Shown: piece after piece, positions 1 to 64,000 of the stretch
How the letters are laid out: each line of letters opens with the position of its first letter
Position numbering within the stretch: the first letter of the stretch is position 1
Assembly: GCA_024628785.1 (NCBI GenBank)
Contig: CP102405.1
Coordinates: 2,232,001-2,296,000, forward strand
From: Fusobacteria bacterium ZRK30
GTDB taxonomy: Bacteria > Fusobacteriota > Fusobacteriia > Fusobacteriales > Fusobacteriaceae
Direction: 5' to 3'
DNA: 64,000 bases
Program-made: the position numbers and the translations under genes
Notes under the pieces: model-generated
Seen by the model: only the letters and a program-made list of their open reading frames with translations
Database searches by the model: none
What the model was told of the DNA's origin: nothing

Positions 1-852
1 ACAAGTTTATCTATAAAGTTAGCAAAAAAATTAAATACAGAGATAATCTCAGCTGATTCAGCTCAGGTGTATACTGGAATGGATATAGGTACAGCAAAGG
101 TCGATTCAGAGGAAGCACAGGGAATATTTCATCATATGATTGACATAGTAGAACCTATAAATAAATATAATGTAGGAGAGTTTCAAAGAAGAGTAAATAT
201 GATCCTGGAAACTTTTGAAAATGAGAAAAAAACACCTATACTGGTCGGAGGAACAGGCTTGTATATAAACTCTGTAACTAATGGTTTGGCAGAACTGCCT
301 CAGTCAGAGCCTTTACTTAGGGAGCAATTAGACCGTAAAAGTGCTGAGGAACTATATGAAGAGTTAGAAAGAATCGACCCCTGTGCAGCCAAAGATATCC
401 ATCCCAATAACAAACGTAGAGTAGGACGAGCTGTAGAAATTTTTCACCTTACAGGAGAAAAATTTTCTGTCATCAGTAAAAGAAATATCAAAAGAAATAA
501 CTTTGATTTTATTAAGATAGGTTTAGAAAGAGACAGAAACAATCTATATGAAAGAATAAACTTGAGGGTTGATCTTATGGTTCAGGGAGGACTCATCGAA
601 GAGGTTAAGAAACTCTATACTATATATGGAGAAAATCTGAGAAAGATCAATGTCATAGGATACAGTGAAATTATAGATTATTTTAAAGGTGAGATAACTT
701 TTGAAGAAGCCGTTTTTCAAATAAAGCAAAATTCCCGTCGATATGCCAAAAGGCAGTTTACATGGTTTAAAAATGACCCGGATGTTGTCTGGTTTGATGT
801 GGAAAAAATGAGCGAAGAGGAAATTTTGGAAGAGATTCTAAAATTAATTTAA
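1..852 (+). CDS. miaA: tRNA dimethylallyltransferase MiaA (5' end outside window)
   Basis: Transfers a dimethylallyl group to N6 of A37 in tRNAs that read UNN codons. The frame is already open at base 1 and its first residues (TSLSIKLAKKL) follow directly on the expected P-loop GPTGxGK, so only about 25 N-terminal residues are missing. Visible family motifs are ISADSAQVYTGMDIGTAK, the VGGTGLYI segment, and the C-terminal RRYAKRQFTWF helix that contacts tRNA. 283 codons are visible, against about 310 in full-length enzymes. A GTG at 67 would delete the nucleotide-binding core and is not the real start. The gene lies upstream of, and is probably transcribed separately from, the lipoprotein/anti-sigma operon. 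Identification is firm. Confidence 0.95.
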   Translation, partial: TSLSIKLAKKLNTEIISADSAQVYTGMDIGTAKVDSEEAQGIFHHMIDIVEPINKYNVGEFQRRVNMILETFENEKKTPILVGGTGLYINSVTNGLAELPQSEPLLREQLDRKSAEELYEELERIDPCAAKDIHPNNKRRVGRAVEIFHLTGEKFSVISKRNIKRNNFDFIKIGLERDRNNLYERINLRVDLMVQGGLIEEVKKLYTIYGENLRKINVIGYSEIIDYFKGEITFEEAVFQIKQNSRRYAKRQFTWFKNDPDVVWFDVEKMSEEEILEEILKLI

Positions 853-911
853 AAAAATAACTGACATTGGTAAAAAACATATGAAAAAAGGTTATAAACC
901 ACACTAGTTGG

Positions 912-940
912 TTGATATTTTATTTTTAGTGTGCTATCAT
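912..940 (+). promoter_or_regulatory. Predicted sigma70-type promoter for the 969-2234 operon
   Basis: TTGATA at 912-917 and TATCAT at 935-940 are separated by exactly 17 bases. The predicted start of transcription lies about 20 bases before the ribosome-binding site AGGAGGAG of the lipoprotein gene. A short inverted repeat AACCA/TGGTT just upstream (about 898-914) might be a weak miaA terminator. Prediction from sequence only. Confidence 0.55.
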
Positions 941-968
941 TGTAATGATGATATTATAGGAGGAGAAG

Positions 969-1487
969 ATGCTAAAAAAATTAAGTTTAACTCTGATTTT
1001 ACTGCTTCTGCTAGGGTGTACAAATACGCCTTTAAAAAATAGTTCAGAATCTCCACAAGAGCAGTTATTAGAGCAAAAAATTAATAACTGGGAGTTAGAT
1101 GAAGCTAAGGGCTTATTTTCTCAAATGAGTACAACTCTAGATCCTAAAAAATTAGATAAATATGAAAATTTAATATCGGAAAGAGAGAAAGGGGTTAAGG
1201 ACCTCAAAAAACTAATAAACGTATTAAAGACGGCTTTTTCCAAAAATCAGGTCTTTATCATTGAACAATACACTGACAGGGGAATAAAAAATAAAATAAA
1301 ATTAAATGAACTAAAAAAGCTGGATTTGAGTAGCGGAAACATATATACCACAGACCCGAAATTCAATGAAAACCATGCTGAAATTTTAGCTCTTATTAAT
1401 TTTTACGACGAAAGCCTCTATTTAGATATTGTATTTAATTTTAAAGATGGACAATGGAAAATAATAGACTTTAATGAAAGAGGGTGA
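969..1487 (+). CDS. Putative lipoprotein of unknown function
   Basis: 172 residues. The N-terminus is a lipoprotein signal: two lysines, a leucine-rich stretch, and the lipobox LLGC with Cys at residue 16, so the mature protein should be lipid-anchored. The rest is charged and mostly helical (many K/E/L), ending in a FNFKDGQWKIIDF segment that resembles the beta-strand end of NTF2/DUF4878-like folds; I cannot assign a family. A strong AGGAGGAG site precedes the ATG. It heads an operon with an anti-sigma-like kinase and a STAS antagonist, so a role in sensing or signalling at the envelope is possible, but this is context only. Confidence 0.7.
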   Translation: MLKKLSLTLILLLLLGCTNTPLKNSSESPQEQLLEQKINNWELDEAKGLFSQMSTTLDPKKLDKYENLISEREKGVKDLKKLINVLKTAFSKNQVFIIEQYTDRGIKNKIKLNELKKLDLSSGNIYTTDPKFNENHAEILALINFYDESLYLDIVFNFKDGQWKIIDFNERG

Positions 1488-1491
1488 AATA

Positions 1492-1890
1492 TTGCAAGGC
1501 GAAGGAATCAAAATAATTGTTCCATCTTCTTTAAAAAATCTTTCTTTAATCAGAGCCCTTGTAAAAACATATTTAATTGCAGAATCTGTATCTAAAAAAG
1601 ATATTCTTAGACTTCTGACTGTTATAGATGAACTGGCAACCAATGCAATCGAACATGGATACAACTATCATAATGGAGAGATCTCTTTCTTTATGATAAA
1701 GGAAGGCAACTTCGTAAAAATTACTGTAGAAGATTTTGGAGCTGGATTCAACAGATTAAAAGAAAGTAAGTCTGAAGGGGGCATGGGATTAAATATAGTT
1801 AGGGGTCTTGTAGACAATCTAGAGATTAAACCTAAGAAAGTTGGAACGAAGTTTGAAATATTAAAAGAAGTTGAGGAGGAAACAAAATAA
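1492..1890 (+). CDS. RsbW/SpoIIAB-like ATP-binding anti-sigma factor (serine kinase fold)
   Basis: Small GHKL (HATPase_c_2) protein. The N box is LTVIDELATNAIEHGYNYH (E, N and H conserved), followed by VEDFGAGF and GGMGLNIVRGL as the G1/G2 boxes. Such proteins bind ATP, hold a sigma factor inactive, and phosphorylate a serine of a STAS antagonist. The longest frame starts at ATG 1474, but the TTG at 1492 is preferred because AAAGAGGG (1478-1484) sits seven bases upstream; this gives 132 residues and places the start just after the lipoprotein stop. It overlaps the next gene by one base (TAATG). No sigma factor is adjacent, so its target is unknown. Confidence 0.85.
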   Translation: MQGEGIKIIVPSSLKNLSLIRALVKTYLIAESVSKKDILRLLTVIDELATNAIEHGYNYHNGEISFFMIKEGNFVKITVEDFGAGFNRLKESKSEGGMGLNIVRGLVDNLEIKPKKVGTKFEILKEVEEETK

Positions 1891-2234
1891 TGAACTCTAA
1901 TTTTGAATTAATCGAAAAGGACATTAATGGAATAAAGGTAATTAAAATCACAGGTGAACTTGATGCTATGGTAGCTCCTAAGTTAAAGGAGAGACTGGCT
2001 AAGTTAGTTGAAAATGAAACTTATAACTTTATAATTAATTGTGAAGAATTAAGTCACATTAACAGTTTGGCTATGGGAATTTTAAGAGGAAAATTAAGAG
2101 AAGTTAAGGGACATGATGGTGATATAAAGCTATCAAACTTAAATGATCATATCAAAACAATTTTTGAAATGGTTGGGTTAGATGAGATATTTGAAATTTG
2201 CGCTACTGAAGAAGAAGCTTTAGCTAAATTTTAA
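1890..2234 (+). CDS. STAS-domain anti-sigma factor antagonist (RsbV/SpoIIAA-like)
   Basis: 114 residues forming a single STAS domain: IKVIKITGELDAMVAPKLKE at the start, a central LSHINSLAMGILRG and a C-terminal IKTIFEMVGLDEIFEI. The central motif matches the position of the phosphorylated serine of SpoIIAA/RsbV, here with Asn in place of the usual Asp before Ser. It overlaps the stop of the kinase-like gene by one base, so the two proteins should be made together and form a partner-switching pair. What the pair controls cannot be read from the window. Confidence 0.9.
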   Translation: MNSNFELIEKDINGIKVIKITGELDAMVAPKLKERLAKLVENETYNFIINCEELSHINSLAMGILRGKLREVKGHDGDIKLSNLNDHIKTIFEMVGLDEIFEICATEEEALAKF

Positions 2235-2276
2235 TCAATATCCCAAAACATTATTTTTTAAAAGGGGATTTAAAAT

Positions 2277-3842
2277 ATGAATACAATTATTATGATAGCA
2301 GCAGTTATAGTTGCAGCAGGAATTTTTTCCTCTGTACTCTATAAAAAATCTGTTGTAGATAAAAAAATCGAAGATCTAAACAACCTTGAGAACAGCGTTG
2401 AGCAAGCAAAAATTAAAGCTGAAAAAATCGAGAGAAGAGCTACCTTTGATGCTGAATCAAAGGCTAAAGAGATAACTATAAAAGCTAAAGAAACAGCATA
2501 TAAGATTAAAGAAGATGCTGAAAAAGAAGTTAAATTAGCTAAAAATGAAATAAATCAAAAGGAAAACAGACTTATTAAAAGAGAGGAATCTTTAGACAGT
2601 AAGTTAGACAGAATTGAAGCAAAAACTGTAGAAGTAAATAATTATGAAAAAAAGTTAAACCTTAAAGAAAATGAGATCGAAGAATTAAAACAAAAACAAG
2701 AGTTGGAATTAGAGAAAATCTCTGAATTATCTAAAGAGGATGCAAAAAACATCTTATTAGATAAATTAAAAGACGATCTTACTCATGACTCAGCTGTTAT
2801 GATCAGAAGTTTTGAACATAAATTAGAGGAAGAAAAAGATAGAATGACTCAAAGAATACTATCTACTGCTATTGGAAAAGCTTCAGCAGAATTCGTCTCC
2901 GATGCTACTGTATCTGTAGTGCAGCTACCAAACGATGAGATGAAAGGTAGAATCATAGGACGTGAAGGTAGAAATATCAGAACTATTGAATCTTTAACTG
3001 GAGTAGATGTAATCATCGACGACACCCCGGAAGCTGTAGTTTTATCATGTTTTGATGGTGTTAAAAGAGAGATAGCTAGAAGTGCTCTGGAAAAATTAGT
3101 AAATGATGGAAGAATCCATCCTACAAAGATTGAAGAAGCTATTAAAAAAGCAACTAAAGAAGTGGATAAAGGAATCCGTGAAGCTGGAGAACATGCACTA
3201 TTTGAACTTGGTATTACAGGAGTTCATCCTGAAGTAACTAAAGTATTAGGTAGCCTGAAGTTCAGAACCAGTTATGGACAAAATGTTTTAACTCATGCTA
3301 TAGAAGTAGGTCACCTGGCTGCTACATTAGCTGCCGAAATCGGAGCAGATGTAAAATTAGCTAAAAGATCTGGTTTATTCCATGATATTGGTAAGGTATT
3401 AACTCATGAAACTGAAACTTCTCATGGACTATTAGGAGCGGAATTTTTAAGAAAATTCGGTGAAAAAGACCTGGTAGCCAATGGTGCAGAATCACATCAT
3501 CATGAAGTTGAATTCAAATGTATCGAATCTGTTTTAGTTCAAGCAGCAGATGCTATATCAGCATCTAGACCTGGAGCAAGACGTGAGACATTAAATACAT
3601 ATATCAAAAGATTAGAAGAACTAGAAGCTATTGCGAGCTCTTTTGAGGGTGTAGATTCATCTTATGCTATCCAAGCTGGTAGAGAGATGAGAATCATCAT
3701 AAACCCTGAAATCATAAGTGACGATAAGACAACTATCTTATCTCGTGATATAGCTAAAAAAATAGAAGAAACTATGCAGTATCCTGGTCAGATCAAAGTA
3801 ACTGTAGTCAGAGAGACTAGATCTGTAGAGTATGCAAAATAA
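2277..3842 (+). CDS. rny: Ribonuclease Y
   Basis: Membrane-anchored endoribonuclease that starts mRNA decay. The 521 residues follow the family plan: an N-terminal transmembrane helix (about 3-22), a long charged coiled coil (about 28-200), a KH RNA-binding domain with the [15 protein letters not shown] loop (about 222-238), and an HD metal-dependent nuclease domain with LFHDIGK and later AESHHHE. Length is standard. An AAAAGGGG site precedes the ATG. The pairing with a YmdB-type phosphodiesterase just downstream is the order seen in many Firmicutes. A terminator follows, so ymdB may have its own promoter. Confidence 0.97.
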
Positions 3843-3907
3843 TTCTCCTTCAGCTGCAAAAACAGTTGTACATAAAGAGAGTTGAGAAAACTTTTAAAAT
3901 ACAAAAA

Positions 3908-3936
3908 ATGAGCTGATCTTATCGGCTCATTTTTTA
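3908..3936 (+). terminator. Rho-independent terminator after rny
   Basis: ATGAGCTGAT pairs with ATCGGCTCAT (10 bp including one G-U) around a three-base loop, followed by a run of T. It ends the rny transcript. Confidence 0.8.
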
Positions 3937-4055
3937 TGGTAGAATTACAGTATAAATTTTATTGAAAATATGATATAATTATACATTGTAAAGCAAAAGA
4001 TATCGTGAGAAAAAAATCAAAAATAAATATTATATATAAAGAAAAGAGGGGTTAA

Positions 4056-4853
4056 ATGAAAGTTTTAATAATAGGAGATGTCGTTGGTAAACCAGGTAGA
4101 AATATCTTAACCGACTATCTAGAGAGAAAGAAAAGTGAATATGATATGATTGTTGTCAATGGTGAAAATGCCGCTGCAGGATTTGGACTAACTGAAAAAA
4201 TAGCTAAACAATTTTATGAAATCGGAGTAGATGCCATTACTTCTGGTAACCATATTTGGGATAAAAAAGAGATGGTGGAGTACCTTAAAACCGATCATAA
4301 AATTTTAAGACCACTGAACTATCCAAAGGGAGTATCTGGAGTAGGTTGGAACATCTTTACAACTCCTGCCGGGGAAAAAGTAGGTGTTGTTTCATTACAG
4401 GGAAGAATCTTTATGCCTCCTATTGATTGTCCATTCCAAAGAATAACAGAAGTTTTGGACGAGATCAGAAAACAAACAACTAATATTATCGTAGATTTTC
4501 ATGCTGAGGCTACATCTGAAAAGATGGCTATGGGAAGATTCCTTGATGGTAAAGTTTCTGTAGTCCTAGGAACTCATACCCATATTCAGACTTCTGACAG
4601 CAGAATCTTAGATGGCGGTACCGGGTATATTACAGATGTGGGGATGACTGGATCTCATGACGGGATAATTGGAATGACTGTAGACTCAGTTCTACCTAGA
4701 TTTTTGACTTCCCTTCCGACTAAGTTTGCTATCTGTAATGACAATGTAAGGATCAATGGTATTGAGGTAGAATTAGATCAATATGGAAAATGCAGTGATA
4801 TCAAGAGGGTCGATATGTCTATCGAAGAGTTAGATTTTGCAGATTTTTTATAA
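4056..4853 (+). CDS. ymdB: YmdB/TIGR00282-family metallophosphoesterase
   Basis: 265 residues, the usual size. Binuclear-metal motifs are visible: IIGDVVGKPGR (residues 5-15), VNGENAA, SGNHIWDKKE, VDFHAEATSEK and GTHTHIQT. Family members are phosphodiesterases acting on 2',3'-cyclic nucleotides and affect RNA turnover and biofilm choice in Bacillus. The neighbouring rny supports an RNA-related role. It starts a run of closely spaced genes (ymdB, surE, prmA, yqeH). An AAAAGAGGGG site precedes the ATG. Confidence 0.92.
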   Translation: MKVLIIGDVVGKPGRNILTDYLERKKSEYDMIVVNGENAAAGFGLTEKIAKQFYEIGVDAITSGNHIWDKKEMVEYLKTDHKILRPLNYPKGVSGVGWNIFTTPAGEKVGVVSLQGRIFMPPIDCPFQRITEVLDEIRKQTTNIIVDFHAEATSEKMAMGRFLDGKVSVVLGTHTHIQTSDSRILDGGTGYITDVGMTGSHDGIIGMTVDSVLPRFLTSLPTKFAICNDNVRINGIEVELDQYGKCSDIKRVDMSIEELDFADFL

Positions 4854-4863
4854 GGAGTAATTT

Positions 4864-5652
4864 ATGAATATATTAATTTCAAATGATGACGGTATCTATG
4901 CTGAAGGGATAAAAATTTTAGTTAATCACCTTCAAGATGCTGGTCACACAACATATGTAGTTGCTCCCCTGGAGGAACAAAGTGGTACCGGACACGGGAT
5001 TACCCTGCACCAGCCCTTGAGAGTAAAGGAAGTTTATAGAGATAATACTCTATTTGGTCATTCTGTTTCTGGTAAACCTGCAGACACTATAAAGGTGGCA
5101 TTGACCCACCTATACGATGAAAAGAATATTGACTTTGTAATCTCAGGGATAAATCGTGGGGCTAATTTAGGTACCGATCTATTTTATTCGGGAACTTTTG
5201 CTGCGGCCTCTGAGGGAACTTTTTGGAGAAAAAATGCCATCGCTCTCTCCCTTATCGTAGATGGGAATGATCTGTACTTTGAGAGTGCAGGAGAATTTAT
5301 AGCGGAGTATTTAAAAGATATAAAAGATATAAAATTTCCTATTGGAACCCTCTTAAATATAAATGTTCCCAACCTTCCTACAGAAGAGATTAAAGGGATT
5401 AAGTATACTAAGCAGAGCAATAGAAAATTCCAGGAAAAATTAATAGAAAGGGAAGATTCCCAGGGAAATAAATATTTTTGGTTAGGAGGTCACCCTATAA
5501 AAGGTGACCATGTGGAGAACTCAGATTTAGAAGCTGTTGAAAATGGCTATATATCTATCACACCAGTAAAGTTAAATTTATATGACAATGAATTAGGAGT
5601 ATTACTTAAAGAAAATGCTAAAAAGGAGAAATATGAAATTAATAGAAGTTAG
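4864..5652 (+). CDS. surE: 5'/3'-nucleotidase SurE
   Basis: Cytoplasmic metal-dependent nucleoside-monophosphate phosphatase. The N-terminal ILISNDDGIYAEGI carries the DD metal ligands, followed by EEQSGTGHGIT and VSGKPADTIKVAL, then SGINRGANLGTDLFYSGTF; all are hallmark SurE motifs. 262 residues, normal length. Starts ten bases after ymdB with a TAAGGAG site. The last 20 bases overlap prmA, so the operon is tightly packed. Confidence 0.96.
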   Translation: MNILISNDDGIYAEGIKILVNHLQDAGHTTYVVAPLEEQSGTGHGITLHQPLRVKEVYRDNTLFGHSVSGKPADTIKVALTHLYDEKNIDFVISGINRGANLGTDLFYSGTFAAASEGTFWRKNAIALSLIVDGNDLYFESAGEFIAEYLKDIKDIKFPIGTLLNINVPNLPTEEIKGIKYTKQSNRKFQEKLIEREDSQGNKYFWLGGHPIKGDHVENSDLEAVENGYISITPVKLNLYDNELGVLLKENAKKEKYEINRS

Positions 5653-6559
5653 ATTAATATTTGATGCCGATGAGCCTCAATACGTAAAAAAAGAAATAAC
5701 CGATTTGTTTTATGAGTTTGGAGTTCAAGGGCTTAAGATCGATGAACCGATGGAAAGAGATTCTTTGGATTACTATAGAGATGAAAAGATATTTTTACAG
5801 AGAGATTATGCTGTATCAGCATATTTCCCTATAAATTTGTATGTAGAGAAGAAAAAAGCTCTTATTGTTGATACTTTTAAAGAAAAGTTTAACGACCGTG
5901 AGGACCTTATCTATTCATTGGATTTTTACGAATTAGATGAAGAGGATTATCAAAATTCTTGGAAAAAATATCTTTACCCTGAAAAAGTAAGTGAAAGATT
6001 TGTGGTAAAACCTACTTGGCGTGAATACGAAGTTGAAGGAGACGAGATAGTAATCGAATTAGATCCTGGAAGGGCTTTTGGTACTGGATCACACCCGACT
6101 ACTTCCCTTTGTATCAAACAGATGGAAGAGTATATCAATGAAGGGGATTCTGTTATAGATGTTGGTACCGGATCTGGAATACTTATGGTTGCAGCCAATA
6201 AATTAGGAGCATCTGAAGTATGGGGTGTTGATATCGATCCTCTGGCTGTAGAAGTAGCCAAAGAAAATTTAGAGTTAAATAAAGTAGATATGGATAGTAT
6301 CAAACTATTCAAAGGTGATTTAGTTAAAGTTGTAGAAGAGAAAAAGTTTGATGTAGTAGTAGCTAACATCTTAGCTGATGTAATCTTACTCCTACTAAAC
6401 GATATGTCTACAGTTGTAAAAAAAGGCGGTCTTATGATCCTTTCTGGAATAATTGAAGATAAAGCTGAGGAGATAAAGAAAAGAATAGTTTCATTGGGAT
6501 ACGAAGTTATCTCAGAAACAAAAGATAAAGAGTGGGTAAGTTTTACTGCCAAAGCGTAA
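5633..6559 (+). CDS. prmA: Ribosomal protein L11 methyltransferase PrmA
   Basis: SAM-dependent enzyme that methylates L11. It has the N-terminal substrate-recognition domain and then the methyltransferase core: DPGRAFGTGSHPTTSLC (the PrmA signature), VIDVGTGSGIL (motif I), and VVANILADVI (motif IV, NPxY-like). The start is set at ATG 5633 rather than an in-frame TTG at 5615, because AAAAGGAG lies just upstream of 5633; this gives 308 residues beginning MKLIEVRLIF. It overlaps the end of surE by 20 bases. Confidence 0.95.
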   Translation: MKLIEVRLIFDADEPQYVKKEITDLFYEFGVQGLKIDEPMERDSLDYYRDEKIFLQRDYAVSAYFPINLYVEKKKALIVDTFKEKFNDREDLIYSLDFYELDEEDYQNSWKKYLYPEKVSERFVVKPTWREYEVEGDEIVIELDPGRAFGTGSHPTTSLCIKQMEEYINEGDSVIDVGTGSGILMVAANKLGASEVWGVDIDPLAVEVAKENLELNKVDMDSIKLFKGDLVKVVEEKKFDVVVANILADVILLLLNDMSTVVKKGGLMILSGIIEDKAEEIKKRIVSLGYEVISETKDKEWVSFTAKA

Positions 6560-6580
6560 TGATAAACGGAGGTTTAAATT

Positions 6581-7711
6581 TTGAGTAATATAATAAAAAA
6601 ATGTAACGGTTGTGGTATTGAACTACAGAGTGAAGATAAAAGTAAACAGGGTTATGTCCCTAAAGAGATGTTAAAAGGAAAAAAAAGTGCAACCTGCCAA
6701 AGATGTTTTAAATTAACTAACTACGGTGACTTTATTCCTATGGAGATGACTGCTGAAGATTATAGAAAAGAGGTTCAGCGTTCTGCTAAAAGTGCTAAAA
6801 TAGTCTTAGCTGTATTCGATATTATTGACTTTGAAGGATCATTTGACGATGAAATATTAGATATTTTAAGAGAGAAAGATTCTATTGTAATCATCAATAA
6901 GATCGATCTAATCCCTGGAGGAAAACATGCCAGTGAAGTAGCTAACTGGGTAAAGGAAAGACTTGCAGAGGAAGGTATCGTTCCCCTGGATATCGCTATA
7001 GTCAGTGCTAAAAATACTTATGGTGTTAACGGTATAATCAGAAAGATAAACCATTTCTGCCCGCATGGTGCAAAAGTTATGGTAATGGGAACTACAAATG
7101 TTGGAAAATCAAGTATCATAAATAGATTATTGGGAGAGAAGAAAGCTACTATCTCTAAATATCCTGGTACTACACTTAAGGCCACTAAAAATGTAATCCC
7201 TGATTCTAATATTACAATAATAGATACTCCTGGATTGATACCTACTGGAAGAATATCTGACCTGGTATGCGAGAAATGTCATTTGGATATCGTTCCTTCT
7301 AAGGAGATCTCTAGAAAAACATTTAAAGTGAATGCGGATAAAATAATCTTAATCGGTGGATTAGTTAAAGTTAAAGTTCTGACTGATAATGAGATGAAAC
7401 CTATATTCAGTATATTTGCTTCTAAAAATGTAACTTTCCATGATACAAAAGAAGAAAGGGTAGAAAAACTTATTACAGAACATACAGGGACTTTAATAAC
7501 TCCTCCATGTGAGAAGTGTAAGGATGAATTCTATGCTCTACCTACAAAGACTGAAGTTTATGATCTAAATGTAGAAGAGGAACTTGTATTTAAGGGACTT
7601 GGGTGGATCTCTGTAAAGAGAGGACCGTTAAAAGTAGAGGTTACCCTTCCAAAAACTGCAGAAGTTATAGTAAGGGATGCATTTATCCAACCCAAAAGGC
7701 CAGTAAAATAA
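6581..7711 (+). CDS. yqeH: Ribosome biogenesis GTPase YqeH (circularly permuted)
   Basis: An N-terminal zinc finger (CNGC at 8-11, CQRC at about 39-42) precedes a GTPase domain in permuted order: NKIDL (G4), SAKN (G5), GTTNVGKSS (G1), then DTPG (G3). A C-terminal RNA-binding region contains further cysteine pairs (CEKC twice). This order defines the YqeH/YlqF group needed for 30S subunit assembly. The start is TTG at 6581 with CGGAGG eight bases upstream. 376 residues, standard length. Last gene of the ymdB operon. Confidence 0.94.
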   Translation: MSNIIKKCNGCGIELQSEDKSKQGYVPKEMLKGKKSATCQRCFKLTNYGDFIPMEMTAEDYRKEVQRSAKSAKIVLAVFDIIDFEGSFDDEILDILREKDSIVIINKIDLIPGGKHASEVANWVKERLAEEGIVPLDIAIVSAKNTYGVNGIIRKINHFCPHGAKVMVMGTTNVGKSSIINRLLGEKKATISKYPGTTLKATKNVIPDSNITIIDTPGLIPTGRISDLVCEKCHLDIVPSKEISRKTFKVNADKIILIGGLVKVKVLTDNEMKPIFSIFASKNVTFHDTKEERVEKLITEHTGTLITPPCEKCKDEFYALPTKTEVYDLNVEEELVFKGLGWISVKRGPLKVEVTLPKTAEVIVRDAFIQPKRPVK

Positions 7712-7745
7712 AAGCAACGTGACGTTGCATCCAGATAAGTATAAT
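7711..7745 (+). repeat. Short interspersed repeat, copy 1
   Basis: GCAACGTGACGTTGCATCCA at 7714-7733, preceded by a run of A and followed by an AT-rich AAGTATAATTA. The first 15 bases form a perfect 6-bp stem with TGA as the loop. Related copies lie at 38751-38785 and 51740-51775; copies 1 and 2 begin at or right after a stop codon. See findings. Confidence 0.55.
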
Positions 7746-7761
7746 TATATATTTTCTAGAT

Positions 7762-7802
7762 AAACAAAAAGCTGGAAGGGTTACCCTTCCAGCTTTTTGT
7801 TT
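7762..7802. terminator. Bidirectional terminator between yqeH and the convergent O-antigen-ligase-like gene
   Basis: A 19-bp perfect stem: core GCTGGAAGGG / CCCTTCCAGC with flanking A5 and T5 runs, loop TTA. It works in both directions. The stop codon of the minus-strand gene is the three-base loop itself. Confidence 0.9.
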
Positions 7803-9493
7803 ATTGCTATACCTAATCCCATAAAAAACCAAAAATATGGTGCTACCGATACTGCACTGTCATTAAACATCCCAGCAGCCAGATAACCACTTATAGCTAG
7901 TGCTGTAGCTAAGCCCACAACTTCATAAAAACTATTAAATTCTCTATTTCTATAAATTTTTACAGATTGAATCAGGTAAGATCCAATAAAAACTACAAAG
8001 CCTATAAAGAATAGATACCCCATATTGATGAGTATTTGTAAATACAGATTATGGGGTTTATCCACTATCATACTAGGATTTCCAAAGGCTATCCTCTTTC
8101 CAAAATTGTCCTCTTGGGGGAAGATTAAAGAATAGGTGTCAGGTCCTCCTCCTAAAAATCCAGTCTGTTTTAATTTTGGAATAGTTCTAGACCATATATA
8201 TATTCTTGAACTCCCCTTTGTCTCATACCCGTCCATCCATTTAACCCTATCAGCCATATGGATATCACTAAGTCTCCCCTGAAATCCAATGGTTTTAAAA
8301 CCATTATTTCTTAAGATTAAAGGATAACTAAACTTATCATAGACTATATTATAGTAATCTTCTTTTCTTTTCTCAATTTCAAACTTTCCATACCTTTTAT
8401 CGGTAAATTTATATTGATTATTCATAAATTTAGGTGAAAGTAATCTGCCTTCCTCATCTTTAAAAATTAACTTATTATCTTTTGTGATAATATTTAATGA
8501 AACTCTATCTGTTGTAACCACCAAATCATTGGGATTATTTAGAACCATCTCTCTTATAGGATTATATTTTGACAGTTCTGTATCATATAACTTTTTACCC
8601 AGGGAGTTTTCTGAAAAATTATCCATTATTATACCTATGATTAAAGATGTAACTATGAGCAGGATTATTTTTTTTGATTTTTTAATTATTTTTTTCCTAT
8701 AAAAGAAAATAAAAAACATCAATGTGAATTGTCCTGCTAAAAAACCGGCTCTAGATCGGCACCCCAGCCAATTTATATAGATCAGGATATAAAATAAATA
8801 AGTCAAAACATTATATAACTTCCCCTTTACACTCAAAAAAGTCATTGCAGCAAAGAATAAAAACATAACCATCAATGACCCGCCATAGTTTGGATTAAAG
8901 TAGGTAGCATAGATAATATATTTATCAAATTTAAAATTTAGAGTGTCAGCTATTCCCCAAAGGTCTTTAGGCAGGATCAGGTGTTTACCGAAATCACTCT
9001 TAAATAGGTCCAATCCAAAAAACTGAAAGCTCCCTAGAATTGATATTATAATAACCCCTGCAAAGGCTGCTCCTAAAAGTATTTTTATATCTTTTTTAGT
9101 CCTCGCCAAGTTGACAGTTAAAAAAGTTATTATCAGATATGACAGCCACACAAAAATCCCCTCGTACCTGTCTCCAACCCCTTTTAAAACTATCGATGTA
9201 AAGGGAGAAAATACTGTAGATAAGTTAGCTAATATCCCCATGAATATTAAAGGGATATAGTATTTTGTTTTTATAACCTCACCCTTTATGAAAAAAAACA
9301 TGAGCCCTATAGTCGAAAGAGCTACAATAAAGACAGCCTTGTAGTAGGAGAAAAAATCAAAGTTATTCTCTCCCAATGGATATGCCAGATAATCCAGACT
9401 TCCTATGGGAGTTGGTATAATCTTTAATCTCACTATTAAGGGTACCACTCCCAGGATAATCATCAACGGTAATAATTTTATTTTTTTTAACAT
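7781..9493 (-). CDS. O-antigen ligase/polymerase-like membrane protein (Wzy_C type)
   Basis: 570 residues with about ten to twelve hydrophobic helices. Two long helical blocks flank a large soluble loop (about residues 270-430). Features of the Wzy_C/O-antigen ligase family are GCRSRAGFLAG in a central helix, GFLGGGPDTYSLIFP at the end of the loop, and KPHNLYLQILINMGYLFF, where the His is the usual essential residue. Such proteins join or polymerise surface polysaccharide at the periplasmic face. It stands alone, convergent to yqeH, with no other polysaccharide genes nearby, so the acceptor and donor are unknown. A TTAGGAGG site precedes the ATG. Confidence 0.8.
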   Translation of the reverse strand: MLKKIKLLPLMIILGVVPLIVRLKIIPTPIGSLDYLAYPLGENNFDFFSYYKAVFIVALSTIGLMFFFIKGEVIKTKYYIPLIFMGILANLSTVFSPFTSIVLKGVGDRYEGIFVWLSYLIITFLTVNLARTKKDIKILLGAAFAGVIIISILGSFQFFGLDLFKSDFGKHLILPKDLWGIADTLNFKFDKYIIYATYFNPNYGGSLMVMFLFFAAMTFLSVKGKLYNVLTYLFYILIYINWLGCRSRAGFLAGQFTLMFFIFFYRKKIIKKSKKIILLIVTSLIIGIIMDNFSENSLGKKLYDTELSKYNPIREMVLNNPNDLVVTTDRVSLNIITKDNKLIFKDEEGRLLSPKFMNNQYKFTDKRYGKFEIEKRKEDYYNIVYDKFSYPLILRNNGFKTIGFQGRLSDIHMADRVKWMDGYETKGSSRIYIWSRTIPKLKQTGFLGGGPDTYSLIFPQEDNFGKRIAFGNPSMIVDKPHNLYLQILINMGYLFFIGFVVFIGSYLIQSVKIYRNREFNSFYEVVGLATALAISGYLAAGMFNDSAVSVAPYFWFFMGLGIAINKKLEG

Positions 9494-9638
9494 CTAGTTC
9501 CTCCTAATAACTCTCGATTTCCTTTAAAAGTATACCTCTATTTAGTTAATATTTCCATCCACAATGTGGAACAGTTTCTTTTTTTATGATTATTCTATTA
9601 AAATGAGTAAATTAGAATTATTAAAACACCATAATCCT

Positions 9639-9667
9639 TTGCAAATTCCTTATTTTTATTATATAAT
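9639..9667 (+). promoter_or_regulatory. Predicted promoter of the peptidase-mreC-glpX operon
   Basis: TTGCAA (9639-9644) and a perfect TATAAT (9662-9667) with 17-base spacing, about 40 bases ahead of the ribosome-binding site of the first gene. The genes from 9714 to 15939 are all on this strand with gaps of ten bases or fewer or overlaps, so this may drive the whole set. Confidence 0.6.
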
Positions 9668-9713
9668 TTCTTTAGATAAAACAAAATAAAATTAAATATA
9701 TCAGGGGGAAAAC

Positions 9714-10826
9714 ATGATAAATGAAAAAAGAATCGTAGATAATTTTTTAGATATGGTTAAAATCCCATCACCATCTCTAAAAGAAAGAGCTATGGCTGAT
9801 TGTGTAAAAGTTGAATTAGAAAAGATCGGTCTTGAAGTTACTGAAGATAACGCAGGTGAAAGTTGTAACGGTAATGCCGGTAATATCATTGGTGTCTTAA
9901 AAGCTAAAGGTTCTAATAAAAAGAAAATATTATTTAGTGCTCATATGGACACTGTTTTACCTTGTGATAAGATTACTCCGATTATAGAAGATGGAATCAT
10001 TAAATCAGATGGTACCTCTGTTTTAGGGGGAGACGACAAAGCTGGTATTGCAGCTATCTTAGAGATGCTTAAACAATTAAAGGAAAATAACTTAGATCAC
10101 CCTGAGATTATAGTTGTCTTTTCTATTGCAGAAGAGATCGGTCTTTTCGGTGCTCGTGCTATGGATATAGAAAAATATGCTCCTGATTTTGGAATCATCA
10201 TCGACTCAGGTGGTAAACCTGGAACTGTTACTATACAGGCTCCATTTGCAGCGAAAGGAAAGATCGAAATCATTGGTAAACCAGCTCATGCAGGTTTAGA
10301 GCCTGAAAATGGGATAAATGCATTGGTAGTGGCATCCCACGCCATCACTAAATTAAGATTAGGAAGGGTAGATGAAAACACCACTTCTAATATTGGTGTA
10401 GTAACTGGAGGAGCCGCTGTAAATATTGTAATGCCTAGTGTATCTATGATGTATGAGGCTAGAAGTTTTGATGGTAAAGTTTTAGACAAATTACTATCTG
10501 AAACTAAAGCTATCTTCACTGAGACAGCAAAAGAGTTTGGGGCAGAATTTAAAGAATCAATCGTAAAGGGATATGATGGATTTAAAATCGAAGCAGGTAG
10601 TGAGATTTTAGAGATTTTAGAGGGTGCTTGTAAAGATATAAATATCGAATATAAACCTATGAAATCTGGTGGTGGAAGTGACACTAATATCTACAATGGA
10701 AAGGGAATACCTTCTGTTAATCTAGGTATAGGTATGAGTAAAGTACATACTAAAGAGGAATTTATTAAAATCAAAGATATGGTAGGATGTACAAAATTAT
10801 TACTTTCTATTATAGATAAAATATAG
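9714..10826 (+). CDS. M20-family metallopeptidase, peptidase T-like
   Basis: 370 residues. The zinc-site motifs of M20 peptidases are in order: SAHMDTV (first His/Asp), GGDDKAG (bridging Asp), AEEIGLFGA (catalytic Glu-Glu), IIDSGG, and the C-terminal GMSKVHTKEEFI with the last His. A dimerisation domain lies between (about 185-295), with KPAHAGLEPENGIN. The overall pattern matches the PepT-like group rather than true tripeptidase T. Likely role: release of N-terminal residues from small peptides in the cytoplasm. Start ATG has a CAGGGGG site. The mreC ATG follows its stop codon directly. Confidence 0.88.
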   Translation: MINEKRIVDNFLDMVKIPSPSLKERAMADCVKVELEKIGLEVTEDNAGESCNGNAGNIIGVLKAKGSNKKKILFSAHMDTVLPCDKITPIIEDGIIKSDGTSVLGGDDKAGIAAILEMLKQLKENNLDHPEIIVVFSIAEEIGLFGARAMDIEKYAPDFGIIIDSGGKPGTVTIQAPFAAKGKIEIIGKPAHAGLEPENGINALVVASHAITKLRLGRVDENTTSNIGVVTGGAAVNIVMPSVSMMYEARSFDGKVLDKLLSETKAIFTETAKEFGAEFKESIVKGYDGFKIEAGSEILEILEGACKDINIEYKPMKSGGGSDTNIYNGKGIPSVNLGIGMSKVHTKEEFIKIKDMVGCTKLLLSIIDKI

Positions 10827-11624
10827 ATGAATTTTAAACAAAAAAAGACTAAACAAAAGTGGTGGTTATCTTTAATCATAGTTATTTTAATAACTGCCGC
10901 TTTTTCGCGGTCTGATTTTCTTATATCTAAAACCAATAATCTGCTACTTCCCCTCAAATTAAAAGTATATAAAACTACCAGCAATATTCAGAATTATTTT
11001 AATACTTTTTTTTATATCAAAGAGATCTCTAAAAAAAATGAAATCTTAGAATTAACCATAGAAAAACAAAAACATATTTCCTTTGAAAATAAGAATCTTT
11101 TAAAGGAAAATCAGCATCTAAGGGAACTGCTTCAAATGAAGAAAAAAGTCAAATATAAAATTATAGTAGCACAAATTTCCTATATTGATGCACTAAATCC
11201 TTACGAAACTATATCAATTGATAAAGGAAAAAATGATAATATAAAACAAAATATGGCGGTTACTTCCACTCTCGGTGTAGTTGGAAGGATCAAAGAAGTC
11301 TTTGATGACCACTCCACAGTGGAATTAATCACTTCTAATCAAAGTTATACCAGTGCTACCAATGAAAACGGAGACACTCTCTCGATTTTAAGTGGCCAGG
11401 GAAATGAGATACTCAGTCTGGAATACGTTGTTACTGACTCAAATATCCAGGTAGGCGATAAAATATTTACCTCTGGTATCAGTGATATCTATAAAAAAAA
11501 CCTTTTTTTAGGAGAGATTACATCTATCGATAATAACGACGAGATGTTTAAACAAATAACAGTAAAATTACCATATAATATATTTAATCTTAAAGATGTT
11601 ATGGTTATAAAAAAAGAGAGGTGA
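10827..11624 (+). CDS. mreC: Rod shape-determining protein MreC
   Basis: Periplasmic scaffold of the cell-elongation complex. It has a short cytoplasmic start, one transmembrane helix (about 13-30), a coiled coil (about 60-105) and a C-terminal beta domain with the typical ISIDKGKNDNIKQNMAV, TLGVVGRIKEV and VGDKIFTSGISDIYKK strands. 265 residues. The start codon abuts the stop of the peptidase gene. mreB and mreD are not next to it; the following gene is a LolA-like protein. Confidence 0.92.
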   Translation: MNFKQKKTKQKWWLSLIIVILITAAFSRSDFLISKTNNLLLPLKLKVYKTTSNIQNYFNTFFYIKEISKKNEILELTIEKQKHISFENKNLLKENQHLRELLQMKKKVKYKIIVAQISYIDALNPYETISIDKGKNDNIKQNMAVTSTLGVVGRIKEVFDDHSTVELITSNQSYTSATNENGDTLSILSGQGNEILSLEYVVTDSNIQVGDKIFTSGISDIYKKNLFLGEITSIDNNDEMFKQITVKLPYNIFNLKDVMVIKKER

Positions 11625-11628
11625 GTCT

Positions 11629-12204
11629 ATGAAAAAATTTGTTCTTTATTTTTTTATATTTAGCTTGAGTTTGTTTGCTGAAGATAAAAATGAATTTAAT
11701 AAAATTAATACTTTTAAAGCTGTAATTATTGAAACCAGCCATTTAAACAATCGAACAAAAACAAAAGAATACGAAATTTTAGCCGATCTGCCAGATAAAC
11801 TTATAAAAAAAATGATTTCTCCTTCTATAAACAAGGGAGAAATTTATCTATATAATGGGTTCGATAAAACTATCTATTACCCACTTTTAGAGCAGACAAT
11901 AAACCAGAAAATAAACGAAGATGAAAATTATACTTTAAAATTTATTCGGGACCTAAAATCATATGACGGAGATGTAGATTTTAAAGTGGTAAAATCTAAT
12001 AACCAAATCCAAAAAATTGTCTATAATGATGGAATAACTATAAAATTTGAATCTTTTTCAAAAATAAATGAGATTAATTTTCCAACACATGTTAGAATAC
12101 TAGATAGAAATATTGAAATCTCAGAATTAATAATTAAAGATATTAAAATAAATATACCTATATCTAAAAAGGATTTTTCCCTCGATGAAATTATTAAAAA
12201 CTGA
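11629..12204 (+). CDS. LolA-like outer-membrane lipoprotein-sorting protein
   Basis: 191 residues with an N-terminal signal peptide (about 1-17, ending SLFA). The mature part consists of alternating strands: NTFKAVIIETSHLN, an EYEILADLPDKLI strand pair, a GEIYLYNGFDKTIYYPL turn, and late IVYNDGITIKFES. This arrangement (residue changes in substrate protein, then a DGxxxxF strand) resembles LolA/LolB-fold carriers, but similarity is weak. It overlaps recO by 20 bases. A plausible role is lipoprotein transport across the periplasm. Confidence 0.6.
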   Translation: MKKFVLYFFIFSLSLFAEDKNEFNKINTFKAVIIETSHLNNRTKTKEYEILADLPDKLIKKMISPSINKGEIYLYNGFDKTIYYPLLEQTINQKINEDENYTLKFIRDLKSYDGDVDFKVVKSNNQIQKIVYNDGITIKFESFSKINEINFPTHVRILDRNIEISELIIKDIKINIPISKKDFSLDEIIKN

Positions 12205-12874
12205 TGGCATAGTAATAAAAAAAGTGGATCACTCTGAAGCTGATCGAGCATTGACATTGTTTACTAAGAATTTTGGCAAGATCAATATCAATATTAGCGG
12301 CATCAGAAAATCAAAAAAAAGACATCTTAATGGAGCTGATTTATTCGGGATCTCTAACTTTATATTTTATAAGAAAGATGAATACTATATCTTGAGTTCT
12401 TTTGAATTGAATGAGACTTTTTTTAATCTCAGAAAAGATTTGGAAAAATTAAATATTTCTTTTCATATCTTAGAAATTTTAAACTCTATCTTAGTTGAAA
12501 ATGAAACACGAACAAGTTTATACAAATTACTTTTGAACTCCTTTCGGTTTTTGGACAAAAATAATAAACCTACCAAGGATTATCTCCTTTTAGGTTATTT
12601 TTTAGCTCTCCTTATTAAAGAGGAAGGAATTATGTTCAATATAAAAGACGGACTATATTTTAATATAGAAAATTCCATAATAGATAATATCCCGACCTCT
12701 AATAAATTAACTGAAATTCAAAAAATTATAATTATACACTTATTCGATGAAAAAATAAATGATATAATCTCTCTAGATCCATGTATAGATGATATTAAAA
12801 ATATAATTTTACTCTTGGAAGATTATATGAACTACCATTTAAATTTAAAAATAAATTTTAAAAAATATTTTTAG
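12185..12874 (+). CDS. recO: DNA repair protein RecO
   Basis: Recombination mediator that helps load RecA. It begins with the OB-fold motif TDGIVIKKVDHSEADRALTLFTKNFGKI and continues with GIRKSKKRHLNGADLFG, both typical of RecO. The C-terminal helical half is short and lacks the CxxC zinc cluster found in many homologues. 229 residues. It overlaps the LolA-like gene by 20 bases, so its translation is probably coupled. Confidence 0.88.
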   Translation: MKLLKTDGIVIKKVDHSEADRALTLFTKNFGKININISGIRKSKKRHLNGADLFGISNFIFYKKDEYYILSSFELNETFFNLRKDLEKLNISFHILEILNSILVENETRTSLYKLLLNSFRFLDKNNKPTKDYLLLGYFLALLIKEEGIMFNIKDGLYFNIENSIIDNIPTSNKLTEIQKIIIIHLFDEKINDIISLDPCIDDIKNIILLLEDYMNYHLNLKINFKKYF

Positions 12875-12883
12875 GAGGACCAC

Positions 12884-13348
12884 ATGAACATTGCAAAAAT
12901 AACAGATTATATAACTTTGGATATGATTTCCCTTGATTTAAAAGCTAAAAATAAAAAAGAAGCTCTTTCGGAATTATCTCAACTACTTGGAGCTTCAGAT
13001 ACTGTCGACGACCCTAAAGTCATCGAATCAGCTCTTATTGAAAGAGAAAAACTAGGAAGTACTGGAATAGGAAAAGGTGTGGCTATTCCCCATGCTAAAA
13101 CTGATTTTGCTAAAAAATTAACTATCGCCTTTGGAAGATCTAATGACGGACTTAACTTTGAATCTTTAGACGGTCAAGATGTTAAGCTGTTTTTTGTATT
13201 TGCTTCACCACTTAGTGACAGCATCGTATACCTTAAGATCTTAGCTAGGATTTCAAGATTGATCAGAGATGAGAATTTTAGAAATAAATTATTAAATGCA
13301 ACAAATCCACAAGAAATTTTAAATATCATAAGTTCAGAAGAGGGGTAA
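12884..13348 (+). CDS. PTS EIIA component, fructose/PtsN type
   Basis: 154 residues, one EIIA-2 domain. The phosphorylated His is in GKGVAIPHAKTD (about residue 69), preceded by ALIEREKLGSTGIG; the tail LLNATNPQEILNIIS is also typical. No EIIB or EIIC component is near, so it may be a regulatory PtsN-like protein or serve a distant transporter. Strong TAGGAGG site. Between recO and nrdR in the same operon. Confidence 0.88.
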   Translation: MNIAKITDYITLDMISLDLKAKNKKEALSELSQLLGASDTVDDPKVIESALIEREKLGSTGIGKGVAIPHAKTDFAKKLTIAFGRSNDGLNFESLDGQDVKLFFVFASPLSDSIVYLKILARISRLIRDENFRNKLLNATNPQEILNIISSEEG

Positions 13349-13351
13349 ACT

Positions 13352-13807
13352 ATGGAATGTCCTTACTGTGGAGCTATGGATACTAAAGTTATTGATAGTA
13401 GACCTTATAGCACAGATAACTCTATAAAAAGAAGACGGGAATGTGTCGTTTGCTGTAAAAGATTTACTACTTACGAAAAAATAGAACCTATTCCTATTTT
13501 TGTAATAAAAAAAAATAATATCAAGGAAGTCTTCAATAAAGACAAATTATTAAAAGGTCTTGAAAGGGCTGTCATTAAAAGAAATGTCAACCTGGAAGCT
13601 TTGGAAAGATTTGTAGGAGAAGTTGAAGACACTATCAGAAAAACTAATCATCTAGAGATAGAAAGTACTGAATTAGGTGAACTGGTTATGGAAAAACTAA
13701 AAAAATTAGATGAAATTGCATATATCCGATTCGCCTCTGTATATAAAGATTTTTCAGATGTAAAATCTTTTATCAAAGAAATTGAGGGGATGGTTAACAG
13801 TGATTAA
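13352..13807 (+). CDS. nrdR: Transcriptional repressor NrdR
   Basis: Represses ribonucleotide reductase genes in response to ATP/dATP. 151 residues: an N-terminal zinc ribbon (CPYCG at 3-7; REC..C with RFTTYEK at about 29-43) and then an ATP-cone (FVIKKNNIKEVFNKDKLLKGLERAV). Length and motif order are standard. An AAGAGGGG site precedes the ATG three bases after the EIIA stop. No NrdR boxes were identified in this window. Confidence 0.96.
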   Translation: MECPYCGAMDTKVIDSRPYSTDNSIKRRRECVVCCKRFTTYEKIEPIPIFVIKKNNIKEVFNKDKLLKGLERAVIKRNVNLEALERFVGEVEDTIRKTNHLEIESTELGELVMEKLKKLDEIAYIRFASVYKDFSDVKSFIKEIEGMVNSD

Positions 13808-14633
13808 AAATATAATCAGTGGTGCTTTTATTGGAATAGCTAATATTATTCCTGGAGTCTCTGGTGGAACTGTTGCTCTCCTTTTAGGGGTCTATGAAAA
13901 ACTTACAGAGTCTGTAGGAGAATTTTTCACTGCTCCTAAAGAAAAAAAGATAGAATTTATTAAATTTTTATCACAGATATTTATAGGGGTTATCATTGGA
14001 CTACTCGTATTTGCAAAAGTGATTGGTTTTCTCTATACAAACTATAAAGAGAGCACTAGCTTTTTCTTCTTAGGACTGATAGTGGCATCTCTGCCGCTAG
14101 TTTTGACCCATCGAGATAATAAAAAAATAAATAAACATGGAAAACTATGGTTTTTATTTGGATTACTTTTAATGATTGGTTTTACAATCCTTCAGTCTTT
14201 CTATGGTGATGGTGAAACTTCTAGCAGCTTATATCAGTTGACAGGAGGATATAGTATAAAATTAATCCTGGCTGGCGCTTTGGCTGGAGGAGCTATGGTC
14301 ATCCCTGGAATCTCTGGATCCCTCCTACTGGTTATGTTAGGAGAATATTATAATATTTTAGGATTTGTAAATAGCAGGATGATACTGCCTGTTGCCTTGG
14401 TAGGTATCGGAGCTGTCATAGGTATTGTTGGTTTTGCTAGAATCATTGACAAACTTTTAAAATCTCATAGAGATAATACTTTGTATTTTATAATCGGGCT
14501 TATTGTAGCTTCCCTTGTGGAGATTTGGCCTGGATTTACTTTAACTTTATCTAGCGGAATTACAAATATTATAATTTTTGCTCTAGGAATATATATCGTT
14601 AAATTAATGAAAAAATTAGAAGGTAAGAAATAA
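13800..14633 (+). CDS. DUF368-family polytopic membrane protein
   Basis: About 277 residues and eight or so transmembrane helices. It contains the duplicated family signature: IANIIPGVSGGTVALLLGVYE near the N-terminus and AMVIPGISGSLLLVMLGEYY in the second half. The family is related to polyprenyl-phosphate flippases of the DUF368 group; substrate here is not known from sequence. The start is probably GTG 13800, with GAGGGG ten bases upstream, overlapping the nrdR stop; an in-frame TTG at 13782 would add six residues. Confidence 0.85.
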   Translation: MIKNIISGAFIGIANIIPGVSGGTVALLLGVYEKLTESVGEFFTAPKEKKIEFIKFLSQIFIGVIIGLLVFAKVIGFLYTNYKESTSFFFLGLIVASLPLVLTHRDNKKINKHGKLWFLFGLLLMIGFTILQSFYGDGETSSSLYQLTGGYSIKLILAGALAGGAMVIPGISGSLLLVMLGEYYNILGFVNSRMILPVALVGIGAVIGIVGFARIIDKLLKSHRDNTLYFIIGLIVASLVEIWPGFTLTLSSGITNIIIFALGIYIVKLMKKLEGKK

Positions 14634-14923
14634 TGAAAAGAATTAATGGTTTTTTTATATTCATTGTCCTTGGAATACTAGGAATATTTCTCTATATTCC
14701 TAGAATTTATCGTGGATACCGGACACTGGATCATCTACAGAAGGAGTTAAAAGCTACAACTATTCAATCTGAGAAGTTACACCGTGAAATGGATGACATA
14801 AGTCTACAATTAGATAATTTTAATAATCTTTATTATATAGAAAAATTTGCAAGGGATAAACTAGCCATGAAGAAAAAGAACGAAACTATCTATAGAGTTA
14901 TATACGAGGAGGAACAAGATTAA
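14633..14923 (+). CDS. FtsB/DivIC-like septum formation initiator
   Basis: 96 residues: one transmembrane helix (about 7-23), a coiled coil (about 30-65), and the family end motif YYIEKFARDKLAMKKKNETIYR. Such proteins join FtsL and FtsQ in the divisome at the inner membrane. It overlaps both neighbours by one base (TAATG), so it is translationally coupled to DUF368 and glpX. Confidence 0.85.
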   Translation: MKRINGFFIFIVLGILGIFLYIPRIYRGYRTLDHLQKELKATTIQSEKLHREMDDISLQLDNFNNLYYIEKFARDKLAMKKKNETIYRVIYEEEQD

Positions 14924-15939
14924 TGAAAAGAGAACTAGCTATCGAATTTGCAAGGGTAACTGAGGCTGCCGCATTAGCAGCACACAAATGGGTCGGTAGA
15001 GGTGACAAAGAAGCAGCTGACCAAGCAGCTGTTGACGCTATGAGAACTATGTTGAACAAGATCCATATCAATGGAGAGATAGTTATTGGAGAAGGGGAAA
15101 TTGATGAAGCACCTATGTTATACATCGGTGAAAAAGTTGGCCTAAGAAAAGATATGGATATCGCTGTAGATATCGCTGTAGATCCTGTAGAAGGAACTCG
15201 TATGACTGCCCAAGGTCAAGGAAATGCCTTAGCAGTTATGGCTATCGGAAATAAAGATAGTTTTTTAAAAGCGCCAGATATGTATATGGAAAAGTTAATC
15301 GTAGGACCTGACGCACGTGGAGCTATCGATCTTAATTTACCACTTTTAGACAACGTAACTAACGTAGCTAAAGTTTTGGATAAATCTTTAGATGAATTAG
15401 TTATGGTTATCTTAGATAAACCTAGACACCATAAGATCATCAAAGACCTACAAAAAATGGGTGTTAGAATATTTGCTATTCCTGACGGGGATGTAGCTGG
15501 TTCTATCTTAACTGCTATTATTGATTCTGACGCAGATATGTTATACGGAATCGGAGGAGCACCTGAAGGTGTTATCTCTGCTGCAGTTATCAAAGCTCTT
15601 GGTGGAGATATGCAGGCTAGATTAAAATTAAGAAATGAAGTTAAGGGGATCTCTTTAGAAAATGATAAGATTTCTAACTTTGAAAAATCTAGATGTGAAG
15701 AGATGGGGATAGATATTTCCAATGTCTTTACTATAGATGATTTAGTTAAAGATGACGAAGTTATATTTTCTGCTACAGGAATTACCGACGGAGATCTTTT
15801 AACAGGAGTTAATAGAAAGAAGAACATAGCTAGAACTCAGACTCTATTAATCAGAGGTAAGACTAAAACTATCAGATATATCAATTCAGTTCATAACTTA
15901 GATTTTAAAGATGAAGAGTTAAAGAAACTTATAAAGTAA
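14923..15939 (+). CDS. glpX: Class II fructose-1,6-bisphosphatase GlpX
   Basis: Gluconeogenic phosphatase. 338 residues with the class II signatures: EAAALAAHKWVGRGDK, GEIVIGEGEIDEAPMLYIGE (metal-binding Glu), AVDPVEGTRMTAQGQ (Asp/Glu metal and phosphate site), and GIGGAPEGVISAA. Normal length. It is the last gene of the operon that begins at 9714; a hairpin follows. Confidence 0.95.
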   Translation: MKRELAIEFARVTEAAALAAHKWVGRGDKEAADQAAVDAMRTMLNKIHINGEIVIGEGEIDEAPMLYIGEKVGLRKDMDIAVDIAVDPVEGTRMTAQGQGNALAVMAIGNKDSFLKAPDMYMEKLIVGPDARGAIDLNLPLLDNVTNVAKVLDKSLDELVMVILDKPRHHKIIKDLQKMGVRIFAIPDGDVAGSILTAIIDSDADMLYGIGGAPEGVISAAVIKALGGDMQARLKLRNEVKGISLENDKISNFEKSRCEEMGIDISNVFTIDDLVKDDEVIFSATGITDGDLLTGVNRKKNIARTQTLLIRGKTKTIRYINSVHNLDFKDEELKKLIK

Positions 15940-15946
15940 ACTTTTT

Positions 15947-15975
15947 ATAGAGTGTAGATAACTTCTACACTCTAT
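15947..15975. terminator. Hairpin after glpX, possible terminator
   Basis: A perfect 12-bp stem, ATAGAGTGTAGA / TCTACACTCTAT, with a five-base loop. No strong T run follows on either strand, so it may be a weak terminator or an RNA-stability element. Confidence 0.5.
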
Positions 15976-16006
15976 ATTAATATCTAAAAACATAAGGAGA
16001 AAAAAC

Positions 16007-16501
16007 ATGTTATTTTATGATGATTTTATTAAAAAATTAAACAACACAAATGTAGTATTAAAAGACAAGCACAAATACGGATTAAATTTCACAAAAAAAA
16101 TTGTCTGGCTGGGAACAGGAATTCCTATAACTTTGATTGGAGGATTCCAACTTTGGGTTCTTAAAACCAATGGTGGCAATCCAATAGGCTATATTTTAGC
16201 CCTCTTGATGGTTTTATTTGGTCTGTATAACTTAAAGATGTCTTGTTCTTATAAGATTGAGATCGATGTAGTCAATAAAAAGTTAATTAATAAACAACTT
16301 ACTATAGAGTTAGATAAAGTAAAATTAGTTGAACTTCGTAAGATGGTAGCTCCTAAGAGCAAAAAACTAGAAGCTTGTTTAGATATCATTACCCACGATA
16401 AAAAACAAATTATCCTTCCTCTAATTATGAATAATAAGTTAGAATTTACATCTGTTATCAAGGAGATAGTTGCCGATAAATTTGTAATTATAAAGGATTA
16501 A
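16007..16501 (+). CDS. Conserved-looking small membrane protein, function unknown
   Basis: 164 residues. There are two transmembrane helices (about 32-50 and 62-78), then a soluble, strand-rich C-terminal half (IEIDVVNKKLINKQLTIELDKV and a late IITHDKKQIILPLIMN). This layout is like small PH-domain-type membrane proteins (bPH), but no motif confirms it. It has an AAGGAG site and lies two bases ahead of the ArsR regulator, so the two are probably co-transcribed. Confidence 0.65.
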   Translation: MLFYDDFIKKLNNTNVVLKDKHKYGLNFTKKIVWLGTGIPITLIGGFQLWVLKTNGGNPIGYILALLMVLFGLYNLKMSCSYKIEIDVVNKKLINKQLTIELDKVKLVELRKMVAPKSKKLEACLDIITHDKKQIILPLIMNNKLEFTSVIKEIVADKFVIIKD

Positions 16502-16503
16502 TT

Positions 16504-16848
16504 ATGGATATTTGTAAATGTGTTTCAATCAATGAAACCAGGGTAGATAAAGCAAAAAAAACACTAGAAGATCAGACTTCTCTAGAGCAGACTGCTAAAT
16601 TCTTTAAAATTTTAGGAGACGGGACAAGGTTTAAAATTATTACTATTCTTTTAGAGGGAGAGATGTGTGTGTGCGATATTGCAACCACTCTGAACATGAC
16701 CCACTCCTCTATCTCCCATCAGCTTAAGGTTTTAAGGGAAAACAGAGTTCTTAAAAATAGAAAGGATGGAAAAATAGTATACTACTCCCTAAATGACAGT
16801 CATGTTAAAAATATAATTCTGCAGGGATTAGAACATCATAATCATTAA
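16504..16848 (+). CDS. ArsR/SmtB-family transcriptional regulator
   Basis: 114 residues, one winged helix: FKILGDGTRFKIITILLEGEMCVCDIATTLNMTHSSISHQ and the wing NRKDGKIVYYSL. The ExCVCD motif in the third helix is the metal/thiol site of CadC/ArsR-type sensors, and the N-terminal CKC (residues 4-6) and C-terminal HHNH could supply more ligands, so a metal such as Cd, Pb or Zn is a fair guess. No metal exporter gene is adjacent. It is co-transcribed with the membrane protein upstream and followed by a terminator. Confidence 0.9.
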   Translation: MDICKCVSINETRVDKAKKTLEDQTSLEQTAKFFKILGDGTRFKIITILLEGEMCVCDIATTLNMTHSSISHQLKVLRENRVLKNRKDGKIVYYSLNDSHVKNIILQGLEHHNH

Positions 16849-16858
16849 TTTTATCTTC

Positions 16859-16877
16859 CTCAAAACGTTGAGTTTTT
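16859..16877 (+). terminator. Terminator after the ArsR gene
   Basis: CTCAA / TTGAG stem with an AACG tetraloop and a run of five T. Its T run reaches the -35 box of the next promoter. Confidence 0.65.
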
Positions 16878-16904
16878 GCACTTATTGTGCTAATATAGTA
16901 TAAA
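16876..16904 (+). promoter_or_regulatory. Predicted promoter of the orphan histidine kinase, with internal inverted repeat
   Basis: TTGCAC (16876-16881) and TATAAA (16899-16904) are 17 bases apart. The inverted repeat GCAC-TTATT-GTGC at 16878-16890 starts within the -35 box and runs into the spacer, so a repressor could bind there. Confidence 0.5.
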
Positions 16905-16927
16905 TTCAATGTAGAGGAGGAGATAAG

Positions 16928-18607
16928 ATGACTAAATCAAAAAATAAAATATTTAAATCTTATCTGCTTTTGCTGGGAGGAAGTCTCATCCCTCTCTTTA
17001 TGTTTATCTCTTTCTTATATCAGTTAAATGTATCTCAAAATATAGTTAAAATGAAATCTGAGAAAAAAATGATTTTAAACTTAATAAAAAAAGATATTGA
17101 AAGGGAATTTGTTGACTATATAGATGACGTACAGTTTTTATCTGAAACTCCCCAGTTGAGATCACTTCTATATAGAAGATCTAATTTAAAGGAAAATCAT
17201 GATTATTTAAAAAGTTATCTAAAAATTAAAAATAAGTATTTTGCAGGATATATAAGAAATAATAGAAATCACGTAATAATTGAAGAATATTATAACAATG
17301 AATATCTTAAATTACCTGAAGAATTTCTAACAAAAAATCCTAAAAAGATTACATTTTCCAAATTAGGAGACTATAAAAATAATTTTATAGTCAATATTAT
17401 GGCACCTATCTATGGAAAAGATAATGTTCCCTTGGGAACTATCTCCCTCTATGGTAGACAAACTTATATTGATAATATTTTAGAAAAATACAGATCTATA
17501 AATTTAATATCTGAAGGAGATTTCTATTGGTTTGGGTTAGATGAGAATAATAAAATTGATGAATCAAAAAAAACAGAGATCTTAAAAAAAGAGGAACTCC
17601 TCCCTATGAATTCTAATAGTGGTTCACTTCTCAGTAAAGATGTCCTATATACCTTCGATACCATAGATTTTAAGAAGCTTCTGCCCAAATTAAGTTTTGG
17701 TGAAAATACAGATTCTACTTGGAGGTTGGTTATTAAAGTCCCAGAAACTGAGATAATTGCCATGAAAAAACATTTTTTAGACGGGTACAGACTACTCAGT
17801 TTATTTATTTTTTTCATGCTCTCCATCACTATATGGGTTATTTTAAAAGAAACCAATAAACGTAAATTTTATGAAAATAAATTAGAATTACAAAATCAAA
17901 AACTAATAGAAAATAATAAGACTAAAGATAAATTTATATCTGTTTTAGCCCATGATCTAAAAAGTCCATTTACTGGAATTACTGGAATTTTTAGTATTTT
18001 AACCAGAAAATACGATTCTTATGATGAGGCAAAGAAAAAAAAATTAATCTATTCTATCAATGATTCTATACAGGGAATAAATGCACTTTTAATCAATCTA
18101 TTAGAATGGTCTAAAATACAGAGAGGACATGTTATACCCTCTCCTATGAAGGTTAAGATAAATGACCTCACTGCTTCAGCATACCAAATTTTAAAATTAA
18201 ATTTAGAGTCTAAAAATATTAAGTTTTCAAATAATATCTCAGATAAACACTTTATTTGGGCTGATAAAAATATGATAGATGCTGTTTTTCGTAATATTAT
18301 CTCCAATGCTATAAAGTTTACTCCTAATTCTGGAAAGATTGAACTCTATAGTGAGCGAAAAGATCAGTTCATCTATATATTTATTAAAGATAACGGGGTA
18401 GGAATGAATTTAGAGGTTCAGTCTAAGTTATTTAAACTAGATCAGCATCTGACTACTCTGGGAACAGAAAATGAAAAAGGTACCGGTTTAGGTCTTATCA
18501 TCACAAAGGAATTCATCCACCTTAACAGAGGAAGTCTGGGAGTGGATTCTATTAAAGATCAGGGAACGACTTTTATTCTCAAACTCCCTGCATATAAAGA
18601 AATATAA
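16928..18607 (+). CDS. Membrane sensor histidine kinase
   Basis: 559 residues. A transmembrane helix (about 13-31), an extracytoplasmic sensor region (about 35-285, Cache-like, with IMAPIYGKDNVPLGTISLYG) and a second helix (about 289-308) precede a coiled coil. The HisKA box is FISVLAHDLKSPFTG with His342 as the phospho-acceptor, followed by the ATPase domain: NIISNAIKFTPNSG (N box), IKDNGVGM (G1) and GTGLGLIITKEFI (G2). No response regulator is next to it, so it is an orphan kinase. A GAGGAGGAG site precedes the ATG. Confidence 0.92.
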   Translation: MTKSKNKIFKSYLLLLGGSLIPLFMFISFLYQLNVSQNIVKMKSEKKMILNLIKKDIEREFVDYIDDVQFLSETPQLRSLLYRRSNLKENHDYLKSYLKIKNKYFAGYIRNNRNHVIIEEYYNNEYLKLPEEFLTKNPKKITFSKLGDYKNNFIVNIMAPIYGKDNVPLGTISLYGRQTYIDNILEKYRSINLISEGDFYWFGLDENNKIDESKKTEILKKEELLPMNSNSGSLLSKDVLYTFDTIDFKKLLPKLSFGENTDSTWRLVIKVPETEIIAMKKHFLDGYRLLSLFIFFMLSITIWVILKETNKRKFYENKLELQNQKLIENNKTKDKFISVLAHDLKSPFTGITGIFSILTRKYDSYDEAKKKKLIYSINDSIQGINALLINLLEWSKIQRGHVIPSPMKVKINDLTASAYQILKLNLESKNIKFSNNISDKHFIWADKNMIDAVFRNIISNAIKFTPNSGKIELYSERKDQFIYIFIKDNGVGMNLEVQSKLFKLDQHLTTLGTENEKGTGLGLIITKEFIHLNRGSLGVDSIKDQGTTFILKLPAYKEI

Positions 18608-18655
18608 AAATTAAAAGTATTACGTGCAACTAGTTATTCAAAGAAAGGTATAAAG

Positions 18656-19531
18656 ATGAAATATAATAAAATTAAAAATATAGATAAAGAAATATCTCTT
18701 TTGGGTTTTGGCTGCTGGGCTCTATCCAAACACGGATGGAAAGATGTTAACCAGGAAGAAGCTATTAAAACTCTGGAGAGGAGTATTGAACTAGGTGTAA
18801 ACTTTTTTGATACTGCACCAATCTACGGATTTGGGAAATCAGAGGAGATCCTAGGCGAAGTTACAAAGAGTATTCGTAAAGATATAGTTATAGCCAGTAA
18901 ATTTGGTCTTCGATGGAATGAATGGGGACATGTTACCCATGATATATCCAGAGATTCAATTTTGTTTGAAATAGAAGCTACTCTAAAGAGGTTAAAGACC
19001 GACTATATCGACCTCTACCAAGTTCACTACTTAGACAACAAAACATCATTAGAGGCAGTATTTGGGACTCTCAGCGAGTTAAAAGAACAGAACGTAATAA
19101 AAGGTGTAGGCGTATCTAATTTTAAGCTGGAGGATCTGAGACAGGCGTCCAATATATGTGATATCAGTAGTATTCAAAATCAATATAATATGTTACAAAC
19201 CAATGATGAAAAAGATATCCTGCCTTTTTGTCAAAGTAACGATATTGGATATATCTCTTACAGTACTCTAGCTCAAGGGTTACTGTCAGAGAAAGTAAAA
19301 AAAGGATATAAATTTGCCAAAATGGATATAAGGAAATTTAATGACTTATTTCATGACAGGGAAACCTTTGATAGAATCGAAACCTTGAAATCCCCTGATA
19401 AACCTCTGATAGAAAGTGCTTTTGAGTATGTTATGAAACAAGAACCTCTCAAATCTATCTTAGTCAGCACCACAAAGGTTAAAAATTTAGAAGAAAATAT
19501 AAGGCTGATAAAAAAATTAAGCAATAGGTAA
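18656..19531 (+). CDS. Aldo/keto reductase
   Basis: 291 residues, a TIM-barrel NAD(P)H-dependent oxidoreductase. The motifs NFFDTAPIYGFGKSEEILGE (catalytic Asp and Tyr), IASKFGLRW (Lys), DLYQVHYLD (His), GVSNF and SIQNQYNML are in the family order. The C-terminal LVSTTKVKNLEENI matches the cofactor-binding end. It belongs to the YqkF/Tas-like branch, substrate unknown. Preceded by AAAGAAAGG and followed by a bidirectional terminator. Confidence 0.92.
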   Translation: MKYNKIKNIDKEISLLGFGCWALSKHGWKDVNQEEAIKTLERSIELGVNFFDTAPIYGFGKSEEILGEVTKSIRKDIVIASKFGLRWNEWGHVTHDISRDSILFEIEATLKRLKTDYIDLYQVHYLDNKTSLEAVFGTLSELKEQNVIKGVGVSNFKLEDLRQASNICDISSIQNQYNMLQTNDEKDILPFCQSNDIGYISYSTLAQGLLSEKVKKGYKFAKMDIRKFNDLFHDRETFDRIETLKSPDKPLIESAFEYVMKQEPLKSILVSTTKVKNLEENIRLIKKLSNR

Positions 19532-19535
19532 TAAA

Positions 19536-19577
19536 ATAAAAAGCAGAAATTAGAATTATCTAATCTCTGCTTTTTAT
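19536..19577. terminator. Bidirectional terminator between the aldo/keto reductase and nusB
   Basis: AAAAAGCAGA-ATTAGA pairs with TCTAAT-TCTGCTTTTT around a short loop, with one mismatch, flanked by A and T runs. It separates two convergent transcripts. Confidence 0.75.
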
Positions 19578-19619
19578 TTAAATTATATTTGGAAATTAAT
19601 GCTCAAATAACATGTGAGG

Positions 19620-20069
19620 CTACTTTTTTACAAACTTAGCCAATACACCATTTACAAATTCATGTGATGTTGCATCCCCATAAATTTTAGCTAATTCGAT
19701 AATCTCATTCAATACAATTTCAAAACCAGTTTCTTCGTACATCAATTCATATACACCAAATCTAAGTAATGATCTCTCTACATTTCCTACAGTTTCTAAC
19801 GACCATTCATCCATCTTTTCAGCTATCTCTTGGTTTATAGTACCATAGTGTTTGTCTATTCCTGCTGCAAATTCTTTAATGAATTCCACTTCTGTTTTAG
19901 TCAAAGTAAGTTCTTCAACGTTGTTAGAAGTTTCTTCATCTTCCGATATTTCCACTCTTCTGTTCCCATCTTCTAAAAATTCTTCCAATCTTTCTAATGG
20001 TGTTACCTTGTTCATGTCAGCTTCAAATAAAAGCTTGAATAACTCTTCTCTTGCGATCTTTCTACTCAT
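19620..20069 (-). CDS. nusB: Transcription antitermination factor NusB
   Basis: 149 residues, all-helical. Family features are the start SRKIAREELFKLLFEADM, EKMDEWSLETVGNVERSLLRFGVYEL and IVLNEIIELAKIYGDATSHEFVNGVLAKF. NusB binds boxA RNA with NusE during rRNA transcription. It is the last gene of the asp23-amaP-DUF2273-nusB set, an order like yqhY-nusB of Firmicutes. An internal acidic stretch (EISEDEE) is a loop insertion. Confidence 0.95.
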   Translation of the reverse strand: MSRKIAREELFKLLFEADMNKVTPLERLEEFLEDGNRRVEISEDEETSNNVEELTLTKTEVEFIKEFAAGIDKHYGTINQEIAEKMDEWSLETVGNVERSLLRFGVYELMYEETGFEIVLNEIIELAKIYGDATSHEFVNGVLAKFVKK

Positions 20070-20081
20070 AATTTTCCCTTC

Positions 20082-20294
20082 CTATTCTTCTTTTAATCTA
20101 TTAATCAATATTTTTTTTAGCTTTTTAATATTTTCCTTATCTCCAAAGATAGACCCCAATAAAGTTGTCAACATAACTACTATCATAGGTATAATACCAT
20201 GGGTTATAAAGATATAACCAAAAGCAAATCCCATCAGTCCACCTATATATTTTTTACTATTTATTGCTAATCTTTCTATCAATTCCTCTAACAT
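20082..20294 (-). CDS. DUF2273 small membrane protein
   Basis: 70 residues: a helix (about 16-33) and a second hydrophobic segment (about 34-50), with a basic C-terminus (KKLKKILINRLKEE). Members of DUF2273 sit next to Asp23/AmaP genes and are part of the envelope-stress group, as here. It starts two bases after the AmaP stop. Confidence 0.85.
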   Translation of the reverse strand: MLEELIERLAINSKKYIGGLMGFAFGYIFITHGIIPMIVVMLTTLLGSIFGDKENIKKLKKILINRLKEE

Positions 20295-20296
20295 AA

Positions 20297-20821
20297 TTAA
20301 TCACCTCTTCCATTATTAGATTTATCTTTAATTAACTTAGTTACTCTAAGTTCAATTTCTGTAATACTCAAATCTAAATAACTTTCAATCCGATCTTTAA
20401 TATCTTGCTGGATCAAATTAAGGTCATCTGAAAGGGACTGACTAGACATTATATCAATAGATACAAAAATTTTCAATTTTTTTCCATTAGTTTTATTTTT
20501 TACTTTTAAATTTCTAACTTTTGGATGCTCTCCTACCACTTCTTTCACTATATTATTTACAGAATTTGAAGATATTTTTAACATTCCATTAGGAGTTTTC
20601 ATCCTTAATTCTTTTGGTCTTTCAAAAAGATTAATCAATTTTTCTACAAATAGTAATAGATAAACAAGTGATATTCCTGCTACAGCACCTCTGGTTATCA
20701 GGCTGTTAAAATCCAATATCTCTAAGTATGCCGGAAACATCCCTATATATATCCCAAGTACAGCCAGGATGAAGATCCCTATCCAAGCTATTCCAAAAAT
20801 AAATTTCATAAACATATCCAT
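20297..20821 (-). CDS. amaP: Alkaline-shock membrane anchor protein AmaP
   Basis: 174 residues: two N-terminal transmembrane helices (about 8-28 and 48-66), then a soluble Asp23-like domain (TPNGMLKISSNSVNNIVKEVV and VSIDIMSSQSLSDDLNLIQQDI). AmaP recruits Asp23 to the membrane in staphylococci. It lies just downstream of asp23 with a hairpin between the two genes, so it may be made at a lower level than Asp23. Confidence 0.88.
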   Translation of the reverse strand: MDMFMKFIFGIAWIGIFILAVLGIYIGMFPAYLEILDFNSLITRGAVAGISLVYLLLFVEKLINLFERPKELRMKTPNGMLKISSNSVNNIVKEVVGEHPKVRNLKVKNKTNGKKLKIFVSIDIMSSQSLSDDLNLIQQDIKDRIESYLDLSITEIELRVTKLIKDKSNNGRGD

Positions 20822-20839
20822 TCCCCCAAATTTAAACCT

Positions 20840-20868
20840 TAAAAATATAAGAGGCGTATAACGCCTCT
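20840..20868 (-). terminator. Hairpin/terminator overlapping the asp23 stop codon
   Basis: AGAGGCGT / ACGCCTCT with an ATA loop, followed on the minus strand by TATATTTTT. It overlaps the asp23 stop codon and lies between asp23 and amaP in the same operon, which suggests partial termination that favours asp23 mRNA. Confidence 0.7.
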
Positions 20869-21232
20869 AGTCTAATATTACTTCTTCTTTTGAAATTTCT
20901 TTCACCTTAACATCCTGAATATAGACATTTACTTCTACAACTTTAAGACCAGTCAATTCTGTAATATTTTTAATTATATTTTCCTGTACATTAGTAGCTA
21001 CTACTGGGATTGGAAAACCATACTCTACAACTATATGTACATCTACACTACACTCTTTCTCTCCTACTTCAACCTTTACTCCCTTAGTCATCTTATTGAT
21101 ACCTAAGATCTTATTCACTTCATCAGTTACTCCACTTGTCATCTTGTAGATTCCATCCACTTCTATTGTTGCTTTTGCTGCTATTACCTTTACTACGTCA
21201 TCAGCTATTTTAATGTTTCCTAATTCAGACAT
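20867..21232 (-). CDS. Asp23/Gls24-family envelope stress protein
   Basis: 121 residues. Standard family pattern: IADDVVKVIAAKATIEVDGIY, a GVKVEVGEKECSVDVHIVVEYG strand pair, and NITELTGLKVVEVNVYIQDV. A GTCCACCTCC complement (GGAGGTGGAC) gives a strong ribosome-binding site. It follows accC after a terminator and has its own regulatory region with an 11-base direct repeat, so it is probably transcribed separately from accBC and together with amaP and nusB. Confidence 0.92.
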   Translation of the reverse strand: MSELGNIKIADDVVKVIAAKATIEVDGIYKMTSGVTDEVNKILGINKMTKGVKVEVGEKECSVDVHIVVEYGFPIPVVATNVQENIIKNITELTGLKVVEVNVYIQDVKVKEISKEEVILD

Positions 21233-21253
21233 CTGTCCACCTCCAAAATTATC

Positions 21254-21280
21254 TTACACTTATAAACAGTTACACTTATA
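21254..21280 (-). promoter_or_regulatory. Direct repeats in the asp23 upstream region
   Basis: Two perfect copies of TTACACTTATA (plus-strand reading) at 21254-21264 and 21270-21280, a 16-base period, just ahead of the asp23 ribosome-binding site. On the transcribed strand each reads TATAAGTGTAA and contains a -10-like TATAAG, so the repeat could be a tandem promoter element or a regulator site. Confidence 0.45.
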
Positions 21281-21356
21281 GTATATCATTTTTTTTATCA
21301 TTTCCTATCTTTTTTATTAATATATACTAAATTAAATTTTGATTTTATTATTTTAA

Positions 21357-21385
21357 GGAAAAAGGAGGACCATATCCTCCTTTTA
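21357..21385 (-). terminator. Terminator after accC
   Basis: AAAGGAGGA / TCCTCCTTT with a five-base loop, and a T-rich run on the minus strand. It separates accBC from asp23. Confidence 0.85.
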
Positions 21386-21390
21386 AATTT

Positions 21391-22746
21391 TTATCCCTTT
21401 AAATATTCAGGAAAATTTTTCTCTATAAAGTTAGTTGAATAATTTCCACTTTTAAACTCTTCATTTTCTAATACTTTTTCATGGAATTTAATAGTAGTTT
21501 CTACTCCCTCTATCTTGTACTCTTCCAGTGCTCTCTTCATTCTGATGATAGCTTCCTCTCTGTCTACCCCATGAACTATTAATTTTCCGATCATAGAATC
21601 GTAATATGGCGGTATGCTATAACCTTGGTATGAATGAGAGTCTACTCTAACTCCTATTCCACCTGGAACGATATATCTTTCCAACGTTCCTGCTGAAGGC
21701 ATAAATCCATTTTCCGGGTCCTCTGCATTTATTCTACACTCAATAGAGTGCCCATGAAGTTCTATGTCTGATTGTTTCACATGGAGTTCATGACCTGATG
21801 CTACAATTATTTGAGCTTTAATTATATCAAAACCTGTAATAGCTTCAGTAACAGTATGCTCAACTTGTACCCTTGTATTCATCTCCATAAAGAAAAAGTC
21901 ATTATTTACATCTACTAAAAATTCCAAAGTTCCAACAGAATCATAGTTTATGGCCTTAGCTAATTTTACAGCTGCTTCCCCCATCTTTACCCTTACATCT
22001 TCCGGTAAAGTAGCTGATGGTGCTTCCTCAACTAATTTTTGATGTCTTCTTTGAATAGAGCAGTCTCTTTCTCCTAAATGAACTACATTTCCAAATTTAT
22101 CTCCTACAATCTGAATCTCTATATGTCTTGGATTTTCTACATATTTTTCCACGTAACAATCTGGATTTCCGAATGCTGCATCGGCTTCATTTTGAGCTGC
22201 TCTAAAATTCACTGCAAACTCATCATCATCTCTAGCTATTCTCATCCCTTTTCCACCACCACCGGCAGTGGCTTTTATCATTACCGGGTAACCTATCTTC
22301 TCATGAACTACCTTTTTAGCATCTTCCATTTTATGTATTATTCCAGTTCCATTAGTAAGAGGTACTCCATTTTCTACTGCTGTGGCACGAGCTGTAGCTT
22401 TATCTCCCATGTTGTTGATACACTCTGGACTAGGTCCTATAAATACTATTCCATGTCTTTTGCAGATCTTTGCAAAGTCAGCATTTTCAGCTAAAAATCC
22501 ATATCCTGGATGGATAGCTTCTGCACCTGTAGCCTCTGCTGCTGCGATTATATTTGGTATTTTTAAATATGATTCAGTACTCATTGCAGGCCCTATACAA
22601 ATAGCTTCATCTGCTAAGGTTACATGCAAACTATCTTTATCTGCAGCAGAATATACAGCAACTGTCTTTATTTCTAACTCCTTTGCTGCTCTGATTATTC
22701 TAACTGCTATCTCTCCACGGTTAGCGATTAATATCTTCTTAAACAT
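21391..22746 (-). CDS. accC: Biotin carboxylase subunit AccC
   Basis: ATP-dependent carboxylation of biotin, the first half-reaction of acetyl-CoA carboxylase. 451 residues, full length. It has the N-terminal FKKILIANRGEIAVRIIRA, ATP-grasp glycine loop KATAGGGGKGMR, GERDCSIQRRHQKLVEEAPS, and the catalytic FMEMNTRVQVEHTVTE. All key residues look intact, in contrast to the neighbouring BCCP-like gene. It follows accB by 15 bases. accA and accD are not in the window. Confidence 0.96.
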   Translation of the reverse strand: MFKKILIANRGEIAVRIIRAAKELEIKTVAVYSAADKDSLHVTLADEAICIGPAMSTESYLKIPNIIAAAEATGAEAIHPGYGFLAENADFAKICKRHGIVFIGPSPECINNMGDKATARATAVENGVPLTNGTGIIHKMEDAKKVVHEKIGYPVMIKATAGGGGKGMRIARDDDEFAVNFRAAQNEADAAFGNPDCYVEKYVENPRHIEIQIVGDKFGNVVHLGERDCSIQRRHQKLVEEAPSATLPEDVRVKMGEAAVKLAKAINYDSVGTLEFLVDVNNDFFFMEMNTRVQVEHTVTEAITGFDIIKAQIIVASGHELHVKQSDIELHGHSIECRINAEDPENGFMPSAGTLERYIVPGGIGVRVDSHSYQGYSIPPYYDSMIGKLIVHGVDREEAIIRMKRALEEYKIEGVETTIKFHEKVLENEEFKSGNYSTNFIEKNFPEYLKG

Positions 22747-22761
22747 CTTTTTTCCTCCTAA

Positions 22762-23187
22762 TTATTCTCCTATTTTAACCAATACTTTTCCGTATTCGGC
22801 AACCTCTCCATTTTTTACTAAAATCTCTTTTATTTCCCCATCAAATTCACTTTTTATATCTGTTTTAATACCTATTGCTTCTACATAACCAACTTTTTGA
22901 CCTTTTTTTACAGTCATTCCTACTGTAATCATAGGTTTTTCATCTTTATCTATATAGTAAAATCTTCCTACACTTTCAGATATTATCTCTTTTACTTCTT
23001 CTGCCGCAGCTACTTCTTCGGCTGCTTCTTCTATTTCTTCTACCTCTTCTACTATACTTCCCCCTAATACTAACTTAGGCTTCTTTATAAGAAGTTTAAA
23101 ATCTTTTTCCTCTATAGATATCTCTGTAAGTTGTGACTCACCTATTACTTTTATTATCTCATTGATAGTATTCATATCGTTTTTCAT
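22762..23187 (-). CDS. accB: Biotin carboxyl carrier protein-like AccB, lacking the canonical biotinyl lysine
   Basis: 141 residues from ATG 23187, which has GGGGAGG five bases upstream; a longer frame from 23208 would include that site and is unlikely. The start (INEIIKVIGESQLTEISIEEKDFKL shape) is that of AccB, followed by an acidic Ala/Glu linker and a biotinyl-like domain. In the normal domain the turn reads VEAMKMM with the biotinylated Lys; here it reads VEAIGIKTDI, so the Lys position is Gly and the nearest Lys is two residues further on. The protruding thumb (GTFYRTPSP) is also altered to GRFYYIDKDE. It may be biotinylated at a shifted site, or not at all. Confidence 0.8.
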   Translation of the reverse strand: MKNDMNTINEIIKVIGESQLTEISIEEKDFKLLIKKPKLVLGGSIVEEVEEIEEAAEEVAAAEEVKEIISESVGRFYYIDKDEKPMITVGMTVKKGQKVGYVEAIGIKTDIKSEFDGEIKEILVKNGEVAEYGKVLVKIGE

Positions 23188-23267
23188 CTTGCCTCCCCAT
23201 AATCTCATTTAGTCGCTCTAAATTTTAACACATATAATATCTTCTTTCAAGAAATAAAATACACCTG

Positions 23268-26200
23268 TTATTTAATCTTCATTTTATCAATTCCCAGGAG
23301 TTCTGCTACCTGATGGATAAATTCTGAGCTAGGTTCTACTTTATATTTTTCTCCTAACTCTACCACTCTGTTCCCGTCTTTTTCCCTAAGTGCAATGTAG
23401 ACCTTATGCTTTCCCCTGTGATTCAATAATATCTGCTTTAATTTGGGCAGCTTTATCTTGGTTTCTTCATCCACTAATATATATACCTTAAAACTTGGCA
23501 CTTCTACTATATCTTCTAAATATTTCACTTCTCTCACAACTATCTTTTTTTCTTCGTTTCCACCAAAAAAGTCCAGCTGTACACTGCCCTCTAAATATAC
23601 AGTATTTCCCTCTACAAGGTAGTTGGACAACTTGTCAAATTCATTAGGGAATACAGTACAGCTAACTGTTCCAAAGTGATCCTCTAAAGTAAATACAGCC
23701 ATCATCTGTTTATTTTTTTTAGTTATTATCTTTTTTATCCCGCTGATTATTCCGCAAGTCCTTACATGATGTGGTCTGTCGACTTTTAATTCCACCAATT
23801 TATCCAGTTCATAGACATTTAGCAGTTCATTGTATTTATCCAATGGATGCCCGGTAAAGTAAAATCCAAGGTACTCCTTTTCTCCCTTTAGAATATTTTC
23901 TATCTTATATTCTTCCATAGTTCCCATGGTAAAACTCTCTATAGTAGCACGAGCTTCCCCAAACAGGTTCATCTGCTGAATCTCGTCTTCCTTGGCTACA
24001 CGAGCTGCATAGACCAAAGATTTTTCTATACAACTATATTTTTCCCTTCTATTCCCTGGTAGATTATCCAATGTCCCTGATAATACCAGTGCTTCCAAAG
24101 CTTTTTTATTCATCCCTATCTTCTTGGTCCGAACAACAAAATCTTCAAAAGTTTTATACATACCAAACTCTTCTATATCTTTACTGAGTTTATCTATTAT
24201 TCCTTCACCTAAGTTTTTTATGGCAGACATACCAAATCTGATCTGATCCCCATCCACTATAAATTTATTGTTAACTTTATTTATATCAGGCAAGCCTACA
24301 TCTATCCCATGACTTTTAGCATCATCTATATAGATAGCCAGCTTATCGTTATTACCACGTTCAGAGGTCATAAGAGCCGCATAGTAGTATTTCGAATAGT
24401 ACTCCTTAAAGTACGCTGTCCAATAAGCTATAAGTCCATAAGCTGCCGAATGAGACTTGTTAAATCCATACCCGGCAAATTTATCTATAAGATAGAAAAC
24501 ATTTTCTGCCACCTTTTTTTCATATCCGTTTTTTACTGATCTTTCGATAAAGGTCAGTCTATTCTCTTCCATCAGTTCTGCTATCTTCTTTCCCATGGCA
24601 CGACGAAGGAGATCAGCTTCCCCTAAGGAATAATTTGCCATAATAGAAGCTATCTTCATTACCTGTTCCTGGTATAATATTACTCCATATGTTTCCTTCA
24701 ATACCTCTTCCAGACTTTCATGAGGATATTTAGCATCCTTCAATCCATTTTTTACACCTATATAATCGTCTACCATACCCGATCCCAGAGGCCCCGGCCG
24801 ATATAGGGCTAAAACTGCAATAACATCATCAAAATTATTAGGTTTTAATTTTTTCAATAACTTTCTTACCCCTCTGGATTCCAATTGAAATACTCCTAAA
24901 GTATCTCCCCTTTGGAGTGCATCATATACAAGTGGGGCATCTAACGGGACATCACTGAGTTCTATTTTTATCCCCACTCCATCCTCTATATAATCTATAG
25001 TTCTTTGAAGTATCGTCAGATTCCGCAATCCCAAGAAATCCATTTTTAATAAACCCAAATCCTCTAACTCTTTCATTTGATATTGGGTACAGACCTGTTC
25101 ACCTTTAGAATCGGAATATAGCGGCACATCATTGGTCAGAGGATTTTTAGTTATCACTACACCTGCTGCATGAACAGAAGCATGCCTTACCTTATTTTCC
25201 AATCCTCTGGATATATCTATTATTTTTTTAGACTCGTCATCTGTATCATAGGCTCTTTTAAACTCACCTATATCACGAATAGCTCTATCTATTGTATAAA
25301 ACTGGGGGATTAATTTGGCCAATTTATCGACCTTGTAAAGAGGTATATTTAAAGCCCTTCCTACATCTCTTATGGCAGCTCTGGCCTTCATCGTTCCAAA
25401 AGTAATTATCTGAGCTACTCTGTCTCTGCCATATTTTTTCCCTACATATTCTATGAGTTCATGCCGTCTTTCCTGGCATATATCTATATCTATATCTGGC
25501 ATAGATATCCGTTCAGGATTGAGAAATCTTTCAAATATAAGGTTATACTTTATGGGATCCAATTCTGTTATCCCAAGGGTATAAGCGACCATACTACCTG
25601 CAGCAGATCCCCTTCCGGGACCTATAGGTATATTCTGTCTTTTAGCATAATCTATGAAATCCCAGACAACAACAAAGTACTCCTCATACCCCATTCTGCT
25701 TATGATCTCCAGTTCATACTCTACTCTTTCTATGGCCTTTTCCTCTACTCCATTGGGATACCTTTTATCCAATCCATCATAGACTAATTTTCTAAGATAC
25801 TCATGTACACCTTTAAATTCTTTTTCGACTTCATATTCCGGGAATTTAAATTTACCAAATTCAATCTCTAAGTTACATTTTTCCGCTATCTTTACTGTAT
25901 TTTCCAGGGCACCTTCATATTTTCCTAATTTTTCTACCAATTGATCCCTGCTTTTCATAAATAATTCAGTGGTATGGATTCTCATCCTCTTCTCATCATC
26001 TACCTTGCTTCCTGTCTGTATACAGATCAGGACATCCTGTAACCCATGCTGTCCATAATGAGCGTAGTGAACATCGTTTGTTCCCACTACTTGAAGATCA
26101 TATTCCTTTGCCACCTCATATAATTTATCGTTCATAGGGTATTGTTCAGGAATTCCATTATCCTGTAACTCTATATAAAAATCTTCCCTTCCAAATATAT

Positions 26201-26684
26201 CTATATAGGAATTTACAACATCCCCTAACTCCTCAGCAGTTTTTTCATCTGTGATGCCATGGGCTATCTCCCCCTGCATACAGGCTGATAATCCTATGAG
26301 TCCCTCACTATATTTTTTCAAAACAATTTTATCTATCCTGGGCTTATAGTAAAATCCCTCTAAGTACCCTATAGATGATAGTTTCATAAGGTTTTTATAA
26401 CCTACTTCATTTTTAGCTAAAAGTACCAGATGATAGGTTGTTTTTTCCTTTTCTTCCATAGAGCCCAAGCTTATATATGCTTCCATTCCTAAGATTGGTT
26501 TTATCCCTCTTTTTCGTGCTTTCTTATAAAATTCTATGGCACCAAACATATTTCCATGATCGGTAATTGCCACACTATCCATCTTTAGTTCCAGAGCACG
26601 ATCCAGATACTCATCTATCTTCCCCACTCCGTCTAGGAGGCTATATTCTGTATGTAGGTGTAGATGCACAAATTTATTTTTCAT
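23268..26684 (-). CDS. dnaE: DNA polymerase III subunit alpha
   Basis: Replicative polymerase, 1138 residues, normal for DnaE. Domains in order: PHP (HLHTEYSLLDG near the start, DHGNMFGAIEF), palm with the catalytic PDIDIDICQERR (Asp pair, about residue 395), fingers/thumb regions (FGTMKARAAIRDVGR, GYGFNKSHSAAYG), and a C-terminal OB fold (about 990-1060). A GGGAGGGAAC site precedes the ATG. It lies downstream of the FAD oxidoreductase gene and upstream of accB but separated from both by non-coding spacers. Confidence 0.97.
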   Translation of the reverse strand: MKNKFVHLHLHTEYSLLDGVGKIDEYLDRALELKMDSVAITDHGNMFGAIEFYKKARKRGIKPILGMEAYISLGSMEEKEKTTYHLVLLAKNEVGYKNLMKLSSIGYLEGFYYKPRIDKIVLKKYSEGLIGLSACMQGEIAHGITDEKTAEELGDVVNSYIDIFGREDFYIELQDNGIPEQYPMNDKLYEVAKEYDLQVVGTNDVHYAHYGQHGLQDVLICIQTGSKVDDEKRMRIHTTELFMKSRDQLVEKLGKYEGALENTVKIAEKCNLEIEFGKFKFPEYEVEKEFKGVHEYLRKLVYDGLDKRYPNGVEEKAIERVEYELEIISRMGYEEYFVVVWDFIDYAKRQNIPIGPGRGSAAGSMVAYTLGITELDPIKYNLIFERFLNPERISMPDIDIDICQERRHELIEYVGKKYGRDRVAQIITFGTMKARAAIRDVGRALNIPLYKVDKLAKLIPQFYTIDRAIRDIGEFKRAYDTDDESKKIIDISRGLENKVRHASVHAAGVVITKNPLTNDVPLYSDSKGEQVCTQYQMKELEDLGLLKMDFLGLRNLTILQRTIDYIEDGVGIKIELSDVPLDAPLVYDALQRGDTLGVFQLESRGVRKLLKKLKPNNFDDVIAVLALYRPGPLGSGMVDDYIGVKNGLKDAKYPHESLEEVLKETYGVILYQEQVMKIASIMANYSLGEADLLRRAMGKKIAELMEENRLTFIERSVKNGYEKKVAENVFYLIDKFAGYGFNKSHSAAYGLIAYWTAYFKEYYSKYYYAALMTSERGNNDKLAIYIDDAKSHGIDVGLPDINKVNNKFIVDGDQIRFGMSAIKNLGEGIIDKLSKDIEEFGMYKTFEDFVVRTKKIGMNKKALEALVLSGTLDNLPGNRREKYSCIEKSLVYAARVAKEDEIQQMNLFGEARATIESFTMGTMEEYKIENILKGEKEYLGFYFTGHPLDKYNELLNVYELDKLVELKVDRPHHVRTCGIISGIKKIITKKNKQMMAVFTLEDHFGTVSCTVFPNEFDKLSNYLVEGNTVYLEGSVQLDFFGGNEEKKIVVREVKYLEDIVEVPSFKVYILVDEETKIKLPKLKQILLNHRGKHKVYIALREKDGNRVVELGEKYKVEPSSEFIHQVAELLGIDKMKIK

Positions 26685-26830
26685 AGTTCCCTCCCTTTCT
26701 GCTGTTAGTAGTTATGACTTTTTTACTATTTATTAATTAAATAATCATTATTCATTCTCTTTTATAATCTTATTTTAGCACATTTTTTCTAGGGTTTCCT
26801 AAAAAACCTTAATTTTTTTATCAATTAAAA

Positions 26831-26873
26831 AATCCTCCTACAAAACTAAATCACTTTAGATCGTAGGAGGTTT
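26831..26873 (-). terminator. Terminator after the FAD-dependent oxidoreductase
   Basis: CCTCCTAC / GTAGGAGG stem with a long AT-rich loop; on the minus strand it is followed by a run of T. Ends the minus-strand transcript that begins near 28473. Confidence 0.75.
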
Positions 26874-26879
26874 CAATTT

Positions 26880-28277
26880 TTATTTTATCTTTCCTAAAAT
26901 GTCTCTTACTGCTAATATTCCCATTACTGCTGCGATATTTAATCCACTTCCATAACCTGAGCTATCTCCTACTGAGTAAAGACCCTTTACAGTCGTTTCC
27001 ATATTTGAATCGATAGTCATCCTTGTACTTCTAAACTTGATCTCTGGGAAATATAACAATAGATCGTTAGATGCAAATCCAGGAGTTACCTTATCATGTA
27101 CTTCTATAAATTCCATGATGTTATCTAAAATTCTCTTTGGACAAGCCAATGAAATATCTCCTGCTACGTAATCTTCCGTTGTAGGTTCTATATTCAATCT
27201 AGACATTCTCTCCTCTGTAGATCTTCTACCTGCTTTTAGATCCCCATATGACTGGCATAATACCTTTCCACCTGTTAGCATAGTGGACATCTTAGCAATA
27301 GAAGCTGCATATTCAAAGGGCTGATTAAATGGCTCTGTAAATGATTTAGTACATAACAATGCTAAGTTTGTATTAGTTGATTTTTTATTCTTATATGCAT
27401 GACCATTAGCCAGCATAATATTATCACTATGCTTTTCTACAGCTATAAATCCACTGGGATTACTACAGAAAGTTCTCATCTTATCATTGTATTTTTTTGT
27501 GTAAAATACCATCTTTGCTTCATAGAAATTTTTGTTGATAGTTTTCATTACTACATCAGGGATCTCTACCCTTACACCGATATCTACCGATCCTGCACTA
27601 TATCCTATCCCATGTTTTTGGCACATTTTCATCATTTGCTTAGCTCCACTTCTACCTAGAGCTGTTATGATTTTATCACTATAAAAAGTTTTTTCCCCTT
27701 CTTTAGTCTCAATAACTGCACCTTTTACCTTCCCATCTTCAATTATTAAATCTTTAAAATCTGAATTTGAGCTAAATTCTACACCTTTTTCTAAAAGAGT
27801 ATTTATTAATTTAGAGTATAATTCTCTAGAACCATCAGTTCCTAAATGCATAGTAGGGGTATCTACTAATTGAATATCGTTTTCAATACACCTTCTCTTT
27901 ATTAATTCCATCTCATCATTATAAACTAACCCTGTAGGCTCATCATCAAATCCAAAATTTTTATAGATGTCCGCAACATACTGAATAGTCTCATTAACTA
28001 AAGTTTTACTAGTTATAGTATGTACGTCTCCTCCTACCCTGTAGTCCATATTAAATTTTGAATCCGAATAAGCTCCTGCTCCACTCACACCATAAATGAT
28101 AGCACAAGTAGGACATTTTACACATCTACCTAGCTTCTCTTTAGGACATACTCTTTTATCCAACATTTGACCCTTATCTATCACCATTATCTTAAGGTTT
28201 GGATTTTTATTGATAGCTTCATATGCTCCAAAGACACTAGCTTGTCCACCACCAGCAAATATAATATCATATTTCAT
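26880..28277 (-). CDS. NAD(P)/FAD-dependent oxidoreductase (COG2509-like)
   Basis: 465 residues. N-terminal dinucleotide fold DIIFAGGGQASVFGAYEA (GxGxxxxG variant, GGGQAS), and near the C-terminus GLYSVGDSSGYGSGLNIAAVMG, the FAD-binding end. A cysteine cluster near residue 43 (CPKEKLGRCVKCPTC) resembles the Fe-S or Zn-type insert in this COG of uncharacterised dehydrogenases. The substrate is unknown. It has its own upstream region with a short ORF and terminator hairpin (see 28297-28437), and a TAGGAGG site directly before the ATG. Confidence 0.85.
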   Translation of the reverse strand: MKYDIIFAGGGQASVFGAYEAINKNPNLKIMVIDKGQMLDKRVCPKEKLGRCVKCPTCAIIYGVSGAGAYSDSKFNMDYRVGGDVHTITSKTLVNETIQYVADIYKNFGFDDEPTGLVYNDEMELIKRRCIENDIQLVDTPTMHLGTDGSRELYSKLINTLLEKGVEFSSNSDFKDLIIEDGKVKGAVIETKEGEKTFYSDKIITALGRSGAKQMMKMCQKHGIGYSAGSVDIGVRVEIPDVVMKTINKNFYEAKMVFYTKKYNDKMRTFCSNPSGFIAVEKHSDNIMLANGHAYKNKKSTNTNLALLCTKSFTEPFNQPFEYAASIAKMSTMLTGGKVLCQSYGDLKAGRRSTEERMSRLNIEPTTEDYVAGDISLACPKRILDNIMEFIEVHDKVTPGFASNDLLLYFPEIKFRSTRMTIDSNMETTVKGLYSVGDSSGYGSGLNIAAVMGILAVRDILGKIK

Positions 28278-28296
28278 TTTATACCTCCTAAAAATT

Positions 28297-28341
28297 AAAA
28301 AAATCTAAGTATATACATCTATATTAGTATACACTTAGATT
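28297..28341 (-). terminator. Terminator or attenuator in the leader of the FAD oxidoreductase
   Basis: On the minus strand AATCTAAGT pairs with ACTTAGATT, extended by an AU-rich part, and is followed by seven T. It lies between the 37-codon ORF and the oxidoreductase; the ORF's stop codon falls inside the hairpin loop. If it terminates well, expression of the oxidoreductase depends on readthrough. Confidence 0.65.
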
Positions 28342-28437
28342 ATGTTTTATGTTTTCAAAGTTGCAAGTATCTATCTCATATTTTAACATGAGATTATTTA
28401 AACCTATATAGTTTAAATCCAATACTTTGTTCTTCAT
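28324..28437 (-). CDS. Short ORF (37 codons), possible leader peptide
   Basis: ATG at 28437 with AGGAGA seven bases upstream, ending TAA at 28324-28326. The peptide starts MKNKVLDLNYIGLNNLMLKY and ends KHNLSVY. There is no run of one amino acid such as classic attenuator peptides show. Its last codons form the 5' arm of the terminator at 28297-28341, so ribosome position could change that hairpin. Alternatively it is a small stand-alone gene. It is not a known family to me. Confidence 0.5.
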   Translation of the reverse strand: MKNKVLDLNYIGLNNLMLKYEIDTCNFENIKHNLSVY

Positions 28438-28479
28438 TTGTTTTTCTCCTAAACTTATCTTATTTTTTAAGCAGTGAAT

Positions 28480-28508
28480 ATTTTATCATTTTTTATACTT
28501 TTCTACAA
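28480..28508 (-). promoter_or_regulatory. Predicted promoter of the short ORF and FAD oxidoreductase
   Basis: On the minus strand TTGTAG and TAAAAT are separated by exactly 17 bases; the start of transcription would be near 28473, about 36 bases before the short ORF. The rest of the 28509-28554 spacer shows nothing else clear. Confidence 0.45.
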
Positions 28509-28554
28509 GGATTTTTTTTATTTAAGAGATCTGAATAGACAGATTATTCTAATC

Positions 28555-28601
28555 TATATAAATAAAAAATACTGAATACTATATTACTTTTTATTTATAT
28601 A
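28555..28601 (-). terminator. AU-rich terminator after the diguanylate cyclase gene
   Basis: A 14-bp A/T stem, TATATAAATAAAAA / TTTTTATTTATATA, around a 19-base loop; it overlaps the stop codon at 28591. It contains almost no GC pairs, so strength is uncertain. Confidence 0.45.
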
Positions 28602-29565
28602 CATAGGTCATATTTTTACCATTCTTTTTAGCAATATATAATGCTTTATCCGCTTGATTTATAAATTCTTTTTTTTCAATAAATCTCGTAGGTATAACAC
28701 TGGAAACCCCTATACTGATAGTTACAAATCTAGAGGTGTCTACCCCTTCATTGAGTATCTGTAACCCCTCTACATTTTTTCTTATTTCCTCTGCAATTAA
28801 CTCTGCTCCTTCAGAATCAGTTTCCGGCAGCAATACTATAAATTCCTCCCCACCTAATCGTGCAACTTCATCAGTTATTCTTCTCAATGTTTTCTCAATT
28901 ATTTTAGCAACATCTTTTAGACACTCATCTCCTTTAAGATGACCATAGGTATCATTAAAGTTTTTAAAATTATCTATATCAATCATCAATGCTGAAAAAG
29001 ATCCATTGCTTCTAATGGTTCTAGCCCACTCTAAATTAAACATCTCCTCAAAGGCTCTTCTATTAAAGACTCCTGTCAATTCATCAATTCTTACAAGATG
29101 ATTAAGTTTTTTTTCTACCAATTCCAGTTGGGTTATCTTTTCTTCTAATGCTCTTGTTTTTTCTTCAATTATTTTCGTCTGTTCATTGAGTTTAACAAAT
29201 ACCTTTACTTTACTTTTTAAAATTTCATTACTTATTGGTTTATATAGATAATCAACCGCTCCTAATTCATAGCCCTTAAATATGTATTCTTCCTCTTTAT
29301 TGATAGCCGTAATAAAAATAATCGGGATATCCCTTGTTTTATTATTAGCTCTCATCAATTCAGCAACCTCAAATCCATTCATTCCAGGCATCTGAACATC
29401 TAAAAGAACAATATCAATTTTTCTTTTTAATAATATTTTTAGAGCATCATTTCCATTAGAAGCAGTCAGTATATTTAGATTTTCACCTTCCAAGATCGCT
29501 TCCAATGAAATTAGGTTTGCCCTAGTATCATCTACAATAAGTATATTAGTGCTATAGTTACTCAC
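28591..29565 (-). CDS. Response regulator diguanylate cyclase (REC-GGDEF)
   Basis: 324 residues. An N-terminal receiver (about 8-125) has the acidic pair DD and the phospho-site Asp in IVLLDVQMPGMNGFEV, with Thr in FITA and Lys in YLYKPIS. A coiled linker (about 127-158) leads to a GGDEF domain: RIDELTGVFNRRAFE, DIDNFKNFNDTYGH and RLGGEEF, so the enzyme should make c-di-GMP. The inhibitory RxxD site (RITD, five residues before GGEEF) is present. Start GTG 29565 overlaps the cheB stop by eight bases, with AGGAGG inside cheB. Last gene of the kinase-cheR-cheB operon. Confidence 0.94.
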   Translation of the reverse strand: MSNYSTNILIVDDTRANLISLEAILEGENLNILTASNGNDALKILLKRKIDIVLLDVQMPGMNGFEVAELMRANNKTRDIPIIFITAINKEEEYIFKGYELGAVDYLYKPISNEILKSKVKVFVKLNEQTKIIEEKTRALEEKITQLELVEKKLNHLVRIDELTGVFNRRAFEEMFNLEWARTIRSNGSFSALMIDIDNFKNFNDTYGHLKGDECLKDVAKIIEKTLRRITDEVARLGGEEFIVLLPETDSEGAELIAEEIRKNVEGLQILNEGVDTSRFVTISIGVSSVIPTRFIEKKEFINQADKALYIAKKNGKNMTYVYK

Positions 29566-30130
29566 AGTTGTTTCCTCCTAATTTTTTTATGTACCTATTA
29601 ATCGAATCTAAGCTCATAAGTTTACATGCGGGAATATATTTTAACGCCGATCGTGGCATAATATCAAAATAGGCTTCTTCGGGATCTTGTACAATGCATT
29701 CTCCGCCTAATTTTTCGATTTTTCTAAGTCCTAAAGCACCATCTGAATTAGCTCCAGTCAAGATTATCCCCAAGAGGTCATCTGTATATACCTCTGCTGC
29801 AGATTCAAAAAGTATGTCGATAGATGGCCTTGAATAATTAACTTTTTCTTCTACTGATAAAGAAAAAGTATAATCATCTTCAATGGACAGGTGGTAATTT
29901 GAAGGAGCAAAATAAATAACACCATTTTTTATATCCTCTTTATCCTCAGCTTCTTTTATTGTCAGTCTGTTCAACCCTTCATATATCTTTGAAAATCCAT
30001 CTGTTCTTTCCTTGACATGGATAACAATAATTATAGGCAGTTCTATTATTGGCTCTATATCTTTCAATACAACTTTTAATGCTTCTACTCCCCCTGCAGA
30101 AGTCCCTATTACAATGGCTTTATATCTCAT
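29558..30130 (-). CDS. CheB methylesterase domain protein (no receiver)
   Basis: 190 residues: only the catalytic domain of CheB. The catalytic triad is visible as Ser in VIGTSAGGVEAL (about residue 11), His in IVIHVKERTDG (about 38) and Asp in LTGANSDGALGL (about 130). The N-terminal receiver of standard chemotaxis CheB is missing, so activity is not controlled by direct phosphorylation. It is encoded between cheR and a diguanylate cyclase. Its substrate is unclear, since no chemoreceptor gene is in the window. Confidence 0.92.
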   Translation of the reverse strand: MRYKAIVIGTSAGGVEALKVVLKDIEPIIELPIIIVIHVKERTDGFSKIYEGLNRLTIKEAEDKEDIKNGVIYFAPSNYHLSIEDDYTFSLSVEEKVNYSRPSIDILFESAAEVYTDDLLGIILTGANSDGALGLRKIEKLGGECIVQDPEEAYFDIMPRSALKYIPACKLMSLDSINRYIKKLGGNNCE

Positions 30131-30131
30131 A

Positions 30132-30971
30132 TTAACACCCTATCTTCTTTTTGTAAATTTTTGTAGTAACAGTAATACTTTCAAATTTTTCATTTACACT
30201 GGTAAATCTTAGGTTTTCTTTAGACCCGATACCGATCATCCCTCCCGGTATCAAACTTTCTTCAAATAACTCTAGAACCTGATTTTGTAATTCCTTATTA
30301 AAGTATATCAATACATTTCTACAGATGACTAAATTAGCATCAATAAAAGTTTTATCGATCACCAGATTATGTTCTAAAAATGTTACATTTTTCAATAAAT
30401 CCTGATCAAATATAGCATGATCATATTTTGCAACATAATAGTCTGAAAAAGATTTTTTTCCTCCTGCTTCCTGATAGTTTTTTGTCCATTTTTTTACATC
30501 TTCTATTGTATAAATCCCCTCTTTTGCAATATCCAGTACCTTTTTGTTTATATCTGTTGCATATATATTTACCCTATTTAACAGCCCTTCCTCCTTTAAT
30601 AAAATTGCCATAGAGATAACTTCTTCACCGGTAGAGCAACCAGCATGCCATATATTTATAGATGGGTATGTTTTCAAAAGGGGAATAACATCTTCCCGTA
30701 AATCTTTAAAAAATTTGGGAAACCTGAACATCTCCGTTACATTTATAGACAGGTCTAATAATATTTGTTTTAACACCTCTCTATCATAGAGAATCCTTTC
30801 TGTTAATTGAGTTATAGTTTTTAAGTTATCTAATTTAACTCTTCTTAATATCCTTCTTTTTAAATGACTTTTTGTATAATTTTTAAAATCATAACCATAT
30901 CTTGAATAGATGGCTTCAATTAATAATTGTAATTCTATATTCTCTATTTCCAATAATTCTTTTTCATTCAT
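30132..30971 (-). CDS. CheR-type protein-glutamate O-methyltransferase
   Basis: 279 residues. An N-terminal all-helical domain (YGYDFKNYTKSHLKRRILRRV) precedes a SAM-binding methyltransferase core: IWHAGCSTGEEVISMAI (motif I), IYATDINKKVLDIAKEGIY, and DANLVICRNVLIYFNKELQ. These match CheR closely. It begins three bases after the hybrid kinase stop and ends one base before cheB. There is no pentapeptide-binding beta insertion obvious to the eye. Confidence 0.93.
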   Translation of the reverse strand: MNEKELLEIENIELQLLIEAIYSRYGYDFKNYTKSHLKRRILRRVKLDNLKTITQLTERILYDREVLKQILLDLSINVTEMFRFPKFFKDLREDVIPLLKTYPSINIWHAGCSTGEEVISMAILLKEEGLLNRVNIYATDINKKVLDIAKEGIYTIEDVKKWTKNYQEAGGKKSFSDYYVAKYDHAIFDQDLLKNVTFLEHNLVIDKTFIDANLVICRNVLIYFNKELQNQVLELFEESLIPGGMIGIGSKENLRFTSVNEKFESITVTTKIYKKKIGC

Positions 30972-30974
30972 AAT

Positions 30975-33900
30975 TTACAACCAAACCCTGAGTAAAGACA
31001 ATAATTTATTTGTTTCAATTGGTTTAGAAAGATATTCATTGGCTCCAGCTTCAAGACATGAATCTCTATCACCTTTCATAGCTTTTGCTGTCAAAGCAAT
31101 AATAGATAGTTCTTTAAATTCATTCATTTTTCTTATCTCTCTAATAGCTTCATATCCATCCATAACCGGCATCATAATATCCATTAAAACTAAATCTATT
31201 TTTTCCATATCCTTTAATTTTTCCAATGCTTCAATTCCATCGTTAGCTATTTCTACATCAATACCATTCATCTCTAAAATACTAGATAATGCAAATACAT
31301 TCCGCATATCATCATCTACAACTAATATTTTTTTGTCTTTAAATATTTCATCGTCATTACTTGTTACAACATTCTTATGTTTTTTTACATTATGAACAAA
31401 TAGTTTGATCTCATCTAATAATCTCTGGCTTGATCTGTCTCCCTTAATAATAATATTTTCTACTTTATTTCTTAATTTTTTTTCTTCATCCATACAAATT
31501 TCTTTACCTGTATAAACTATTATTGGAATATTTGAAAAGTTTTCATCTTCTTTGAGTCTTTCTATAAATTCAAAATCATTATAATCTAACAGTCCTAAAT
31601 CCAATATCAACAGATCTACACTATTTTCAGTTAGAACTTCTAACGCATCTTCTCCCGATGTACTAGATAAAATTTCAATATCTTTATAATCATGCTTTAT
31701 TAATTCTGTAAGTGCATCGTTCTGTATTTTATCATCTTCAACTACTAAGATCTTATTAATTTTATACCCATTTAACCCTGCCCCTTCTAATATATTTTCA
31801 ATTTGAGTTTTACTTACAGGTTTTTTTAAAAATTCAACATCTTTTTCAAACATACTTTTTTCATAATCGCCACCACTAATGATATTAACAGGAATATTCT
31901 TTGTTCTTTTGTTATTCTTCAATCTTTCCAGTACTTCTAAACCATCAATTTTTGGCAGTCCTATATCCAATATAATTCCTGTAGGCATATAATAATCCGC
32001 GAGATATAACCCTATTTCTCCAGTTTCAGCAACAATCACTTTAAAGTTTTTTGCTCTACTAATATCCATTATGACCTTTGCAAAATTTGGATCATCATCA
32101 ATAATGAGTAATATTTTATCATTGTCATTGATGTCATGCCTATCATCTAATACATAAGGAACTTCAAAAGGTTTTTTAAATAGTTTTTCCCCCTCTTCCT
32201 TATTGATTTCTTCTATCAATTCATCGGATACTTTCTTTACAACATTTGTTTTTTCCTTTTCAAAATGAAAAGTATCGTATGTCACAGGCAGAGTTAAAAT
32301 AAATTTACTTCCAACATCTTTAGTACTTTCAACCTCCAATGTCCCGCCTAATAAATTGGCATATTCCATAGAAATTGAAAGACCTAATCCTGTCCCGCCA
32401 AATTCTCTGCTTATAGTCCCATCCTCTTGCTGGAAAGCATCAAAAATACTTTTAATCTTATCATCTGAAATTCCAATCCCGGTATCATTTATTTCAAATT
32501 TAATTTTATTATCATATTCTCTGATGTTTAAATTAACACTTCCCTGTTTTGTAAATTTAAAAGCATTTGATATTAAATTTTTAATAATTTGTTTAACTTT
32601 AACTTCATCGGTCATTACATTTTCAGGTAATTTATCTGAAATATCGATTGAAAACTGCAGATTGTTCTTAATAGATATTTGTTCAAACATCCCAAATATT
32701 TCACTTTTAAAATCCTCAATATTCATCTTTGAGATATTAACTTCCATTTTCCCCGCTTCAACCTTGGATAAGTCTAAAATATCATTGATTAGTTTTAATA
32801 GATCACTTCCTGATGTATTAATAGTTTTTGCAAATTCCCTCTGTTTTTCAGTTAAATTTGAATTTTTTTCACCTAATAGTTCTGAAAGTATCAATATACT
32901 ATTTAAAGGCGTTCTCAATTCATGACTCATGTTTGCAAGAAATTCAGATTTATATTTATTTGATAAAACTAAATCTTTAGCTTTTTTTTCTAATTCTTTC
33001 TGACTGATATTAAGTTCATTATTTTTATTTTCCAGTTCTTTTTTTTGTATCTCAAGCATCTCTGTATTTTCTTCTAACTCTTCATTTATAACCCTTAATT
33101 CTTCCTGCTGACTTTCAAGTTCTGCTTGGGAATCTTTTAATACAACTGATTGCGTTTCTAATTCTTCATTTGTAACTCTTAGTTCTTCCTGCTGTACCTG
33201 GAGTTTTTCAGCATATTCATTTGCAGCAACCAATAATTTTTCCACAGCTTCAAAATTTAAAATATTATTAATCGCAATTCCTATACTTATTTGAGCCAAT
33301 TCTAAAAATTCAATCACAAGATCGGAAAACTCCGATGTTGAAGCTATTTCTAACACTGCTACAACTTTATTTTGATAGTTACATGGTATAACTACAATAT
33401 TAGTCGGAGAACTGCTCCCTACTCCAGAATTTATAGATATATAATCTTTTGGAAGATCCGAAACCACTATTAAATCTTTTTCTAAAGCTGCTTGTCCTAC
33501 TAAACCTTCACCAAATTTAAAGCCATTGGGTAATCCTTTTCTCCTCTTAAATGCATAGCTGGCAGCTAATTCATATTGTTTTTCATCTGATTTTTCATTC
33601 AGTAAATATAATACTCCTACCTGTCCATCGATCTTTTTAGTGACAAAGGAAATTAACTGGCTGAGTAAATTTTGTAAATCATGAGTTGTCTGGGAGATAT
33701 GATTGATATCCATCTGTCCTTTTTGAATCCAATCTCTGCGTTTTCTTTCATCTAAATTTTCTTTCAACTTATCAATGAGCGAGGCGTATCCCTTTGATAA
33801 CTCAACAAATTCAGTAGATGAATTCTTTTCAATATCCAATTTTACATCTAATTTATTAAAATCAAAATTTTTCATCCTTTTAACAAAATCAATGATCGGT

Positions 33901-34916
33901 GAAGTAATTTTATTAATCGCAATCCATAACAATCCCAGTGTTACAATCAATATTATTATTCCTGCTGTAATACTTCTATATGTTGTTTTCACAGTTTTAT
34001 TTGTCAATACTTTTAAATCTGTAAAAAAATAAATATACCAATTGGTACTTACCTGAGGGATCTCTATCTTTGAAATCACCTCATACCTATCTTTATTTTC
34101 CCTTGAAATTATTTTTTTTAGCTTTAGTTCATCAACAATAGAAGTTATCTCTAATCTAATTTTATAAATATTATTCCCGTTTAAACCAGAATTAAAATTA
34201 TTAAATATAATCTTTCCCTTATCGTCTATCAAGGCCATATTTTCATTTGTGTTAATAAATTCAGATATCAACTTTTCAAAATATTGCATTGAAATGTCTA
34301 TCCCTACAACTCCTATAAATTTATTCCTGTCATATAGAGGCTTTGCTATTGTAATTATTAACCTTTTTTCCCCGTTTACAACAAAGTTATAGGGTTTTGA
34401 AATAATTGTGTCTCCTGCTTTTTTTGCTTCTAAATAAAAATCGTAATTTACAGCATCATTAATCGCAATGATATTAGCTTTACCTTCTTTTATAGTAAGA
34501 TATGAAATATACTGGCCGTTTTCAGCATATTTTTCATTATTGATATAATCCGAATCTTTCCCCCCAAACATATTCGGTTCCATTATAATGTTATAACCGA
34601 TTATATTAGGTCGTTTAATCATACTTCTTTCAATAATTTTTTCAAAATTTTGCCTTTTATCACCTATATTATCATTAGCCCTTATTGACATCAATACATT
34701 AGAGAACTCCTGATTTATATCTGCAGTATGATATATTTTTTGCTGGATTTTTAAAGTATTTATATTTGCTTTGTCCTCTAATTTTATTACTCCATCTTTA
34801 AATTCTAAATCTCTGCTATTTTTATATGAATATCCTATAAGTGTCATTCCTACAAAAAGTATTATACTAAAAGCCCATATAAAACTCTTTATTTTTACAG
34901 ATCTATGTTTTTCCAA
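30975..34916 (-). CDS. Hybrid histidine kinase with Cache, GAF, coiled coil and three receivers
   Basis: 1313 residues. Order: transmembrane helix (about 11-29), dCache sensor (about 35-310; KPLYDRNKFIGVVGIDISMQ), second helix (about 313-332), HAMP-like region, GAF domain (about 405-545; GEGLVGQAALEKDL), a long coiled coil (about 560-655) with two QQEELRV.NEELE units, HisKA (FLANMSHELRTPLNS, His665), ATPase (NLISNAFKFT, DTGIGI, GTGLGLSI), and three receivers with phospho-Asp in ILDIGLPKIDG, ILDLGLLDYND and LMDIMMPVMDG. The start is TTG 34916, nine bases after AGGAGG. It leads an operon with cheR, cheB and a diguanylate cyclase. Confidence 0.93.
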   Translation of the reverse strand: MEKHRSVKIKSFIWAFSIILFVGMTLIGYSYKNSRDLEFKDGVIKLEDKANINTLKIQQKIYHTADINQEFSNVLMSIRANDNIGDKRQNFEKIIERSMIKRPNIIGYNIIMEPNMFGGKDSDYINNEKYAENGQYISYLTIKEGKANIIAINDAVNYDFYLEAKKAGDTIISKPYNFVVNGEKRLIITIAKPLYDRNKFIGVVGIDISMQYFEKLISEFINTNENMALIDDKGKIIFNNFNSGLNGNNIYKIRLEITSIVDELKLKKIISRENKDRYEVISKIEIPQVSTNWYIYFFTDLKVLTNKTVKTTYRSITAGIIILIVTLGLLWIAINKITSPIIDFVKRMKNFDFNKLDVKLDIEKNSSTEFVELSKGYASLIDKLKENLDERKRRDWIQKGQMDINHISQTTHDLQNLLSQLISFVTKKIDGQVGVLYLLNEKSDEKQYELAASYAFKRRKGLPNGFKFGEGLVGQAALEKDLIVVSDLPKDYISINSGVGSSSPTNIVVIPCNYQNKVVAVLEIASTSEFSDLVIEFLELAQISIGIAINNILNFEAVEKLLVAANEYAEKLQVQQEELRVTNEELETQSVVLKDSQAELESQQEELRVINEELEENTEMLEIQKKELENKNNELNISQKELEKKAKDLVLSNKYKSEFLANMSHELRTPLNSILILSELLGEKNSNLTEKQREFAKTINTSGSDLLKLINDILDLSKVEAGKMEVNISKMNIEDFKSEIFGMFEQISIKNNLQFSIDISDKLPENVMTDEVKVKQIIKNLISNAFKFTKQGSVNLNIREYDNKIKFEINDTGIGISDDKIKSIFDAFQQEDGTISREFGGTGLGLSISMEYANLLGGTLEVESTKDVGSKFILTLPVTYDTFHFEKEKTNVVKKVSDELIEEINKEEGEKLFKKPFEVPYVLDDRHDINDNDKILLIIDDDPNFAKVIMDISRAKNFKVIVAETGEIGLYLADYYMPTGIILDIGLPKIDGLEVLERLKNNKRTKNIPVNIISGGDYEKSMFEKDVEFLKKPVSKTQIENILEGAGLNGYKINKILVVEDDKIQNDALTELIKHDYKDIEILSSTSGEDALEVLTENSVDLLILDLGLLDYNDFEFIERLKEDENFSNIPIIVYTGKEICMDEEKKLRNKVENIIIKGDRSSQRLLDEIKLFVHNVKKHKNVVTSNDDEIFKDKKILVVDDDMRNVFALSSILEMNGIDVEIANDGIEALEKLKDMEKIDLVLMDIMMPVMDGYEAIREIRKMNEFKELSIIALTAKAMKGDRDSCLEAGANEYLSKPIETNKLLSLLRVWL

Positions 34917-34960
34917 TTGAAATTTCCTCCTAATTTTAATTTTGTATATATCTAGTTATT

Positions 34961-34997
34961 AAAATAAAAAAATGGGGATTCCCCATTTTTTTATTTT
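34961..34997 (-). terminator. Terminator after the GGDEF/EAL gene
   Basis: A perfect 17-bp stem, AAAATAAAAAAATGGGG with its complement, loop ATT. It overlaps the stop codon of the GGDEF/EAL gene by two bases and separates it from the hybrid-kinase operon. Confidence 0.85.
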
Positions 34998-36918
34998 AGA
35001 TTTTTTTAGTATATTCATTTTCATCTAATTTTTTTATTACTTCCTCTAATTTTTCTGGTTTACCGTAGTAATACCCCTGGAAAATTTCTACTCCCATCTC
35101 CTTTAACATATTTATCTCTTCTATGGTTTCTGTCCCCTCTACGATAACCTCTAAACTCAAACTCTTACCTAACTCGATGATGGTTTTTATAATCTTCATA
35201 TTTTCAGTACATTCAAACATATTGATTACAAATGATCGATCAATCTTTAAAGTGGTTATGGGTAGTTTCGACAGATAGGAAAGGGATGAATACCCAGTAC
35301 CAAAATCATCTATTAAAAAATTGATCCCTATTTTTTTTAAATTTTTCATTTTTTCAATAGATTTATCAATATCGTCTATAAATGCACCTTCAGTAAGTTC
35401 AAAATTAATGCCTTTTAAGGTCCCGTGTTTAGTTATTATCTCCTCTGAAAAATATTTTTTATTAAAATGTATTGGAGATATATTCAATGATACAGGAGTT
35501 TTTAATTTTACTATATCTTTTTTTACCTGCTCTATTAAAAAATAAGTAAGATCTATAATTAAAGAAGATTTTTCAGCTATAGGTATAAATATTCCTGGAG
35601 AGATGTTACCTTTTTCAGGGTGATTCCACCTCATAAGTGCTTCAAATTCAACTTTTTTAGTCTTTAAATTTACTTTAGGCTGATAGTAAATTTTAAACTC
35701 CTCATTTTCTATTCCTTTCTTTATATCATTTCCCAACAGATAGAACGCTCCATCTCCATGTTTTTTTTCAAAATCAAGCTGATCAAATAAAGTTTTCATA
35801 GCAGTTTTTATAGACAGGTCTCTCTTATATTCCTTAAAAACTTTACAAATAAATATCTTATATTCATTTCCCTTCATCTCATTGAATTTTTCTAGATTTT
35901 CTAAAAACCTTTTTTCTAATTTTATTATTTCTCCTGAATCAACTGAACCTTCTATAACCACTAAAAATTGGTCTCCATTTAACCTTATAATTTTATCGCT
36001 GCTCCTAAAAGTTTCTCTCAATATAGAAACCAAAGAAATTATAGCTTTATCACCTATTTCCATACCAAATTCATTGTTAATATAAGTTAGATCTACTATA
36101 TCAAACAATCCAAAATATACCTTTTTATTAATTTTATTGGCATTGTTATAATCTATTAATTCATTTAATTTTTCCATACCTTTTTCTCTTTTTAATACCC
36201 CTGTAAGGTTATCAAAGTTAGATTTTATATAGAGTTCTTCGGTGATCTTTTCTTTCTGGCTAAGTATTCTCCTTGTAGTAGAGATCAACAAAAGAACCAG
36301 CAATATTATTAAAACACCATTTAATATTATGTAGGTAAATTTTTCTAAAATTCTTAAATTTAAATTTTTCATCTTTATATCTGCACCGGCAATATATTTT
36401 CTTCCGTCTTTAGATTCCAACACCAGATATACAGACCTAAATCCTCCACCTTTATCTGTACTATCTATATAATGAATACTTTTATTTTTCAATACATCGA
36501 TAGTTTCCTTTATAGAGTCATCTTCTAAATCTTGAAAATTTATCCAATAAAGCTCTGTTGGATCCCTGTCTCTTACCTTTCCTAGATATTCCTCAACATC
36601 TCCTCCAACTGCTGTATAAGTCGGCATACCTTTTTCATCTACTATAGTATATAGATAGTCAACCTTGTTTGCCTTTGACATCTCATTTAAAATTTCTGTT
36701 GTTCTCAATGCTTCTTCATCGGTATGTGAGTTCTTATCCATATTTTTAAATGTATAATCATTTCCTAGATAATATGGTATATTTTTTGCCGCTCTATAGA
36801 GGTTAGAATTTATTTCCTGTAACTCCTTATCTCTCAAATACGAATATCCTAAGTATCCATAGATAAATATTCCTATTGTCAGTAGTATAAATATTTTTAC
36901 ATTCTGCTTAACCTTCAT
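34996..36918 (-). CDS. Membrane GGDEF/EAL protein, probable c-di-GMP phosphodiesterase
   Basis: 640 residues: transmembrane helix (about 8-27), extracytoplasmic sensor region (about 30-190), second helix (about 196-214), GGDEF domain and EAL domain. The GGDEF signature is degenerate (RLNGDQF instead of GGDEF), so cyclase activity is unlikely. The EAL domain has EALMRW, ELTEGAFI, IDDFGTGYSSL, LKIDRSFV and VIVEGTET, the metal and catalytic set, so it should hydrolyse c-di-GMP. It lies next to a diguanylate cyclase operon but in its own unit, separated by a terminator, giving the locus opposite enzymatic activities. Confidence 0.92.
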   Translation of the reverse strand: MKVKQNVKIFILLTIGIFIYGYLGYSYLRDKELQEINSNLYRAAKNIPYYLGNDYTFKNMDKNSHTDEEALRTTEILNEMSKANKVDYLYTIVDEKGMPTYTAVGGDVEEYLGKVRDRDPTELYWINFQDLEDDSIKETIDVLKNKSIHYIDSTDKGGGFRSVYLVLESKDGRKYIAGADIKMKNLNLRILEKFTYIILNGVLIILLVLLLISTTRRILSQKEKITEELYIKSNFDNLTGVLKREKGMEKLNELIDYNNANKINKKVYFGLFDIVDLTYINNEFGMEIGDKAIISLVSILRETFRSSDKIIRLNGDQFLVVIEGSVDSGEIIKLEKRFLENLEKFNEMKGNEYKIFICKVFKEYKRDLSIKTAMKTLFDQLDFEKKHGDGAFYLLGNDIKKGIENEEFKIYYQPKVNLKTKKVEFEALMRWNHPEKGNISPGIFIPIAEKSSLIIDLTYFLIEQVKKDIVKLKTPVSLNISPIHFNKKYFSEEIITKHGTLKGINFELTEGAFIDDIDKSIEKMKNLKKIGINFLIDDFGTGYSSLSYLSKLPITTLKIDRSFVINMFECTENMKIIKTIIELGKSLSLEVIVEGTETIEEINMLKEMGVEIFQGYYYGKPEKLEEVIKKLDENEYTKKI

Positions 36919-37109
36919 CTATTCTCCTTTATTTAAATTATTTATTAAATAATCATACTTTACAGCTATTAGTTATTACACCTGTATTTTTTTCTTACTA
37001 TTAAATATATATTTTATTTGTAAGTTTTGCAAATTAAAATTCCAATTATTAAAAGAAATTAATTTGTTTTCCAGTTTTTTCATTCTATTTTTACACAAAT
37101 ATTCCTTTA

Positions 37110-37138
37110 TTTACACTTTTTTTGTTCTATGGTATATT
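37110..37138 (+). promoter_or_regulatory. Predicted promoter of citC-citX
   Basis: TTTACA (37110-37115) and TATATT (37133-37138), 17 bases apart, about 18 bases ahead of the AAAAGGGG ribosome-binding site of citC. Confidence 0.55.
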
Positions 37139-37167
37139 TAATTATAAAATAAAAGGGGTTTTTTATT

Positions 37168-38223
37168 ATGACTTATATTGTTGAAAAGTTACATCTAACT
37201 AATGAAGAAGAAGTAAGTGAAGTTAGGTCTTTCCTGTCTACATTTCAATTAGATTACGAAAAAGATATCGATTACACTGTTGTAATCAGAGATAAGAATA
37301 AAATTATTGCTACCTGCTCAAAAGCTAAAGATGTTTTAAAAGGGTTTGCTGTAAATCATTTGGTTCAAGGAGAAGGAATTACTAATCTCCTCATTACAGC
37401 TATCCAAGACAGACTATTTCAAGAGGGAATTTTTCATTCCTTTATCTTTACAAAACCAATCTATGAAACTACTTTTAAGTCCTTCGGTTATAAGGTTGTA
37501 GCCAGTGTAGAAGAGGTTACATTATTAGAGTATGGCTTTAATGATATCCATAAAAGCTTGGCTACTATGAAAAAATTATATGAGATTGATAGTTCTATTC
37601 CTAAAACAGCACTTGTTATGAATTGCAATCCCTTCACTTTGGGACATCGACATCTCATTGAAGAAGCCAGCTTAAAATCAGAGGAAGTGCTTGTCTTTAT
37701 AGTTGAAGAAGATAAATCACTTTTCCCATTTGTAGATAGATATCACATGGTAAAAGACGGAGTGGCAGACTTAAAAAATGTTACAGTTATTCCTGGAGGA
37801 AAATATATAATCTCCTCTGCGACCTTTCCGGCATATTTCTTGAGGGAAGAAACTAAAGTTTTAAGTGCATATACAAAATTAGATGCTACTGTTTTTTCAA
37901 AATATTTTTGTAAACAATTTAATATAACTAAAAGGATGCTTGGAGAGGAACCCTATTGTCCTGTCACAAGAAATTATAATGAAGCATTAGTAAATGTCCT
38001 GGAAAATCACGGAGTTGAAGTAGAGGTTATCCCCAGAAAGTGGATATCTACACCTGAAAATTATATAAGTGCTTCAAAAGTTCGAAACCTTATAAAAAAA
38101 GAGGGCAGGGAAGCTTTGGATAAGCTTTCAGAATTTATTCCAACAGTAACACTAAACTATTTAAGATCAGAGGAGGGTAAGGACGTAATTAAGAAAATTA
38201 TAAATTCTAATACTCCCCATTAA
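37168..38223 (+). CDS. citC: [Citrate (pro-3S)-lyase] ligase CitC
   Basis: Acetylates the prosthetic group of citrate lyase, using ATP and acetate. 351 residues: an N-terminal GNAT-like domain (FAVNHLVQGEGITNLLI) and a C-terminal nucleotidyltransferase domain with the NPFTLGHRHLIE signature, PRKW...YISASKVRN as the second ATP motif. Normal length. It is followed six bases later by citX. No citD, citE or citF gene is in the window. Confidence 0.95.
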   Translation: MTYIVEKLHLTNEEEVSEVRSFLSTFQLDYEKDIDYTVVIRDKNKIIATCSKAKDVLKGFAVNHLVQGEGITNLLITAIQDRLFQEGIFHSFIFTKPIYETTFKSFGYKVVASVEEVTLLEYGFNDIHKSLATMKKLYEIDSSIPKTALVMNCNPFTLGHRHLIEEASLKSEEVLVFIVEEDKSLFPFVDRYHMVKDGVADLKNVTVIPGGKYIISSATFPAYFLREETKVLSAYTKLDATVFSKYFCKQFNITKRMLGEEPYCPVTRNYNEALVNVLENHGVEVEVIPRKWISTPENYISASKVRNLIKKEGREALDKLSEFIPTVTLNYLRSEEGKDVIKKIINSNTPH

Positions 38224-38228
38224 CTATT

Positions 38229-38750
38229 ATGATAAATCCAATGGACATTTTAGATGCCAGAGAAAATCGTGCTTATTTACAGGAGGAATTAATTAAAAAG
38301 TTTAATCTTCCCCTCCTTGTAATACGGGCTAACTACCCGGGAATAGATAAAAATAATAAAACAACTACATATATTATAGAAATGATGTATGAGACAATCT
38401 TATCTAGGGTTTCTCCTATTAATATAAAAAAAATCGATTCCTTTGAAGGGATTGTCTATCTTTTAAGTATCGACACTCCTCCTTCTCAGTTAAAAAAAAT
38501 GACAGTAGATATAGAAACTACCCATCCTTTAGGAAGACTGGTAGATATCGATATATTAGATCTGAAAAACCATACTTTGAGCCGGACTGATCTCGGATCT
38601 CCTCCAAGAAGATGCTTTATTTGTTCCGACTCTGCCCATAATTGTGTAAGAAGTAAAAAGCATAGTTTAGAGGAAATTTTGAAATATATAGACATTAAGG
38701 TTTCTGATTATAAAAATTTAACTGCAAATTATATAGATAGGTATAAATAA
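38229..38750 (+). CDS. citX: Apo-citrate lyase phosphoribosyl-dephospho-CoA transferase CitX
   Basis: Attaches the prosthetic group to the acyl carrier subunit CitD. 173 residues. Family motifs: LDARENRAYLQEELI at the start, THPLGRLVDIDILD, and the cysteine motif RRCFICSDSAHNCVRSKKHS. Close to citC and followed by a short repeat and citG, so the accessory set is complete except CitT-type transport and the lyase itself. Confidence 0.93.
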   Translation: MINPMDILDARENRAYLQEELIKKFNLPLLVIRANYPGIDKNNKTTTYIIEMMYETILSRVSPINIKKIDSFEGIVYLLSIDTPPSQLKKMTVDIETTHPLGRLVDIDILDLKNHTLSRTDLGSPPRRCFICSDSAHNCVRSKKHSLEEILKYIDIKVSDYKNLTANYIDRYK

Positions 38751-38785
38751 AAAAGGCATCTGACGTTCCATCCAATTAGTCACAT
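38751..38785 (+). repeat. Short interspersed repeat, copy 2
   Basis: GGCATCTGACGTTCCATCCA at 38755-38774 directly after the citX stop codon, matching copy 1 at 15 of 20 positions. The stem of copy 1 is not kept here. The rest of the 38786-38962 spacer holds a GGGG-ATA-CCCC inverted repeat and a TATAAT just before the citG ribosome-binding site, a possible promoter/operator. Confidence 0.5.
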
Positions 38786-38962
38786 TCTAGATATTTACAA
38801 TCTTTTATTCATTATAAAATTTTATTGTAAAGTTCTATATTTCTAAAATAAACTAATATTTCAAGGTTCTTAAATTCTGTAATGATCTTTATCGGGTAGA
38901 AATCTTGGGGATACCCCTTGTGTATATAATTTTCTAGACTAGAATAATAAAAGGAGTTAAAA

Positions 38963-39811
38963 ATGTATAACGACATAATATTTAAATTAGGTGAATTCGC
39001 CACTGAAGCTATGATCTACGAAGTTTCCTGCTTCCCCTCCTTTGGTTTAGTTTCCCCTGTGTCTTCTGGAAGTCATACAGATATGGATTACTTTACCTTT
39101 ATAGACAGTACCACTGCCCTAAACAGATATTTTTTAGAGATGGCTTCTGCCGGATATTCTAACGATCCTATTGATAAAATTTTTGCCGACGCCAGAAAAA
39201 TTGGTGAAAAAGCTGAGAAGGCTATGTTCAGCAAAACCAATGGTGTTAACACTCATAAGGGGATGATCTTTGTTTTAGGTCTGGGGATAACTGCCAGCAG
39301 CAAAATTTTATATGATGGTGGAGATTTTAGTGAGATTTCAAAACTGATAAAAGATATGACCACTGGTATAGTAGAGAGTGAGCTTAAAAATCTCAGCATT
39401 AAAACCAGCCTTACTCATGGGGAAAAAATCTTTTTAGAGTATGGAATTAGCGGAGTTCGTGGAGAAGCAGAGATGGGATTTCCAATAGTTTTTGACTACG
39501 CCTTGGATCTCTATGATTCTACCAAAGAATTGGGACAAAATAATCGTTTAGTCCAGGCACTTTTAGGGATTATGAGCCGATGTAAAGATACTACTATCCT
39601 TCATAGACATGACTATGATACCCTTCTAAATTTACAAAAAAACTCTGAAAATTTAATAAATTTAGGAGGATTTAATAATTTAGATAACATCTCTGAGATT
39701 AATAATTTAAATTATCACAATGAAAAAAATGGTATTAGTCCCGGAGGATGTGCAGATCTATTGGCTTTAACAGTTTTTATCAGTAAACTAAAAGAATCTT
39801 TTTTTTCTTAA
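38963..39811 (+). CDS. citG: Triphosphoribosyl-dephospho-CoA synthase CitG
   Basis: Makes the precursor of the citrate-lyase prosthetic group from ATP and dephospho-CoA. 282 residues, all-helical family. Motifs: PSFGLVSPVSSGSHTDMDY near the N-terminus, NTHKGMIFVLGL, LTHGEKIFLEYGISGVRGEA, and ISPGGCADLLALT at the end. An AAAGGAG site precedes the ATG. Separated from citX by 212 bases that include a possible promoter, so it may be transcribed both with and apart from citCX. Confidence 0.94.
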   Translation: MYNDIIFKLGEFATEAMIYEVSCFPSFGLVSPVSSGSHTDMDYFTFIDSTTALNRYFLEMASAGYSNDPIDKIFADARKIGEKAEKAMFSKTNGVNTHKGMIFVLGLGITASSKILYDGGDFSEISKLIKDMTTGIVESELKNLSIKTSLTHGEKIFLEYGISGVRGEAEMGFPIVFDYALDLYDSTKELGQNNRLVQALLGIMSRCKDTTILHRHDYDTLLNLQKNSENLINLGGFNNLDNISEINNLNYHNEKNGISPGGCADLLALTVFISKLKESFFS

Positions 39812-39832
39812 ATAAAAAAAAATAAATTTAAG

Positions 39833-39861
39833 TTGCAATTATTAAAAAATTTTAATATAAT
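39833..39861 (+). promoter_or_regulatory. Predicted promoter of the candidate small RNA
   Basis: TTGCAA (39833-39838), 17-base spacer, perfect TATAAT (39856-39861). The expected start, seven bases after the -10 box, is 39868, exactly the first base of the first RNA stem. Confidence 0.6.
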
Positions 39862-39867
39862 AACTTT

Positions 39868-40003
39868 AAGAAATAAATATTCTTTCCCTAGTAATAATCT
39901 TATTTCTTGTTTGGCTCACACAATATTTTTCTTCCCTAGTAAAATTATTGTAATATGGTGAGTCCAAAATAAAAAAACCATACTGAAAAGTGTGGTTTTT
40001 TTT
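39868..40003 (+). ncRNA. Candidate small RNA with two matching C-rich hairpin loops
   Basis: No ORF. Hairpin 1: AAGAAATAA (39868-39876) pairs perfectly with TTATTTCTT (39900-39908); an inner TATT/AATA stem closes an 11-base loop CTTTCCCTAGT. Hairpin 2: TTGG-CTCAC (39911-39919) pairs with GTGAG-T-CCAA (39958-39967), then CAATA/TATTG and TTTT/AAAA, closing an 11-base loop TCTTCCCTAGT. A terminator follows (AAACCATACT / AGTGTGGTTT, GAAA loop, eight T ending 40003). Promoter, two repeated loops and terminator together point to a 136-nt RNA, probably acting by loop pairing with CTAGGGAA-type targets. Not a family I know. The rest of the 39812-40118 gap is AT-rich with nothing clear. Confidence 0.65.
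39975..40003 (+). terminator. Terminator of the candidate small RNA
   Basis: Ten-base-pair stem (one G-U) with a GAAA tetraloop and a run of eight T, typical of strong intrinsic terminators. Confidence 0.85.
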
Positions 40004-40118
40004 ATTTATTTTTTAAATTCTTGATTAAAAAAATCAAATATTATATAATTGTTTATAATCTAAATACCTTATTTTTATATCTAAACTAAAAAAAAGGTTT
40101 TAAAAGGAGAAATATAAG

Positions 40119-40826
40119 ATGAAACAATTTAGCAGGCAGTCCCTCCTAATTGGAGAGGAAAACACAAAAAAATTAATAAATTCTTCGGTAATTGTCTTCG
40201 GATTAGGTGGTGTAGGAGGATTCACTATAGAATCATTGAGTCGTGCAGGTATCGGGACTATAACTTTAGTTGATTTTGATACTGTGGATATCACTAATTT
40301 AAACAGACAAATTATAGCTACACATAGCTCTATCGGCGAAGAAAAAACAAAGTTATTTAAAGATCGTATCCTGGATATAAATCCTAATGCTGTAGTTAAC
40401 ATCCATAATCTTAGGGTTACACCTGAGAATGCCAAAACTTTATTTGATCATATGAAATATGATTATATTGTAGATGCCATAGATACTGTTTCCGCTAAAT
40501 TAGCTTTGATAGAGATCAGCAAAGACAGAGATATCCCTATAATCTCATCTATGGGATTCGGCAATAAATTGGACCCTACAACTATACAGATTTCAGACAT
40601 CAGTAAAACCAGTGTCTGTCCTTTGGCTCGTACTATAAGACAGGAGCTTAAAAAAAGAAGGATAAAAAAAGTTAAAACAGTTTTTTCTACAGAGATTGCC
40701 ATAAAGCCTAAGAATCCAAATGGTTCCAGGGAAAAAGCTGTAAATGTAGGAAGTGTCTCCTTTGTCCCTTCAGTGGCAGGACTTATTATAGCCGGAGAAG
40801 TAATTAAAGATCTAATAAAAAGTTAA
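40119..40826 (+). CDS. tcdA: tRNA threonylcarbamoyladenosine dehydratase TcdA (ThiF/E1-like)
   Basis: Forms the cyclic t6A at position 37 of tRNAs, using ATP. 235 residues. E1-like motifs: FSRQSLLIGEEN, VFGLGGVGGFTIESLSRAGIG (nucleotide-binding loop), LVDFDTVDITNLNRQI, and DAIDTVSAKLALI; then a Cys in KTSVCPLARTIRQELKKRRI typical of this subfamily. AAAAGGAG site before the ATG. It is followed 16 bases later by a flavodoxin gene. Confidence 0.9.
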   Translation: MKQFSRQSLLIGEENTKKLINSSVIVFGLGGVGGFTIESLSRAGIGTITLVDFDTVDITNLNRQIIATHSSIGEEKTKLFKDRILDINPNAVVNIHNLRVTPENAKTLFDHMKYDYIVDAIDTVSAKLALIEISKDRDIPIISSMGFGNKLDPTTIQISDISKTSVCPLARTIRQELKKRRIKKVKTVFSTEIAIKPKNPNGSREKAVNVGSVSFVPSVAGLIIAGEVIKDLIKS

Positions 40827-40842
40827 ATAGGAGTTGATATAG

Positions 40843-41343
40843 ATGAAAAAAATAGGATTATTTTATGGTACTACCGGAGGAAGAACTACCGGTGTAGTTG
40901 ATGAATTTGACTTTAACCTAAGAGATGAGGTTGAAATATTTGATGTAGCCAACGGGATCGAGAAAATAAAAGAATTTGAAAACCTGATCTTAGTTACACC
41001 TAGTTACGGATTTGGTGAATTAGAAGCTCACTGGGAAGCTGTTATAGAAGATTTTAAAAAAATTGATCTTAAGGGAAAAACTTTAGCTCTTGTAGGTTTA
41101 GGAAGCCAGACTACATTTGGAGAATCCTTTGTAGGAGCTTTAGAAATTTTATATAAGATCATCATTAAAAATGGCGGGAAGATTATTGGATTAACTTCTA
41201 CAGAAGGGTATCATTTTGAAGAATGCGAAGCTATCGTTGAAGGTAAATTTATGGGGTTAGTTTTAGACGAAGAAAATCAAGATGACATGACTCCTGACAG
41301 GATCTATGACTGGCTTGAGGTTGTTAAAAAAGAATTTAACTAA
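40843..41343 (+). CDS. Flavodoxin
   Basis: 166 residues. The FMN phosphate loop is at the start (GLFYGTTGGRTTGVVDE), followed by the LVTPSYGFGELEAHW loop and ALVGLGSQTTFGESF, then GLTSTEGYHFEECEAIVEGKFMGL, which is the flavodoxin pattern (long-chain type with the extra loop). An electron carrier in the cytoplasm. A terminator follows, so it ends the tcdA transcript. Confidence 0.93.
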   Translation: MKKIGLFYGTTGGRTTGVVDEFDFNLRDEVEIFDVANGIEKIKEFENLILVTPSYGFGELEAHWEAVIEDFKKIDLKGKTLALVGLGSQTTFGESFVGALEILYKIIIKNGGKIIGLTSTEGYHFEECEAIVEGKFMGLVLDEENQDDMTPDRIYDWLEVVKKEFN

Positions 41344-41352
41344 AAAATTAAT

Positions 41353-41382
41353 TTAGGAGGATGAAAATCCTTCTTTTTTTTA
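41353..41382 (+). terminator. Terminator after the flavodoxin gene
   Basis: AGGAGGAT pairs with ATCCTTCT (one G-U) around a short loop, with a run of seven T. Confidence 0.7.
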
Positions 41383-41417
41383 TTTCAAACCCTATCTAAA
41401 AATATAGATAGTTTTTA

Positions 41418-41446
41418 TTGACAAATTAAGATTAGGAAGTTATAAT
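41418..41446 (+). promoter_or_regulatory. Consensus sigma70 promoter
   Basis: TTGACA (41418-41423) and TATAAT (41441-41446), both perfect, with the ideal 17-base spacer. It drives the small protein at 41484. Confidence 0.8.
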
Positions 41447-41483
41447 AGTTATATATAAATAAAGATAACTAGGAGGAGTTTTT

Positions 41484-41690
41484 ATGAAAGTTTCATCAAG
41501 GAAGAATAAATGGGTATTTGAGTTTGATACTATCTCTATTGTCTGTGGTATTACTAAGGTTAACAATACATATACAATATTATTCGAGTTGAATGATAAG
41601 ATTATAAAAATAAACACCAATGACCTGGATAAAACTTTTTTATCTTTGGAAAGATCTTTTAATTCCAATACTATCTTAAATTATAGATAA
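41484..41690 (+). CDS. Small protein of unknown function (68 residues)
   Basis: It starts MKVSSRKNKWVFEFDTIS and is predicted to be mostly beta strands, with no signal peptide or transmembrane helix. It has a consensus promoter, a strong AGGAGGAG site, and its own terminator, so it is a free-standing and probably highly expressed gene. No family recognised. The overlapping minus-strand frame (41432-41668) lacks a start signal. Confidence 0.75.
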   Translation: MKVSSRKNKWVFEFDTISIVCGITKVNNTYTILFELNDKIIKINTNDLDKTFLSLERSFNSNTILNYR

Positions 41691-41716
41691 TTTTAGAAAC
41701 AACTTTATAGATTTTT

Positions 41717-41740
41717 GGCGACTACAAGTCGCCTTTTTTT
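41717..41740 (+). terminator. Terminator after the small protein gene
   Basis: GGCGACT / AGTCGCC with an ACA loop and seven T; a textbook intrinsic terminator. Confidence 0.9.
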
Positions 41741-41838
41741 ATTTCAAATTTATGATATAATATAGGGAATATAAAACTGTCAATTTGAAAAAGTAAAACT
41801 AAAAAAATTATTGAATAACTTAATTTGAAAGGAAATTT

Positions 41839-42615
41839 ATGAATGTATCAATACTAGGGAGTGGAAGTTCTGGAAACTCTATATTTATCGAGATAAACAA
41901 TATTAAAATTTTAATCGATGCCGGATTTAGCGGGAAAAAAATAAAAGAAAAATTAGAAGTTATAGGAGAAGATATCAGTGATATTCAGGCCCTTCTCATT
42001 ACCCATGAACACGGAGATCATGTTTTAGGAGCTGGGATTATATCCAGAAAATATAACCTGCCTATCTATATAACCGAGGAAAGCTACGATGCCTGTAAGC
42101 ATAAATTAGGAAAGATAGACCCTTCTAATTTAAATTTTATAGAGAGTACATTTTATTTAGATGAGATATTAATAACCCCATTTGATGTTATGCACGATGC
42201 TGTAAGAACTATTGGCTTTTCTGTAGAATACATGGGAAAGAAACTTACTTTGGCTACTGATATAGGTCATATTACCAACATTGTTCGGGAGCAATTTAAA
42301 GGCTCTCAAATTGCTATCATTGAGTGTAACTACGATTACAATATGCTTATGAATTGTGATTACCCCTGGGATCTAAAATCACGTGTTAAGGGACGTAATG
42401 GTCACCTCTGCAACGAGGATACTGCAAAATTTTTAACTGAACTATACCATGAAGACTTAGAAAAGGTTTATTTGGTTCATGTGAGTAACGACAGTAACTG
42501 CTATGATCTGGCTTATAATACTGTGGAATTTGAATTGATAAAAAATGATATAAATATTGATCTTGAGATCGTAAGACAAAATACTGTTACCCCAATATAT
42601 AAATCTAAAAAATAA
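41839..42615 (+). CDS. MBL-fold metallo-hydrolase, WalJ/YycJ-like
   Basis: 258 residues. It begins MNVSILGSGSSGNSIFIEIN, the start typical of the YycJ/WalJ group, followed by DAGFSGK, the metal motif LLITHEHGDHVLGAG (HxHxDH), AVRTIGFSVEY, LATDIGH, and ECNYD. Members are reported as 5'-exonucleases linked to DNA repair or cell-wall regulation. No walRK genes are near. The AAAGGAAA site is moderate. Bases 11-18 after the A of the start codon (ACTAGGGA) are complementary to the loops of the small RNA at 39868. Confidence 0.88.
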   Translation: MNVSILGSGSSGNSIFIEINNIKILIDAGFSGKKIKEKLEVIGEDISDIQALLITHEHGDHVLGAGIISRKYNLPIYITEESYDACKHKLGKIDPSNLNFIESTFYLDEILITPFDVMHDAVRTIGFSVEYMGKKLTLATDIGHITNIVREQFKGSQIAIIECNYDYNMLMNCDYPWDLKSRVKGRNGHLCNEDTAKFLTELYHEDLEKVYLVHVSNDSNCYDLAYNTVEFELIKNDINIDLEIVRQNTVTPIYKSKK

Positions 42616-43082
42616 AAAAACTTGGACACGGAAATACTCAGAGAAAAAAAGAGATAATACAGATAAGGTCTCACTGTATCTCTAATTATACATTTAAAAT
42701 TTTTTATAACTAGAAGAAATTTTAATATTCGTATACTCGCTCAGTGAAACTCTATGTTGAAATATTCTTTCTCCCTAATTGAGGAAGAGAGTGTAAGAAG
42801 CTTCTAAAGATTCCATCTTTAATACGGGTCTCTTAGATGTCGCGATTATTTTATTTTCTCTAATAATATTAGAAAAAAATAAAAATGCGAGAAAGAAAAC
42901 GAGATGCAAAAGTTCAAGAAGTTTCTAATGGTCTTAGTTAGTAATACAGGATCGTCATTGTAGAAACAGTACAGCCGAAGCATAACGACTATAAACTTCA
43001 AAATTAAAAGTCAAAAGAAAAGTCAGAACTTAGTCTGCGTCATTTTTTTATTTGACGGAAATAGAAAAGATAGGAGGAAAAT
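42616..43082 (+). other. Long non-coding stretch with RNA-like hairpins
   Basis: No usable ORF on either strand. It holds several inverted repeats: GAGAT/ATCTC with ACAG/CTGT (42651-42682), AAAGAT-TCC-ATCTTT (42806-42820), and a 49-base hairpin at 42841-42889 (CGC/GCG, TTTTATTTT/AAAATAAAA, inner TCTAAT-AAT-ATTAGA). CGTCA/TGACG near 43038-43056 flanks a T run just before the ribosome-binding site of the next gene. It does not show the conserved elements of RNase P RNA, tmRNA or SRP RNA. It could be a structured leader or RNA gene, or a decayed gene. Confidence 0.4.
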
Positions 43083-43667
43083 ATGAAAATTAATAATTTA
43101 TGGGAAGAACTCAATTTTGAGATAAATACCTGTAAGATTTTTAAGAAAAGTGAAAAAGACAGTAAAGTATTATTAGGAGGGGGAAACAGAAATTCCGACC
43201 TTTTATTTATAGGAGATGATCCTAATCTTTTTGAGGACGACAATCTGAGGGTGGCTCCTAACAGCAGCGGTGCATTTTTTAAAAACCTGTATGAATTGGT
43301 CGACCTGTCACCTGAAGAATTTTATCTTACCAATATTGTAAAGTGCAATTTAAGGTTAAAGGACCTTTCAGAGGAAGAGAAAAAGATCTATGCAGATGTT
43401 TTGGATATGCAGATTGCTCTGTTAAATCCTAAAGTAATCGTTACCTTAGGCCAGGAGGTCAGCCGATTTTTGCTGAGAGACAATACATTAAAGATTTCTG
43501 AAATCCGTGGAAAAACTTACGATTGGGATGGTGGAATCAAAGTAAATCCTACCTACGATCCTAATTTTTTAATCAGAAACAGTGACAAGAAAAAAGGCAG
43601 CCCAAAATGGCTCACTTGGAAAGATATGGAGGAGATCAAAAAAAATATGGAGAATATCCATGGATAA
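43083..43667 (+). CDS. Uracil-DNA glycosylase-superfamily protein (atypical)
   Basis: 194 residues with the superfamily outline: LLFIGDDPNLFEDDN (usually GEAPGxxED), NIVKCNLR (usually NxxKC), LLNPKVIVTLGQEVSRFLL, and NPTYDPNFLIRNSDKKKGSPKW (usually HPAYLLRN...K). The catalytic-side residues of motif A and the His of the last motif are replaced, and only two cysteines are in the usual Fe-S region, so activity on uracil is uncertain. GGAGG site before the ATG. It overlaps the next gene by eight bases. Confidence 0.75.
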   Translation: MKINNLWEELNFEINTCKIFKKSEKDSKVLLGGGNRNSDLLFIGDDPNLFEDDNLRVAPNSSGAFFKNLYELVDLSPEEFYLTNIVKCNLRLKDLSEEEKKIYADVLDMQIALLNPKVIVTLGQEVSRFLLRDNTLKISEIRGKTYDWDGGIKVNPTYDPNFLIRNSDKKKGSPKWLTWKDMEEIKKNMENIHG

Positions 43668-44214
43668 AAAACAAATAAGATCTGAAGTTTTAAAAAAAAG
43701 AAATAACCTATCCAAGGAATTTATTAAAAAATATTCTGAAGAGATTTTTAATGTACTTATTAACTCTCCTATGTATAACGAGGCTGAAGTTGTTATGTCA
43801 TATATGAATTTTAAAGGTGAAGTAGATACCGACTTTATAAATAACCATATTTTAAAGAGTGATAAAACTCTAATCCTGCCAAAAATGTTGGAAGATGGTG
43901 GGTTAGCAGGAGTTATCTACGATGATTCTAAAAAATTTAATGATGATAACTCTTTTAAAATTAAAGAGATCAACGGAGCTTATATAGACATAAAAAAAAT
44001 AGATTTAATTATAATCCCAGGAGTAGCTTTTGATTTAGATGGTAATCGTGTAGGTTTTGGAAAGGGATACTATGATAAGTTTTTAAAAAATTATTCCGGT
44101 CTCATCGTAGCTCCTTACTATGAATTTCAATTATATGAAAGTGTTCCATGGGAAGTCCACGATAAAAAAATAGATTATTTATTGGGAGTATCTCTTAAAA
44201 AAACTTCCAATTAA
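43660..44214 (+). CDS. 5-formyltetrahydrofolate cyclo-ligase
   Basis: Converts 5-formyl-THF to 5,10-methenyl-THF with ATP. 184 residues from ATG 43660 (MDKKQIRSEVLKKRNNLS), chosen because homologues begin with this segment and GGAG lies seven bases upstream; the longer frame from 43582 reads through glycosylase sequence. Motifs: VVMSYMNFKGEVDT, LIIIPGVAFDLDGNRVGFGKGYYDKFL, VAPYYEFQ. Ends before a large terminator. Also known as ygfA/fthC. Confidence 0.93.
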   Translation: MDKKQIRSEVLKKRNNLSKEFIKKYSEEIFNVLINSPMYNEAEVVMSYMNFKGEVDTDFINNHILKSDKTLILPKMLEDGGLAGVIYDDSKKFNDDNSFKIKEINGAYIDIKKIDLIIIPGVAFDLDGNRVGFGKGYYDKFLKNYSGLIVAPYYEFQLYESVPWEVHDKKIDYLLGVSLKKTSN

Positions 44215-44226
44215 GAAGTCCGTCTA

Positions 44227-44270
44227 TTAAATAAAAAAACTCAAGGATATCCTTGAGTTTTTTTATTTAA
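44227..44270. terminator. Bidirectional terminator between cyclo-ligase and fimbrial chaperone genes
   Basis: A perfect 44-base palindrome with GC core CTCAAGGAT / ATCCTTGAG and flanking A7/T7 runs. It serves both convergent transcripts. Confidence 0.9.
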
Positions 44271-44324
44271 CTTTCTTTTTTCCCTTCACTTTCCTCTTCA
44301 ACCTTTCCTTCGTTTATTTCTTCC

Positions 44325-45164
44325 TTATTTTTTTTTCTCTAACTCTTTAAAATACTTTTCTTTGGTTATTTTTTCTATAGAAAGAATTTTTTCTCCTAAT
44401 TTAAACTCACTATATTCTGCTTCTCCTTCCTCGACCTCTTTTTCCTTCCTTTTAACTCTATAATAATATTCTATCTTCATTCGATTAGCATTTTTAGAAA
44501 TTTTATTCAACTCTACAACAGAATCAAAATAATTTTCCCTCATTGCCTTTCCCACCAATAAATCTTCAGCTTTTAATTTTTTCATATTTTCATAATAAAT
44601 TATCTTATAAACTACATCCAAGGCTGTTGTTCCTGTATTTGTAATTTTAGATACTAAATATGTTTTCTTATTATCGGTAACAACCTGAAAATCATCAAAA
44701 ACACCACCATACTCTAATTTGCCACTATAGCCATATACTGTAGAAACTAATATATGAATTATATCTAAACTAACTTCTACCTTCCCCTCATCTTTCTCAC
44801 TATTATTGTATTTTTTTACCGGTATTTCCTCAAATACCAGATGACTTCTATATTCTCCATCTACCAGACCCTTTGGAGGTCTGGCAGCCATCCTAATTAC
44901 TTTTTTACTATTAGGTTTAAGATAGACAATTTTAGGGTATACTATTACCCAATCCCCCATATAGAGATCTTTTGTTTTTTGGTCTTCAGGTCTTTCAGAA
45001 TAAATTCTTATTTTTTTTAATTTATTGGTACCGTTTTTCAGATAAATTTTCTGGGTTCCAGGTCTGTCTAAACTTATTTTTTGAATTTGAGGAGCTACCT
45101 GAAAATTTGCGTATAGCGTTGAAATCATCAATAAATATATGAATATAGTTCTTCGTTTTATCAT
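44325..45164 (-). CDS. Fimbrial chaperone-like protein (PapD-fold), with A9 tract at its 3' end
   Basis: 279 residues from ATG 45164, which has AGGTGG upstream. A signal peptide (about 1-19, TLYA) is followed by two Ig-like domains: PQIQKISLDRPGTQKIYLKN, YLKPNSKKVIRMAARPP (the G1-strand region of chaperones) and LVSKITNTGTTALDVVYKI. This is the plan of periplasmic chaperones that hold pilin subunits. It follows the usher gene. The coding sequence ends in nine A followed by TAA; removal of one A opens a frame with 18 more charged codons up to the terminator at 44267. Confidence 0.75.
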   Translation of the reverse strand: MIKRRTIFIYLLMISTLYANFQVAPQIQKISLDRPGTQKIYLKNGTNKLKKIRIYSERPEDQKTKDLYMGDWVIVYPKIVYLKPNSKKVIRMAARPPKGLVDGEYRSHLVFEEIPVKKYNNSEKDEGKVEVSLDIIHILVSTVYGYSGKLEYGGVFDDFQVVTDNKKTYLVSKITNTGTTALDVVYKIIYYENMKKLKAEDLLVGKAMRENYFDSVVELNKISKNANRMKIEYYYRVKRKEKEVEEGEAEYSEFKLGEKILSIEKITKEKYFKELEKKK

Positions 45165-45173
45165 TAACACCAC

Positions 45174-47774
45174 CTATTCCTTTTCATAAGAGATAACTTT
45201 AAAGTTGTAATCCTCATAATAACTTCCATATTTATCTAATTTAATATTCAATTTCTTAGTTTTTTCTTCAAATTTTAAAACACCTTCTCCCCTGTAATCT
45301 ATCTCTAAGATATATTTCCCAGGAAGAATTTTATCCAGCATATAAAACCCCTCTGGCTCCAATTTTTGTTCCTTTACAATCTTACCATCGAGAGTCTTTA
45401 ATTGAATATAAAGCTGAGATATTATAGGAAAATATTTTATTCCATCTACTGTATCACCGCGGAATTCCAAATCTCCCATTATCACTGAAATAGATTGGAT
45501 AGGGACATCCATATGACCGCCAGTTGCCGGATATAATTTTATATATTTTTTCTCATTGGCCGGTTCTAACATGGGATCCAATGTCTCTATATTAACCTCA
45601 AAATCCTTCACTTCATAGGAACTGATATTATCTATAAAATACATACCGTCTGCTCCAGTTACTCCTTTTTTCCTTCCAACATTTACCTCTACACCTTCTA
45701 ACAATTTTTCCCCTTCATCAAATTGATCATTATTATTGTCGTCCATGAATACCTTTCCTTCCATCCAAGATCTGCTTGGATATGGATTGGAATTATTTGT
45801 AAATGGCTTTTCTAAAATAATAGTTTTTTCCATGTCTACACCAGCACTATAATCCGTTTCCTCGTCATCATGAACTAAATAACCTACAATTTCTAACCAA
45901 TTAAATACTTTATATCTGGCTTCTAATCCTGCTTCGTATTCATTTCTACTATTATACTTCACAAAAATACCTGCTTTTATTTTATTATTTTCTGCAGTTT
46001 TAAGAGCTATTTTTAGATCTGTTTTATCTTCAAATTCTTCGAAATCAGAGTTTATTTGGACAACAAAATTAAGACTGGTATCGTAGACTTCAATATTACT
46101 ATTAGAATAATTATAATAAACTTGAGGAGTTCCGTAGTTCTCTGAAAATGGATAAACCAATCCTAATTCATGAGAGATCTTATCTTTATTCCTATATATA
46201 CCAACACTACCATATTCCTCTATATATCCAAATTTATCTAAATTATCATATCTCAAATTATATCCCCAATACCTGTTTATAATCCCTCTCCAATCAGCAA
46301 TATACCTGTTCTCATAGCCTTCTAAAAAGGCTATAAAATCACTATACATATATCCTTCCAGAGAAAGTACATTTCCTCCAAATCTTTGTCTTACCTTCCC
46401 TATATGGGTATATCTATTTTCAGTATCATACTCCATATCATAGATCTCTGAAAACTCAAAATATGTAGGGTAGTTCACTGCACCAGTTGTGTAATACAAA
46501 TTCAATCCCACTAATTCTGTAGGATAATTATAAGTAATCTCTCCCTCTCTATTTTCTGTAAGATCATTTATATATTCAGTTCCTATAGTAAGATTATTAG
46601 TTAACCCATAGGAAACTTTAATATTTCCCTCTACAGCTTTCTCCTCTATATCTACTTTTTTTTCTTCCTCGTCCTCATTTATTTCTCTATAAGTTCCTAT
46701 TAGAAGACCATAATCTATCTCACCTTTTTTTAGAATTTTGCTTCCACTCATCATGGAAACTTGTTTTATCTCTATAGAACCATCAAAATTATATATTTTT
46801 ATTGTATATACATCGTTATAATTTTGAATATTTATATTTTCAAACAGATAAGTCCCATCTTCTCCTACCCGAGTAAACTTATATAGAGTCCCATTTCTAT
46901 AAAGTTCTACTCTTGAATTAAAAGGTGCAAATCCTCTAATAGTCGTTTGTCCAATCTCTACATCTCCAACTCCATTCCAGTCTTGAATAGCTATTCCTGT
47001 TAAATTCTTAGAACCTAAAAACTCATAGGTCTGCATATAGGCATCTCCTACAATTATGCTTTTTTCATCTATAATTTCATTGTATGTTAAAGCTGTATAT
47101 CCCAAATAAGTATCCGGATGAAAAAATCCTGTGGTAGTAAAGTCACCGTATAACATGTGGGTATCATACCTTGCTGAAAACGTTCCTTCCTCGTCTTCTA
47201 TATTATAATTAGTATATCTTGGTCGGAGCACTCCCGGCGTAAATAGCTTTCTATCCTGAGAATATACATCTCCATCATCTACACCTTTCTTGCCGTCAGT
47301 CCCCAATCCTTTGAGCCTTTCTTCCTGCTCCAGATAGATCTCATAGGGAGTTTTAAACTTAGTTTTTAACTTAAGAATATATGTTTCTGTACTCCATTCG
47401 TAACTTTCTAATTTAAATACCTGAGATAGATCTGTCCCCCTTATATATAAATCTTCCTCTCCTGTAATATATCTAGTATCTCCATAATAAAACTTATAAT
47501 CTCTTTCTCCCATCCTGCCATAAATTACTTTCTTTTCCCTGTCTATTTTCATACCCCTGGCCATGGTCAAGGCAAATAAGTTCATTACACTTACATAGGG
47601 TTCTTCTAGAGAATAATCCATATATATGGGAAAAAATGAATATTTGATTTTTTTATTTACATTTATCTCTATATACCCCTCTTCATAACTTCCCTTAAAC
47701 TCCTCTCCAAATGAAATTATAGAGCATAATAATAAAAATATAATTATTTTCTTTCCCATCATATTCACCCCCAT
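45174..47774 (-). CDS. Outer-membrane usher-like protein, divergent
   Basis: 866 residues with a signal peptide (about 1-23, SFGEE). An N-terminal domain with two Cu-amine-oxidase-N-like units (YVSVMNLFALTMARG; YIRGTDLSQVFKLESYEW) is followed by a long beta-rich barrel region. A plug-like insert carries TIRGFAPFNSRVELYRNGTL and VGEDGTYLFENI, as in usher plugs, and then GEIDYGLLIGTYRE. After the barrel comes an SdrD-B/prealbumin-like domain (EGKVFMDDNNNDQFDEGEKL) and a further beta domain. Together with chaperone and pilin-like neighbours this indicates a chaperone-usher secretion pore. Identity to known ushers looks low. Confidence 0.75.
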   Translation of the reverse strand: MGVNMMGKKIIIFLLLCSIISFGEEFKGSYEEGYIEINVNKKIKYSFFPIYMDYSLEEPYVSVMNLFALTMARGMKIDREKKVIYGRMGERDYKFYYGDTRYITGEEDLYIRGTDLSQVFKLESYEWSTETYILKLKTKFKTPYEIYLEQEERLKGLGTDGKKGVDDGDVYSQDRKLFTPGVLRPRYTNYNIEDEEGTFSARYDTHMLYGDFTTTGFFHPDTYLGYTALTYNEIIDEKSIIVGDAYMQTYEFLGSKNLTGIAIQDWNGVGDVEIGQTTIRGFAPFNSRVELYRNGTLYKFTRVGEDGTYLFENINIQNYNDVYTIKIYNFDGSIEIKQVSMMSGSKILKKGEIDYGLLIGTYREINEDEEEKKVDIEEKAVEGNIKVSYGLTNNLTIGTEYINDLTENREGEITYNYPTELVGLNLYYTTGAVNYPTYFEFSEIYDMEYDTENRYTHIGKVRQRFGGNVLSLEGYMYSDFIAFLEGYENRYIADWRGIINRYWGYNLRYDNLDKFGYIEEYGSVGIYRNKDKISHELGLVYPFSENYGTPQVYYNYSNSNIEVYDTSLNFVVQINSDFEEFEDKTDLKIALKTAENNKIKAGIFVKYNSRNEYEAGLEARYKVFNWLEIVGYLVHDDEETDYSAGVDMEKTIILEKPFTNNSNPYPSRSWMEGKVFMDDNNNDQFDEGEKLLEGVEVNVGRKKGVTGADGMYFIDNISSYEVKDFEVNIETLDPMLEPANEKKYIKLYPATGGHMDVPIQSISVIMGDLEFRGDTVDGIKYFPIISQLYIQLKTLDGKIVKEQKLEPEGFYMLDKILPGKYILEIDYRGEGVLKFEEKTKKLNIKLDKYGSYYEDYNFKVISYEKE

Positions 47775-47830
47775 ACATTTTGACTTAGATAATTCTTAAT
47801 CTAAATAAAAAAATTTCAGCTGTTAAGAAT

Positions 47831-48193
47831 CTAATTTGCATACCTAACTTTTACAGATAGATTATCTGTAATAGTCCTGCGTCCTTGTATATTGTTTAAT
47901 TCTAATTTTATATCTAATCTGAACTTCCCCCTTCCATTACCATCCAACTTTATCTCTTTTCTTCTGGGTCTGATAATCATTTTATTTCCATCTAAATCAT
48001 AGGCTTCTGGAACTATAATTTCCACAACTCCCCCGGATTTCCCCTCTACATAAACCCCTACATCGGTCAATGAAACACTTCTATCTCCTTCGACTACTGT
48101 TCCAAAATTAAGTGGATCTATACTTGAAATTTCTAACGAAAAAGTAAAACTCATAACCAAAAAAAATAACAAAATTAGCTTTTTCATATTCAT
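47831..48193 (-). CDS. Small secreted DUF4402-like protein, probable minor pilin
   Basis: 120 residues. A signal peptide (about 1-19, FTFS) precedes a single beta-rich domain: IDPLNFGTVVEGDRSVSL, then VEIIVPEAYDLDGN and a C-terminal TITDNLSVKVRYAN. The NFGTV start and final alternating strand are like DUF4402/fimbrial subunits that are completed by donor-strand exchange. It lies between the pilin-like and usher genes, so it is probably an adaptor or tip subunit. Weak family call. Confidence 0.6.
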   Translation of the reverse strand: MNMKKLILLFFLVMSFTFSLEISSIDPLNFGTVVEGDRSVSLTDVGVYVEGKSGGVVEIIVPEAYDLDGNKMIIRPRRKEIKLDGNGRGKFRLDIKLELNNIQGRRTITDNLSVKVRYAN

Positions 48194-48321
48194 TCATCTC
48201 CTCTATATTTAATAAATTCTTCTTATTTTTAAATACAAAATAAGTTTTAATTTTCCTTTTATATAAATTTTAATTTCGATCCTAAAAAAATTAACTATTA
48301 TTTATTTCTATAATTAACAGC

Positions 48322-48358
48322 AAAAAATAAGCAGGCTTAAAGCCTGCTCGTTTTTTTT
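48322..48358 (-). terminator. Terminator between the pilin-like gene and the rest of the fimbrial operon
   Basis: GAGCAGGCT / AGCCTGCTT on the minus strand with a TTA loop, followed by TATTTTTTG. It lies after the first gene of the fimbrial set, so most transcripts may contain only the pilin. Confidence 0.8.
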
Positions 48359-48370
48359 ACCTATTGCTTA

Positions 48371-48988
48371 CTATTTGTATTCTGCTCTAGCAACTATAAC
48401 ACCAAATTTCAATCCAGCAGAACCAACATCATTAAAGTATGCGTCTACTTCTATTTCTTTCATTCCACCATATAATGTAACCATTCTTGATGCAGATTCT
48501 ATACCAGGAGTTAATGTACGTGTTTGCATAGGGTAGAAACCATTATGACCCTTAATAGTTACTTTACCAGGAAGGTTAAATAATCCACCATAGAATTTAA
48601 ATTTAATTTCTGCAGGTCCCATACCTTTAACTCTAAATCCAATATCACCAATATTTAATCCGTCACCAACAACTGCTTGAGTATACAAGAAGTCTATTTC
48701 AGATTCAATTTTAATAGGTTCAAGTACATTAAGAAGAATATGAGTAGCAGCTTTATCTTCCCAACCTCTACCTTTGTCTCTGAATATATTGACAGCTTTG
48801 TCATTGTGTACTGCGTTATCATTAGTAGTTATGTCACCAAATCCATTTCCAAGTGCATTACTTTTAATAGTTACAGGAGTATACATAGTGTCAGGAGTTC
48901 CTAACCCATTAAAAGATATACCTTCAGTTACTGCAAATGCAGTTGATCCAATAGCTAATATGGCAGCAATCAATAATAATTTTTTCAT
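48371..48988 (-). CDS. Secreted pilin-like protein, probable major subunit
   Basis: 205 residues from ATG 48988, which has GGAGG eight bases upstream; the GTG at 48997 overlaps that site. A clear signal peptide ends at AFA (about residue 19). The mature protein is Gly-, Asn- and beta-rich with no Cys (GISFNGLGTPDTMYTPVTIK; late GMKEIEVDAYFNDVGSAGLK). Its final alternating strand (GLKFGVIVARAEYK) fits a donor-strand-completed subunit. No family recognised; the role is inferred from the neighbours and the very strong expression signals. Confidence 0.6.
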   Translation of the reverse strand: MKKLLLIAAILAIGSTAFAVTEGISFNGLGTPDTMYTPVTIKSNALGNGFGDITTNDNAVHNDKAVNIFRDKGRGWEDKAATHILLNVLEPIKIESEIDFLYTQAVVGDGLNIGDIGFRVKGMGPAEIKFKFYGGLFNLPGKVTIKGHNGFYPMQTRTLTPGIESASRMVTLYGGMKEIEVDAYFNDVGSAGLKFGVIVARAEYK

Positions 48989-49204
48989 CTTTCCCACCTC
49001 CGAAATTAAAAAGACAATAAGCTTTTAACTTCAGTATTTTCCTTGATGTTCTCTTGCTTTACATATAAATTGTTCCCTATCTATAATAAAAAATCTAACG
49101 CTCAACTCCCCTTTCATTCACTTTTAAAACCAGAGTAAACGTTCAATTTAGTTGGTAGAAGTGAATCCCTATATGAGCATATTCAAAAAAAATTTAAACT
49201 TTTT

Positions 49205-49235
49205 CAAAAAAAAATGACCTTCTACTGAAAGTCAT
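49205..49235 (-). terminator. Terminator after the minus-strand ArsR gene
   Basis: ATGACTTTC / GAAGGTCAT on the minus strand (one G-U), loop AGTA, then nine T. Confidence 0.8.
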
Positions 49236-49243
49236 ATTCTTTA

Positions 49244-49507
49244 CTATATATTTAATGCTTTTAAAATATCTTTTACACTTTCCTCTGAAACCTTGTAACA
49301 AACTTTTTTCCCATTTTTTCTGGAGCATACTATCCCTGAATTTCTGAGGTGTGCCAAATGCTGGGAAGCACTGGATTGGGATACATTTAGAAGCTCTTCC
49401 AAATTTCCTACACAAATTTCATCTCTAAGTGATAACTCTCTCAAAATTCCTAATCTTATTGGATTAGACATCATCTTAAGTAGTAAGGTTGCTTTTTCTA
49501 TAGTCAT
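49244..49507 (-). CDS. ArsR-family transcriptional regulator
   Basis: 87 residues: LLKMMSNPIRLGILRELSLRDEICVGNLEELLNVSQSSASQHLAHLR and the wing SRKNGKKVCYKVS. The ICVGNLEE motif replaces the metal-binding ELCVCDL, so it is a sulfur- or redox-type (BigR/SqrR-like) rather than a metal sensor, with Cys at about 32, 60 and 69. It starts 11 bases after the MBL hydrolase gene, so the two are probably co-transcribed; pairing of an ArsR with an MBL hydrolase is common in sulfide/persulfide detoxification. Confidence 0.88.
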   Translation of the reverse strand: MTIEKATLLLKMMSNPIRLGILRELSLRDEICVGNLEELLNVSQSSASQHLAHLRNSGIVCSRKNGKKVCYKVSEESVKDILKALNI

Positions 49508-49518
49508 CTTTTCCTCCC

Positions 49519-50142
49519 CTAAATAATTCCATTCCTCGTTAAATTTTCTTTTTCATCCCCAATAGTAGTCATCCCTGAATGGCCATTATATACCTTGGTA
49601 TCAGCAGGCAGAGTGTCACATAACTTTTTCAAGCTGGCAAATAAGCTCTTTCCATCACTGGTCGGCAGGTCATATCTTCCATAACTTCCCTTAAACATAG
49701 TGTCTCCTACAAGAACTATCCCTGATTCCTTATGATAAAAACATTTTCCACCCTGAGTATGTCCCGGAGTATCTATCACTACAAACTCATCTATAGTATC
49801 TCCATCCTTTACTGTTTTGTAACTATCTTCATATTTAAAATCTATCTTAGCCAGATAATCTGAAAGACTCAGAGCAGAATCTGTAAAAAATTCCTTCTCT
49901 TCCTCCCCTATATATACCTCTACATTGGGATAGATCTCCTTTAATTTTAATAATCCCGCAATATGATCGTAGTGACCATGGGTAAAAATTACTTTTTTTA
50001 AAGTTAAATTATTTTCCTCTATAAAGTTTTCTAATTCCGATAAGTTGGCTCCACCACAATCAAATAAAAGAGCTTCTTTATCTTTCCAGACTAAAAAACC
50101 ATTTGTCGGCATCATTCCAAGTTTAAATTCTTTTATATTCAT
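49519..50142 (-). CDS. MBL-fold hydrolase, glyoxalase II-like
   Basis: 207 residues. Metal motifs: FTHGHYDHIAGLL (HxHxDH), VVIDTPGHTQGGKCFY, VLVGDTMFKGSYGRYD, and VYNGHSGMTTIGDEKENL. The pattern is that of the hydroxyacylglutathione hydrolase/persulfide dioxygenase-like group, with a cytoplasmic location (no signal). Co-transcribed with an ArsR regulator. A minus-strand promoter-like TAGACG-17-TATAAT lies at 50184-50212. The exact substrate is not evident. Confidence 0.85.
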   Translation of the reverse strand: MNIKEFKLGMMPTNGFLVWKDKEALLFDCGGANLSELENFIEENNLTLKKVIFTHGHYDHIAGLLKLKEIYPNVEVYIGEEEKEFFTDSALSLSDYLAKIDFKYEDSYKTVKDGDTIDEFVVIDTPGHTQGGKCFYHKESGIVLVGDTMFKGSYGRYDLPTSDGKSLFASLKKLCDTLPADTKVYNGHSGMTTIGDEKENLTRNGII

Positions 50143-50183
50143 CTTTTATCTCCTACTTTCATCAATAAATTTAATTTTTTTAC

Positions 50184-50212
50184 ATTATACACCTTAATAA
50201 AGTGGCCGTCTA
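50184..50212 (-). promoter_or_regulatory. Predicted promoter of the MBL hydrolase/ArsR pair
   Basis: On the minus strand TAGACG and a perfect TATAAT separated by 17 bases, with TG just upstream of the -10 box. The leader to the ATG at 50142 is about 36 bases. Confidence 0.5.
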
Positions 50213-50312
50213 CAATATAATTATATTTGAATACTTGTAACAACATTAACATATTTTTTATCAAATTACAATCAATTCCATAATCCATTGTGAATTTTAT
50301 ATCTTTCGTATA

Positions 50313-50348
50313 TAAAAATAAATGAGCCCAGAGGCCCATTTATTTTTA
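50313..50348 (-). terminator. Terminator after ychF
   Basis: TAAAAATAAATG-GGCC stem with its complement (one mismatch) around a short loop; A/T flanks allow function in both directions. It lies about 60 bases after the ychF stop. Confidence 0.6.
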
Positions 50349-50409
50349 TTACTTTAATAAACTATAAAAACTAAGGTTATCTTCTATGAATATAACTTCA
50401 CTTTACTCT

Positions 50410-51504
50410 TTATACATTGAATAAGAATTCCATTAAATCTCCGTCTTTTACAATATACTCTTTTCCTTCAAGTCTAAGTGATCCTGCTTCCTGGGAACCC
50501 TTCCAACCATTATTTTTAACAAATTCATCATAACCTACTACTTTGGCCCTGATAAATCCTTTTTCGAAATCAGTATGGATCTCTCCAGCTGCTTTAGGAG
50601 CAGTGTCCCCTACCTTTATAGTCCATGCTCTAACTTCTTTTACACCTGCTGTAAAATAAGTTTGAAGACCTAATAACTTATATCCCCCACGGATAAGTCT
50701 GTTTAATCCAGGTTCAGTTACTCCTAGTTCCTCTAAAAACATTTCTCTATCTTCCTCTTCCATCTCCTGTAATTCAGATTCAACCTGAGCTGATACGATT
50801 ACAACCTCTGCATCAAGATCTTTTACATATTCAATTACCTGCTCTACATATTCGTTTCCTGTAGCAAGGTCACTATCAGATACATTAGCAGCAAACATCA
50901 TAGGCTTTACTGTTAACAATTGGTATCCCTTTATAGTATCTAACTCTTCCGGAGTTAACTTTAATGTATTTAATAACTTAGAATCTTCCAAGTGAGTTTT
51001 ACATTTTTCCAACACTGGAATCAATGCCATAGCTTCCTTGTTTTTAGCTCTGACTAATTTAGCCTGCTTTTCTATACCTCTCTCTATAGCGTCTAAATCC
51101 GCCAGGATAAGTTCAGCATTTATTACTTCGATATCTCTTATTGGATCTACAGAGCCATCTACATGTACTACATTTTCATCCTCAAAACATCTTACAACCT
51201 GACATATTGCCTGGGTATTTTTGATATGTGTTAAGAATTTATTTCCCAACCCTTCTCCACCGGCTGCACCTTTTACTAATCCTGCGATATCTGTAAACTC
51301 TACTGTAGCATGTTGTACTCTCTGAGGGTTTATTATCTTAGATAGTTCCTCTAGTCTGCTGTCAGGTACTGTTACCATACCTACATTTGGCTCTATGGTA
51401 CAAAAAGGGTAGTTTGCTGCTTCTGCTGCTCCTGCCTTTGTTATTGCATTAAATAATGTTGATTTACCTACATTTGGTAGTCCAACGATCCCTATTCCAA
51501 TCAT
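50410..51504 (-). CDS. ychF: Redox-regulated P-loop ATPase YchF
   Basis: 364 residues, the usual size. It opens GIGIVGLPNVGKSTLFNAITKAGAAEAANYPFCTIEPN (P-loop and switch I), then DIAGLVKGAAGGEGLGN (G3), NVSD in place of NKxD (hence the ATP preference), and a C-terminal TGS domain (FFTAGVKEVRAWTIKVG to FLFNV). A conserved, single-copy ribosome-associated protein. A strong AGGAGG site precedes the ATG. Confidence 0.97.
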   Translation of the reverse strand: MIGIGIVGLPNVGKSTLFNAITKAGAAEAANYPFCTIEPNVGMVTVPDSRLEELSKIINPQRVQHATVEFTDIAGLVKGAAGGEGLGNKFLTHIKNTQAICQVVRCFEDENVVHVDGSVDPIRDIEVINAELILADLDAIERGIEKQAKLVRAKNKEAMALIPVLEKCKTHLEDSKLLNTLKLTPEELDTIKGYQLLTVKPMMFAANVSDSDLATGNEYVEQVIEYVKDLDAEVVIVSAQVESELQEMEEEDREMFLEELGVTEPGLNRLIRGGYKLLGLQTYFTAGVKEVRAWTIKVGDTAPKAAGEIHTDFEKGFIRAKVVGYDEFVKNNGWKGSQEAGSLRLEGKEYIVKDGDLMEFLFNV

Positions 51505-51739
51505 CTTTCTTTTGCCTCCTAAAATTCTTTTTTATTGCTTAGAAATTTATAAAATTATGTAATAAATTAAGTTTTAAAAATTTAAACTATTCCTAAGTGA
51601 ACGCAGCTTACCACTGCTTTTTTTACCATTAATTTTATCATTTATAACAAGTAATTACAAGGTAATCTCTGAAAGTTACATTTTTTAAATTTCAAATTTC
51701 TTCTAAGTTTTTTTATATCTTATAATTTTTTGAGTAATA

Positions 51740-51775
51740 AAAAAGCAACGTGATGCTCCATCCAAAAAAGCATAA
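51740..51775 (+). repeat. Short interspersed repeat, copy 3
   Basis: GCAACGTGATGCTCCATCCA at 51745-51764, preceded by a run of A and followed by AAGCATAATTA; it matches copy 1 at 17 of 20 positions. Confidence 0.5.
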
Positions 51776-51823
51776 TTAAAGTTTTTATAATTTTTTATTT
51801 ATTTCATAAATTTTCTAAATAAC

Positions 51824-51874
51824 AAAAAAACCTATAAATATCGATGTTTTTCAAACACCTGTATTTATAGGTTT
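51824..51874 (-). terminator. Terminator after the POT transporter
   Basis: AAACCTATAAATA / TATTTATAGGTTT stem with an inner TGTTT/AAACA hairpin; on the minus strand it is followed by seven T. Confidence 0.8.
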
Positions 51875-51906
51875 AAGTTTAAAAATAATTTACTTTAATA
51901 TACCAA

Positions 51907-53253
51907 TTAAGCTGTTACCTCTACTTCTTCTGCTTCCTCTACAACTAAACTGTTTAACTTCTTGTCTAGTCCCCAAAGGATAATTCCCGCGAAGATAGCA
52001 ATTGCTGCAATAACAAGATATGCCTTCGCAAAGTCAAACTTTAGCGTATATGCATATAAGTAACCATATGATTTACCTGCAAAGAATACCGCTAATACCC
52101 AGATACTCATCATCCCAGTTAATAATCTTGGTGGCGAGAACTTTGCGATAAATGAATTTCCAAGTGGAGAGAACACCATTTCACCTGTTGATAATACAAC
52201 ACCCATTGCAATTATCCAGGCGATAGGAGCAAGATTATTTCCTCTTGAAATGTCAGCTAGTGCAAATATTACATAAGATAGTCCCATAAGCATCATACCT
52301 AAAGAAGTCTTTTTAAACATACTAAGGTCACCTTTAGGTCTCTTTGCTAACGTTGACCATACTTTACCTAAAATTGGTCCTAATGCTATACACATAAATG
52401 CGTTTAATGAGTCAAACCAAGCTGTAGGAATTGTAAAGTTTCCAATCATCCAGTTTGCAGCTCCGTTGTCTCCACCCCAGTAGTAATAAACAGGCATATA
52501 TGCTAAGTACCATAGTACCCAGAAGATAATTGAGAAGATCGACACTAAAACAATAGCACCAATTCTTTTCTTTTCAATTGTAGTTAAAGGAACTTTTTCT
52601 TCCTTCACTTCAACTTTTTTCTCCTCTTTATTTTCAGCGATTTTAAATGGTTTTTTACCTGTGTCCCCTAAAAATCTCCATCCATATACAAAGAAGATTG
52701 CATTAACAAACATTACTATTGCAATAACTAAAAAACAGAAAGAATATCCTTTAAATCCCACAAGTAAACCGATAATAGTTGTCCCCAAAAAAGCACCAAC
52801 ATTAACAAATGAATACTGAGTAGAAAACGCACCGTCTAATTCCCCGGGATCATCAAAAAGTCTACCTGTTATAGCGTTTGTCTGGCACTTAAATAACCCT
52901 GTACCTAAAGACAGCAAGATAATCATCAAGTTAACCATCCCAGTAGTATTAGCCTGCCATCCCACTAAGTAACCTGCTCCCATGAGTAACATACCGATAG
53001 GCACAAGGTATCTGGCTCCAAATACTTTATCTGAAAGATATCCCCCGATTATTGGCGCTAAATAAGTAAATGCTACCAAATTGGCTGTCATCTTTGCTGC
53101 ATCCCCTGGTTCAATACCTAATCCACCATCTGCTATCTTTGCAACTAAGAATACTGCGATTAACCACTTAGCTGAATAAAACGAAAATCTTTCCAATACG
53201 AAAGCCATTGAACATACGTAAAATCCAAATGGTTTTTTCCCTGCTTTTTCCAT
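51907..53253 (-). CDS. POT/PTR-family peptide:proton symporter
   Basis: 448 residues from ATG 53253; a first ATG at 53262 is only one base from the GGGGGG ribosome-binding site, whereas 53253 is ten bases away. About twelve to fourteen transmembrane helices. POT features: LERFSFYSAKWL (the ExxERF-type first helix), LAPIIGGYLSDKVFGARY, and GTGLFKCQTNAITGRL (the second signature), FSPLGNSFIAKFSPPRLLTG late. It imports di-/tripeptides. The first Glu of ExxER is not present in the usual place. Located next to a peptidase gene on the other strand, suggesting a peptide-use locus. Confidence 0.88.
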   Translation of the reverse strand: MEKAGKKPFGFYVCSMAFVLERFSFYSAKWLIAVFLVAKIADGGLGIEPGDAAKMTANLVAFTYLAPIIGGYLSDKVFGARYLVPIGMLLMGAGYLVGWQANTTGMVNLMIILLSLGTGLFKCQTNAITGRLFDDPGELDGAFSTQYSFVNVGAFLGTTIIGLLVGFKGYSFCFLVIAIVMFVNAIFFVYGWRFLGDTGKKPFKIAENKEEKKVEVKEEKVPLTTIEKKRIGAIVLVSIFSIIFWVLWYLAYMPVYYYWGGDNGAANWMIGNFTIPTAWFDSLNAFMCIALGPILGKVWSTLAKRPKGDLSMFKKTSLGMMLMGLSYVIFALADISRGNNLAPIAWIIAMGVVLSTGEMVFSPLGNSFIAKFSPPRLLTGMMSIWVLAVFFAGKSYGYLYAYTLKFDFAKAYLVIAAIAIFAGIILWGLDKKLNSLVVEEAEEVEVTA

Positions 53254-53898
53254 TTTTATCATTCCCCCCGATTAAAAAAAATTGATATTGCTTTTGTATT
53301 TATAAAAAATCAAGTTACTATCTTTAAATTGTGATAAATAACAATGATTTTAAATACTATAACTATATATTATTAATTATTCAAATAACTTCAATCTTTG
53401 TGAAAGATTAAGCAATTAATAATAGATAAATAATTTAAAAGTAACATTTATATTAAAAAACTTTAATTCTCTTTTCTTTTTTATCGCTTAATTTTTAAAA
53501 CAGTTCTATATTTTGCACATATGTTGAATTTCGTATCAAAAGTTCTAAGTTTGTTTCCTTTCTTTTTATAATGTACTACATGGTAACACATTTCCTTTAA
53601 TTGAAACAACTTTTTTTTAACTTTTCAAAGATTTGTTTAATATAGCAATTGACATTTGAAGATAATAGTATTATAAATATATTAAATTAATCAAAAACTT
53701 AGGATTTTATAAATTATTATTTTAAATTTGATATAAATTTATCACTTCTAAAATAACATCTATAAAGTATTTATAAACTGAAAAATTGTGATTTTTTTTA
53801 CAACCCATTAAATTAAATTTCATTGATATTCAGAAATCTTATTGTTTAAAAAAAATCTTATCAACTACTCTTTAATAATTAACTATGGAGGCACTATT
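53254..53898. other. Divergent intergenic region, AT-rich
   Basis: About 640 bases between the POT gene (-) and the iminopeptidase-like gene (+). No ORF longer than a few dozen codons has start signals. A predicted plus-strand promoter lies at 53649-53677. No clear terminator, repeat or RNA fold is seen. The length suggests regulation of the two divergent peptide genes. Confidence 0.5.
53649..53677 (+). promoter_or_regulatory. Predicted promoter of the iminopeptidase-like gene
   Basis: Perfect TTGACA (53649-53654), 17-base spacer, TATAAA (53672-53677). The leader to the ATG at 53899 would be about 215 bases. Confidence 0.5.
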
Positions 53899-54780
53899 AT
53901 GAAAGTTACCGAAGGTTATATGCCGTATTTAGAATACAAAACTTATTACCGTATAGTAGGAGAATGTAAAGGTGATAAAAAGCCACTGGTTTTATTACAT
54001 GGAGGACCTGGATCAACTCACAACTATTTTGAAGTCCTTGATAAAATAGCAGAAGATGGGCGGGCAGTTATCATGTACGATCAATTGGGCTGCGGTCTAT
54101 CTGCCACACCTTCTCGTCCCGACCTATGGAGTGCCCAAACATGGATCGATGAATTAATCCAATTACGTAAACACTTAGATTTAGATGAAATCCATCTATT
54201 AGGCCAATCCTGGGGGGGAATGCAGGCGATTCAATACGCTTGCGAGTACAAACCTAAAGGAATTAAAAGTTATATACTATCCAGTACTTTACCATCTGCT
54301 TCCATATGGGAAAAAGAGCAGCGTAGAAGAGTTGCATACCTTCCAAAAGATATGCAGGAAGCCATTGCTCAAGCTGAAAAAACTAATGATTATTCCTCGA
54401 AAGAATACCAAAAAGCAGAAGCCGAATTTATGGTTCGTCATTGTGCAGGTGAATTAACACCAGATTCTCCAGAGTGTTTGAGACGTCCAAAAGTTTCCGG
54501 AACAGAATCTTATATAACTGCATGGGGTCAAAATGAATTTTGCCCCTCTGGAACATTAAAAAACTTTGATTTCACAAAAGAAATCGAAGATATTCAAGAG
54601 CCTTGTTTAGTTACCAGTGGTTTACTTGATCTCTGCTCTCCCCTTGTCGCAAAAACAATGTATGATAAAATTCCCAATTCAGAGTGGGAGTTATTTGAAT
54701 ACAGTCGACATATGCCATTTGTAGAAGAAAACGATAAATATATAGAAACCCTCAATAGATGGCTGAACAAGAATGACTAA
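53899..54780 (+). CDS. Proline iminopeptidase-family alpha/beta hydrolase
   Basis: 293 residues from ATG 53899 with GGAGG eight bases upstream; an in-frame earlier start at 53842 lacks such a site. Motifs: LLHGGPGSTHNYFE (oxyanion region), MYDQLGCGLSATP, HLLGQSWGGMQAIQYA (nucleophile Ser in GxSxG), GLLDLCSPLVA (Asp) and YSRHMPFVEE (His). This is the pattern of the proline-specific peptidase (S33) family, which removes N-terminal residues from small peptides. The divergent POT transporter supports peptide use. A terminator follows. Confidence 0.9.
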   Translation: MKVTEGYMPYLEYKTYYRIVGECKGDKKPLVLLHGGPGSTHNYFEVLDKIAEDGRAVIMYDQLGCGLSATPSRPDLWSAQTWIDELIQLRKHLDLDEIHLLGQSWGGMQAIQYACEYKPKGIKSYILSSTLPSASIWEKEQRRRVAYLPKDMQEAIAQAEKTNDYSSKEYQKAEAEFMVRHCAGELTPDSPECLRRPKVSGTESYITAWGQNEFCPSGTLKNFDFTKEIEDIQEPCLVTSGLLDLCSPLVAKTMYDKIPNSEWELFEYSRHMPFVEENDKYIETLNRWLNKND

Positions 54781-54801
54781 AAACTAAACAACAGTATAAA
54801 T

Positions 54802-54843
54802 AAAAAAAGGAGATTTATTTTGATAAACAACTCTCCTTTTTTT
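54802..54843. terminator. Terminator after the iminopeptidase-like gene
   Basis: AAAAAAAGGAGA / TCTCCTTTTTTT stem with an inner TTTATT/GATAAA part. It can act in both directions, between the plus-strand gene and yifB. Confidence 0.8.
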
Positions 54844-54917
54844 AGATTTTTTTAATTTAAAATTTTAAGATCTTCTAAAAAATAAAAAGGCTTCCACTTA
54901 GAAAGCCTAAATATAAT

Positions 54918-56411
54918 TTATTTTTTTCTATAACTGAGAGCTTCCATAATATGGGATAATTCTATATTTTCACTTCCCTCTAAATCAGCTATTGTCCTTC
55001 CCACCTTGAGCACCTTATCATAACTCCTTCCAGAAAGACCAAATACATCTATGGAATCGATCAATATTTTTTTACTTTTATCATCTAATTTACAGTATAT
55101 TTTTATCTCCTTAGGGGTCATATTTCCATTAATTTTTGAATTTCCAAACCTTTCCCACTGTATTTTCCTTGCTTTCTCTACCCTTTCCCTTATCTCTATG
55201 GAGCTTTCCCCCTCATTGCAGGAGGACAGTTCTGATCTCGATAATTTTTTTATCTCTAAATACAGATCTATCCTGTCCAATAGGGGTCCTGAAATTTTAT
55301 GCTGATACCTATTTATCTGAAATGGACTGCAGGTGCACCTATTTTCAAATAAATTTCCACATGGACATGGGTTTGAAGCCATTATAAGGACCATATCTGC
55401 CGGCATCTCTACCCTGTACTCTGCCCTGGTTATAGATACTTTTTTATCTTCCAGAGGCTGTCTCAATGTTTCTAAAACCAGCCTTGGAAATTCTGTAACT
55501 TCATCTAAAAATAAAACTCCATTATGAGCCAGACTTATTTCGCCGGCTTTTGGAACTCTCCCTCCTCCTACAATAGAAACCATAGAACTACTATGGTGGG
55601 GACTTCTAAATGGCCTCTTATTTATTATGGGCATATCTTTTGTCAGGAGCCCTGTACTGCTGTATATCTTGGTTGATTCAATTATTTCATCCTCATTCAT
55701 AAGGGGTAATATAGTAGGCAATCGTTTTGCTAACATGGATTTCCCTGCTCCCGGAGTTCCTATCATATAAAAATTGTGTCCTCCTGCTGCTGCTATCTCT
55801 ATACACCTTTTCGCCTGAATCTGTCCCTTAACCTCCTTAAAATCTACTGAATAACCGGCCTCCTCCTTACCAGACTCCACTTCCGGTGATTCGATCTCTA
55901 TCTTATCATTTAAAAATTCAACTACCTGAACCAAATTATCCACTGGTATTATCTCCACTCCCTTTATGACGCTGGCTTCTAAATAGTTTTCCCTGGGCAG
56001 GATTATTCCTGAGATACCATTTTCCTTAGCACATATAACCGAATTTATGGCTCCGTCAATTTTTCTGATATTACCATTTAAAGATAGTTCTCCCAACACT
56101 ATATATTTCTCTAATTTTTTATTTTCTACCTCTCCTAGACTGGCCAATATCCCTATAGCTATAGAAAGATCAAAGGAAGCCCCTTCCTTTCTGATCCCAG
56201 CAGGGGAAAGGTTTATTACTATCCTTCTTGCAGGTATTTCATATCCGCTATTTTTTACGGCAGCTCTGACTCTTTCCTTACTTTCAGAGATAGCCACATC
56301 TGCTAACCCTACTATATTAAAGCTGGGTAAGCCTGCCATAATGTCAGCTTCCACCTCCAATATATAAGATTCTATACCTATATAACTTGAACTAAGCACC
56401 TTGGAAACCAT
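54918..56411 (-). CDS. yifB: YifB/ComM-family Mg-chelatase-like AAA+ ATPase
   Basis: 497 residues from ATG 56411, with AGGGG nine bases upstream; GTG 56420 is too close to it. An N-terminal Lon-protease-like domain (residues 1-170; SFDLSIAIGILASLGEV) is followed by an AAA+ domain (GTPGAGKSMLAKRLPTILP; VLFLDEVTEFP) and a C-terminal helix set, with a zinc motif (CPCGNLFENRCTCS). ComM is a branch-migration helicase for natural transformation. The leader (56421-56449) has two sites complementary to the small RNA loops, one overlapping the ribosome-binding site. Confidence 0.94.
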   Translation of the reverse strand: MVSKVLSSSYIGIESYILEVEADIMAGLPSFNIVGLADVAISESKERVRAAVKNSGYEIPARRIVINLSPAGIRKEGASFDLSIAIGILASLGEVENKKLEKYIVLGELSLNGNIRKIDGAINSVICAKENGISGIILPRENYLEASVIKGVEIIPVDNLVQVVEFLNDKIEIESPEVESGKEEAGYSVDFKEVKGQIQAKRCIEIAAAGGHNFYMIGTPGAGKSMLAKRLPTILPLMNEDEIIESTKIYSSTGLLTKDMPIINKRPFRSPHHSSSMVSIVGGGRVPKAGEISLAHNGVLFLDEVTEFPRLVLETLRQPLEDKKVSITRAEYRVEMPADMVLIMASNPCPCGNLFENRCTCSPFQINRYQHKISGPLLDRIDLYLEIKKLSRSELSSCNEGESSIEIRERVEKARKIQWERFGNSKINGNMTPKEIKIYCKLDDKSKKILIDSIDVFGLSGRSYDKVLKVGRTIADLEGSENIELSHIMEALSYRKK

Positions 56412-56450
56412 AAAAATCACCCCTAGTTAATTTTTTCTGTATTCCCTAGG

Positions 56451-56464
56451 TATATTCGAATATA
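56451..56464. promoter_or_regulatory. Perfect 14-base palindrome upstream of yifB and rocD
   Basis: TATATTCGAATATA lies in the 208-base divergent spacer between yifB (-) and rocD (+), 40 bases before the yifB start. It could be an operator for either gene. No regulator can be named. Confidence 0.35.
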
Positions 56465-56628
56465 GTTGATCTTTTCCTGTAAAGAAGGTAAAGAAATAAC
56501 ATATAGATAAAATACTTATAGACAACCAATAAAAATTATGATAAACTCGTTAAAACATATAATTTGTATAAAAATATACGCATGTACGCATAAATATATA
56601 TACAACTAAAAATAAAGGGGGTTATATC

Positions 56629-57813
56629 ATGTCTAAAACAAAAATGATGATTGATGAAGTCGAAAAGTGGAGCGCTCATAATTATCATCCAATTCCAATT
56701 GTTATCGCAGAAGGGGAAGGTATATGGGTAACAGATGTAGAAGGCAATAAGTATATGGATATGTTAGCAGCATATTCGGCAGTAAATCAGGGGCATAGAC
56801 ACCCTAGAATAGTTTCCGCACTTATTGAACAAGCTCAAAAAATGCCACTTACTTCAAGAGCTTTTCACAACGATAAGATGGGAGCTTATGTAAAGAAGTT
56901 ATGTGAATTTACAGGTTTTGAAAAGGTTTTACCAATGAATACAGGTGCTGAAGCAGTGGAAACTGCTCTAAAGGCCGTTCGAAAATGGGGTTATCAAGTG
57001 AAAGGTGTAAAGTCTGCAGAAATCATTGCCTGTCAAAATAACTTTGCCGGCAGAACAATCAGTACAATTTCTTTTTCCACAGAAGATCAATACAAAGAAG
57101 GTTTCGGACCCTTTACACCGGGTTTCAAAACTGTTCCTTTTGGTGATTTAAAAGCATTAGAAGATGCTATCACAGACAATACCGTTGCTGTAATCATGGA
57201 ACCAATTCAAGGTGAGGCCGGTATCATTGTACCACCTGAAGGGTATTTAAAAGGTGTGAGAGAAATTACAAAATCCAATAATGTTTTAATGGTCTGTGAT
57301 GAAATCCAAACTGGATTTGGTAGAACTGGAAAACTTTTTGCCTTTGAACATGATGGTATTAGACCAGATGTTGTAACAGTAGGTAAAGCTTTGAGTGGTG
57401 GATTGTATCCGGTATCTGCAATGCTCTCATCAAAAGAAGTGATGGATGTGTTTAGACCAGGGGATCATGGATCAACATTTGGAGGTAATCCATTAGGATG
57501 TGCAGTTGCTATGGCAGCGTTAGATGTTTTAGAGGATGAAAACTTAGTAAAAAATTCTAAAGAATTAGGAGACTATCTATTAGAGGAATTAAAAAAGATA
57601 GATTCAAAACATATTAAAGAAGTGAGAGGTAAGGGATTATTTGTTGGTGTTGAACTAGATAAACCAGCAAGACCATTCTGCGAAGCTTTAATGAATGAAG
57701 GTATTCTTTGTAAAGAAACACACGAATTTACAATTCGTTTAGCTCCACCTTTAGTAGTTAAAAAGGAAGAATTAGATATATGTATAGAGAAATTAAAGAA
57801 AGTGTTGAGATAA
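56629..57813 (+). CDS. rocD: Ornithine aminotransferase RocD
   Basis: Class III PLP aminotransferase converting ornithine and 2-oxoglutarate to glutamate semialdehyde and glutamate. 394 residues. Motifs: YMDMLAAYSAVNQGHRHPRI, NTGAEAVETALK, IACQNNFAGRT, IMEPIQGEAGI, CDEIQTGFGRTGK, and TVGKALSGGLYPVSA with the PLP Lys; then GDHGSTFGGNPLGCA. Full length and closely matching ornithine aminotransferases. GGGGG site before the ATG. An IS30-family element is inserted just downstream. Confidence 0.94.
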   Translation: MSKTKMMIDEVEKWSAHNYHPIPIVIAEGEGIWVTDVEGNKYMDMLAAYSAVNQGHRHPRIVSALIEQAQKMPLTSRAFHNDKMGAYVKKLCEFTGFEKVLPMNTGAEAVETALKAVRKWGYQVKGVKSAEIIACQNNFAGRTISTISFSTEDQYKEGFGPFTPGFKTVPFGDLKALEDAITDNTVAVIMEPIQGEAGIIVPPEGYLKGVREITKSNNVLMVCDEIQTGFGRTGKLFAFEHDGIRPDVVTVGKALSGGLYPVSAMLSSKEVMDVFRPGDHGSTFGGNPLGCAVAMAALDVLEDENLVKNSKELGDYLLEELKKIDSKHIKEVRGKGLFVGVELDKPARPFCEALMNEGILCKETHEFTIRLAPPLVVKKEELDICIEKLKKVLR

Positions 57814-57855
57814 AACTTAAGTTTTAGATTATTTTTTCTTTTTTAAATTCTTGAA

Positions 57856-57875
57856 TTGTATAATTAAATGCAACA
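57856..57875 (+). repeat. Left inverted repeat of the IS30 element
   Basis: Twenty bases starting TTGTATAATTAAATGCAACA; it matches the complement of the right end at 18 positions. Confidence 0.8.
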
Positions 57876-57938
57876 AAAAAAATTCATAAATATTTCCTTG
57901 GTATAATGTAAGTGCGACCAAACATTAAAGGAGTATTT

Positions 57939-58487
57939 ATGAATCATAAACATTTTACCATTGAAGAAAGAGAAAGTATATTTAAATTTTTAGCGCAAAA
58001 AAAATCAATTAGTTTTATTGCAGCTAAATTAAAGAAAAATAGAGTTAGTATTTATAGAGAAATTAATAGAAATTCAGTTGATGGTGAGTACACTCCTAAT
58101 AAAGCCCAGTTTTTATACAAAAAAAGAAAACAACTTTGTGGAAGAAAGCACAAATTAAGAGATTCGATCCTTTTGGTAGATATTCAAGAAAAGTTAGAAT
58201 CAGGTTGGAGTCCAGAACAAATATCAGGAAGAGCTAAATTAGACAACCAATATTCTATTTCATTTAAAACAATTTATAGAGCAATATATCTTGATTTTCT
58301 TACGGAGAGTACTAAATACCTTTTAACTAGAAAAGGCAAACAAAAGCCTAGAGGATTGAAAGAAACAAGGGGTAAAATCCCTAATAAAAAGATGATAGAA
58401 GAAAGGTCTGAAGAAGCGAATGATAGAAGTGAGATTGGTCATTTTGAAAGCGATACTATCGTTGGCGCAGGAAAAAAGGTGCTATGA
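57939..58487 (+). CDS. IS30-family transposase, N-terminal part (frame 0)
   Basis: Starts at ATG 57939 with AAAGGAG five bases upstream. It has the IS30 N-terminal helix-turn-helix (FTIEERESIFKFLAQKKSIS; LKKNRVSIYREINRNS), the GWSPEQISGR region, and the first catalytic acidic motif IGHFESDTIVGAG. It ends TGA at 58485-58487. The heptamer A AAA AAG at 58472-58478 is in frame with this ORF; a -1 shift there continues the protein as GAMMTYVDRKSRYL, exactly where full-length IS30 transposases continue. Confidence 0.85.
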   Translation: MNHKHFTIEERESIFKFLAQKKSISFIAAKLKKNRVSIYREINRNSVDGEYTPNKAQFLYKKRKQLCGRKHKLRDSILLVDIQEKLESGWSPEQISGRAKLDNQYSISFKTIYRAIYLDFLTESTKYLLTRKGKQKPRGLKETRGKIPNKKMIEERSEEANDRSEIGHFESDTIVGAGKKVL

Positions 58488-58900
58488 TGACTTATGTTGA
58501 TAGGAAATCAAGATATCTTGTAGCGGAGCTAATGATTAATAGAAAATCAGATACTTTTAATGAGGCAACAATAGAGAATTTTAAATATATACCTAAAGAA
58601 TACATAAAAACATTTACATCGGATAACGGGAAAGAATTCTCTAAATTTAAAGAATTAGAGGAAGCATTAGGTATTAAAGCTTATTTTGCTAACCCTTATC
58701 ACTCATGGGAGAGAGGAACAAATGAGAATACAAACGGTTTATTAAGGAGAACTTTCCCTAAAGGGACTATTTTTAGTAAGATAAAGAGATGTGAATTTTA
58801 TAAAGCGGTAAACAAAATTAATAATAGACCAAGGAAGTGTTTAAATTGGAAAACCCCAAAAGAAGTATTTTGGGGTGAAATTGAAAAGTGTTGCATTTAA
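58484..58900 (+). CDS. IS30-family transposase, C-terminal part (-1 frame)
   Basis: 138 codons from the ATG at 58484, which overlaps the TGA of the upstream part (ATGA). It holds the remaining DDE residues: MTYVDRKSRYLVAELM, FTSDNGKEFSKF (second Asp), and YHSWERGTNENTNGLLR (the Glu region), then RPRKCLNWKTPKEVF, the common IS30 ending. It is likely read as a -1 frameshift fusion with 57939-58487, but translation from its own ATG is possible. Alternatively the split is a decay frameshift. Confidence 0.8.
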   Translation: MMTYVDRKSRYLVAELMINRKSDTFNEATIENFKYIPKEYIKTFTSDNGKEFSKFKELEEALGIKAYFANPYHSWERGTNENTNGLLRRTFPKGTIFSKIKRCEFYKAVNKINNRPRKCLNWKTPKEVFWGEIEKCCI

Positions 58901-58908
58901 TTTGACAA
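58889..58908 (-). repeat. Right inverted repeat of the IS30 element
   Basis: The complement reads TTGTCAAATTAAATGCAACA, pairing with the left end. Confidence 0.8.
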
Positions 58909-58925
58909 CGTAAGATTTAATTAAG

Positions 58926-58953
58926 CACATAGGATCACTATGTGTTTTTTTTT
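58926..58953 (+). terminator. Terminator downstream of the IS30 element
   Basis: CACATAG / CTATGTG with a five-base loop and nine T. It was probably the original terminator of rocD before insertion of the element. Confidence 0.8.
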
Positions 58954-59084
58954 ATAATTGTAATTAAAAATTTATTGAAGGTTTACCTTTATTTTTTATT
59001 CTATTCATATGATTTTTTTTCCTATAAAATCCTATTTTTCATGGTAAACTTTTATTAAGTACTATTAAAAAGGGGGATTATATT

Positions 59085-60185
59085 ATGATCATAGAAAAGA
59101 TAGAGATTGGAAAGATCAAAGTTCCACTAATTACACCATTTAAAACAGCACTTCGAACTGTGGAAAGTGTAGAAGATATAGTTATAATTATAAAAACCGA
59201 TACAAATAACAGTGGTTTTGGGGAAGCTCCTCCAACTGCTGTTATTACAGGTGATACCCATGATTCTATAATCGGAGCCATAACTTTAATAGGAAAACAA
59301 TTAATAGGCAAAAATATTGAAGATTTTAACGACCTGATAAATATTGTACATAAGGCAATAATTAAAAATACCAGTGCAAAGGCAGCTATTGAGATAGCTC
59401 TTTATGACCTGTTTGCACAATCTATAAGCAAACCTCTATATAAAGTCTTAGGAGGAGGCCCCATCCATTTAAAAACTGATCTAACCATCAGTGTAGATAG
59501 CGTTGAAAAGATGGTAGCCGACAGCCTCAAAGCTGTAGAGAATGGCTTTGAGGAATTAAAAATAAAAGTAGGCAAAAATATTGAAGAAGATATTTATAGG
59601 ATAAAATCTATCTATGAAGCAGTAGGATCCCATATAAAATTGCGGTTAGATGCAAATCAGGGATGGAGTGTAAAGGAATCAATCTATGCCATCAGGAAGA
59701 TTGAGGAATATGGGATTGTCTTGGATTTTGTAGAACAGCCTGTAAAAGCCGACGATATCCATGGGATGATAAAGGTGACATCTGAGGTCTTATCCCCAAT
59801 TTTAGCAGATGAATCTATCTTTTCACCTAAAGATGCAATAGAAGTAATCACTCGAAAAGCTGCCGATATTATCAACATCAAATTGATGAAAACTGGGGGA
59901 ATATCAAATGCTTTAAAAATAATTAATATCTGTGAGATCTATGATGTTCCATGTATGATTGGCTGTATGTTAGAAGCAGGAATAAGTGTTACAGCAGCAG
60001 CTCATCTGGCAGCAGCAAGGAGTTCTGTTATAACCCGGATAGATTTAGACGGTCCAGCTCTCTGCAGTGAAAATCCATTAGATGGGGGGATTACCATGGA
60101 TGGACCTGAGATAACCTTATCCAACGAACCTGGTTTAGGAATAAAAAATATCACCGGATTTGAACTCATAAAAGATATAAAATAA
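59085..60185 (+). CDS. Dipeptide epimerase (enolase superfamily)
   Basis: 366 residues; likely L-Ala-D/L-Glu-type epimerase. N-terminal capping domain, then the barrel with LKIKVGK (catalytic Lys), RLDANQGW, VEQPV, LADESIF (metal Asp/Glu/Asp) and NIKLMKTGG (second Lys), followed by GCMLEAGIS and DLDGPALCSENPLDGG, typical of this subgroup. The enzyme works on peptidoglycan-derived or other dipeptides. GGGGG site before the ATG. Nearby genes (POT, iminopeptidase) also handle peptides. Confidence 0.9.
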   Translation: MIIEKIEIGKIKVPLITPFKTALRTVESVEDIVIIIKTDTNNSGFGEAPPTAVITGDTHDSIIGAITLIGKQLIGKNIEDFNDLINIVHKAIIKNTSAKAAIEIALYDLFAQSISKPLYKVLGGGPIHLKTDLTISVDSVEKMVADSLKAVENGFEELKIKVGKNIEEDIYRIKSIYEAVGSHIKLRLDANQGWSVKESIYAIRKIEEYGIVLDFVEQPVKADDIHGMIKVTSEVLSPILADESIFSPKDAIEVITRKAADIINIKLMKTGGISNALKIINICEIYDVPCMIGCMLEAGISVTAAAHLAAARSSVITRIDLDGPALCSENPLDGGITMDGPEITLSNEPGLGIKNITGFELIKDIK

Positions 60186-60211
60186 TAATCGACTTTAAAA
60201 GTCATTATTTT
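60183..60211 (+). terminator. Possible terminator after the dipeptide epimerase
   Basis: AATAAT-C-GACTT / AAGTC-ATTATT stem with one bulge and a TAA loop, then TTTTC. It overlaps the predicted ywbE promoter (TTTAAA 60194-60199, 17 bases, TAAAAT 60217-60222). Confidence 0.5.
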
Positions 60212-60222
60212 CATGGTAAAAT
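60194..60222 (+). promoter_or_regulatory. Predicted promoter of ywbE
   Basis: TTTAAA and TAAAAT separated by 17 bases, with TGG just upstream of the -10 box. Confidence 0.4.
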
Positions 60223-60262
60223 TCTTTGGAACAAAATCATATATATAGAAGGAGTTATTATA

Positions 60263-60460
60263 ATGGATGGAAGAAATAGAAGTGACATAAAACCCGGTAT
60301 AGAGGTAGCAATCGTTTTAAAAAATGATCAAAGAAGCGGTAAATTAACTTACGGAACAGTACAGGATCTTCTGACTAACAGTAAGTTCCATCCCCATGGG
60401 ATAAAGGTAAGGCTTACAGATGGACAAGTTGGAAGGGTAAAAGAAATTATAGTAAAATAA
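60263..60460 (+). CDS. ywbE: YwbE-family small protein
   Basis: 65 residues, full length for the family: GRNRSDIKPGIEVAIVLKND, then SGKLTYGTVQDLLTNSKFH and HPHGIKVRLTDGQVGRVKEI. A compact beta fold, KOW-like; function unknown. AAGGAG site and its own terminator. Confidence 0.92.
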   Translation: MDGRNRSDIKPGIEVAIVLKNDQRSGKLTYGTVQDLLTNSKFHPHGIKVRLTDGQVGRVKEIIVK

Positions 60461-60462
60461 AT

Positions 60463-60512
60463 AAAAAAGCCTCCTGCACCTAGAATTATCTAAATGTAGG
60501 AGGCTTTTTTTT
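60463..60512. terminator. Bidirectional terminator between ywbE and the response regulator
   Basis: AAAAAAGCCTCCT / AGGAGGCTTTTTT with an inner loop; strong in both directions. Confidence 0.85.
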
Positions 60513-60518
60513 ATAATC

Positions 60519-61124
60519 TCAATAACTAATCCAAAATATACTCTGATCTACAGCTCTTTCAAAAACTTCATTAAAATTTTCTTCCCAAACACAGTACAAA
60601 AGAGTAGTTCTAGTCAAAATTATATTGTGATTTTTTATAAAGTAATTTAATAGTTTAAACTCCTTATCTGTAAGGTTAATCTCTGTCTGATCAAATCTAC
60701 AGGTAAAAGTTTTCTCATTAAGACTTATATCTTTATAGGTTATGATTTCCTCCCTATCTTTTATCCTTTTAGAGATAGCATTCACTCTGAGGTAAAGCTC
60801 ATCCAGATCAAATGGTTTTTTTATATAATCGTCTGCTCCTATCTCAAGACCATTAATAACATTGCTTTGCTCAGTTGAGGCTGTGAGAATAATAATGATT
60901 GGACCCCCATATCTATCCTGATTTTTTCTTATTCGTTTACACACATCTTCACCACTAATTCCAGGTAGTTCTAAATCTAATATTACAATCGAATGATTGT
61001 TAAGAAATAATTTCTCCAACCCTTCTTCACCAGTTCTAGCCCTTTCAATAACACCTATTTTTTTTAGAGTAATCGAGATCAGCTCTCTAGTTTCATAGTT
61101 ATCCTCAACAACTAAAATCTTCAT
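60519..61124 (-). CDS. OmpR-type response regulator with truncated DNA-binding domain
   Basis: 201 residues. The receiver is complete (VVEDNYETREL; phospho-Asp in VILDLELPGISG; LTAS; Lys in YIKKPFD). The winged-helix domain starts normally (LNEKTFTCRF...INLTDKEFKLLNYFI, TRTTLLYCVWEEN) but ends at RAVDQSIFWISY, in the recognition helix, where full proteins continue with HIxxLRKKL and the wing. The stop is seven bases from the terminator, so about 20-25 residues are lost and DNA binding is doubtful. Downstream of, and overlapping by 20 bases, a kinase remnant. Confidence 0.85.
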   Translation of the reverse strand: MKILVVEDNYETRELISITLKKIGVIERARTGEEGLEKLFLNNHSIVILDLELPGISGEDVCKRIRKNQDRYGGPIIIILTASTEQSNVINGLEIGADDYIKKPFDLDELYLRVNAISKRIKDREEIITYKDISLNEKTFTCRFDQTEINLTDKEFKLLNYFIKNHNIILTRTTLLYCVWEENFNEVFERAVDQSIFWISY

Positions 61125-62185
61125 AATGTAAAATCTCCTCTATTTTATTATAAAACTCAACTTCATCTATAGGTTTGGAAATATATTCTTTAAACCCCAG
61201 ACTAAGGTGTTTTTTTCTGCATCCTTTTATAGCCTCTGCCGTTAGTGAAATCACAGGGATATCTTTATTTTTTTCCTTCATTGCTTTTAAAACCTCAATT
61301 CCATTTAAAACAGGCATCTGTATATCCAATAGAATTAAATCAAAGTACTCTTTTTCTAATATCTCTAAGACTTTCTTACCATTATCTACAGATTTTAATT
61401 CTATACATTTTATTTTTAACATTTCTCTTACTAATTCCCTATTTTCAGCAGTATCATCAGCCAATAGAATCCTGTATTTTCTTCCTTCTGATTCAATCAA
61501 AGAACCAAATATTTGTCTGTAATCAATAGAATTAATTATTTGTTTCATGGAATTTAACTCTAACTCCGTATTCCCAAGATCAAAATTTAAATTTTCTGCT
61601 ATTTTTTTACTCAGCTGATAGATCTCATCAAATTTAAAATTTCCGCTAACTCCTAGTATCATATGGTTTATTTTTTTTGCATTCAGTATATCTTTATTAT
61701 CTACAGCCTCTTTCAGGGCTTTGATTTTTTTAGGTAACCTGATTATTGCTTTTAAAGTTATTTTCCTTCTCTCTCCCTCTAGATTTTTCAACCAAACTTT
61801 TTCTAAATTTTCCATTAAATTTAAATTTGATGTTTGAAAAATTGGAATTTTAACTTTAAAATGACTTCCTTTTTCTAAATGACTGATTACCTCTAGTTTA
61901 CCTTTTAGAGATTCAATATAATTTTTTATAATATTTAATCCCAATCCCAATCCATTTTTTTGGTTATCTACCTGTTCAAAGGGTTCAAATATTATTTTTA
62001 AATTTTCAGTTGAAATACCCATACCGCTGTCAAAGACATCTATAAATAGATATTTATCTTTATTTTGTATTTCAAAAAAAACAAATCCCGCCTCAGTATA
62101 TTTAATAGCATTGTTTACAAGGTTATTTATTATCTGGTATATTTTTAATCCATCAGAATAAAATGATTTATTTGAACAATTATCT
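61105..62185 (-). pseudogene. 5'-truncated hybrid histidine kinase (ATPase-HPt-REC)
   Basis: What remains, in order: an ATPase domain (SDGLKIYQIINNLVNNAIKY, DSGMGIS, GLGLGLNIIKNYI), an HPt-like helical part (INHMILGVSGNFKFDEIYQL), and a receiver (LLADDTAENRELVRE; phospho-Asp in LILLDIQMPVLNG). Sensor and HisKA regions are missing: upstream of about LLDNCSNK the frame runs antisense through a permease gene fragment, and the formal ORF start at 62334 is an artefact. The kinase therefore cannot autophosphorylate in the usual way. It reads into the response regulator gene. Confidence 0.8.
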
Positions 62186-62302
62186 AGTAATCTGGGAGCT
62201 GCTGCTGCTACAGCAGTGATTGCAATCATACCTATTGTCATTTTATATGTTTCACTGCAAAAATACTTTGTAAAAGGAATGACCGATGGAGCTGTTAAAT
62301 AA
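62162..62302 (+). pseudogene. C-terminal remnant of a sugar ABC transporter permease (MalG-type)
   Basis: The plus-strand frame from about 62186 reads SNLGAAAATAVIAIIPIVIL and then LQKYFVKGMTDGAVK before TAA at 62300-62302, the end of carbohydrate ABC permeases of the MalG/YtcP group. There is no start codon or upstream part; the first codons of the open frame (62162-62185) are kinase antisense. Following it are a YesL-like gene and an alpha-galactosidase gene, which fits an original sugar-uptake operon. Confidence 0.75.
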
Positions 62303-62325
62303 ATTTTAATTTTAGGAGGTAATCT

Positions 62326-62889
62326 ATGAAGCACATACTGGATTCAAAATTTTATAGAAGTGGAAATATTCTGTATAATATTATCTATTTAAATTTTTTG
62401 ATTTGTTTATCTTCTCTTCCTATTATAACCATGGCTTCAGCAGTCAATGCTGGGTATAAGATGAATGTTTTAGATACCAATCTTAAAACAAAAAATTATT
62501 TTAAAGAGTTTAAAAAAAACTTATTAAAAAAGATGCTGATCTCTTCTACATCTTTTATCTTAATACTTTTTTTTATCTATCTTACTCTATTTTTTATCGA
62601 AAATAATTTTAATATCTTTATTATAGGAGTTACAGTATTTTTTTTAGTGGAGATATTAATCACTTACTTACATCTAATTTATATGGTAAAAGATAAAGAA
62701 TTTTATGTTATGGATATAGTCAAGGCAGCTTTTATAAAAGGTAATACTAATCCTGTAAAATCTATTCTCTTTATCCTGATAACACTAGGTTTTGTTTTTC
62801 TGTCTTTGACCATGCCAATCCTTTGGTTTTTTATCTTTATCCTGCAAATCGAATCATTTAAACTACTATTTCAAGGAGATCAGCTATGA
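62326..62889 (+). CDS. YesL-like (DUF624) membrane protein
   Basis: 187 residues with four or five transmembrane helices (about 18-40, 70-95, 100-118, 145-180). The start FYRSGNILYNIIYLNFLICLSSLPIITM resembles YesL proteins, which accompany carbohydrate ABC transporters and glycosidases. Strong AGGAGG site. It overlaps the alpha-galactosidase gene by ATGA. Confidence 0.75.
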   Translation: MKHILDSKFYRSGNILYNIIYLNFLICLSSLPIITMASAVNAGYKMNVLDTNLKTKNYFKEFKKNLLKKMLISSTSFILILFFIYLTLFFIENNFNIFIIGVTVFFLVEILITYLHLIYMVKDKEFYVMDIVKAAFIKGNTNPVKSILFILITLGFVFLSLTMPILWFFIFILQIESFKLLFQGDQL

Positions 62890-64000
62890 ATATATTTATA
62901 AATAAAAAAAAATTACAATTTCACCTGCAAAATAACGAGATAAGTTATATAATTGCCCCTCTAAAAAATAATCATATTGGAAACCTCTACTATGGAGCTA
63001 AGATTGAACATCAAAATGATTTTTCCCATATGATCCAGGAATCCGACTATGTCTTACCGGATACTCCCAATATATTTGAAGATAACTTTGGATTTACACT
63101 AGACACAGTAAAAGCTGAGTATCCAAGCTTTGGTCAAGGGGACTACCGAGAACCAGCTATAGAAATTTTACAAAAAAATGGAAGTACCCTTACAGATTTT
63201 AAATATAAAAGTTATAGAGTCATCTCAGGTAAGCCATCTTTAGAATCACTGCCTGCAACTTATGTAGAAGACGGCAAAGAAGCCCTTACCTTAGAACTTA
63301 CATTAGAAGATAAAGTTATTGAAAGTGAATTAATATTGACCTATACAATCTATCGAGATTTCCCTGTAATCACAAGAAATGTTAAAGTCATAAACAATTC
63401 CAGTGAATTTTTAAATATCAAAAGACTTATGAGTATGAGTTTGGACCTTGACAGAGATAACTACTCGATCTTCCACCTTTCTGGAGGATGGAGCAGGGAA
63501 AGGCAATTTATAGAAAGAGAAGTAAAACACGGAAAACTATCTATCAACAGCAGCAGGGGAACCAGCAGTGCCAACCATAATCCATTTATAGGGCTCAAAA
63601 GAGGCTATGTAGATGAAAAAGTAGGAGAAGTTTTCGGCTTTAACCTGATCTATAGCGGTAATTTCAAAGGGAGTGTAGAAGAGGACCACTATGGTATTAC
63701 AAGGGTTTCCATGGGAATAAATCCATTTAATTTTAATTGGGAATTAGAATCTCAGAAGGAGTTTCAATCACCGGAAGCTGTAATGGTTTATTCTAACAAA
63801 GGTATTTCTCATATGAGTAAGACTTTTAATACCCTTTATAGAACCAGACTGGCAAAGGGAATCTATAGGGATAAAGAAAGACCCATCCTCCTAAATAACT
63901 GGGAAGCCACATATTTTGATTTTAACGAAAAGGAAATTTTAAATATTGCTGCAAAAGCTGAGGAATTGGGAATAGAATTATTCGTATTGGATGACGGATG
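62886..64000 (+). CDS. GH36 alpha-galactosidase (3' end outside window)
   Basis: 371 codons are visible, from ATG 62886 (overlap with the YesL stop) to the window end. This is the N-terminal beta-sandwich domain of family GH36 (HFHLQN...GNLYYGAKIEH; GQGDYREPAIEI), followed by the start of the TIM barrel with LNNWEATYFDFNE and ELFVLDDG, the family's conserved entry to the active site. The nucleophile Asp lies past the window. It likely cleaves raffinose/melibiose-type galactosides taken up by the neighbouring ABC system. Confidence 0.92.
   Translation, partial: MNIFINKKKLQFHLQNNEISYIIAPLKNNHIGNLYYGAKIEHQNDFSHMIQESDYVLPDTPNIFEDNFGFTLDTVKAEYPSFGQGDYREPAIEILQKNGSTLTDFKYKSYRVISGKPSLESLPATYVEDGKEALTLELTLEDKVIESELILTYTIYRDFPVITRNVKVINNSSEFLNIKRLMSMSLDLDRDNYSIFHLSGGWSRERQFIEREVKHGKLSINSSRGTSSANHNPFIGLKRGYVDEKVGEVFGFNLIYSGNFKGSVEEDHYGITRVSMGINPFNFNWELESQKEFQSPEAVMVYSNKGISHMSKTFNTLYRTRLAKGIYRDKERPILLNNWEATYFDFNEKEILNIAAKAEELGIELFVLDDG

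Follow-up and report, generated by a model that had tools for sequence, protein, structure and literature searches.

A probable chaperone–usher pilus operon of a distinct lineage in a fusobacterium

The window analysed here, a 64,000-nucleotide stretch of the genome of Fusobacteria bacterium ZRK30, carries a minus-strand locus that is very probably a complete minimal chaperone–usher (CU) pilus operon of a distinct lineage. This reading builds on computed features, namely the architecture of the usher, the homology of the chaperone, the C-terminal motif of the subunits, the absence of a donor strand from the small subunit, the position of a hairpin and the separate lineage of the usher. A first-pass annotation made from the letters of the DNA had proposed four minus-strand open reading frames encoding a divergent CU system, and the ORF list bore out both their presence and their order: the 208-aa pilin is transcribed first, followed by the 120-aa subunit, the 866-aa usher and the 282-aa chaperone. 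The span then given, 44267–48988, holds the right gene set, but its pilin end required correction, as the pilin ORF starts with GTG at 48997 and 48988 corresponds to an in-frame ATG. The features of the locus are listed below in the direction of transcription, with the evidence in brackets.

49214–49235: terminator-like hairpin before the operon (hairpin scan)
44325–48997, minus strand: chaperone–usher operon of four genes (ORF list)
48998–49213, minus strand: leader/promoter region of the pilin gene, with the 23-mer TATGTAAAGCAAGAGAACATCAA at 49043–49065 (conservation in the genus)
48371–48997, minus strand: major pilin candidate, 208 aa, with signal peptide (ORF, homologues, model, C-terminal motif, weak fold match)
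48329–48349, minus strand: terminator-like hairpin directly 3′ of the pilin stop codon (hairpin scan, alignment, folding of six loci)
47831–48193, minus strand: small secreted subunit, 120 aa, without donor strand, tip-subunit candidate (ORF, homologues, length before strand A)
45174–47774, minus strand: outer-membrane usher, 866 aa (ORF, Pfam, family profile, AlphaFold model, fold search)
47361–47684, minus strand: predicted N-terminal domain of the usher, residues 31–138, two beta-beta-alpha-beta-beta units (model)
46980–47231, minus strand: predicted barrel strands 1–6 of the usher, residues 182–265 (model)
46755–46940, minus strand: plug domain of the usher, residues 279–340 (Pfam Usher, model, plug alignment with FimD and archaic ushers)
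45828–46718, minus strand: predicted barrel strands 7–24 of the usher, residues 353–649 (model)
45183–45770, minus strand: C-terminal domains of the usher, residues 669–864, SdrD_B/CarboxypepD_reg-like (Pfam, homologues, model)
44325–45173, minus strand: periplasmic chaperone, 282 aa, PapD/CsuC-like (ORF, Pfam, homologues, profiles, alignments)
44227–44270, no strand assigned: terminator-like hairpin separating the chaperone gene from its convergent neighbour (hairpin scan)

The gene order was unchanged in every same-genus orthologue retrieved (L033–L035), and the four-gene set is thus not a chance assembly. According to Pfam, the operon is preceded by genes for an ArsR-type regulator and a metallo-beta-lactamase-fold protein and faces convergent genes for 5-formyltetrahydrofolate cyclo-ligase and uracil-DNA glycosylase; these flanking genes are of housekeeping type and unrelated to the operon. 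A genome search revealed a single usher and a single chaperone.

The identification as a CU system was supported by the predicted structure and its fold matches, by sequence profiles and by conserved residues. The Pfam Usher family matched the plug region of the 866-aa protein (residues 276–396, E 4.8e-6) with 26.1 bits (cut-off 27.1), and in the genome search the same protein reached 28.3 bits, above that cut-off. The plug-type motif noticed at first pass was found in place, in the very segment matched by this family. An AlphaFold2 model built with 42 homologues (mean pLDDT 79.5) predicted an N-terminal domain, six barrel strands, the plug, 18 further barrel strands and C-terminal beta domains. 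This is the layout of the classical ushers FimD and PapC, a 24-strand barrel with the plug between strands 6 and 7, and the barrel and plug whose absence from a model had been proposed as grounds for giving up the usher assignment are both predicted. When the model was compared with the PDB by Foldseek, the best 18 matches were all FimD or PapC (E 4.6e-26 to 2.3e-12), and porins and receptors were placed below all ushers. The TM-scores were modest (0.27–0.41 by query length, about 0.40 against FimD) and the rmsd large, so that the fold and the domain order are supported but the relative placement of the domains is not. A profile of the usher family also matched PapC among the PDB chains; the single sequence matched none of them, and the family profile was needed for this assignment.

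At the C-terminus, the SdrD-B-like domain of the first-pass annotation proved real: the match to SdrD_B reached 27.7 bits, slightly below the cut-off of 29.7, and 39 of the 42 homologues matched. The two Cu-amine-oxidase-N-like units suggested for the N-terminal domain found little support in sequence (PF07833 matched 1/42 homologues), yet the model does contain two similar beta-beta-alpha-beta-beta units in residues 31–138. None of the NCBIfam models covered the family when run against the 42 ushers, the one weak match scoring 19.6 bits where the cut-off is 1105. A Propionigenium maris homologue (L043, 1545–5444) is about 1300 residues long and bears three additional C-terminal-domain-like repeats past the normal end.

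A chaperone gene was found close to every usher examined. The window chaperone matched PapD_N (Pfam, E 2e-4), as did 32 of 47 homologues; its family profile matched CsuC (E 0.001), and profile–profile comparison with the archaic chaperones gave E 1.9e-11 over 199 columns. One proline is reported to be invariant across all CU chaperones (PMC4654587). Pro80 aligns with this residue and is present in 47/47 fusobacterial homologues, and none of the classical, alternative, archaic or DUF4402-type chaperones compared lacks it. The periplasmic chaperone claimed at first pass is thus corroborated by the profile matches and the invariant proline, while its Ig fold is indicated by the profile matches to solved and archaic chaperones. 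The residue after Tyr108, Arg109, is Arg or Lys in 43/47 homologues and lines up with Arg89 of the alternative chaperone EcpB; the archaic Arg lies two residues further on in an ungapped alignment. The TRVIYP-type Arg in domain 1 of classical chaperones is absent from the fusobacterial proteins. In the stretch aligned with the domain-2 anchor of archaic and alternative chaperones (CsuC Tyr196/EcpB Tyr169), where the alignment is uncertain, no Tyr is conserved and a basic residue is common nearby.

The usher family was detected in 40 of the 61 genomes of the host's family, counting matches that extend beyond the C-terminal domain and leaving out four genomes with matches to that domain alone. 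Run on these 40 genomes, Pfam Usher matched 8 at E <= 0.001 and 3 above the cut-off. In the remaining Fusobacteriota genomes searched, the window usher had no match. A search with seven closer ushers yielded the named relatives Propionigenium maris DSM 9537 and the metagenome-assembled genome Fusobacteriia bacterium 4572_74, which fit the earlier assignment of the DNA to a probable fusobacterium.

Several of these sister operons carry variations. Large HD-domain proteins of HD-GYP type (HDIG/HD) are encoded beside L037, L044, L045, L049, L052, L054, L056–L058, L060, L061, L063, L064 and L068, and GGDEF diguanylate cyclases beside L040, L041, L062 and L064. These neighbours suggest that the sister operons are under cyclic di-GMP control; no HD-GYP or GGDEF gene adjoins the window operon. 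At two loci (L055 and L059, about 9500–14500), chaperone and pilin-like genes take turns 3′ of the usher, with three of the former, as if there were one chaperone per subunit. A further sub-type (L039, L042, L047, L048 and L052; clusters c10, c11 and c12) encodes, alongside a pilin with cysteines, a secreted thioredoxin-like protein (CPDC motif in L047), a hint that disulphide bonds may stabilise its subunits.

Outside the fusobacteria, tblastn revealed relatives on plasmids of Sphingopyxis, Polaromonas, Novosphingobium and Pseudoalteromonas. On four annotated plasmids (Sphingopyxis indica L077, Polaromonas L078 and L082, Pseudoalteromonas L081), genes for DUF4402 proteins and a chaperone, the latter annotated as 'molecular chaperone' in L077, L078 and L082 and as 'hypothetical protein' in L081, are followed by one for a 'carboxypeptidase regulatory-like' protein. 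The public records name all four ushers 'carboxypeptidase regulatory-like domain-containing protein', an annotation that conceals a whole family of outer-membrane ushers, and Pfam Usher matched neither of the two scanned. Of the groups compared by profile, the DUF4402-operon ushers came nearest to the fusobacterial one (E 9.7e-43 over 769 columns), and the nearest non-fusobacterial relatives are DUF4402–chaperone operons of alpha-, beta- and gammaproteobacteria; a comparable gene set occurs in one genome from a different family (L079). Subunit, chaperone and usher genes, an SdrD_B/CarboxypepD_reg-like usher C-terminus and, in part of the sister set, DUF4402 subunits are common to both types. 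They differ in that the chaperone gene precedes the usher gene in the DUF4402 operons but comes after it in the window, the window's own two subunits have no DUF4402 match, and the ushers share only about 25–30% identity. No description of the function of DUF4402 operons was found in the open-access literature.

CU systems are divided into classical, alternative and archaic ones, of which only the archaic are known outside Proteobacteria (PMC9452303; PMC4654587). We compared the groups by balanced profiles, drawing three sequences from each group in eight resamplings. The median was about 1e-23 for fusobacterial against DUF4402 ushers and about 1e-30 for archaic against classical ones, while the medians of all other pairs ranged from about 1e-0.7 to 1e-4.3. 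The usher tree resolved five clean groups (fusobacterial group, support 100/99), with archaic and classical ushers on one side of a 100/99 branch and the fusobacterial, DUF4402 and L079 ushers joined at 84/93, short of full support. With barrel and plug alone and the two longest branches removed, the grouping was unchanged and the fusobacterial–DUF4402 join received an SH-aLRT of 89. These trees are unrooted and contain small reference groups (three alternative and four classical ushers, most archaic and alternative ones drawn from plasmids); amino-acid composition differs between the alignment rows, and the deep branches therefore call for caution. AU tests rejected groupings of the fusobacterial ushers with the archaic and with the classical ones. 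The distant lineage conjectured at first pass was borne out by profiles and tree, in which the usher falls with the DUF4402-type group outside archaic, alternative and classical systems; membership in any of the three was not supported by balanced profiles and tree, nor, for archaic and classical, by the AU tests.

It is nevertheless conceivable, if unlikely, that the operon is a fast-diverged archaic (sigma) CU system within Fusobacteriota and no lineage of its own. The archaic group is the nearest named one by chaperone profile and by the full-set usher profile (E 9.3e-12), and archaic systems are those known beyond Proteobacteria (PMC4654587). In addition, the archaic pilin domain SCPU was matched by four sister subunits. 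Against this, the window itself has no SCPU pilins (4/63 in the sister set), the usher sits on a separate branch whose union with the archaic ushers the AU test rejects, archaic ushers are much nearer to classical (1e-30) than to fusobacterial ones (1e-3.8) in the balanced comparison, and the Tyr anchor of archaic chaperones is not conserved.

Archaic systems such as Csu have in common with the locus a two-domain chaperone by profile, the layout of the usher and an occurrence beyond Proteobacteria. The chaperone Arg/Lys lines up with Arg89 of EcpB in the alternative (ECP) systems, and a CarboxypepD_reg match at the usher C-terminus is also seen in EcpC; the usher profile match was, however, insignificant (E 0.018), and neither the CooC_C nor the TcfC domain of EcpC was detected in the 42 fusobacterial usher homologues. 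With the classical ushers, beyond the common barrel and plug, the profile match was confined to 147 columns around the plug, and PF00577 matched the plug region only, around the cut-off.

As to the subunits, Pfam assigned neither the 208-aa nor the 120-aa protein of the window to a family. When the sister loci were included, giving 63 subunits, it found DUF4402 in 28, SCPU in four and Fimbrial_CS1 in two; the label 'DUF4402-like' given earlier to the small subunit is backed by this part of the wider set, with no Pfam match in the 120-aa protein itself. A tyrosine near the C-terminus is conserved in >= 90% of the window and sister subunits, and a GxY...Y ending was found in 40/74 core subunits against 3/267 other ORFs. 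The window pilin ends in GLKFGVIVARAEYK, with Gly at −14 and a penultimate Tyr (−2). This ending is a mark of CU pilins and is shared by the pilins of the classical Fim/Pap systems. The model of the pilin has a confident beta-sandwich core (about 93–207) and a low-confidence N-terminal part, nearly throughout in residues 20–87. In the fold search, 18 of the best 50 matches were CU pilins, none at E <= 0.001, and the others included viral capsid and beta-sandwich proteins. The protein that could not be placed at first pass can now be assigned to the CU-type subunits by motif and operon, and by fold weakly.

The spacing before strand A distinguishes two kinds of subunit. From the rough end of the signal peptide to the FG motif of strand A, most single-domain sister pilins have about 27–48 residues, enough to hold a donor strand. 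In the window pilin, this interval is about 86 residues long and contains a donor-strand-like segment, AATHILLNVL, at the position of the sister pilins' donor strands. In the 120-aa subunit and its counterparts, the interval is 9–18 residues and the proteins begin directly at strand A. The check for donor-strand extensions that had been suggested for the subunits thus found such a segment in the pilins and none in the 120-aa type. Lacking a donor strand, the 120-aa subunit can accept one and give none, and should start the fibre and sit at its tip. In many sister operons, the slot directly before the usher is occupied by a 270–300-aa protein with a pilin-domain-like end; we infer that the tip subunit is encoded at this position and that in the window it would have shrunk to one domain.

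The long segment before the FG-type motif, the low model confidence of residues 20–87 and the presence of just two subunit genes might also be explained by a genuine chaperone–usher pair whose 208-aa protein does not form fibres: the pair would export a short or capsule-like surface coat, or the protein would be a secreted adhesin. We regard this as improbable, given the donor-strand-like segment at the expected position and the intact C-terminal pilin motif; the hairpin behind the pilin gene likewise fits a high demand for the 208-aa protein. That the locus is no CU system at all, its barrel being of porin or TonB-receptor type and its secreted proteins unrelated, is hardly credible: single-sequence matches lie near or under the family cut-offs and the usher alone hits no PDB chain, but the PapC profile match, the modelled 24-strand barrel with its plug, the ranking of ushers above porins and receptors in the fold search and the chaperone gene near every usher examined refute this reading computationally.

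Six loci were folded, four from the window's genus and two from Propionigenium maris, and each has a stem-loop behind the pilin stop codon (z-scores between −3.3 and −5.2); an alignment showed that the stem sequences vary between loci. In Fim/Pap operons, too, a hairpin follows the major pilin gene. The element probably keeps pilin in excess over the products of the downstream genes. Upstream, the pilin-gene leader is far better conserved within the genus than the pilin itself, and a predicted hairpin adjoins its ribosome-binding site. Near-exact copies of the leader were found only in genomes of the window's genus (g1). A riboswitch was considered and set aside, given this restriction to the genus, the lack of an Rfam match and the absence of compensatory changes among four sequences. 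A second pilin gene with its leader was observed elsewhere (L124; genome G055, contig C3, 3303–4252) as a 955-base match, 96% identical to the operon copy. It stands alone, without usher or chaperone, and adjoins phage lysozyme and tail-like genes, apparently an orphan pilin carried by a prophage.

For assembly, tip position, pilin excess and adhesion, we infer the following course for the proposed CU pilus, a hair-like surface fibre made by a route familiar from E. coli. Pilin and small subunit would be exported by Sec, and the chaperone would hold each in a donor-strand-complemented state. Chaperone–subunit complexes would then dock at the N-terminal domain of the usher, the plug would shift aside, and subunits linked by donor-strand exchange would be extruded through the 24-strand pore. 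The 120-aa subunit would go first and form the tip of the fibre, with the 208-aa pilin polymerising after it, its supply probably held above that of tip subunit, usher and chaperone by the post-pilin hairpin. The fibre would likely serve attachment or biofilm formation.

Taken further, we find it somewhat likely that these operons represent a fourth major CU lineage, widespread among Fusobacteriaceae-type genomes and scattered in alpha-, beta- and gammaproteobacteria and in at least one more family (L079), which escaped notice because its ushers fall below family thresholds and are misnamed, and in which some pili are started by a single-domain tip without donor strand or receptor domain. The lineage seems undescribed: the open-access literature yielded no paper on DUF4402 systems or fusobacterial CU pili, which is weak evidence as bioRxiv and subscription journals lay outside the search, and no experimental study of any member was found there.

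Standard protein-family models mostly miss this usher branch of fusobacteria and some other bacteria, and the approach used here offers a way to recover many mis-annotated ushers. DUF4402, so far a domain of unknown function, would gain a likely role as a donor-strand pilin. If the proposed reading is true, a further lineage alters the picture of how CU pili spread and originated, and fusobacteria gain a class of surface fibre for which we found no prior report in the open-access literature.
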